A DNA stretch of 29,374 bases from a virus, in the IMG/VR virus record IMGVR_UViG_3300005581_000005, positions 1 through 29,374 of that record; one strand, given 5' to 3'. Both the position numbers and the translations under genes were made by a program. Shown in pieces: positions 1 to 29,374 of the stretch. The notes beneath the pieces are model-generated. The model searched no databases, was not told the origin of the DNA, and saw nothing but the letters and a program-made list of their open reading frames with translations. Numbering within the stretch: the first letter of the stretch is position 1; every line of letters begins with the position of its first letter.

Positions 1-110
1 TTTAGATTATCACTGAGGCTAGCATATTCTCTGTCAGGTTCTTCACGGAATAAAAAACTGGTATAGGTGCTGATAATCGCGCGACAGTGATTGTCTAAAG
101 GTGTTGTGGC
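1..110. repeat. terminal direct repeat, left copy
   Basis: This 110-base stretch is identical to the last 110 bases of the window (29265-29374). Both copies lie inside the same reading frame of the portal gene, so joining them restores one uninterrupted protein. This is what an assembler leaves at the ends of a circular or circularly permuted molecule. A genuine short terminal repeat is less likely because it would fall inside a coding gene. Confidence 0.95.
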
Positions 111-293
111 TAATCGCTGTGCATATTCTTGTGATGTTTCAGTTTTATATATGGTTAGGTGTTTACCTGTGCGGTATTCTTCACCTCCGAGATAGCTTTC
201 TAGCAAGAACTGCCAGCGGGCTTTGTAATTGTTATATAAGGTATTGGCACTGGCCAATTCATTATAAGCATTCTGTAAGGTGTAATCTGTCAT
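1..293 (-). CDS. portal protein, N-terminal part (continues at 29264)
   Basis: The first 97 or so codons of the portal gene; the rest is at the other end of the window because the sequence was cut inside it. The ATG at 293 is preceded by AAGGA at about 9 nt and lies 25 nt after the terminase stop. The start reads MTDYTLQNAYNELASANTL. Around residues 50-84 a stretch (SQEYAQRLATTPLDNHCR, then SFLFREEP) resembles the N-terminal signature of DUF4055-type phage portals: a repeated-residue, Arg-rich helix before the first wing helices. The full protein is 654 aa across the junction. It would form the dodecameric ring at the capsid vertex through which DNA is packaged and which docks the terminase. 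Its position directly after TerL is the usual one. Confidence 0.9.
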   Translation of the reverse strand, partial: MTDYTLQNAYNELASANTLYNNYKARWQFLLESYLGGEEYRTGKHLTIYKTETSQEYAQRLATTPLDNHCRAIISTYTSFLFREEPDREYASLSDNL

Positions 294-318
294 TGCTACG
301 GTTCCTTGTTATTATAGT

Positions 319-1545
319 TTATCCATGACGCCAACTGGTTGGTTGAACCACATGGCCTATATCTTTTCTGATTGGGAATATATATTCTACCATATATCCC
401 AATGCGTCCATCATATGGTTGTAGTCATTGTCCTTGTCAGGCTGACTAGTTCCCTCTTTGTATGTCTGACGCTCTAATCCTTCTATAGTATATCGGCAAT
501 TAGCACTAATATACAAATGTCTTCGACCATCTCCACTACATAGTCTGCTATTCACAGCATTAATCCTATCACGCACTGGATTATGGCTGTTCAGGCATTT
601 GACTATGAAGCCTGCGTTTTGCAATTGGATAAGATCCGTGCTACCTCCTGCAGAGGTTTTGCGTTGTCTTGCCGCTGGATCAGGGTAAGCCCAGATCTTG
701 CTTCTTGGATATCTCGCACGAACTTCTTCCACTGCTTCTTGGGTGTTAGAAGAATACATTCTGATTTCGTCAATGACATATAAATCATCTCCTCGTCTAA
801 CAGCTATCACTATACTCATTGGTGAAATATTAAAATCCCACCCAGTGTATATAACATCTGTGTTTAAATTTTCAACTTCGCGGACATTGTGTGCCCTGTC
901 AAAGCTATAATATATTCTACCAGCACTATCAACCCAGGTTGCCAAATACTCCTGTTGGAATGTCTTGGCATCTAAATCTTTTTTAGCACTTTCTATTTCT
1001 TCTTCGCTGACCCTACCACCATCTAAGGTAGTATAAGTGAAACTTGCCCAATCATCATTTGTCAAGGCATTGTTGTATATGTCATATGCCCAACTGCTAC
1101 GCCCACCTTTGGGTGTTCCAATAAAGAAAGCGTGTCCTTCTTTATCACTTAGCGTAGGACGCACTGCTGTCCATACATCACCGCTCATATCACCAAACTC
1201 ATCAAACACAGCGAAATCTACTGAAAATCCACGCATACGTTCGCCTGCGTCTGCGGACTTAATGGTTATCTCACTGCCATTGACCAAGGTGATAGTTAAA
1301 TCACTTTCATTAGTCTTAGCAATCCAATTTAGACTATCTAACCTGTCTTTTAACTGTTCCCATACTATGCCTTTACCCTGTCCACGGGTTGGTGCAATAT
1401 ACCAACAGCGACTATTTGGGATACGAGCATACTTGGCCAACTCTCTGATTGCCAAATATGTTTTACCAAACCTACGTCCACATATTGCTGTTCTAAATCT
1501 TTTTGGACTATTGGCGATGACCTTCTGAGCATTACTCAGCGGCAT
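319..1545 (-). CDS. terL: terminase large subunit
   Basis: The ATPase-nuclease motor that pumps DNA into the procapsid and cuts it. From the chosen start (408 aa) it shows a Walker A motif CGRRFGKT (about residues 22-29), Walker B FAVFDEF with catalytic DE at about 115-116, and the coupling motif FFIGTPKG (about 140-147). The C-terminal RNase H-fold nuclease follows, with acidic residues in TGWDF (about 237), YVIDE (about 259) and DYNHMMDALGY (Asp 374 and 380). I chose the ATG at 1545 because it has GGAG 5 nt upstream. An in-frame ATG at 1581 would add 12 residues but has a poor ribosome site. The gene overlaps the TerS end by 14 nt and is followed by the portal gene, so packaging genes form one cluster. 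Confidence 0.95.
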   Translation of the reverse strand: MPLSNAQKVIANSPKRFRTAICGRRFGKTYLAIRELAKYARIPNSRCWYIAPTRGQGKGIVWEQLKDRLDSLNWIAKTNESDLTITLVNGSEITIKSADAGERMRGFSVDFAVFDEFGDMSGDVWTAVRPTLSDKEGHAFFIGTPKGGRSSWAYDIYNNALTNDDWASFTYTTLDGGRVSEEEIESAKKDLDAKTFQQEYLATWVDSAGRIYYSFDRAHNVREVENLNTDVIYTGWDFNISPMSIVIAVRRGDDLYVIDEIRMYSSNTQEAVEEVRARYPRSKIWAYPDPAARQRKTSAGGSTDLIQLQNAGFIVKCLNSHNPVRDRINAVNSRLCSGDGRRHLYISANCRYTIEGLERQTYKEGTSQPDKDNDYNHMMDALGYMVEYIFPIRKDIGHVVQPTSWRHG

Positions 1546-2014
1546 CTTCACTCCATGGTAAAGGTTCTTTACCGTCACCATTGGTTAATCCGTTGTCACT
1601 CATATTCAATAAGTTTTTGGCTAAGAATATCTGAACAGCGGCATTGTTATTATTACAAGCATTCTGTATCATAGCACGGCGAAGTCTTTGGTTAAGCTCA
1701 CTACGGCCTTTGTTGATATAGTCTTGAAAGTTATATTTGAGTGTTTCACGACTTATCTGAAACCAATCACTGATTTCCTGTAGGTCACAACCAAAGCTGG
1801 CTAACTTATAGACTTCATCAGGTGGCACCACTTTCTTATTAGCACCTCTGCCTACTACTAGGCCTTGTCTTTCAACCACACCCCACTTAGGGTTTCTACG
1901 TGGTCGGAATTCCCACTTAGGTGCTAGGCCTTCTTGTATAGGTTCAACACAGGGCAAGTCCTGTTCATAGTCCTTGTCCTCTAGATAGTCTATACTGCTT
2001 TTAATTTCATCCAT
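1532..2014 (-). CDS. terS: terminase small subunit (HTH DNA-binding)
   Basis: A 160-aa protein just upstream of and overlapping TerL, the standard place for the small terminase that recognises phage DNA and loads the motor. Residues about 65-100 form a helix-turn-helix (KLASFGCDLQEISDWFQI, then SRETLKYNF). A helical stretch follows with RRAM and AVQIFLAKNLLNMSD. This arrangement, an HTH followed by a region ending in a -hhhLxKN-hLxM- helix, matches a widespread TerS-like family. The N-terminal 60 residues are acidic, then Arg/Trp-rich. Its ATG shares a base with the stop of the preceding gene (TAATG), so translation is probably coupled. Confidence 0.8.
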   Translation of the reverse strand: MDEIKSSIDYLEDKDYEQDLPCVEPIQEGLAPKWEFRPRRNPKWGVVERQGLVVGRGANKKVVPPDEVYKLASFGCDLQEISDWFQISRETLKYNFQDYINKGRSELNQRLRRAMIQNACNNNNAAVQIFLAKNLLNMSDNGLTNGDGKEPLPWSEDAAE

Positions 2015-2355
2015 TATAGAAATCTTTCCTCAACACGCACTCTAAATCTACGCACATCTGTTGTGCCATCTGTGGTGACCACTGTGTTTTTAATGGTGTA
2101 GGTATTGCCAGCAGTGCCTTTCTGCACTTCAATGTAGGTATGTTTATTAGCATTAGTGATACCATCACTTACTTTGCTCATAGCATTAGCACCATCTCCT
2201 GTGACTGTGCTGATAGTCCATGTGCTGGTGCTGACATTACTACCTGTGCTGAGCCAATCTTCCCAGTCTATGGTGTAGGTTATGATAGCACCTGGATCTT
2301 TGAGTATGTAAGTGCCTACTACATCTTTCTTAAAACCTGATTGTGTTAAAGCCAT
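2014..2355 (-). CDS. small phage structural protein, Ig-like/beta-rich
   Basis: A 113-aa protein with the pattern KDPGAIITYTIDWEDWL near residues 19-33, then STWTIS, and a C-terminus TDVRRFRVRVEERF. I recognise this as a common phage virion-associated family (DP-x-A-x-x-x-YTIDW-x-DWL … STWT … F-x-(I/V)-RV-x-ER). It is usually annotated only as hypothetical or structural and is likely a beta-sandwich. AGGA precedes the ATG by 9 nt. It lies between the giant fibre gene and TerS and is coupled to TerS through TAATG. The precise role (fibre assembly, decoration or connector) is unknown. Confidence 0.7.
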   Translation of the reverse strand: MALTQSGFKKDVVGTYILKDPGAIITYTIDWEDWLSTGSNVSTSTWTISTVTGDGANAMSKVSDGITNANKHTYIEVQKGTAGNTYTIKNTVVTTDGTTDVRRFRVRVEERFL

Positions 2356-2366
2356 AAGTCAATTTC

Positions 2367-5300
2367 CTAAAAAGTTGGTTGGCGATGCTGAGCTAACAGC
2401 ACACCTGTTTCTTGTTCTGGGTGGATCAAAGTTGTTTCTAACCCATCATTGGTGTATATCTTATTTAACTCTCGATCATCTTGAACCAATAATACATTAG
2501 ATTCTACATCATCTGCAACATGTAATACTCTTAATTCTTGTGCTACCTGGATGGTATTTTCTAAATAGAATTCAATTAGTTTACCAGCTGTAAGCACTGT
2601 GTTAAATGCTGACATCGCAACATTACCACGTCGTAGGGCTCGGCCATCAGCTATAACAACACTGGCTAGGCTATTAAGGCTGCTGACTGCATGTCTAGTA
2701 ACTCGACCAGTGACACTGGTGGTGAATGAGCTGGCAATTGCAGCGTTGGCACGGATTCTTTCTTCATATCTACCTTCTGCCACGAGTGTAAAATTAGCTG
2801 ATATCGTGGTCTGTGCTTTGGTAAAGTCATAGGCTAGAGCTGACAAGCTGGTGGTTAATTGTGCAGAGACTATACCTAATACATTGGTAGTTGGATCTGC
2901 TGATATGGTAAACGCACTGACTAGAGCGGCTGAGCCCGTGTTCTTATCAACTGCTGTGAGTGTAGCTGATAATGCACTGTTAATATTGACTTCAGCATAT
3001 TTTATTCTATCTGCTATGGCCGTTAAAGTCACAGCTGATGACAAGGTCACTGTGGCTTTGGTAAAGTCATAACTTGCGGCAGTAAATGCGGAAACCACAG
3101 CAAGATTAGCTGATCCTGGTTTATTATAACTGCCTGTGCTGGTTAAACTTGCTAGCGTGTTGGCTGAGAATTCAGCAAATACCGTTCTATCACCAATAAA
3201 CACAGTGGTAAAACGAGCAAGTATAGGTTGATTACCAGGATCAGGAAGATAATCTAGATCTACAGTTTCTGTAGTAGGTGAATTACCAGACACTAAAGCC
3301 TGTCCAGTAACATTTGCTGAGAATGGATAATCAAACTTTTCATACCAAATTGGTGCGGATAGACTATTATCGGACTTTCGACCTGAATTTGAAAAATCTA
3401 CAAATCCTGTTATAGGACTTGATGAATCATAAAATTCAGCGACTGTGTCATTGACATTATTTGTAATCCATAATTGATTGACCACACCATTGAATCTATT
3501 AGTTAATGTAATGTTACCTGAGCTGTAGTTTCTTGTTGAACCAATGGCTATAGGATTCTCAGCAAAGGTAAATTCATCAAACGTGGGATTATATGTGCCA
3601 GTGGCGGCTAGTATCTGTTCGCCATCTACAAAAATATTTCCAGTGTAGGTGCCAGGATCACCAGTTGTATGATTGACCTGTATGAAATAATGATGCCATT
3701 CCATAGGTAATACACCAGGACTACTTGAGATGCTAAAACTTTCAGCTGTGCCAGCTGTGATATTATATCCTAGGCTAATGCTTGTTGGTGATAATGCTAG
3801 GGTAAATGCATTTTCAAAATTAAATGCAGGACCAGGAGTGCTGAATATTGTGCCACCTGTATAGTCATCACATCTTGCCCAGAAACTCACAGTCATATCA
3901 TCTATAAATTTTTGATTCTGACTACGTGTTTCAATATCATCTAATAGAGCAAAATGATCCGTTCTATCTACATAGACACCAGTGTATGGTGTAGGATTAA
4001 TTGTTAATAGATTATTATTTGTTGCGGCGTTTCTTATCTTACCTGCACTAGCTGATAAATTAGCCGTGACAGTCATATCACTACCTAGACTGCGTATTCT
4101 TGCTCCAGCTGTTAATACTGTGTTAAATGCTGATAGACTAACTGATGCAGGTCTTGTCACAGACATACTGACTGATACTGTAGCTGTTGTGGTTAAACCT
4201 ACAGTAGGTCCAGCAGTATAATTAGCCAGGGCAGATTGTGTGAATGCTGATGCTAATACAGCCGCCGCAGATCTTGATCGATCTCCTACAGTTAATACTG
4301 TATTGAATGCTGACAAACTCACAGCCGCTGATTTGATACGAACTACTGTAGAACTTAAGGTAGCCGCTGTTGATAAATTGCTGTTGGCAAATCTAATCCT
4401 ATCACCAGCACCAACAAGAGTCACAGTTGAGGTTAACGCTGATTCGGCAGATTCTAGTTCAGTTAACGTGGCCTGAATACTAGCTGACACAGTCATTGCC
4501 GCATTGGCATTGATAAATGGTTGACCAAAATAGCCAAATTCTACATAATCAAATTCCACATAGTCAAAGTCACTGAATTCAACAAAGTAATCTTGTTCTA
4601 CATAATTAACATCTACATATCTACTTGTGCCTGTTAAAGGACTAGCAAGGAATGAACTCGCCAGGTTCAACGCGGCCTGTGCGTTAAATGTGCCAGTTAA
4701 TGTGCCATTTATACTTGTCTCTGCTGACAATGATGCCTCACCAGACTGTGTTACACCACTACCAAATACACTTACTGTTCGAGGATTACCGGCTCTTAGT
4801 CCTGAGATAGTAGTCTGTGCAGTAAATGTATTACCAGATCTTAGATATTCAATGACCTTTTCGTTTGGGGTAGCAAGATATAATCTTTGACTTTTATAAT
4901 CCCAACTTAGATCTTGAACTACCTCAGTGGGCAATGTTGCTGGATTGCTAAGTTTAGTATAGGTAGTGCCACTGACATGATATAAGGTTATATAAGGCGT
5001 GTTTTCATGACCAACAGCTAGAATACCACCGTCAGGACTATATGCCACACATAGACTATTACCTGTGGGCAAGTTAGCTGGATTGGCAATTTTGGTTAAG
5101 GTGTCACCAGATCTTGAATATATGGTAACATAAGGCGTGAAATCATGTGCAACAGCTATGTTGCCAGTAGAGCTTATACTAACTCCATAACCAGGACCTG
5201 TGGGTAACGCGGCTGGATCCGTTAATTTTGTGTAGACATTACCTGATCTATTATACGCATGCAGGTATGGTGAGACCTCAAACGCTGCGGCTAGACTTGA

Positions 5301-5708
5301 ATTATCCGCGTTCCATACCACATCATTCCAACCATCTAATGAACTCAATGTGGTTTTTGTGTAAGTATTACCTGTGCCTCTATAGAATACATCTAAATCA
5401 CCATGACCTATGGCTAACCGAGAGCTGTCAGAACTCCAGGCTAGGGCATGAGTTGTTGATGAGACTTGAGTAAATGTGTGATTAGTAAATGTGTTACTGG
5501 CAAATTCACCTATGGTTACTTCCTGACCTGAACCACTACCTTGTGCAACTGCTAGTAAGTTACCATCACCGCTCCAACGCACACGATTAACTCTTCGTAT
5601 GTTTACGCTGATGTTAGCCGCAGGTGTATAGGTATTACCAGAAATCGTGTAGGTTTGAACTAGGTCATCATTAGTTCCATAGCCAATACTTATTAGACGA
5701 TTAGCCAT
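2367..5708 (-). CDS. giant tail fibre/adhesin: beta-propeller, LamG-like domain, repeats
   Basis: A 1113-aa mosaic protein, probably the receptor-binding or side fibre. Residues about 1-315 hold six to seven WD40-like repeats of about 45 aa with the phrase (Y/S)(S/N)xDxxxLAVGH followed by YTKLSNPATLPT, consistent with a beta-propeller. Residues about 362-395 form an aromatic/acidic linker with repeated FDYVE. Residues about 575-770 look like a LamG/concanavalin-type lectin domain (MTVSFWARCD, WHHYFIQV, NIFVDGEQI, NQLWITN). Before and after it run Ala/Ser/Thr-rich beta repeats, including three copies of SAFNTVLTxG (about 465, 524 and 1032). The C-terminal 65 residues are charged and free of repeats. 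AGGAG sits 8 nt before the ATG and two hairpins lie just upstream. No peptidase or enzymatic motif was recognised. Confidence 0.8.
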   Translation of the reverse strand: MANRLISIGYGTNDDLVQTYTISGNTYTPAANISVNIRRVNRVRWSGDGNLLAVAQGSGSGQEVTIGEFASNTFTNHTFTQVSSTTHALAWSSDSSRLAIGHGDLDVFYRGTGNTYTKTTLSSLDGWNDVVWNADNSSLAAAFEVSPYLHAYNRSGNVYTKLTDPAALPTGPGYGVSISSTGNIAVAHDFTPYVTIYSRSGDTLTKIANPANLPTGNSLCVAYSPDGGILAVGHENTPYITLYHVSGTTYTKLSNPATLPTEVVQDLSWDYKSQRLYLATPNEKVIEYLRSGNTFTAQTTISGLRAGNPRTVSVFGSGVTQSGEASLSAETSINGTLTGTFNAQAALNLASSFLASPLTGTSRYVDVNYVEQDYFVEFSDFDYVEFDYVEFGYFGQPFINANAAMTVSASIQATLTELESAESALTSTVTLVGAGDRIRFANSNLSTAATLSSTVVRIKSAAVSLSAFNTVLTVGDRSRSAAAVLASAFTQSALANYTAGPTVGLTTTATVSVSMSVTRPASVSLSAFNTVLTAGARIRSLGSDMTVTANLSASAGKIRNAATNNNLLTINPTPYTGVYVDRTDHFALLDDIETRSQNQKFIDDMTVSFWARCDDYTGGTIFSTPGPAFNFENAFTLALSPTSISLGYNITAGTAESFSISSSPGVLPMEWHHYFIQVNHTTGDPGTYTGNIFVDGEQILAATGTYNPTFDEFTFAENPIAIGSTRNYSSGNITLTNRFNGVVNQLWITNNVNDTVAEFYDSSSPITGFVDFSNSGRKSDNSLSAPIWYEKFDYPFSANVTGQALVSGNSPTTETVDLDYLPDPGNQPILARFTTVFIGDRTVFAEFSANTLASLTSTGSYNKPGSANLAVVSAFTAASYDFTKATVTLSSAVTLTAIADRIKYAEVNINSALSATLTAVDKNTGSAALVSAFTISADPTTNVLGIVSAQLTTSLSALAYDFTKAQTTISANFTLVAEGRYEERIRANAAIASSFTTSVTGRVTRHAVSSLNSLASVVIADGRALRRGNVAMSAFNTVLTAGKLIEFYLENTIQVAQELRVLHVADDVESNVLLVQDDRELNKIYTNDGLETTLIHPEQETGVLLAQHRQPTF
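2590..2614. repeat. fibre-gene repeat, copy 1 (encodes SAFNTVLTAG)
   Basis: One of three imperfect copies of a 25-base unit (others at 4111-4135 and 4291-4315) in the giant fibre gene. On the plus strand they share the core GTTAAATGCTGA or a close variant. On the coding strand they specify SAFNTVLT followed by Ala/Val-Gly. They mark internal duplication of a beta-repeat module. Confidence 0.7.
4111..4135. repeat. fibre-gene repeat, copy 2
   Basis: Second copy of the 25-base unit described at 2590-2614. It encodes the same SAFNTVLTAG peptide ahead of a short basic turn (ARIRS). Confidence 0.7.
4291..4315. repeat. fibre-gene repeat, copy 3
   Basis: Third copy of the 25-base unit, encoding SAFNTVLTVG ahead of DRSRS. 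It is 180 nt (exactly 60 codons) from copy 2, which points to an in-frame tandem module duplication. Confidence 0.7.
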
Positions 5709-5732
5709 GACCTAGACTCCTAGGAGGTGAGT

Positions 5733-5757
5733 ATGGCAGTGCCAAGGACACTGCCAT
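5733..5757 (-). promoter_or_regulatory. 9-bp hairpin in leader of giant fibre gene
   Basis: ATGGCAGTG and CACTGCCAT form a perfect 9-bp stem with a 7-nt loop. It ends about 8 nt upstream of the AGGAG site of the 1113-aa fibre gene. There is no T-run after it on the minus strand, so it is not a standard terminator. An mRNA processing or stability element, or a modulator of translation, is possible. Confidence 0.6.
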
Positions 5758-5785
5758 GAGATTAATTCTAGCGGTAGTCAGCACG

Positions 5786-5808
5786 GCCGTTCCCTCAGTT
5801 GGGACGGC
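5786..5808 (-). promoter_or_regulatory. GC-rich hairpin after gp80-like gene
   Basis: GCCGT and CCC on one side pair with GGG and ACGGC on the other, with one bulged base and a 6-nt loop. It begins two bases after the stop codon of the 136-aa gp80-like gene. No U-tract follows. Together with the hairpin at 5733-5757 it fills the 102-nt gap at 5709-5810 and may protect or separate the upstream mRNA. Confidence 0.5.
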
Positions 5809-5810
5809 GA

Positions 5811-6221
5811 TTACGCTAGACTTACAGTGACGTTATTGCTGACGAACTGTAGAGTATCGCCTGTTTCAATTAATTTAGCTGTGGTTAGATTACCGTAGAA
5901 TAAGACATTATTGCTGCCTTCAGTATCACCATCTAAGATAGCGATAGCTGTGACTGTGCCCCATTCAGCTGTAGCCGCATCAAAAGTCACAGTAGCTGAA
6001 TTGCTAGCTGATCCTGATGCCGCGTTGCCAAATGTCACTGCCTTGCGAGCGTAAGCTGTGCCTGATGTTGAAATCTCATCAGTTAATGTGCCTGCTTCTA
6101 AATTGCCTAAGGCATTGTTTTTGAACAAGCCAATGAATAAACCACTTGGTTGCGTAAAACTTGCATTACGCAAGGTGTGATCTAATACCTTGTTCTCTAA
6201 ATAATTACTTGCTGCTGACAT
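5811..6221 (-). CDS. gp80-like phage tail fibre/virion protein
   Basis: A 136-aa protein with the family pattern NYLENKVLDHTLRNASF, then LFIGLFKN, AYARKAVTFG, SNSATVTFDAA, WGTVTAIAILDG, NVLFYGNLTTAK, GDTLQF. I recognise this order (…NYLExxLLDHxL…LYVGLF…YARxxVTF…ADWGTVTxxxIxD…LLFxGxLxxxKxVxxGDxxxF…) as a very common phage protein family labelled tail fibre or gp80. It is a compact beta fold found next to fibre and adhesin genes, as here. AGGAG precedes the ATG by 8 nt. The exact position in the virion is not established by sequence. Confidence 0.8.
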   Translation of the reverse strand: MSAASNYLENKVLDHTLRNASFTQPSGLFIGLFKNNALGNLEAGTLTDEISTSGTAYARKAVTFGNAASGSASNSATVTFDAATAEWGTVTAIAILDGDTEGSNNVLFYGNLTTAKLIETGDTLQFVSNNVTVSLA

Positions 6222-6235
6222 GGTTGTGTCTCCTG

Positions 6236-6436
6236 TTAAATTATTTCATAATCCAATACATATTCTGTAGGTTTTACTGTATTGAATCTGTCAATTAGAT
6301 CCTGGTAATCACCAGCATCTGCTCGTTCATAAGTCAACTCGTGGTCAACCTGTGAAATTGTATATCCTAATTGCGCTGCTGATCCTAGGAATGGTGCTGG
6401 ACTCTGCTCAGTTGTTAATTTTAATAATAGTGCCAT
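6236..6436 (-). CDS. small unknown protein in fibre cluster
   Basis: A 66-aa protein beginning MALLLKLTTEQSPAPFLGSA, with an acidic, Tyr-rich second half (VDHELTYERADAGDYQDL). I do not recognise a family. The strong AGGAG site 5-6 nt before the ATG and the tight spacing (8 nt after the LamG-like gene, 14 nt before the gp80-like gene) support it as real. By position it is probably an accessory or chaperone of the fibre set. Confidence 0.65.
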   Translation of the reverse strand: MALLLKLTTEQSPAPFLGSAAQLGYTISQVDHELTYERADAGDYQDLIDRFNTVKPTEYVLDYEII

Positions 6437-6444
6437 CTCTGCTC

Positions 6445-7176
6445 CTACTGTGTTGGGAATGCCGCTGTGGGTGCGGTAAAATTGCCTGTGTATCTTGCCA
6501 CACCATTGGTAAATCTAATATCGTCCATAAAGCCTGTGAAATAGTTAGCTGGGCTTGCTCCACCACCACTGCTAGGATGCACATAACTACTAATTGATAG
6601 ATTACGTGTGGTTGATGGCGCACCAGTTAAGGTCTGTGTGGAACCAATCTGTGTGCCATCTTTAAACACACGCACATCACTTCCACTTCTGGTCACAGCT
6701 AGGTGTTGCCAGACGTTAATGGTTAGACTGGTTCCTGTGTTGTGCTCAACATTTAAACCTACGCCATCTAGGTCCATCTCGATCTTGATACTATTGCCAG
6801 TGTTGTGATATAGTAGAGCAATACCATTTGCGCCATATCCCATGAGTGTTGGGAAATCACTCAGAGTAGTTGGATATAACCAGGCTTCCCAGGTAAAGTC
6901 ACCACTGGGCTGTAGGTCTGCTGTATATGTATATCCTAAATAGTCATTTCCATCAAATTTAAGACTGGTAGAATGCCATTTGGTCTGTGTGTTGCTGTAA
7001 TCAACATCTTGATTGGTAGCTGGTGTGCGACCATTTCCACTAGAGTCTACTATGGTAGTTGAACCATTAGCTTGTCCACCTTGTAATAGTAGTTCCACGC
7101 TGGCAAAATTGGGATCTGTAGGTCCAGTGACCTGAGGCCTGGTGCTGGCAAACAACATCTGTTGGATACCACTCAT
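6445..7176 (-). CDS. LamG/concanavalin-like tail adhesin
   Basis: A 243-aa protein, almost all of it one laminin-G-like (LamG_3/concanavalin A-like) domain. The signs are: DSSGNGRT near residue 44, SLKFDGNDYL near 71, DFTWEAWLYP near 92, WQHLAVTRSG near 155, VRVFKDGTQIGS near 168, and the classic closing strand GFMDDIRFTNGVARYTGNFT near 213. Such domains bind carbohydrate, so a role in recognising host surface sugars is likely. It starts one base after the stop of the upstream fibre gene and has no ribosome site of its own, so translation is probably coupled. A second, more diverged LamG-like domain is inside the 1113-aa fibre protein. Confidence 0.8.
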   Translation of the reverse strand: MSGIQQMLFASTRPQVTGPTDPNFASVELLLQGGQANGSTTIVDSSGNGRTPATNQDVDYSNTQTKWHSTSLKFDGNDYLGYTYTADLQPSGDFTWEAWLYPTTLSDFPTLMGYGANGIALLYHNTGNSIKIEMDLDGVGLNVEHNTGTSLTINVWQHLAVTRSGSDVRVFKDGTQIGSTQTLTGAPSTTRNLSISSYVHPSSGGGASPANYFTGFMDDIRFTNGVARYTGNFTAPTAAFPTQ

Positions 7177-7177
7177 A

Positions 7178-8113
7178 TTAGCTTACTCCGTTGCCGTTGA
7201 TAAACCAATTGTTAGTGCCAACTTTCATTATGGTAGCCGCACCGTATGTTGTGACAGTTCTATTTGCGCTGGTGGCATTACCTGCTAACCATAGGTTGCC
7301 ACCAGTGGGAGCTGTGATGGTGAGGTTGCCTGTGCTTTGGTTTATAAAACTTACCACCGTGCCAATTTCAAATGCCACATTGGCATTGGTTGGAATAGTA
7401 ATAGTCAATGGTGCTAGGCTGGTATCTAGATAGTGTTTACCGGCATCTGTTAATGCTAGAGTTACATTGCCTGCTGTGACCTGTGGAACATCTCTGTAAC
7501 CAATAGCAAAACCTGCGGTATTGGCTGTGACATTACCTGTGAATGTAGCTGATGTGCCTGTGACAGTGCCTGAGAATGTGGCCGCACCTGTTGAACTGTT
7601 GACTTTGAATAAGTCAGCACCTGTGCCATTGCTAAATGCTAGAGTTGATCCTGAGCTTAACAAGTCTACTAGTTTGATATTACCACCTAGACTGTAAAAG
7701 AAAGCATCACCTGGGAATACTGTTAGACCCAATCCACTTAGATTGAATCCTGGACCACCTAGTCCAATACCAGCTGTGTAAGTTGGTGAACCTAGGGTGC
7801 CGCCTGTTTTGAATGTGATTTCACTGGCTACTGGTCCTGAGGCAGTGTTTGAATTGAATACTGTGGTGCCTAATACACCAGCGTTGGCCTGTTGTGTGAC
7901 TGAACTGTTCCAATTTTGTGCACCAAGGAAATAATTGCCATTAACAGTTAGATTACCACCTAGAGTTGGTGCAGTATCTACGCTGACATTGGCTATACCT
8001 AGTAGTGCGTCTAGGTTTTTAAAATTGGTGTCCATCTCCGCAAAGGTTAAAGCACTGGCTTTGGTAGTGCCTAGGGTAGGCGTAAGTGTTCTAAGGGTTA
8101 GATTTGCTGGCAT
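7178..8113 (-). CDS. tail fibre protein
   Basis: A 311-aa protein. The N-terminal phrase LTLRTLTPTLGTTKASALTF followed by AEMDTNFKNLDALLG is typical of virion-attachment ends of aquatic phage fibres. A long Gly/Thr/Asn-rich beta region follows (GGNLTVNGNYFLG, ATFSGTVTGTSATFTGNVT). A C-terminal region with LTITIPTNANVAFEIGT and VSFINQSTGNLTITAP resembles a common fibre tip repeat. No catalytic domain is seen. AGGA precedes the ATG by about 7 nt. The coding strand is rich in CTAG (see findings). Confidence 0.75.
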   Translation of the reverse strand: MPANLTLRTLTPTLGTTKASALTFAEMDTNFKNLDALLGIANVSVDTAPTLGGNLTVNGNYFLGAQNWNSSVTQQANAGVLGTTVFNSNTASGPVASEITFKTGGTLGSPTYTAGIGLGGPGFNLSGLGLTVFPGDAFFYSLGGNIKLVDLLSSGSTLAFSNGTGADLFKVNSSTGAATFSGTVTGTSATFTGNVTANTAGFAIGYRDVPQVTAGNVTLALTDAGKHYLDTSLAPLTITIPTNANVAFEIGTVVSFINQSTGNLTITAPTGGNLWLAGNATSANRTVTTYGAATIMKVGTNNWFINGNGVS

Positions 8114-8149
8114 TTGTTATTCCTATAATTATAGTCCAGGAGTCATCGA

Positions 8150-8416
8150 TTACTCCGGGCTTGAGATCTCAGTATTATTTATACTCTCTAAGACATGCTG
8201 TTCTAATAGCTTAATACGTTGATCAATGAACAACAGTTGTTTGTTCATAGTTGACAGCATGCTGAACATGTGATCTAACTGTGTGCTTTGAGCAGTGCTG
8301 GCAGTGCTGACACTGACCATCCATTCACTGACCTTGACTAGATTTTCAGCTTGTTCAAACTGTATCTGTTGTAGATCATGTAGTAGTTGTAAGGGATCAA
8401 AATCTGGGTTGAGCAT
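8150..8416 (-). CDS. small helical/coiled-coil protein
   Basis: An 88-aa protein, strongly helical: LLHDLQQIQFEQAENLVKVS, then DHMFSMLSTMNKQLLFIDQRI and KLLEQHVLES, with heptad-like hydrophobics. No family recognised. It lies between unknown small genes and the fibre gene at 8113, so it may be a fibre-assembly chaperone, but this is inference. The ribosome site is weak (AAGAGA). Confidence 0.6.
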   Translation of the reverse strand: MLNPDFDPLQLLHDLQQIQFEQAENLVKVSEWMVSVSTASTAQSTQLDHMFSMLSTMNKQLLFIDQRIKLLEQHVLESINNTEISSPE

Positions 8417-8450
8417 GGTCTAGGTCTCTTTTGTAATTATTTAACTATTT

Positions 8451-8723
8451 TTACTTCTTAGGTTTGGTTATCATCTTGATTTGTAGTCGATAGCCAGCTA
8501 ATGTCATGTATTCAATCCAACGGTTGAAATCATCTTCTACATCCAGATCGTAATACCAGGTTTTGGTATTCTTTACAGTCTGAGGTAATGGCTTGGTGTA
8601 GTTTAATATGATGTCACGTTCTAATAGATCACAGTCCCAGGAGTATAATCCACTGGTGCGAGCTATGTCAACGAACTTGAGTGCGTCCCCACTGTTCTTG
8701 AATATAACTTTGAGCTGTTTCAT
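8451..8723 (-). CDS. small protein of unknown function
   Basis: A 90-aa protein starting MKQLKVIFKNSGDALKFVDI, with a mixed alpha/beta look, several Trp/Tyr (KTWYYDLDVEDDFNRWIEYM) and a basic C-terminus (KMITKPKK). I do not recognise it. It follows the 123-aa gene by 12 nt with no clear ribosome site. Reading frame, position in the gene row and composition support it as coding. Confidence 0.6.
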   Translation of the reverse strand: MKQLKVIFKNSGDALKFVDIARTSGLYSWDCDLLERDIILNYTKPLPQTVKNTKTWYYDLDVEDDFNRWIEYMTLAGYRLQIKMITKPKK

Positions 8724-8735
8724 ATATGACGCGAC

Positions 8736-9107
8736 TCATTTGAACAGGTCATTGAATGTGGTGCCACCATTCCGCCTATCTTCTTCTTCCCAAAACTCTC
8801 TAATAGGTCCTAGTATCTGTTCAGCATCACGTGTTTGATGTTCAATGATTGGTTTTGAATCAGCGTTGATCTGACCTTTGCTGAAGTCTTTGGTAGTAAG
8901 TTCATTTAAGATCATGGTAGTATCACTGTGTTCTAATATATGTCGCCAGTTCTTGTAGTTGAAGTTGGCCGCATCCACGTAGGTGTGATACTCTAAACGA
9001 TCTTTGATGCCAATTAGGTCAATGCGTGTGACATAGCCACCAAGACGGCTTGATATCTTGCTTTGTTTTACAACCAAGTATGGTTGATGTTCGTTTGGAT
9101 TTGACAT
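8736..9107 (-). CDS. conserved phage protein of unknown function
   Basis: A 123-aa soluble protein. The first 60 residues carry YLVVKQSKISSRLGGYVTRI and DLIGIKDRLEYHTYVDAANF followed by NYKNWRHIL. This wording is familiar from small hypothetical proteins of aquatic phages. The second half is charged (GPIREFWEEEDRRNGGTTF). Its ATG overlaps the stop of the 67-aa gene (TAATG), so the two are coupled and expressed from the promoter at 9343-9371. A nucleic-acid role would fit the basic N-terminal half but is not shown. Confidence 0.7.
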   Translation of the reverse strand: MSNPNEHQPYLVVKQSKISSRLGGYVTRIDLIGIKDRLEYHTYVDAANFNYKNWRHILEHSDTTMILNELTTKDFSKGQINADSKPIIEHQTRDAEQILGPIREFWEEEDRRNGGTTFNDLFK

Positions 9108-9310
9108 TAGCGAGCACCATTTTTAACTGTTTTTAATCTTGCTTGTATTTCAGCAAGTGTAGATCCAGAATGATTTACTGCTGGTTGAATATATTTTGCC
9201 GGCTGTTCATTAAATTTCATATCCTCAATCTCTTCAAGACTGTCAGCTATGCGTTTTAACTGCCAACTGATACTATTTAACGCTAATTCTATTACTGTTT
9301 TCTCTGCCAA
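9107..9310 (-). CDS. small protein, TTG start, first gene after late promoter
   Basis: A 67-aa protein beginning with TTG (MAEKTVIELALNSISWQLK, then RIADSLEEIEDM). AAGGAG lies 8 nt before the TTG, and no other start codon in the frame has such a site. The N-terminal 40 residues form an amphipathic helix or coiled coil; the C-terminus (LAEIQARLKTVKNG) is again helical. No family recognised. It is the first gene downstream of a consensus sigma70 promoter, with a leader of about 25 nt, so it should be highly expressed. Confidence 0.7.
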   Translation of the reverse strand: MAEKTVIELALNSISWQLKRIADSLEEIEDMKFNEQPAKYIQPAVNHSGSTLAEIQARLKTVKNGAR

Positions 9311-9342
9311 TTTTACTTCTCCTTTAGTTAGTTTGTTGTTAT

Positions 9343-9371
9343 ATTATACTAGAACACGGATATATCGTCAA
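9343..9371 (-). promoter_or_regulatory. sigma70-type promoter P2 (late/structural genes)
   Basis: On the minus strand TTGACG (9371-9366) and a perfect TATAAT (9348-9343) are separated by exactly 17 nt. Transcription would start near 9335 and give a short leader ending in AAGGAG for the 67-aa gene. It lies in the 138-nt AT-rich gap between the polymerase-like gene and the small gene row. It is well placed to drive fibre, packaging and head genes. Confidence 0.8.
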
Positions 9372-9448
9372 GCCATATCTCTGCTCTTTTTGTTCAATTC
9401 CACACTAATAAATGCAGCATATGATATAATATATTTAATAGTAAGGTA

Positions 9449-10456
9449 TTAGTCCTCATACTTTGTCCAATCAAGTTTGATATCAAACCCAGTTGCTCGC
9501 TTAACTGCTCGCACAATCTCATTTGGATCTACTGCCTTGTCACAAGCCCACCCGTCGTGTATCCACAACCACCTCACAGAATTCTTCTTCAACAACCTCT
9601 TAATTGTCTTACCCACAGCTTGTTCTAATTCGCGATAGTATTTGGCTTTGTCTGTTGCTCTTAGTCGCTTTGAACTCCCAGTGATATCCGCTTTAAGTGA
9701 CTTCCATAACCTGCTGATGTCTTGTTTGATTGCTATTATGTCCGCATTGGTGTTAAGAGCATACACAGCTCTGAAGTTTCTCAATAATATCTCATTGAAA
9801 GTCTTATTGGTATCCCAACCGCTGACTACCCCTCCTTGTAATATGCTGTTGATTACACGCTTTACTTGTTCTTCAGATATGTGGCAGGCTTGTGCTATTC
9901 GCCTGCGAATTAAGTCACGATTGCCTACATAATAGTCTAGATTTGGCACCTTGAGGGTGGGGTTTAATCGCAGGGCTTGCTGTAGCAATAATGTGGCAGC
10001 GGCGGCCTCAATGTCATAGTGATAAAGATAGCCATTGTTGTTTAATATACTATTTCTTTTAGGTCGTGGATAGCATTGTAGCCAAGTATAACTGCGTTCG
10101 CTCTTATCCACATAGGCAAACTTGCCTGTAGCGAGTTGTAGTTGTTCATCTGACGTTAGCGATGTCGTGACATTACCATCCAGCAAGGCTACTACTCGTT
10201 GATATCCTGACGTGTTTAACACATACTTCTTACATTTGCCAGTCTGGTGATTCCAGTGTGAGTCTACACATTCAAGTAGTTCTGCTTTTAACCAACAGCT
10301 GAGTTCATTGCGATGGCTACCAAAGTGTTTGGGATCCTCAATAAATCGCTGTGACAAAGGTCTGGGAGTTGTTGAGACATATCTATCAACGAACTTTATA
10401 GCCAAGTTTGCTCTGCGTATGAATGCTTTGTTCTTGGGATTGGGGGAGTATGTCAT
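9449..10456 (-). CDS. putative minimal single-subunit polymerase (family A/T7 RNAP-like palm)
   Basis: A 335-aa protein and the only replication candidate in the genome. Three blocks appear in the order of a Pol A/T7 RNA polymerase catalytic core: motif A-like YHYDIEAAAATLLLQQAL (Asp about 148); an O-helix-like block VKRVINSILQGG (Lys about 199, Gly-Gly about 208-209), comparable to the K-R-x-V-x-x-x-x-Y-G helix but with Gln in place of Tyr; and motif C-like WLWIHDGWACDK (His-Asp about 300-301), followed by a helix EIVRAVKRATGF. Upstream, TGKCKKYVLN (about 72-81) is reminiscent of phage/plasmid replicases that carry a DIKNSQP-type motif A. No exonuclease or primase domain is present. The ATG at 10456 overlaps the previous stop (ATGA); a TTG at 10498 is the less likely start. 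Family assignment rests on motif reading only. Confidence 0.55.
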   Translation of the reverse strand: MTYSPNPKNKAFIRRANLAIKFVDRYVSTTPRPLSQRFIEDPKHFGSHRNELSCWLKAELLECVDSHWNHQTGKCKKYVLNTSGYQRVVALLDGNVTTSLTSDEQLQLATGKFAYVDKSERSYTWLQCYPRPKRNSILNNNGYLYHYDIEAAAATLLLQQALRLNPTLKVPNLDYYVGNRDLIRRRIAQACHISEEQVKRVINSILQGGVVSGWDTNKTFNEILLRNFRAVYALNTNADIIAIKQDISRLWKSLKADITGSSKRLRATDKAKYYRELEQAVGKTIKRLLKKNSVRWLWIHDGWACDKAVDPNEIVRAVKRATGFDIKLDWTKYED

Positions 10457-10677
10457 TGGCTGGTAATCTGTGGACGTGTTTTCAGCACCTGTTCCCAACG
10501 AGGTGCCATGTCCTCACTTACCCAGATGATATGCATGTCATGTTGGAGACAATACAGCTCAGCTCGGTGTGGACCTTTGTCAGTGTGATATCTGACCTCA
10601 GCTGGACAATACCTATGCCGTTCAATTGGTGGTATAGTTTGGATATACTTCTTGCGTGGCTTCTTGCTCTTGGGCAT
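10453..10677 (-). CDS. small basic Cys/His phage protein
   Basis: A 74-aa protein. It opens with a basic tail (MPKSKKPRKKY). Then come YCPAEVRYHTDKGPHRAELY with Cys 24 and CLQHDMHIIWVSE. The phrase H-x-A-x-L-x-C-x-x-(C/H)-x-x-H-I-x-W-(L/V) matches a small conserved phage family that usually carries a CxxC zinc pair. Here the second Cys of the pair is replaced by His. Nucleic-acid binding is plausible. It is coupled to its upstream neighbour by TAATG and to the polymerase-like gene by ATGA, so it may act in replication. Confidence 0.7.
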   Translation of the reverse strand: MPKSKKPRKKYIQTIPPIERHRYCPAEVRYHTDKGPHRAELYCLQHDMHIIWVSEDMAPRWEQVLKTRPQITSQ

Positions 10678-10940
10678 TATCTTGCTCCACTGGTCTGTAT
10701 AATAGTTGTGCCAGTGCCATTTGGTATCATCATATAAGTGCCTGTGGGTGTGATGTATGTGTGTGGTTGGGTGCCGGGTGTGACAGCTATGGGCTGGCCT
10801 CCACCACTGGGTCCAACCACGTAGGTAGTAGATGGTGTAGTAGTCACAACATAATTACCCTCGGGTGTAATGACTGTAGTAGTGCCAGCCAAAACTAACC
10901 CAGGTAAAAAACCTACTAAGATTGGTATGATTTTTAGCAT
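10677..10940 (-). CDS. secreted small protein with signal peptide
   Basis: An 87-aa protein. Residues 1-18 (MLKIIPILVGFLPGLVLA) are a clear Sec signal peptide with a cleavage-like LVLA|G; no lipobox cysteine follows. The mature 69 residues are Thr/Gly/Pro-rich with loose repeats (ITPEGNYVVTTTPSTTYVVG, HTYITPTGTYMMIPNGTG), lack Cys and charged clusters, and look like extended beta structure. It is expected in the periplasm or outer envelope of a Gram-negative host. Lying in the early block, it could be a superinfection-exclusion or envelope-modifying factor, or an unusual lysis protein; none of these is shown. AAGGA precedes the ATG by 7 nt. Confidence 0.7.
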   Translation of the reverse strand: MLKIIPILVGFLPGLVLAGTTTVITPEGNYVVTTTPSTTYVVGPSGGGQPIAVTPGTQPHTYITPTGTYMMIPNGTGTTIIQTSGAR

Positions 10941-11339
10941 TTATTGATCCTTTTTACTTGGTTTTTGAATGTTTTTAGGCAGGTCAGTGCCTGTTTTTCT
11001 TCTCTCCTGAGCACGACCTATCTGTGCCTGACGTTGACGATGCCAATGCTGTTCTCTTAAACATATTTCTACATTATCGAGAGTCCATGGACCCTGCCAA
11101 TCTCTACGGCTCATGCCCAAACTGCCTTTGTGTGTGCCACGCAGATGCCAACGACCTTCCCATAATTTTTGGTATTCTTCCCAAGTAATATCCCAAACTT
11201 CACCGCGATAGTTGGCCTGTGCCCGCATACGACACCAACTCAGTCTATACACTGCTTGAATACCAGGATATTTTACCATACTGGGTCTAGGTCCTGGAGG
11301 TGATCCCATACGCTTACCATGTCTACTTATTTTTGCCAT
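10941..11339 (-). CDS. conserved Trp-rich phage protein
   Basis: A 132-aa basic protein. The core reads CRMRAQANYRGEVWDITWEE then YQKLW, later SLGMSRRDWQGPWTLDNVEI followed by CLREQH. This matches a phage family with the pattern AQAxxRxExWxLTxxEWxxLW … SLxMTRxDxxxPWSxxNVxIxxRxEH. The family is reminiscent of small HNH-like or nucleic-acid-associated proteins but I see no complete HNH motif. The C-terminal 30 residues are Lys/Arg/Gln-rich. It is the first gene of the early block, about 25 nt downstream of the predicted start of promoter P1. Confidence 0.75.
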   Translation of the reverse strand: MAKISRHGKRMGSPPGPRPSMVKYPGIQAVYRLSWCRMRAQANYRGEVWDITWEEYQKLWEGRWHLRGTHKGSLGMSRRDWQGPWTLDNVEICLREQHWHRQRQAQIGRAQERRKTGTDLPKNIQKPSKKDQ

Positions 11340-11371
11340 TTGTTAGTTCTCTGTTTAATGTTGATAATACT

Positions 11372-11400
11372 ATTATATATTAAATTATTTATCCTGTCAA
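11372..11400 (-). promoter_or_regulatory. sigma70-type promoter P1 (early genes)
   Basis: Perfect consensus on the minus strand: TTGACA (11400-11395), 17-nt spacer, TATAAT (11377-11372). Transcription would begin near 11365, leaving a leader of about 25 nt before the ATG at 11339. It drives the four-gene block ending with the polymerase-like gene. Host RNA polymerase should recognise it at once on entry. Confidence 0.85.
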
Positions 11401-11430
11401 CAAATATTAGGACAAATTTAGCCAAAATGA

Positions 11431-11460
11431 TTGATCCTTGATCAGGGTTGAAGTTATACT
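11431..11460 (+). promoter_or_regulatory. plus-strand promoter for a small RNA
   Basis: TTGATC (11431-11436), 18-nt spacer, TATACT (11455-11460). It matches four of six and five of six consensus bases. A TGATC-CTT-GATCA inverted repeat (11432-11444) overlaps the -35 box and may be an operator. It faces away from promoter P1 and points at the hairpin terminator at 11502-11532. Confidence 0.5.
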
Positions 11461-11466
11461 ATAGAT

Positions 11467-11532
11467 AAGCTAGTGAAATATCTAGCCCATTATGCTACCA
11501 GGGGCTAGTCAGGGTTGATTAGCCCTTTTTTT
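11467..11532 (+). ncRNA. predicted ~66-nt plus-strand small RNA
   Basis: The only supported plus-strand transcription unit. Start about 7 nt after the TATACT box; end at a rho-independent terminator. It contains a 5' hairpin GCTAG (11469-11473) with CTAGC (11482-11486), and the terminator hairpin. CTAGCCC (11482-11488) is also a perfect 7-base complement of GGGCTAG (11502-11508), the left arm of the terminator. Two mutually exclusive folds are therefore possible, as in attenuators. No open reading frame of note lies within or just downstream on this strand. Read-through would run antisense to the late genes ending at 11684. Role unknown. Confidence 0.45.
11502..11532 (+). terminator. rho-independent terminator, plus strand
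   Basis: GGGCTAGTC pairs with GATTAGCCC (9 bp including one G-T wobble) around a 6-nt loop and is followed by seven T. It would end the plus-strand small RNA. Confidence 0.8.
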
Positions 11533-11537
11533 ACCTC

Positions 11538-11566
11538 AAAAAAACCCCTTGAGGGGAATCAAGGGG
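11538..11566 (-). terminator. rho-independent terminator of late genes, minus strand
   Basis: On the minus strand CCCCTTGA and TCAAGGGG form a perfect 8-bp stem with a 6-nt loop, followed directly by seven T (11544-11538). It lies about 120 nt after the last tail-region gene (stop at 11684) and should end the long late transcript before it reaches promoter P1. Confidence 0.9.
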
Positions 11567-11590
11567 GAAAAGCGAACTTTTATTAAGGGA

Positions 11591-11612
11591 AATATAGAAA
11601 TGACTCTATATT
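11591..11612. other. 8-bp AT-rich hairpin
   Basis: AATATAGA and TCTATATT flank a 6-base loop. It is in the non-coding hub, between the palindrome at 11640-11653 and the minus-strand terminator. No U-tract. Function unknown; could be part of the late mRNA 3' end or of a replication origin. Confidence 0.45.
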
Positions 11613-11639
11613 GCAAAGACATCAAGATTAGGCACTTGA

Positions 11640-11653
11640 CGTTGACGTCAACG
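11640..11653. promoter_or_regulatory. 14-bp perfect palindrome, operator-like
   Basis: CGTTGACGTCAACG reads the same on both strands. It is preceded on the plus strand by another TTGACG-like half (11636-11641). Such compact symmetric sites usually bind a dimeric protein. With no repressor gene recognised, the binder could be a host regulator or a replication initiator. Confidence 0.45.
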
Positions 11654-11683
11654 GAAATGGCGATAACAGTTGAAGTCTAGTCT

Positions 11684-12076
11684 TTACCTAGTATTTAGTT
11701 TATTGCGTTTTCTAGCCATTTGCATTTTTGATAAAGGTTGTAATTTTTTGCTTTCTGGATCCCAGGACTTTTTACAGGTCTGACAACTATAGTGCCACTT
11801 AATTATTTCAGGACTAGCACCACGTCGTGGTGTAATTTGTTTGGTTATATTCTGTTGCTGATTCAGTATTAGACCACACCATTCACAAGGGTTAAGACAT
11901 CGGTCTGCTCGTAGACGAATTACCCTTGGACCCATATCAGGTTTAGGAGTATATTCATGTTTGTATTCTTTTCCACCCCAAGGTATAATACGCTCATAGG
12001 CATTGTCCTGACTTACACTAGGGTAAACCCATTCTGCTACTTCACTGAGCTTTTCTTCTAATTGCTTCTTGTCCAT
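11684..12076 (-). CDS. zinc-ribbon phage protein
   Basis: A 130-aa basic protein with two Cys pairs: NPCEWCG (about residues 63-67) and HYSCQTCKKSWD (about 97-100). They are spaced like a four-Cys zinc ribbon. The C-terminus is rich in Lys/Arg (KMQMARKRNKLNTR). A DNA- or RNA-binding role is likely; the family resembles small conserved hypothetical proteins of aquatic phages. It is the last gene before the late terminator. Its ATG overlaps the stop of the fibre gene above (TAATG). Confidence 0.7.
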   Translation of the reverse strand: MDKKQLEEKLSEVAEWVYPSVSQDNAYERIIPWGGKEYKHEYTPKPDMGPRVIRLRADRCLNPCEWCGLILNQQQNITKQITPRRGASPEIIKWHYSCQTCKKSWDPESKKLQPLSKMQMARKRNKLNTR

Positions 12077-12489
12077 TATATAACAGTTAGATTACCCATG
12101 GCCAAATAACGCCAATCAGTGCCATCATATACACAGATAGCCGCATTACCACTGGCAGCATCATCACTGATAGCTATGTCACCTAATTGACTACTTAGGC
12201 CAGCAAAGTCTGCCTCATGTATAGCAGTCAATCTCAATACGTCTTGTATATTAACTACACCTGAACTAGGTGCTAGCACACTGGTTGTGGTTATGGTAGT
12301 GGGAAATTTTGCTCCATTGTATTGACCAATTGCTGTCAGCATGGCTATACCACTGGCTTGATCAGCACTGCTGATGATATCATTGACTGCCGTGGCCATA
12401 TTGTTTAAATCTGCCCGTGCTAGGCTAGGATCTCCTGCGCCTGTGCTGAGATTAGTTGTATCAATTACTGTTCCGGTTGGAAATGCCAT
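12076..12489 (-). CDS. fibre-associated structural protein
   Basis: A 137-aa protein opening MAFPTGTVIDTTNLSTGAGD then PSLARADLNNMATAVNDIIS. I recognise this as the attachment-type N-terminus common in aquatic phage fibres. The C-terminus (NAAICVYDGTDWRYLAMGN) resembles the short knob seen in phage fibre fragments. AAGGA precedes the ATG by 9 nt. It follows the 329-aa fibre gene and is probably part of the tail-tip fibre set beneath protein J. Confidence 0.65.
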   Translation of the reverse strand: MAFPTGTVIDTTNLSTGAGDPSLARADLNNMATAVNDIISSADQASGIAMLTAIGQYNGAKFPTTITTTSVLAPSSGVVNIQDVLRLTAIHEADFAGLSSQLGDIAISDDAASGNAAICVYDGTDWRYLAMGNLTVI

Positions 12490-12520
12490 AGTTGTTGTTC
12501 CTTGTTAATATTTATTCTGG

Positions 12521-13510
12521 TTATCTTTGGAGAATATCATTACCATCACGATATTGTTCTGGTAAGGCATAGACTAGGATATCCAAAGTATGATCTACAT
12601 AATTACCTGCGTTATCAAACACAGTGATGTTAGCTGATCCATTTGTTTTGTCTACTATCTGTGCAAATGCTCCATTAACCACAGTTTCACTAAAGTAGTC
12701 TGCAGCTACATAACCTACATTAACATATCCTGTGGTGCCAATAAACACATGTGGTGTCATCTGTATGTTATAGATATAACTGCTGGCACGGCCTAGATCT
12801 AATTCTCTACTGCTGATGCTACCTGATAATGTGCTGGTGTCTACACTGTCTAATGCTAGAACAAATCTATCATTGGTAACATTGACATTCATGCTACGCA
12901 ACACTGGTATAGATCCTGTGCTGACCACATTGGCACTGACTATTAGCAGTTGTCCTGTGTGTGCGGCTATATCTGTAGCACCAGGTGCAATATTAGCCAC
13001 AGTGGCATTGCCATCAAATCCCTGATTGGTAGTTAGAATTTGATAGGTGACATCTCCGTCAATGTCTGCATCTATAAGACAGTTAAATGTGATACTACTA
13101 CCATTATCAATGATTGGACTGTTGAATACAAATGACGTAGCAGGGTTAGTTAACCAACTGCGTAGATTATCCCATATAAAACCACTTGAACTGTTTCTAA
13201 TACTGGTCACTGTGGTGTTAGCTGAAATATTAGCATTGAATACTTTCATACCTACTGAGATGTTAGCGATATTGGCTGTGGTGGTTGTCAGTATAATAAC
13301 ATTGCTGTTGGCAGTCAAGGTCGTGTTGTTGATAGTTAGATTACCAAATGATATATTGCCCACTGTGATGTTAGCAGTGCTGGTAGCCAAGGCATTTGAA
13401 CTGATGGTTATTTCTCTAGTGCTGGCAAGGTTAGCCCAAGTGCCTAGATTTCTAGGATATATGTATCCTGTTTGTAAATCAACTCGTCCGGTTTCTTCAG
13501 GTATTGCCAT
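12521..13510 (-). CDS. tail-tip associated fibre protein
   Basis: A 329-aa protein directly downstream of protein J. The N-terminus (MAIPEETGRVDLQTGYIYPR) suggests a virion-docking segment. The body is Asn/Thr/Ser-rich beta structure with repeated NITVGNISFGNLTINNTTLT-like strands. A central part (residues about 140-240) resembles an Ig-like or cadherin-type fold (ITFNCLIDADIDGDVTYQIL). The C-terminus is charged (LPEQYRDGNDILQR). It likely extends J as a central fibre. AAGGA lies 6 nt before the ATG. Confidence 0.65.
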   Translation of the reverse strand: MAIPEETGRVDLQTGYIYPRNLGTWANLASTREITISSNALATSTANITVGNISFGNLTINNTTLTANSNVIILTTTTANIANISVGMKVFNANISANTTVTSIRNSSSGFIWDNLRSWLTNPATSFVFNSPIIDNGSSITFNCLIDADIDGDVTYQILTTNQGFDGNATVANIAPGATDIAAHTGQLLIVSANVVSTGSIPVLRSMNVNVTNDRFVLALDSVDTSTLSGSISSRELDLGRASSYIYNIQMTPHVFIGTTGYVNVGYVAADYFSETVVNGAFAQIVDKTNGSANITVFDNAGNYVDHTLDILVYALPEQYRDGNDILQR

Positions 13511-13519
13511 ATTAGATCC

Positions 13520-16500
13520 TTATTGTATAGCTGGTGATATTGCACCAGGTATTGCAGTATCCGTAGTTGGATAACTGACAAATTTTGTTATACTAGCAGT
13601 GGTTCCAGCTGGAGCATATGGTTGTGCGGCACTTAGTCCAATACCTGTATTAGTCAACACACTACGTGCTTCACTGAGATTGCGTTGATAACCACCAGTG
13701 TAATTATTATAATCAGCTAGGGCTACATTTGTAGGTAAATTTGGTTTCAATTGATTATAAGGATTTGGACTACTAGTAGAATGTCTTGCACAATTAATTA
13801 GTAGACCTCTTGTGCTGAAACTAAGGTCATTGAATTGCACAACTATTAAGAATTGTTGACTTCCTGATTTGGCTGGCAATATTTGATTCTTACCATTATT
13901 GGCTAATAAGCCATTGTAAAGACCTTGATAACCACGATTTAATAAATTGGTATTGCCAGCATAACCTGTGACTTCATAATATGGATTAAATTCAGCGGCC
14001 ACAGTGGGTCCACGTAGAGTTACAGTTGTGGCTGTAGTGTCAATCTGTTCCCAACGACCCCAACCATAGTATTTGGCATTATTACCAACAGATTCACCAA
14101 CACCACCACTTGGTGGTTGTATACTGCGACGATAGATACGCACACCTCGGAAGTTGGTAATACCAACTCCACTATAGGTTAAGGTATGATAACTTTGTAA
14201 GACGAAACTTGTGCCGTTATCAACTGAGTCTACACTGAAATTATTATTAACATTAAATGTATTAAAAGCACTAAGTTGAACCACACTGCTGGTCATATCA
14301 GGTGGAGCAAATGCGGTATTGATAGTTTGTAGAGCTTGACTGGTTCTAACATTCTGCCAATTAAACACACCATTCCAATTACCATCGGGTGGATATATGA
14401 TACTGGTAGTAGAATTATTAATAGCACCAACACCATACCAACTGAAATTACTGTCTACTTTGGCATTGCCTACCAACACATAAGGTGTAGCTACAACTTC
14501 ATACTTTTGATCATATGTGATTGGACGGATAGTTGGTGTTACATACACAGCACCTCCTGGTCCTGCGGCAGTAGTCCAACTGGTAGTATCTCTAAGAGTT
14601 TGATATATAGGATTGCCTCCAGGAGTAAATGGACGATATCTAATAGTTTGTCCATACCAATAACTACGATCAGCCAATGCTGGTGGATCCATGGTAATTA
14701 TCATGCCATCCGTGCTACTGAATCTAACTGAAGCTATGTTCATTTTAACATTAGCCGCAGTGCCTACAAATGTTGGTGGTGCTAATTCAGGAGTAAAGCT
14801 AGTAGTTTCCTGTAAAGGATTAGGACTAGCTGAAGCATTTATACCATAGAAGAAATTATATGGATATGTGTTAAATGGACTGGTTATGTTAAAACTAAAA
14901 CGCTGTTGTTTTGTGCTTTCACTACTATCTTTATAAGCCACACGTATGATTAAATCGAATGCTGTGGCACGACCATATGCGGCTAATGAAGTAGTAAAAG
15001 TATTAGCCAAACTGCTATTGAATGCTATGTTACCTATACTGCGATGTTCTAATCGAGTCCAATAGGTTTCAGCTGTGGGTTTTAGATAATAATTAAAACC
15101 AATGATATCAGGATTTGCTTGATTGGTAGTCAATGTCCAACTGATAATTCTAGGATCAGCCGCATAATTTGCCGCCGTAATGTTACCAGCTAAGGTTAAA
15201 CAATAATTATCTCTATTAGTCACCACTTCAGCATACACTGGTGTTACAGTAGGTGTAGATGGTGGTGCAGGATTAGTAGTTGTAGTAGTAGTATTTGTAG
15301 TAGTAGATGCCGCAGTGGTCTCAACTTCTGTTATTACTTCAAATGTCCTGGTTATGGAGCTGTTCTGTAGTGTTGAATATTTGATTCTGCTGGTGCAGTC
15401 ATAATGTGTGTTACTGACCACAGGACCTACTAAGAATGATATCGCTTCACCTTCTACTGGTGCACCAATATATTCAAATGTCTGTGTGGGATTACCTGCA
15501 CCTAGACCTGTGCGTGGTGTGAATGTAAATACCACACTTCTAAACATAGCCACACTGGGTTGACGCCATTGTAATAACACATAGGTCTGTCCACCAATAA
15601 ATCTAGTAGCCTGTCCAGAGATAGTAATGCTGTCTGCTAATGGTGTGCTGACAGTAGTTGAACTTACAGTATTGTTACTTGGTGCTACATTACTAGGATT
15701 AGCATTAATAATAGGATTAGAACTAACTGATGTTCCACTTGGTAAACTAGCACGAGTTGGTGGAACTATACCACGAGGATATAATTCTACATTCTGTGCC
15801 AATTGACGCTCAGCACCTTTAGGCACATAGATAGGTAATACTATGTCTTTTTCACCTTTACGTGTGTATGGATAAATTGTTTCTGGATTACGCACACACT
15901 GTAATTCAAAATTATGATTATCTTTTAATGTTTTACTGACAATACGCCATGGTATGGTATTTGTAGCATCTACTGGATCAATAAAATCCAATACTGTGCT
16001 ACTAATATAAATGCTATCACCTAGTTCTAGATTATGTGCTTCACTGGTCACAGTTAAAGTGCAGGTTTCTTGAAAGCGTGATTTATTAAATATCAACTGT
16101 GCCATATCCAAGGCTTGATCTCTATTGGTAATACCAGGCAAGGTTATTTCATATTTGTAATCACGACTACCATCTTCTAGAAAATAATATTGACGACCAA
16201 AATAACTACTACCATCTGGATTCCGACCATTGGCTTCTGTTACAGGATAAGTCACTGATTGATTAGTAAACTTCTCATCAGGTTCCACATACTGCACTAC
16301 TACCTGATTGTATTTGGCACTGCGTTCAATACCAGTATAGGACACATCACCAATAATATTATCCACAGGAGGACTAACACCTCTGCGTTGGCTACTTTTC
16401 ATTGTGCTGAATGTTCTTTTGATAGTAGCTACACCACTGAGTATATCTGTTTCATTGCCAGCATCTTCAATCTTAAGTTTATACTTGCCCTGTTGATAAG

Positions 16501-17743
16501 GCATGTAAGCACGGAAGTTTTGCAATAATGTTTTTACATTATTCATGATACTGCTGTCTGTCTGTATCACAGCATTCAATGTTAGAATACGATGTGTTTG
16601 TCCAGCTACACTGCTAGGCACCATTTGATTACATTTAAAGGCGGCCTTATACCATGTGTCCCAATCGATGTCATCATTCTTAAGACCTTTACCATAACGA
16701 GGATTGCGTAGGTAGTCTAATAGGCATTCTACTGGATTGGTTGAATAGCGTTCATTAGTGCCATAAGCACCAGACTCTGTTGATGTAACTTTGGTATTGT
16801 AAGGATTATTCTGATTAGCTATATTGCTTTGTGTGTATAATGGCGTAACTTTACGTCCAAGTAATTCAATATGCACTAAAGGAATGCTACCACTAAATGG
16901 ATTGTCTTCACCAGCTATCCATTCATATCTAGCCCAAATAGTGCATAGACCATTATGCACCATGGTTGATTTATAACCATTATCACCTGTGGGCACACCT
17001 TCAAATACACCACCTGCGCCTAATACATAGTCATTAACTGTTATGGCACTGGGATTGGTAAAGTATTCACCTTTTTGGAAGAATAGTTTAACACGATCCT
17101 TATATTTGCCCCAGGTAACATTAACTGGTTTGTTAGATTCTTTGGTTTCACTCATACTGGCATTTAAGTATGCTGGCACTGTATTACCTGCACCGGCACC
17201 TGGATTACTTTCATCTAGATCCCAATCATCAATATAAACTTTAACTAGACCTTCAACAGGTCCTTCACACATGGTATAGCAGACCCAGAGATATTTGTTT
17301 TTGTCTGCGCCTGTAGTGGCAAATGTCACTACTCCAGCTATACGGCGATGTCCATAAACAATAGGTATCTGTTCAACACTACCACGACGTTGTATTTGAA
17401 CACCTTCTGCTTGTTTGGTAGCTGATTCTTGATTACTAAGATCAGGCATCTTCATGCCAAGGAAACCTAGGAATGCTGTTGATGCATAAACAGCGGCACC
17501 TATTGCGATAGCACCTACAACTACTGCGGCAGTGCCAGCGAATCCTAAGAATGCACCAACTGCTGTAAAGATTGCTGTGATAGGGTCAGCGTTAGCTGAA
17601 CTGCTATAAGTTAACAGTCCAATGAATATGCTAAGTGGACTATACATAACAAACCAGATAGCTTTTGATAAGAATTCTTTAAATTTGTTATTCTTAATTT
17701 TAGTATCTGCTTTTAACTGCTGACAAAATAAATCATTGTTCAT
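13520..17743 (-). CDS. tail tip protein J-like (host specificity)
   Basis: The largest protein, 1407 aa, in the position of lambda gpJ. It should form the tail tip that contacts the receptor and opens the tail. The N-terminus is unusual: a basic stretch, then a signal-peptide-like segment (about 28-52, ending SSANADP) and a long Gly/Ala-rich hydrophobic region (about 55-97). Next comes the conserved J/TipJ core: IPIVYGHRRIAGVVTFATTG (about 125-144), CLLDYLRNPRYGKG, and a hub region with DALxM-like LDMAQLIFNKSRFQ. A Pro-rich linker and fibronectin-like beta domains follow, with a Thr-run hinge at about 808-833. It overlaps the GNAT-like gene by 11 nt. Confidence 0.85.
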   Translation of the reverse strand: MNNDLFCQQLKADTKIKNNKFKEFLSKAIWFVMYSPLSIFIGLLTYSSSANADPITAIFTAVGAFLGFAGTAAVVVGAIAIGAAVYASTAFLGFLGMKMPDLSNQESATKQAEGVQIQRRGSVEQIPIVYGHRRIAGVVTFATTGADKNKYLWVCYTMCEGPVEGLVKVYIDDWDLDESNPGAGAGNTVPAYLNASMSETKESNKPVNVTWGKYKDRVKLFFQKGEYFTNPSAITVNDYVLGAGGVFEGVPTGDNGYKSTMVHNGLCTIWARYEWIAGEDNPFSGSIPLVHIELLGRKVTPLYTQSNIANQNNPYNTKVTSTESGAYGTNERYSTNPVECLLDYLRNPRYGKGLKNDDIDWDTWYKAAFKCNQMVPSSVAGQTHRILTLNAVIQTDSSIMNNVKTLLQNFRAYMPYQQGKYKLKIEDAGNETDILSGVATIKRTFSTMKSSQRRGVSPPVDNIIGDVSYTGIERSAKYNQVVVQYVEPDEKFTNQSVTYPVTEANGRNPDGSSYFGRQYYFLEDGSRDYKYEITLPGITNRDQALDMAQLIFNKSRFQETCTLTVTSEAHNLELGDSIYISSTVLDFIDPVDATNTIPWRIVSKTLKDNHNFELQCVRNPETIYPYTRKGEKDIVLPIYVPKGAERQLAQNVELYPRGIVPPTRASLPSGTSVSSNPIINANPSNVAPSNNTVSSTTVSTPLADSITISGQATRFIGGQTYVLLQWRQPSVAMFRSVVFTFTPRTGLGAGNPTQTFEYIGAPVEGEAISFLVGPVVSNTHYDCTSRIKYSTLQNSSITRTFEVITEVETTAASTTTNTTTTTTNPAPPSTPTVTPVYAEVVTNRDNYCLTLAGNITAANYAADPRIISWTLTTNQANPDIIGFNYYLKPTAETYWTRLEHRSIGNIAFNSSLANTFTTSLAAYGRATAFDLIIRVAYKDSSESTKQQRFSFNITSPFNTYPYNFFYGINASASPNPLQETTSFTPELAPPTFVGTAANVKMNIASVRFSSTDGMIITMDPPALADRSYWYGQTIRYRPFTPGGNPIYQTLRDTTSWTTAAGPGGAVYVTPTIRPITYDQKYEVVATPYVLVGNAKVDSNFSWYGVGAINNSTTSIIYPPDGNWNGVFNWQNVRTSQALQTINTAFAPPDMTSSVVQLSAFNTFNVNNNFSVDSVDNGTSFVLQSYHTLTYSGVGITNFRGVRIYRRSIQPPSGGVGESVGNNAKYYGWGRWEQIDTTATTVTLRGPTVAAEFNPYYEVTGYAGNTNLLNRGYQGLYNGLLANNGKNQILPAKSGSQQFLIVVQFNDLSFSTRGLLINCARHSTSSPNPYNQLKPNLPTNVALADYNNYTGGYQRNLSEARSVLTNTGIGLSAAQPYAPAGTTASITKFVSYPTTDTAIPGAISPAIQ

Positions 17744-18200
17744 ATTTTATCTCTCTGTAGGCAAACAAACCTTCTTTAAATCCTAAGTATCCTAATACCT
17801 TACGACTACGCTCAACATCTATACCAATGTCACCAGATAGGATTTTTGTAGCACCTTTTGTTTTTGCCCATTCTTCAAATTTTTCTAACAAGGCTTTAAA
17901 GTTTTCCATTGTGCGATAATTTTCTAATAGGAATCTAAATTGTATGCTGGCTTGGCATGTTTTACCCCAAGGCATTTGAACTACAAATCCAGCAATAAAC
18001 CCTACTGGACGTTGACCGTCAAAGGCAACAAGTAATGTATGAGTATGTTGAATACTCCAAGCGCGAATATTTTCTACAATAATTTGATCGCTGATTTCAC
18101 CTGCAATTTCTGGCATTGCTTTACTAGCTTCTTCAACAAACTGATGTATGACTGATAATAAATCATCTATCTCTCCAGGATGTATTTTTCTAATTTCCAT
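17733..18200 (-). CDS. GNAT-family acetyltransferase-like protein in tail module
   Basis: A 155-aa protein with a GNAT fold reading: IRKIHPGEIDDLLSVIHQFV at the start, LLVAFDGQRPVGFIAGFV (about 57-74, strands beta3-beta4), QASIQFRFLLENYRTMENFK (about 83-102, where the acetyl-CoA loop would be, though the R/Q-x-x-G-x-G/A motif is degraded), then FEEWAKTKGATKILSGDIG and VLGYLGFKEGLFAYREIK. The chosen ATG at 18200 has GGGGA 9 nt upstream; an ATG at 18239 would add 13 residues without a ribosome site. It sits between the L-like and J-like genes, where lambda has K and I. The weak cofactor loop suggests a structural or chaperone role, or a diverged enzyme. Confidence 0.7.
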   Translation of the reverse strand: MEIRKIHPGEIDDLLSVIHQFVEEASKAMPEIAGEISDQIIVENIRAWSIQHTHTLLVAFDGQRPVGFIAGFVVQMPWGKTCQASIQFRFLLENYRTMENFKALLEKFEEWAKTKGATKILSGDIGIDVERSRKVLGYLGFKEGLFAYREIKYEQ

Positions 18201-18223
18201 TTGACTATTTCCCCATTGCGCTA

Positions 18224-18847
18224 TTATAAGCGCCCCCATAAAAAATTACTCTGACCTACAAAACCTGCTTGTTCCATACTGGTATCATGTGTATTACCAT
18301 CTTGGAATAGATGGTTACTACCATTATTGGTTCTACGACCTGCTACTCTTTCAAAATCACTGAATAGACTTGAACAATCTACATTAATCTGACAACTACT
18401 GCCAGTTTCTGATATGCTGATATTGTAAATTATGCCATCAAATAGTATAATTGGATCAGGAATTATCGTAAGACTTTCAATATTGTTGGTGATTGTGTAT
18501 TCTAAAAACGCACGATAGATAACCACACGCTGTCCTTCTGGACTATAAGCAGTAAATCTATTGACGTAATCATTGCTTACACCACTGAGACTGATTGAGA
18601 ATTTGCCTACCTTAACTTCAAAATCTTCAGTCATGGTGCTCATGCCTATAAAATTGCCTTGTGCTTCATAGACATTGGTGCCCGCAGTAGGAGCAGTATT
18701 GCTGTTGAAACTTATATTGTATCCGCCACCACAGAGATATAAAGGATCGCTGACACCTGAACTATTTTTTAGATGTAATTCTAAAAGATCTACCGCAGTG
18801 TAATTATCTAGATATGTGGAATTGACCACAGCATTGCTATAAGACAT
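18224..18847 (-). CDS. minor tail protein L-like (DUF2163-like)
   Basis: A 207-aa protein. The C-terminal half carries DCSSLFSDFERVAGRRTNNG followed by FLWGRL at the end. This pattern (…DFERVxGRRT…) is known from lambda gpL-like and DUF2163 tail-tip proteins. The middle is beta-rich with KFSISLSGVSND and VVIYRAFLEYTI, as in baseplate hub layers. Lambda gpL binds an iron-sulfur cluster through conserved Cys; here I see Cys at about 39, 153 and 158, not the same set. The ATG overlaps the stop of the M-like gene (TAATG). Confidence 0.7.
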   Translation of the reverse strand: MSYSNAVVNSTYLDNYTAVDLLELHLKNSSGVSDPLYLCGGGYNISFNSNTAPTAGTNVYEAQGNFIGMSTMTEDFEVKVGKFSISLSGVSNDYVNRFTAYSPEGQRVVIYRAFLEYTITNNIESLTIIPDPIILFDGIIYNISISETGSSCQINVDCSSLFSDFERVAGRRTNNGSNHLFQDGNTHDTSMEQAGFVGQSNFLWGRL

Positions 18848-19461
18848 TACCAGACCTCACGCATTTTAACTTCTACTTCTGTCATACCACCAAAGCCAAC
18901 TGTGACATCTTGTTCTTGGCTGTCAATAATAGCTGTAAATGGAACATTGGTAATTGTTAAACTTGTGCCTGCGGGAACATTACTAACCGTTGGACTGGCA
19001 AAAGTTAATGTTGCATTACCATCACTGCCACTATTACAATTAATAACTGCTTGATAGACTTTGCTATGATTATTAAATTTAAAATAGTCACCAGCACGCA
19101 GAACTTCAGCAATACCAGTGTTACTTGTATCAATAGTAACATTAGCACTGCCAATGGCAATATTTGCTCTAGTAACTACTGTTGCTGGTTGGCTAAAACA
19201 TTTACTAAAACTAATCTCAGGTAATACTATTTCAAAACTGTATAAAGGACCTTCTGCATAGCGTATAAATCCAATAATTGGACCTGCATCACGTGGTGTC
19301 AATGGTGCATATTTTGCAGTCCAAGTATAAAAACTTATACCTTGACCTACACGGCGTTTCTTACCACTGGCAGTGTCACTGGTTATGGTAGGTGTTACTA
19401 CCTTAAAATCCACAGTTTGAAAGCTGGGTGTATTGGGAAATTGTGTTGTTATGTCAGCCAT
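18847..19461 (-). CDS. minor tail protein M-like
   Basis: A 204-aa beta-rich protein in the place of lambda gpM, between tape measure and L. Key phrases are FPNTPSFQTVDFKVV (about 8-22), SDTASGKKRRVGQGISFYTW (about 28-47) and AKYAPLTPRDAGPIIGFIRY (about 49-68). An inserted LRAGDYFKFNNHSKVYQA region (about 122-139) resembles a phage beta domain that describes position and value at the tail tip. The assignment rests on gene order and overall similarity to phage distal-tail proteins. TAATG overlap with the tape measure stop. Confidence 0.65.
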   Translation of the reverse strand: MADITTQFPNTPSFQTVDFKVVTPTITSDTASGKKRRVGQGISFYTWTAKYAPLTPRDAGPIIGFIRYAEGPLYSFEIVLPEISFSKCFSQPATVVTRANIAIGSANVTIDTSNTGIAEVLRAGDYFKFNNHSKVYQAVINCNSGSDGNATLTFASPTVSNVPAGTSLTITNVPFTAIIDSQEQDVTVGFGGMTEVEVKMREVW

Positions 19462-21890
19462 TATATTTGTCTCCTACCTTGTTCTAATTGTGCATCTCTA
19501 ATAATCTTAGTTATTAATGGGCGACGCTCTAATAATAATTGATCAAAGCCACGAGTGTCATTGGCAACAATGTTAAATGTTACATTGGTTGCACCACCAG
19601 CAATTTGATTATTTGGTGTCATATTACCAGCATTGCCAGGTGTAAATATCTCAGGGCCCTTTTCACCAACTAGATAACTTTGTCCACCAACCATAGGTCC
19701 ACCAAGTGCTCTACCTGAATATGTTTGACTACGGATGGCAGCTACCTGTGCAAAACCCATACCAACTGCGGCCGCTGCCGCAATAAAGTTAAATGGTGGA
19801 GGATATGCCGCTAAGGCTTTGGTTGCCGCCGCATAGGTATTCATAATAGCATTGGCTATATTAAATGCCTTGGCTATTTCAAATGCTTTCTTATTCTGTG
19901 CACCAAGTGCATTAAACATATTAGCACCTTGCTGAATAGCAAATTGTGCTTTTTCTAATTCTGTTTTCTTTTCAAATTTGGTTCTCTCATCAGCAATTTC
20001 CATTAATTGTTGTTGATTAAATCTATTATTACCAAAAACGTCTTGTTGATTTCTTAGACTTTCTGCATATCTACTAGATTCTAATTTTATTTCTAGGTCT
20101 TTAGTTCGTGTGGCATTTTCAAATCTAGCAATTTCCATTTCCATTGTTCTACGATTAGCATTTTCTCTGATAGCTAATTTAGCTTCTTCAATGGCCTGCA
20201 CACGAGCAATTTCTTGATCACCACCTGCAGCTCTTGCGGCTATTAAGGCATCATCTAATTCTCTGGTTGCACGATTATAATCATTGGTAATTTGGAATGC
20301 TTCACCATATAATTTACTGTATTGTGCTATGGCACTGTCAGCAAATTCACCAGCTTGTCGTTGAGCTACTGATAAAGCCTGACGACTTTGTGTGGCTAAT
20401 TCATCAGCGGTGTTAATTCGAACCTGTGCTATAATAGGTTGACCAGCTACAGTTCTACGCAGATTTTCAATGTCTTGAACTAGTTTTTCACCAGGGCGCA
20501 GAGTATTCACATAGCCTTCTACTAATGATTTTTGATTTTGTAGTAGAGCATTTTGTCGTTCTAATGCATTGGCTTGATTTAGATTAGCTGTTAATTTTGC
20601 TTGTTCAATTGGAGTTAATTGTATGCCAGCTTCACGATATTTGTTACGTAATTCTAATAAAGTTTTATTAACATCAGCTTGATCTTTGCCTACTGATAAT
20701 AAATCCTGTTGATATCGAATATTTGCATTGCTGTCTTGAAGAGCTGATTTAAAAGCTGATCTTGCAGTTTCTTGTTGTTTTAATTGTTCATCTGTGATAG
20801 CTGTGTATGTTTCATAAGTCTGACCTAACTTATTTTTTCGTTCAGTTTCTGCCTGGTTGATAATACCTAAACCTTTCTCATAGGTGCTTAATTCTCCATT
20901 GACTGCTTTTGATCCACCAACCAAATCAATGCCAATCTTATCAGCTAAGATAGCTACACCAGCTGTTAATAAACCAATTGGAGTTCTTGACAGGAATACA
21001 CTGAATGATTTTGCCGCTAAGGCCGCACGACCCATTTGTATAGCTAATTGTGCTGTGGCTACTACTAATCGTGTGGCCATAATCACAGCCATGATAGATA
21101 TAACATTGGCTATGGTATGTGCAGTTTCTTTGATTCGAGCAAATATAGCATCAAAGCCGCCAGCTTCTCTAATTGCGTCTTTTAGATTGGCCACGAAGCC
21201 TACAATATAAGGTGCTAGGGCCACAACTGCTTTATTGATACCAGCATTCCAAAGTATGCCTAATTGATCAATACTATCACCAGCTTCATCTAAAGCTATG
21301 AGATCTCGTTCGGTAACTACCAGTCCAGCTTCTTCAGTGATTCTCTTAACTTTTTCTAATTCATTGGCTAGTTGTAATACTGCTGGACCTTGTTTACCTA
21401 ACAATTCCATTGCCAATGCAGTTCGTTGTGCAGGACTTTCAATAGCTATAAGTCGTTGTGCAATTAATTCAAACTGTTGATCAGGTTTTAATCTGCTGAT
21501 TTCTTGTATATTGAGATTAAGATTTTTAAGTGCAACTGCACTTGGTGCTGTGGCTTTTTGTAGTCCTTCACCAATATTGCGATTTAATCTTTGAATCGTA
21601 GCGTTTAATTCATCAGCACCAATTCCTGCTAGACTAGCGGCTTGTTGTAGACGATTTAAATTAGCAGCACTGACACCTAATCTATTGCTGGCATCAACCA
21701 ATGCACCAGCACTGTCTAATGTCTGTTTAATTGCATAACCAACAGCGGCACTAGCGGCAGTAAGCCCAGCAAAGAATTTAGCCGCGTCAGCGGTAGACTT
21801 ACCTAGATTTCGTAAACTATTATCTAGACCTTTAAGATTGTTTTCTGCCTGACTGGTGTCAGCGGTTATCTTTATCTGTGCTTCAGCCAC
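19461..21890 (-). CDS. tail tape measure protein
   Basis: An 809-aa, Ala/Gln-rich helical protein that sets tail length and is ejected with the DNA. N-terminal part: ITADTSQAENNLKGLDNSLR and LGVSAANLNRLQQAASLAGI, the usual tape measure opening. Hydrophobic helices lie at about 217-240, 258-285 and 303-318, and again at about 680-725. Long coiled-coil stretches follow. The C-terminus has GGPMVGGQSYLVGEKGPEIF, a hallmark of the family. Using the usual 0.15 nm per residue gives a tail of about 120 nm, consistent with a siphovirus. The start is GTG at 21890 with GGAG 6 nt upstream, three bases after the frameshift product's stop. No lytic transglycosylase or peptidase motif noticed. Confidence 0.9.
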   Translation of the reverse strand: MAEAQIKITADTSQAENNLKGLDNSLRNLGKSTADAAKFFAGLTAASAAVGYAIKQTLDSAGALVDASNRLGVSAANLNRLQQAASLAGIGADELNATIQRLNRNIGEGLQKATAPSAVALKNLNLNIQEISRLKPDQQFELIAQRLIAIESPAQRTALAMELLGKQGPAVLQLANELEKVKRITEEAGLVVTERDLIALDEAGDSIDQLGILWNAGINKAVVALAPYIVGFVANLKDAIREAGGFDAIFARIKETAHTIANVISIMAVIMATRLVVATAQLAIQMGRAALAAKSFSVFLSRTPIGLLTAGVAILADKIGIDLVGGSKAVNGELSTYEKGLGIINQAETERKNKLGQTYETYTAITDEQLKQQETARSAFKSALQDSNANIRYQQDLLSVGKDQADVNKTLLELRNKYREAGIQLTPIEQAKLTANLNQANALERQNALLQNQKSLVEGYVNTLRPGEKLVQDIENLRRTVAGQPIIAQVRINTADELATQSRQALSVAQRQAGEFADSAIAQYSKLYGEAFQITNDYNRATRELDDALIAARAAGGDQEIARVQAIEEAKLAIRENANRRTMEMEIARFENATRTKDLEIKLESSRYAESLRNQQDVFGNNRFNQQQLMEIADERTKFEKKTELEKAQFAIQQGANMFNALGAQNKKAFEIAKAFNIANAIMNTYAAATKALAAYPPPFNFIAAAAAVGMGFAQVAAIRSQTYSGRALGGPMVGGQSYLVGEKGPEIFTPGNAGNMTPNNQIAGGATNVTFNIVANDTRGFDQLLLERRPLITKIIRDAQLEQGRRQI

Positions 21891-21892
21891 GA

Positions 21893-22395
21893 TTATCTCC
21901 GTTTATTAGCTGCCTTCTTCATCTCTTTGGCTTCCCAATTATAGAAAGCCGCCCAGACTTGGAATTCATCTGTTGTCATATCAAATACCTGTTCTAATGT
22001 TAAACCCAAATCCTTACCAAGACGGCAAGCGAACAAGAGATCTGGATCTTTTATTAGTTTTTTTCTATTTCCTCTGTAGAAGCACGTTCTACATTGTTGA
22101 TTTCACCAATCACACGCACAAGAATGTCAGGATCCACTTCATTCATAAACACTACCTTGTCAGCAGTCTGAAACATACGAGTGCCATCTTCATTGCGTGC
22201 TTTGGTAATCAGTGTTTCAACTAATGCTTCAGTAGTCTTACCTTGTGTAGCTAATTCAATTAACTTACTTTGTTCTTTTAAAGTGATAACATCTTTAAAA
22301 TAAATTTTAGTTTCCCATTCAGGAACTTCAATTGATTTTAATGCACCACTTAATTTTGTTCTAAAATGTTTTGTTGCGTTGTCTAATACTGTCAT
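21893..22395 (-). CDS. tail assembly chaperone, -1 frameshift product (GT-like)
   Basis: The extended form of the tail chaperone. The frame-0 gene ends GAA AAA AAC TAA TAA, containing the slippery heptamer A AAA AAC (22063-22057). A -1 shift there continues through 54 further codons to TAA at 21893, adding a segment with LFACRLGKDLGLTLEQVFDM and WAAFYNWEAKEMKK. The product is about 167 aa. This is the same arrangement as lambda G/GT: two tail chaperone forms just upstream of the tape measure, with the extension recruiting tape measure and tail tube protein. The 163-nt gap between the frame-0 stop and the tape measure has no other gene, which supports the fusion. Confidence 0.85.
22054..22395 (-). 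CDS. tail assembly chaperone, frame-0 form (G-like)
   Basis: A 113-aa acidic helical protein (ALKSIEVPEWETKIYFKDVI, LKEQSKLIELATQGKTTEAL, VFMNEVDPDILVRVIGEINN). It lies between the tube proteins and the tape measure, the fixed location of the lambda G-type chaperone. It ends with two in-frame stop codons right after the slippery site A AAA AAC. Its ATG overlaps the HK97-gp10-like stop (ATGA). Confidence 0.85.
   Translation of the reverse strand: MTVLDNATKHFRTKLSGALKSIEVPEWETKIYFKDVITLKEQSKLIELATQGKTTEALVETLITKARNEDGTRMFQTADKVVFMNEVDPDILVRVIGEINNVERASTEEIEKN
22057..22063 (-). promoter_or_regulatory. slippery heptamer A AAA AAC (programmed -1 frameshift)
   Basis: A perfect X XXY YYZ heptamer in the right phase of the chaperone frame, two stop codons immediately after it, and an open -1 frame downstream. 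No obvious strong stem-loop or pseudoknot follows; A AAA AAC with an adjacent stop may be enough for moderate slippage. Confidence 0.85.
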
Positions 22396-22694
22396 TTGTA
22401 TTTTCCTTTTATTGAATTTAACGCAGGGCCAATTATGCCTCTGCCATTGTTTGCTGGACGCATTTTATTCGTGCCTGTTTCTAAATAGCCAGAATATGGA
22501 ACTTTATTTTCAATAACAAAGTCCTTGTCCCCAACTTGCTTGTTCCAACCCGCTTGGGCTCGACCAGTTCTCACTGGAGTTTTTTGTTGTAATTCGCGAG
22601 TTAAGTCAGTGGCCAAAGCACTAAGAAGTTGCTTATAGCCACTGCTTATTTCGTTTCTTACTCTATCAACACCTTTAACCTTGATGGTTAACAT
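22392..22694 (-). CDS. HK97 gp10-like tail completion protein
   Basis: A 100-aa protein with LLSALATDLTRELQQKTPVR, then TGRAQAGW and VPYSGYLETGTNKMRPANNG. T-P-V-x-T-G-x-x-(x)-x-G-W followed by V-x-Y-x-x-(x)-L-E-x-G-T is the signature of HK97 gp10-type minor capsid/tail completion proteins. These sit at the tail-proximal junction. Here the gene comes after the tube genes rather than before them, an altered order compared with HK97. No clear ribosome site before the ATG. Confidence 0.75.
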   Translation of the reverse strand: MLTIKVKGVDRVRNEISSGYKQLLSALATDLTRELQQKTPVRTGRAQAGWNKQVGDKDFVIENKVPYSGYLETGTNKMRPANNGRGIIGPALNSIKGKYK

Positions 22695-22700
22695 GATTGA

Positions 22701-23117
22701 TTATACATTACCTGAACTGCTAAATGAAACTGGACCACTACCTTGAATGCTGATAGTTGCTTCAACTAGTCCATCCATTGAACTGGATACACTATAACCA
22801 GTAATGATACCATTACCGAATAATACTATATCATTTGATGCGTCTTGATCAATGTAAAATTTTACTGCTACTGGTGTTCCACCTACTGTGCTGCTTGAAC
22901 CAGCTACTAAAAAGTCTGCTTGTGTGTCAGATGTATTAAAATAAATATCAGCTGAAGCACTGTAGCTACTCATACCTTTAATATAAGTTCTTGCATCTGT
23001 TCCCATAGCACTAGTTTCAATAGTATCTGCTGTGATATCTACTGAGAAATTACGTGTAGTAGTTACTACATTACCAGCTATGGTTACTTGTCCATCATTA
23101 CCTGCGATTGTTGCCAT
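22701..23117 (-). CDS. major tail (tube) protein, paralogue 2
   Basis: A 138-aa protein, clearly homologous to the gene above it: RNFSVDITADTIETSAMG (about 22-39) and YIKGMSSYSASADIYF, then a C-terminal VSSSMDGLVEATISIQGSG. The order, thin beta-sandwich composition and place before the chaperone identify a tail tube/MTP-type protein that stacks as rings around the tape measure. Perfect AAGGAG 7 nt before the ATG. It could be the second tube subunit, a tail terminator-side variant or a decorating copy. Confidence 0.8.
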   Translation of the reverse strand: MATIAGNDGQVTIAGNVVTTTRNFSVDITADTIETSAMGTDARTYIKGMSSYSASADIYFNTSDTQADFLVAGSSSTVGGTPVAVKFYIDQDASNDIVLFGNGIITGYSVSSSMDGLVEATISIQGSGPVSFSSSGNV

Positions 23118-23128
23118 CTTCTATCTCC

Positions 23129-23554
23129 TTATGCTGTGAATGTGCAAGCACCACTGCCTTGGAATGAAATAGTGCCTTCCACTAGTCCGTCCATAGCACT
23201 GGATACACTAAAACCAGTGATGATTACTTCACCGCTAAATTTATTACTTGAATCATTTAAGTATAGTTCAACTGTGACTGTAGCATCACCAACAGCACCG
23301 CCTGTAGCAACTAAACCGGCAATTGCACTAGCGCCACCTGTTAGGTTAGCTGGATCTACATAGATATCTGCTGATCCGCTATATGAACTCATACCTTTAA
23401 CATAGGTGCGAACATCAACACCCATAGCTGAAGTTTCAATTGTATCAGCTGTGATATCAATTGAAAAGTTTCTTACATTTACTACTGTTACTAGGCTTCC
23501 ACCTACGCTGGCGTCAAATTTGACAACGCCGTTATTACCTGTTAATACTGCCAT
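23129..23554 (-). CDS. major tail (tube) protein, paralogue 1
   Basis: A 141-aa protein with the same core as its neighbour: RNFSIDITADTIETSAMG, YVKGMSSYSGSADIYV and VSSAMDGLVEGTISFQGSG. It differs mainly in the middle (about 65-95, GGASAIAGLVATGGAVGDA). I chose the ATG at 23554 because GAGGAG lies 7 nt upstream; a TTG at 23581 adds nine basic residues and is unlikely. Overlaps the previous gene's end by 20 nt. The pair arose by tandem duplication. Confidence 0.8.
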   Translation of the reverse strand: MAVLTGNNGVVKFDASVGGSLVTVVNVRNFSIDITADTIETSAMGVDVRTYVKGMSSYSGSADIYVDPANLTGGASAIAGLVATGGAVGDATVTVELYLNDSSNKFSGEVIITGFSVSSAMDGLVEGTISFQGSGACTFTA

Positions 23555-23762
23555 CTTTATTCTCCTCGTTAGCGTCGCCAATAATTGAATTTACGATAGT
23601 CTTGGCTTCTATCGTTGATTGAAGAACCGTAGGTTCTTCTACCAAAATTGTTTTGCCTTTTGATGCTGATTGTGTTTTTTCTTTCCAACCTGCGGCAATA
23701 TATTGTTCTAATTGTAGTGGTTGAATAAGTCTACTAACACTACCTTTGTATACTTGTATCAT
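23535..23762 (-). CDS. small protein between tail completion and tube genes
   Basis: A 75-aa protein, MIQVYKGSVSRLIQPLQLEQ at the start, IAAGWKEKTQSASK near the middle, acidic end. The phrase (hhhxPxxLxxxLxxGWxxx) resembles short phage proteins that follow the tail terminator. Function unknown. ATG overlaps the upstream stop (TAATG); the end overlaps the next gene. Confidence 0.65.
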   Translation of the reverse strand: MIQVYKGSVSRLIQPLQLEQYIAAGWKEKTQSASKGKTILVEEPTVLQSTIEAKTIVNSIIGDANEENKDGSINR

Positions 23763-24193
23763 TATGCGGTTCCTCTTGTGAATACATATCTTACATTAAC
23801 TGTTAGCACTACTTCACCTAAGGGTGGTAGTCTATCTATTACTTCAATACTGGCAATCTGTGTGTCTTGAACTACACTACTATCTTTACCACGATTGCGA
23901 TCTGTGTCTAGGGCTTCTTCTATTGCTTCTACTAGATCATTGCGTTTGCGATCTATTTCATTACCACGAACAAATCCTCTAACAGTGTAAGCAATAGTGC
24001 CTTGACGTATGCCAGCACGCATGGTTTCTGTAGTTCTTTCTTCATTCACACTGGTAATTAAGATTGCTGGAAATTGTGTTATGGCTAGTTTCTCAACATC
24101 AAATGGTTCGCGTGTGACCAACACAGGTTTGAGGTCTTCTATTTCCTCTAATGTGCTGACTATATTTTTTGCAATATCTTCTCTTAAGCTCAT
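23762..24193 (-). CDS. tail terminator/completion-like protein
   Basis: A 143-aa alpha/beta protein: SLREDIAKNIVSTLEEIEDL then KPVLVTREPFDVEKLAITQF, YTVRGFVRGNEIDRKRNDLV and a C-terminal strand LTVNVRYVFTRGTA. This arrangement (N-terminal helix, a loop with REPF, then F-V-x-G-N-x-x-D-x-x-R-N) resembles tail terminator or head-tail joining proteins of aquatic phages that cap the tube. The place between connectors and tube genes agrees. ATGA overlap with the preceding connector. Confidence 0.7.
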   Translation of the reverse strand: MSLREDIAKNIVSTLEEIEDLKPVLVTREPFDVEKLAITQFPAILITSVNEERTTETMRAGIRQGTIAYTVRGFVRGNEIDRKRNDLVEAIEEALDTDRNRGKDSSVVQDTQIASIEVIDRLPPLGEVVLTVNVRYVFTRGTA

Positions 24194-24606
24194 TTTCTTA
24201 ACCTTGTGTAGTTAAATGTTTTTGTCTCTGGCACAAATCTTAGAGTGGTCTGCTTAGGATCATATGTGATACCATGATGCTGTAGTGTGCGTATTTCATG
24301 CTCCCAACGATAGTGATAATCGGCAATCTTCTGCACATGATCACCAGATAATTTTGGTAATATATGATAGGCTAGGGCATAATATATGCAGGGATTCTGC
24401 CATTCAATCCGTGATAACAGTTGAGGATTTAAACGACCACCAGCTAGGTGAGGATTATTCAATTGGAATTTTTGCCACCATATGGTGTTTAACAAACGGA
24501 TTATAGCAGATTCTGAGCGTTGTAGTTCAACATCTATGTTGACTTCCTGCTCATATGCAGAGATATCCTCAATTAAGAGGAGTTCTTGTCGAGTTGCGAA
24601 TGCCAT
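24190..24606 (-). CDS. head-tail connector/adaptor, paralogue 2
   Basis: A 138-aa helical protein, related to the gene at 24686-25120: FATRQELLLIEDISAY, DVELQRSESAIIRLLNTIWW, YYALAYHILPKL, then YHYRWEHEIRTLQHHGITYD. The pattern of four helices resembles gp6/gp15-type adaptor proteins that bind the underside of the portal. AAGGA 5 nt before the ATG. It is probably a divergent duplicate; each may form its own ring. Confidence 0.75.
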   Translation of the reverse strand: MAFATRQELLLIEDISAYEQEVNIDVELQRSESAIIRLLNTIWWQKFQLNNPHLAGGRLNPQLLSRIEWQNPCIYYALAYHILPKLSGDHVQKIADYHYRWEHEIRTLQHHGITYDPKQTTLRFVPETKTFNYTRLRK

Positions 24607-24685
24607 CTGTGTCCTTCACATTGGTTAGCAAGGGTCCTTCCCTCACTTGTAATATTTATATCTTTATTTTCTTGCTAGTATACTA

Positions 24686-25120
24686 CTATCTTACCATTCT
24701 TAGTGGATGCACACTGCGTGTTTCACTGGCCGCTGTAACTCCATCATCATTAGCATCATACTTTACACCTTCGCGTAGGCATAATTCCATCTCATGCTCA
24801 AAACGACCTTGATAATAGTTCATGCGCACTTGGAAGTTATCCTCAGCACCTTGATTTTCAAATTTGGTTAATTTTGGACAGATATGATAGGCTAGAGCAT
24901 GATACACTGTGGCCATAGTCCATTGACTAGCGGTTAATAATGTAGCATCAAATTCTGCGATGTTTGCCTGTGTCTTAAGCCAGGTTTGAAACCAACGGAC
25001 TTTAAGAACACGATTAATTTCTGCTTCACTGCGTGCTAGTTCTACATCAAAATCAATAACTCCATAGTCAGTGATTGTGGGTTCTACTAGCAATAGATCT
25101 TCTGTGGTAGCGTATGCCAT
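24686..25120 (-). CDS. head-tail connector/adaptor, paralogue 1
   Basis: A 144-aa helical protein: YATTEDLLLVEPTITDYG, DVELARSEAEINRVLKVRWF, YHALAYHICPKL, YYQGRFEHEMELCLREGVKY. Shares framework with the following gene, in the same order. First gene after the capsid terminator, in the slot of gp6-like adaptors. AAGGA about 9 nt before the ATG. Confidence 0.75.
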   Translation of the reverse strand: MAYATTEDLLLVEPTITDYGVIDFDVELARSEAEINRVLKVRWFQTWLKTQANIAEFDATLLTASQWTMATVYHALAYHICPKLTKFENQGAEDNFQVRMNYYQGRFEHEMELCLREGVKYDANDDGVTAASETRSVHPLRMVR

Positions 25121-25151
25121 ATTGGGTATTCCTTGTATACTGTATTTATAT

Positions 25152-25180
25152 AAAAAGAAAGGAGCACGAATGCTCCTTTC
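25152..25180 (-). terminator. rho-independent terminator after capsid gene (UUCG loop)
   Basis: On the minus strand GAAAGGAGCA and TGCTCCTTTC form a perfect 10-bp stem closed by a TTCG tetraloop, followed by five T then TATAT. It starts 26 nt after the capsid stop. No promoter is seen downstream, so some read-through is needed for connector and tail genes; this would yield an excess of capsid mRNA. Confidence 0.9.
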
Positions 25181-25205
25181 CCATTGCCGGGTCTATAACT
25201 TTAGA

Positions 25206-26081
25206 TTATAGAACTGTGCTGTCAAAGCTCATTGCTACACCGTAGCCTTCATAGACTACACCTGTAGCGTAAAGTGCTGAAGCTACTAGCTCGTCACCAC
25301 GCATTAAAGGACTGCGCATTACTTCAATGCTGACGTCTTTCATCAAACCAAAGCCTAATGCATCACGATGGAATAAACCACCAACGAAGTCACCAGCTGT
25401 GCCATTGTTGTTAATGTTAGATGTTTCATAAACTGGAACACCTGCGATTGTGCCAACATAGCCACTTAGCATAGCAGTATTTTGGATAGTGCCTGCATTT
25501 GGATTAGCGTATGTGTTAGTCAAGTTAGCTTTTAAGTCATAAGCAACTGCTGGATGTAATACACAAGCTAGGTCTGTTGATGGAACACCAGCTGAGCGTA
25601 ATTTAGCCACTGCTTTGAAAATATCAGATGCTGTAATGTTTGCAGAAATAGCTAAAATGTTTGCTGTTCCTACTACATTAGTTGTAAATTCTGCAAATCT
25701 AGCTGTTAGGTCTAAGTCAATCTTGCGAGCGATAGCTTCACCAAATAAACGACCTACATCAGCTACAACATTACTTGCTGAAGCGATACGTGCTAGGTCA
25801 CTGATGTGTGTGCCTAAACCAACTTCACCAATAGTTAGTGTTGCTGTGTTAGTTGATACATTGCTGTATGCACTGCTACCAATCTCAATTGCTGTGCCTT
25901 CTGTCAATGTTGCCGCTGTCACCTGTGGGTAAATTGGCACATTGATTGTCTTACCTTGTGCTGGGCCTAGTGTGTAGTTCTTTACTAGTCCACGCATGAT
26001 ACTTTGTTCTGAAGCTACGAAAAGTGCTTCTTGAATGATACTAGGTAATAGATCATTCAAACTTGTTGTTGTTGTTGCCAC
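25206..26081 (-). CDS. major capsid protein (HK97 fold)
   Basis: A 291-aa protein. The N-terminal helix carries LNDLLPSIIQEALFVASEQS, then MRGLVKNYTLGPAQGKTINV (about 29-48) with VTAATLTEGTAIE, an E-loop-like region, LDLTARFAEF (spine helix end), CVLHPAVAYDLKANLTNTYA (P-domain) and a C-terminal strand MRSPLMRGDELVASALYATG, then VVYEGYGVAM. The order and length match compact HK97-fold capsids common in aquatic phages. No cleavable delta domain is apparent; instead a separate scaffold gene lies just upstream. GTG start with AAGGAG 8 nt upstream, indicating strong translation. A UUCG-loop terminator follows. Confidence 0.9.
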   Translation of the reverse strand: MATTTTSLNDLLPSIIQEALFVASEQSIMRGLVKNYTLGPAQGKTINVPIYPQVTAATLTEGTAIEIGSSAYSNVSTNTATLTIGEVGLGTHISDLARIASASNVVADVGRLFGEAIARKIDLDLTARFAEFTTNVVGTANILAISANITASDIFKAVAKLRSAGVPSTDLACVLHPAVAYDLKANLTNTYANPNAGTIQNTAMLSGYVGTIAGVPVYETSNINNNGTAGDFVGGLFHRDALGFGLMKDVSIEVMRSPLMRGDELVASALYATGVVYEGYGVAMSFDSTVL

Positions 26082-26103
26082 GATTAAATCTCCTTAAAAT
26101 ATA

Positions 26104-26658
26104 TTAAGCAAGTCCTGCTGTCTTACGATATTCAGCATAGACTTTGCGATGTTCTGGATTTTTCATATCCAATTTTGTGATATCTAAGGAACTTTGACTA
26201 TTAGTGATACTTGATTTGGTTGAACTTGTAGCTGGATTAGCCTGAACAAAGTGTGGATTCTGTTGTAGAAACTCTCCTACTAAGTCGTCTACAGTCAGGG
26301 CAACACCCTTGTCATTGTAGCGCACTTGTCCTGCATTGTCTAATACTTCAACTTCACCGTCAGCATTGAGATTGATATTATTTTTTAATAATGTCCTTAC
26401 CTGTTCAGGTGCTACAGCACGATATTTGGCTGCGGCATTGACCAATGGTGTCTCAATCTTGTATTCTCTAATAACGCTGTCTCTCTTAGCTATCTCTGCG
26501 TTTTTATCTTCAGCCATCTTTTGTAAGATCTTTTCAAATTCGCCTTTCTTTAGACTTTCTTCTTGTGCCTTCTTTTGGGCGGCTTCTTTGAGAGCGCGAA
26601 GTTCATTGACATCACCAAGTTCTTCATATGGTTTTAGAAGTTTCTTAGTTAGACTTAT
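26104..26658 (-). CDS. capsid scaffold protein, main (C-terminal) segment
   Basis: An open frame of 184 codons ending just before the capsid gene. It starts SLTKKLLKPYEELGDVNELR, a Lys/Glu helical region typical of phage scaffolds (ELGDVxELRALKEA…), then LEQKMAEDKNAEIAKRD-like coiled coil, and an acidic-to-basic C-terminus (DMKNPEHRKVYAEYRKTAGL) as needed to bind the capsid. The first 47 codons have no ATG/GTG/TTG start; the first ATG is at 26517 and has no ribosome site. The natural start is in the other frame at 26798, so the gene appears split by a -1 shift at about 26658. Together they give a 231-aa scaffold of normal size. Confidence 0.7.
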   Translation of the reverse strand: MSLTKKLLKPYEELGDVNELRALKEAAQKKAQEESLKKGEFEKILQKMAEDKNAEIAKRDSVIREYKIETPLVNAAAKYRAVAPEQVRTLLKNNINLNADGEVEVLDNAGQVRYNDKGVALTVDDLVGEFLQQNPHFVQANPATSSTKSSITNSQSSLDITKLDMKNPEHRKVYAEYRKTAGLA

Positions 26659-26798
26659 TTAAGTCCGGCTACGTGATTGTCAAATTCTTCTTGCGTGTAT
26701 GTCTTAGCTGCGATTGCTGTTTGTTCCTGATTTTGTGAAGTTTGGCTTGTAGTATCAGTGTCTACGGAATTGCCTGCCATGATTTCTTGCTCGCTCAT
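26655..26798 (-). CDS. capsid scaffold protein, N-terminal segment (frame broken)
   Basis: A 47-codon reading frame starting ATG with CGGAGG about 9 nt upstream. It encodes an acidic, Gln/Thr-rich N-terminus, then KTYTQEEFDNHVAGLK, a phrase common at the start of phage scaffolding proteins (T-x-(E/Q)-E-F-(D/N)-x-H-(V)-A-G-L-K). TAA follows immediately. The remaining scaffold continues in the -1 frame. The break is at CTT AAA TAA; one extra A would restore GLK-I-SLTKK. Sequencing/assembly indel, natural mutation or recoding are all possible. Confidence 0.7.
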   Translation of the reverse strand: MSEQEIMAGNSVDTDTTSQTSQNQEQTAIAAKTYTQEEFDNHVAGLK

Positions 26799-26823
26799 GT
26801 TGCGATGCCTCCGGGGAGTAGTT

Positions 26824-26869
26824 AAATAATATTTATTGATACGACCGTATCAATAACAGTGTATTATTT
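26824..26869 (-). promoter_or_regulatory. large two-part stem-loop upstream of scaffold gene
   Basis: Inner stem of 10 bp (TTATTGATAC with GTATCAATAA, loop of 4) and outer stem of 8 bp (AAATAATA with TATTATTT), separated by an asymmetric internal loop. It starts within the last codons of the 111-aa gene and ends 25 nt before the scaffold ATG. No T-run. Best guess: an mRNA processing or stability element at the boundary between portal-side and head-side genes. Confidence 0.65.
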
Positions 26870-27199
26870 ATGCGTTTTTCTTAGCCTCGCTAATGTTTCG
26901 CGATCCTGCTGTATTAATACCTTAACAGGTGTTGCGAATGGACCATAGCCTGGATAGCTATAGAGCCATTCACATTCACCTTGATCTAATGCCTGTGCTA
27001 GTCTTTCTACCACATGATCTTCAGCATCAATAGTATACATCCTTGCCTGATATCCTTCTAATGGTAGAGCATACCCTTCCCATCGAACAATATCAATCTC
27101 GCCTCGCCGATAAGCGGCTAGACTCCAAGGACATTCCTTTTGAATGCTGGTGAAATACTCCAACCAATTAACGCTTTGGTGGTTTCTTGCCTGTTCCAC
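26864..27199 (-). CDS. conserved phage protein of unknown function
   Basis: A 111-aa protein starting at GTG, with GAGG 8 nt upstream. It has NWLEYFTSIQKECPWSLAAY then RRGEIDIVRWEG, GYQARMYTIDA, ECEWLYSYPGYGPFATPVKV and LIQQDRETLARLR. Small proteins with this wording (NWxEYFxxI…CPWS…AYxxGxIDI…W…ECEWL…YGPxxTPxxVLIQQD) are familiar from aquatic phages, especially T4-like ones. No known fold. Lies between the portal-side small genes and the scaffold. Confidence 0.7.
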   Translation of the reverse strand: MEQARNHQSVNWLEYFTSIQKECPWSLAAYRRGEIDIVRWEGYALPLEGYQARMYTIDAEDHVVERLAQALDQGECEWLYSYPGYGPFATPVKVLIQQDRETLARLRKTHK

Positions 27200-27248
27200 G
27201 ACCTTTTCCTCTTCCTGGCATTTTCATTCCTCCTGATTTAAGTTCCAT
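27168..27248 (-). CDS. 26-aa basic Gly/Arg/Lys microprotein
   Basis: A small open frame, from ATG at 27248 (AGGAG 7 nt upstream) to TAA. A second possible start at 27221 has a perfect AGGAGG 7 nt upstream and would give MPGRGKGRGTGKKPPKR. Its C-terminal part lies in another frame over the start of the 111-aa gene. Short Gly/Lys-rich peptides are common near portal genes of marine phages. The GRGKG phrase recalls histone tails, which is likely convergence on nucleic-acid binding. Confidence 0.55.
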   Translation of the reverse strand: MELKSGGMKMPGRGKGRGTGKKPPKR

Positions 27249-27265
27249 TGTCTTGCTCCTAGTGT

Positions 27266-27517
27266 TTACCATTTTACCTTGTTTGACCAATAGGCAGGAA
27301 ATAATCTACCTTTGGCTATGTTCTTAGCATGACGAGCACGAAACGCACGAGCTCTGCTGGTGTTCTTACGATCACCACGAACACCTTTCTGTCCAAAGCG
27401 GACTAACTTAACCCGATCACCAACCTTGGCCAAGACTGCGTGACTTTTGGTTGGATTGTTTGGAGTGCGTTTAGGCTTGTTGTAGCCTTGGAAGAGTTCT
27501 CCACGATAATCTATCAT
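27266..27517 (-). CDS. conserved basic phage protein (AYWSNKVKW family)
   Basis: An 83-aa, very basic protein: GYNKPKRTPNNPTKSHAVLA then KVGDRVKLVRFGQKGVRGDR, ARAFRARHAKNIAKGRLFPA and YWSNKVKW at the end. I recognise this family as widespread in tailed phages (F-x-G-Y-N-K-P-K-x-T-P-x-x-x-x-K-S-H-x-V-L … R-H-x-x-N-I … A-Y-W-(A/S)-x-K-V-K-W). Role unknown; probably nucleic-acid or virion associated. Its ATG overlaps the stop of the 22-aa gene (ATGA), so its translation is coupled. Confidence 0.8.
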   Translation of the reverse strand: MIDYRGELFQGYNKPKRTPNNPTKSHAVLAKVGDRVKLVRFGQKGVRGDRKNTSRARAFRARHAKNIAKGRLFPAYWSNKVKW

Positions 27518-27582
27518 TTTACTTTTTTCTTACAGATGAAACAAGTTTTTATCTTTAATAATTTTAATAGTTTATGCCACAT
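27514..27582 (-). CDS. 22-aa microprotein with CxxC motif
   Basis: A very short gene right after the portal stop. AAGGAG with a 6-nt spacer precedes the ATG, and its TGA overlaps the next ATG (ATGA). It encodes MWHKLLKLLKIK followed by TCFICKKKVK: an amphipathic basic helix and one CxxC pair. A single CxxC could bind metal as a dimer or with a partner. It may also serve mainly as a leader for the 83-aa gene. Confidence 0.6.
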   Translation of the reverse strand: MWHKLLKLLKIKTCFICKKKVK

Positions 27583-27592
27583 AACGTTCTCC

Positions 27593-29374
27593 TTAATCTG
27601 TAATAGGACCGCCAACTACCCAAGCATCACAAGTTCTTGAACTTGCACACTTGAAGTCAAAGGCTTCACAATAACCTAATTCACCAGCAGCTATGGTATC
27701 ATATTCATTACCAGTTGCACCACCAGCACTAAGTCCAGTGTTGATACAATCTTTTATTTTTGCTGTGACATTGAAAGCCGCACAATTACCACAACGGCTA
27801 GTTTTAGCTTCTACAGGAGTTACATTCCACATATCAGCTTTGGCTAACCAGAATACCGTATTAGGCAGTGAGGGATTTAAAGGACCATAGTTGGCTGTGT
27901 TAATAGCCTTTTGTCTGTTCGCCAAGTTTACTGCGACATCTTGCGTGGCGATTGGGCAAGATGCCTGATTAAAACCCTCTGTGGGCAAATCCAACAATAG
28001 TTGTTTAGCTCTAATAATATCTTCTTGTGTTAATTCAGGACGCTGAGCCAGTATCTGTTCATCTGTTAAGCCATCCATGATCATCTGTTGTATCATTCCA
28101 TCAACACCTGGACTTACTGGACTTGATGGCGGTGCGTTGGTGCTGGCTAGCTGTTGTCCACGAATTTCTGCGGCTATACGGTTTATATCATCGATTTCTT
28201 CTTGATATTCTGCCTGTTCATATGATTCTTCGTCACCCATGGTGTATCTTGGATCATCTAATAAATGTCTAAGATTGTATTCAATAACTGCTATAGCATC
28301 TGGTGTAGTAGCTGTTTGTTTAGCTGTGTATAAATTCTTATATTCATTAGCTGTGTCACGTATGTTGAATGCACCAGGATATTCTATCTCACCATCCCAA
28401 ACACCACCTTCATACTGTGCCCAGATACGCCACATCTGTTCTTCTGCCAGTTCAAGAGCATCAGCAAATTCTGCTAACTTTGCTCCTAACAATTGAAATT
28501 CAACTTCCATGGCAATGCCACTAAGCACTTGTGTTTCATTAGCACGCACACTGCCAGTGTTGGCCATTTTATCAATAGCTGCCACGCTGGCATTGATTGC
28601 TGAATAGATCTGATTGATATCAGTTGACACATTTAGCAAGTATGGTTTTAGATTTGGATCCATATCATCAGGCATGAGTGCAATACTGCCTGCACCAGCA
28701 CTTGCTTCTACGCCAGGTGTTTTAACCAATGTAGGATGTCCTGATAATCTAATACTTTGTTCAACTTCACTGTTTAAATTATAGATACTTTTTTGGTAAT
28801 CAGCTATGTCAGTAATTAAACTAGCACCAACACCACGCACTGGACTGCGTGCGGCATAGCAGATAACTGCTGGTATACGACCTAATTGATTAACTTCTAC
28901 TGTTTGATCAACTATTTCTTGTTTTTGATTGTTTAATTGGCTAGTAGTAATAGTTTCTTTTGTCCATTCTTTAACTGTTGAGAATGTGTCATTGACTTCT
29001 TCTAGATATTTGATATAGCTAAGTTCATAAGCACCACTTGGTTGACGTTGCCAGGTCCAATCTGTAACTACTAATGGTGTCAATACATTTACATATGGAC
29101 GCACACCCTGTTCAAGTTCACCAGCACGTGTTTGAGCATTGGTCTGTGGTTTGGCTACGATAATCCAACAATGACCAAATACTGCACTCCATATGGCCAC
29201 ATCTTTCATGAAAGCATCAAGTGTTCTTCCATCTAGGTCAGCATCTTCAAGAAATGGTAAAAGATTTAGATTATCACTGAGGCTAGCATATTCTCTGTCA
29301 GGTTCTTCACGGAATAAAAAACTGGTATAGGTGCTGATAATCGCGCGACAGTGATTGTCTAAAGGTGTTGTGGC
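27593..29374 (-). CDS. portal protein, main part (starts at 293 across the junction)
   Basis: Codons from about residue 62 to the end of the 654-aa portal. The portal core shows VRPYVNVLTPLVVTDWTWQR, AVICYAARSPVRG, a long stem helix NLNSEVEQSIRLSGHPTLVK, and the crown helices ending QMIMDGLTDEQILAQRPELT. The DUF4055-like portal should end about there. Residues 534-654 are an extra domain: CPIATQDVAVNLANRQKAIN, TANYGPLNPSLPN, ADMWNVTPVEAKTSRCGNCA, GYCEAFDFKC and RTCDAWVVGGPI. Six Cys (589, 592, 604, 630, 637, 643) are spaced C-x2-C-x11-C-x25-C-x6-C-x5-C, suggesting a metal or Fe-S site. Elsewhere, this segment is known to me as a separate small phage protein, so this is a fusion. Confidence 0.9.
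   Translation of the reverse strand, partial: ATTPLDNHCRAIISTYTSFLFREEPDREYASLSDNLNLLPFLEDADLDGRTLDAFMKDVAIWSAVFGHCWIIVAKPQTNAQTRAGELEQGVRPYVNVLTPLVVTDWTWQRQPSGAYELSYIKYLEEVNDTFSTVKEWTKETITTSQLNNQKQEIVDQTVEVNQLGRIPAVICYAARSPVRGVGASLITDIADYQKSIYNLNSEVEQSIRLSGHPTLVKTPGVEASAGAGSIALMPDDMDPNLKPYLLNVSTDINQIYSAINASVAAIDKMANTGSVRANETQVLSGIAMEVEFQLLGAKLAEFADALELAEEQMWRIWAQYEGGVWDGEIEYPGAFNIRDTANEYKNLYTAKQTATTPDAIAVIEYNLRHLLDDPRYTMGDEESYEQAEYQEEIDDINRIAAEIRGQQLASTNAPPSSPVSPGVDGMIQQMIMDGLTDEQILAQRPELTQEDIIRAKQLLLDLPTEGFNQASCPIATQDVAVNLANRQKAINTANYGPLNPSLPNTVFWLAKADMWNVTPVEAKTSRCGNCAAFNVTAKIKDCINTGLSAGGATGNEYDTIAAGELGYCEAFDFKCASSRTCDAWVVGGPITD
29265..29374. repeat. terminal direct repeat, right copy
   Basis: Exact copy of bases 1-110. 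The unit length is therefore 29,264 bp, and the window is the whole circle plus a 110-base overlap. Confidence 0.95.

Follow-up and report, generated by a model that had tools for sequence, protein, structure and literature searches.

A minimal TV-Pol-like family A palm protein of a 29-kb phage, exchanged in place for an unrelated gene in a sister phage

The 335-aa protein P0001, encoded in a viral DNA stretch of 29,374 nucleotides (IMG/VR record IMGVR_UViG_3300005581_000005, the whole of which is called the window below), carries a palm and fingers that we assign with high confidence to family A of the DNA polymerases. Its gene is exchanged precisely for an unrelated one in a nearly identical sister phage, and P0001 is probably a swappable helper, not the complete replication enzyme of the phage. 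The reading we lean towards is that P0001 is a divergent and minimal enzyme of TV-Pol-like type that acts together with the host replisome, either as a primase or in primer extension.

The P0001 open reading frame was called on the minus strand, which carries all evident genes of the window, from an ATG at 10456 to a stop codon at 9449-9451. The ATGA overlap with the gene directly upstream (Table 1) argues that P0001 is a real, translationally coupled gene. The window starts and ends with an exact 110-bp repeat (1-110 = 29265-29374) and thus has the look of a complete phage genome (about 29.3 kb) assembled as a circle; the portal gene spans its ends, which indicates that it is circular or circularly permuted. 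An acetyltransferase gene (PHROG 1249) lies between tail genes at 17733-18239, and the same position is held by an acetyltransferase in DSL-LC06 and by a lysine-acyltransferase in pelagiphages.

The Pfam profiles DnaB_C, D5_N and SSB gave zero matches in the window, the GxxxxGK[ST] motif occurs in no ORF and the remaining scanned genes belong to no replication family. As far as these family scans reach, the original prediction was therefore right in seeing no other helicase, primase or replicase, several small genes having no assigned function. Among the latter, neither the 67-aa gene that accompanies P0001 nor the 123-aa gene beyond it was matched in the family scan. The version of the 123-aa protein encoded by the related contig G004 ends in FGDLFE, an SSB-like acidic tip. 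From its sequence, the 123-aa protein is a candidate single-stranded DNA-binding partner of P0001 and may adopt an OB fold.

Table 1. Coordinates of P0001, its motif blocks, neighbouring genes and the exchanged segment (window positions unless a contig is named).
Feature	Position	Strand	Description
P0001, TV-Pol-like family A palm protein	9449..10456	-	ORF, profile match, model of a relative
Probable beta-hairpin block ERSYTWLQ	10076..10099	-	residues 120-127, Arg121; profile alignment
Motif A block YHYDIEAAAATL	9989..10024	-	residues 145-156; Asp148 catalytic; gap-free alignment to family motif A
Motif B (O-helix) block VKRVINSILQGG	9830..9865	-	residues 198-209; Lys199, Gln207 at Tyr766 position
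Motif C block WIHDGWACDK	9536..9565	-	residues 298-307; His300-Asp301
74-aa gene, directly upstream of P0001	10453..10677	-	stop overlaps P0001 start (ATGA)
67-aa gene, function unassigned, accompanies P0001 in the exchanged segment	9107..9310	-
123-aa conserved gene, acidic C-terminal tip FNDLFK	8736..9107	-	kept in L085, G004, G005
Segment with P0001 and the 67-aa gene, exchanged in L085 for an unrelated 238-aa gene	9108..10460	.
238-aa gene, family unassigned	L085:5283-5999

Searched directly, the P0001 sequence had no match in Pfam (DNA_pol_A included), PHROGs, NCBIfam or the PDB sequences, and no direct match in phage records (tblastn), viral contigs or genome contigs. The entry point was a tblastn match with E = 4, not significant alone, to the 7.2-kb Polaromonas plasmid pW9NP1, whose alignment crosses the motif B and C blocks in a 538-aa 'hypothetical protein'. 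Used as a query, this 538-aa protein led to a second Polaromonas plasmid, a Desulfovibrio phage, a viral contig and ten bacterial contigs. A family profile was built from 13 plasmid and phage relatives, leaving P0001 out of the training set. It scored P0001 at 61.3 bits (E = 8e-18), against 6.7 bits for the best of 2,000 shuffles of the P0001 sequence, and all other ORFs of the phage loci remained within noise. The match covers residues 126-329, with motifs A, B and C aligned in the same order, so that the three blocks originally proposed as a polymerase core are indeed these motifs. A virion-protein identity of P0001 is excluded by the same match.

The profile did not match its N-terminal domain to residues 1-100, and P0001 thus has no detectable form of the N-terminal domain of its relatives; the idea that this domain had been kept was dropped, the corresponding matches appearing only when P0001 was in the training set. 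The hairpin, palm and fingers extend from about residue 105 to the C-terminus, which leaves a protein of 335 aa too short for an exonuclease domain.

Comparing the family with bacterial Pol A by hhalign gave P about 2-3e-4, pairing GRLY...LQN with Pol A GRLSSSDPNLQN, the motif A Asp with Asp and K...YG with K...YG. Motif C was misaligned in this comparison. Against PDB sequences, the family profile gave chance matches only. A protein of Microcystis phage Ma-LMM01 adjoining a transposase was matched at 5.5e-7 without P0001 and at 1.2e-9 with P0001 in the profile; we take it to be the TV-Pol protein that Iyer et al. reported. Few chromosomes contain the family (2/399 and 1/369 genomes in the genome searches, seed genomes counted) and P0001 itself is known from one genome.

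The two catalytic residues Asp148 and Asp301, the O-helix Lys199 and the motif C His300 are kept in P0001, as are Gly208 and Arg184, the latter invariant across the family. Family motif A was aligned to Pol A DYSQIE; the motif A block first described, YDIEAAAATLLL, spans residues 147-158 and includes Asp148. In the profile alignment, ERSYTWLQ corresponds to family GRLY...LQ and to Pol A GRL...NLQN. The assignment of the hairpin Arg is uncertain, a MAFFT alignment placing Gly111-Lys112 at this site instead of Arg121. The QGVEA segment, strongly conserved in the family, is degenerate in P0001, which retains Gln279 only. Motifs A and B are separated by 51 residues and motifs B and C by 102. E. 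coli Pol I has 53 and 124 residues at these intervals, T7 RNA polymerase 94 and 181. By this sequence measure, P0001 is close to a family A DNA polymerase and unlike T7 RNA polymerase.

The AlphaFold2 model of P0001 was poor (mean pLDDT 51.8) and a fold search with it returned Pol A chains at Z 2.5-3.4 among unrelated rows. The fold was therefore established on a relative, L068 (509 aa), modelled with AlphaFold2 from an alignment of 11 sequences, P0001 included. This model has a pLDDT of 75, exceeding 90 over much of the palm. Its matches in the PDB comprise DNA polymerase theta (Z 18.5, rmsd 4.3, 292 residues aligned), T7 DNA polymerase (Z 17.8) and Klenow (Z 17.4), and in a VIA-align PDB search 50/50 among the matches listed were family A DNA polymerases. 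The proposed check for a palm fold, made on this relative, thus returned a family A polymerase, and the original description of P0001 as a very small palm protein devoid of exonuclease is supported. Searching with Foldseek also detected T7 RNA polymerase, ranked lower. As the DNA polymerases rank clearly higher, T7-type RNA polymerase was set aside as nearest kin. In a viral structure library, the L068 model matched the Zamilon virophage replication protein, the Qinghai Lake virophage helicase/primase/polymerase and uncharacterised Caudovirales proteins.

We compared P0001 with known systems. The TV-Pols, encoded by transposons and viruses, are minimal polymerases of family A predicted to be primase-polymerases (Iyer, Abhiman and Aravind 2008, PMC2579912), and are carried by Sputnik (V13), SCCmec and Microcystis phage Ma-LMM01 (PMC2579912). 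P0001 resembles them in its family A palm with two Asp, its O-helix Lys and its lack of a nuclease domain, in belonging to a family carried by mobile elements, in the profile link to the Ma-LMM01 protein and in the structural link of the L068 model to virophage replication proteins. It differs from them in its length of 335 aa, with neither N-terminal domain nor D5 helicase, in its degenerate QGVEA segment and its O-helix Gln in place of Tyr, in having no helicase or resolvase neighbour, and in its fingers, where Glu195 stands four residues before Lys199 in place of the Arg of RxxxK. An Arg at this spacing is likewise missing from the plasmid relatives and from the Ma-LMM01 protein. Because of the absent RxxxK pattern and of the absent helicase or resolvase neighbour, we call P0001 TV-Pol-like and not a strict TV-Pol.

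The SCCmec enzyme CcPol synthesizes primers de novo in complex with its partner MP and, alone, performs primer extension only (PMC7581432, PMC10061031); MP-like partners are predicted to have OB folds (PMC10061031). P0001 shares with this PolA-SSB pair a Pol A domain without active exonuclease, a mobile-element setting and a possible small partner nearby. However, CcPol keeps an E710-type gate residue (E174) where P0001 has Ala153, and P0001 has no proven OB-fold partner and no helicase in its operon. The homologues detected include those of the Polaromonas plasmids pW9NP1 and pH8NP1 and of Simplicispira, Rhodoferax, Nitrosospira and other relatives, whose palm and fingers are co-linear with P0001 but which, at about 500 aa and ~20% identity, also have the N-terminal domain undetectable in P0001. 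Since the relatives of P0001 are plasmid and phage TV-Pol-like proteins, the earlier pointer to DIKNSQP-type plasmid and phage replicases was right in spirit. The divPolA2 of Caudoviricetes (PMC11348598) is likewise an extra, divergent phage Pol A palm with no exonuclease and no usual thumb; it was first found in phages of 80-85 kb also having PolB (PMC11348598), and its comparison with P0001 is by description only. Klenow, T7 DNA polymerase and Pol theta have fold and motif order in common with the P0001 family, whereas P0001 is at most half their size, has no exonuclease and shows altered gate residues.

Several TV-Pol-like proteins were noted along the way. Those of the Polaromonas plasmids (L060:37-1653 and L061:5926-7431), which also encode RepA and a recombinase, are unannotated as such, one of the two being labelled a Clp protease N-terminal domain protein. 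Other unannotated cases were seen (L075:2098-3954 and L062:2176-4500; Vibrio phages GR7B/GR11A and Desulfovibrio phage 7757), as well as weaker matches in a set of Erwinia jumbo phages. An order-wide search gave a weak TV-Pol-like frame of 588 aa in a bacterial genome (L077:616-2379, minus strand), which keeps the RL-F hairpin and motif A and has FDGF, not HDGF, as motif C.

The place of P0001 in the phage was examined by comparison with L085, a sister-phage fragment of 12.4 kb whose sequence on either flank of the exchanged segment shares 92-99% identity with the window. The boundaries of the exchange are exact, from the end of the 74-aa gene to the ATG of the 123-aa gene. Homologues of the 238-aa gene found there (L050:5101-5796, minus strand, and L059:369-1184) have acidic C-terminal tails as in single-stranded DNA-binding proteins, and in two more distant relatives such homologues adjoin the 123-aa gene. 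After the 123-aa gene, L085 encodes an extra 465-aa DNA methyltransferase-like protein (L085:6369-7766) absent from the window, so that the locus is variable. No P0001 homologue was detected by tblastn in DSL-LC06, HTVC026P and HTVC111P, nor in the 18 contigs with related terminases (G001-G018, mostly fragments). In both HTVC026P and HTVC111P a DnaD-domain gene is present and no polymerase is annotated, a gene content consistent with use of the host replisome. From the exchange, the relatives in which P0001 goes undetected and the gene content of these relatives, we conclude that the fixed replication apparatus of the phage group does not include P0001. The proposal that a 29-kb phage replicates with P0001 is not supported. 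P0001 may stand in functionally for the 238-aa gene, or the locus may be a site open to accessory genes, L085 having its extra methyltransferase there; the latter possibility weakens the inference that the exchanged genes share one job.

Another explanation of P0001 is a cargo gene, accessory or selfish, that is not essential to the phage and is possibly decaying. TV-Pol genes move with mobile elements, the exchange occurs within an otherwise near-identical genome, the relatives sit on plasmids with recombinases and are rare in chromosomes, and the QGVEA region is degenerate. However, the catalytic residues are intact, the 335-aa frame is open and translationally coupled and the exchange is exact at gene boundaries, in the style of a modular replacement. 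We consider this explanation unlikely.

An RNA-making enzyme, either an RNA primase or a small transcriptase, was considered from two residues, Ala153 at the position of Pol I E710 (the ribonucleotide gate) and Gln207 at the Tyr766 position. In Pol I, Glu710 excludes ribonucleotides. T7 RNA polymerase, cited for this reading, has Gly at the gate position and Tyr at the O-helix position; the gate alanine of P0001 is suggestive and proves nothing. Against such a reading, the family points to DNA polymerases by its motif spacing and its structure matches, among which T7 RNA polymerase ranks lower, and both residues vary among relatives: His, Gln or Val is found at the gate, and the proteins of Vibrio phage GR7B and of Ma-LMM01 have Phe and Asn, respectively, at the equivalent of Gln207. 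The original observation of a Gln in place of the O-helix Tyr is therefore correct, although Gln207 lies within the range of relatives and is less special than first believed; a new template or nucleotide preference is a conjecture from two residues. We regard an RNA-making enzyme as improbable. Finally, a replicative DNA polymerase copying the whole phage genome is the most doubtful of these alternatives: P0001 is the sole polymerase-like gene of a complete-looking genome with a 110-bp end repeat and has a DNA-polymerase-like spacing, but it is replaced by an unrelated gene in L085, which weighs most against this role, has no homologue in the related phages and contigs searched, and comes without helicase or proofreading and with a very small N-terminal/thumb region.

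Under the preferred reading of a TV-Pol-like helper, P0001 would bind single-stranded phage DNA, helped by a partner for which the 123-aa protein is the candidate, and would make or extend short primers on phage DNA early in infection. These would be handed over to host Pol III, the host replisome doing the bulk of the synthesis, as is suggested by the window having no helicase and the related phages no annotated polymerase. With Ala at its ribonucleotide-gate position, P0001 may also accept rNTPs, like T7 RNA polymerase with Gly there. A primase role is suggested by the predicted primase-polymerase nature of the TV-Pols (PMC2579912) and the de novo priming by CcPol-MP (PMC7581432, PMC10061031). 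We counted against this reading that P0001 has no adjoining D5 helicase, resolvase or proven SSB, that RxxxK is absent and QGVEA degenerate, that its own model is poor and that it comes from one genome only. A bolder version, to which we give little credence, would make P0001 the smallest known self-sufficient family A primase, a single piece with neither helicase nor N-terminal domain that would start chains de novo, perhaps from rNTPs or dNTPs in view of its Ala gate and O-helix Gln, and that some small phages would have acquired in place of an unrelated replication gene.

P0001 is an extreme, stand-alone addition to a polymerase group whose members are mostly known from prediction; in the literature found, biochemical assays within the TV-Pol-like group concern CcPol-MP only. 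The plasmid and large-phage proteins of this kind form an unannotated set, missed or left without function in Pfam, NCBIfam and PHROGs. TV-Pol-like enzymes thus occur in small tailed phages that otherwise apparently use the host replisome, and the in-place exchange between near-identical genomes provides a natural pair for asking what P0001 does.
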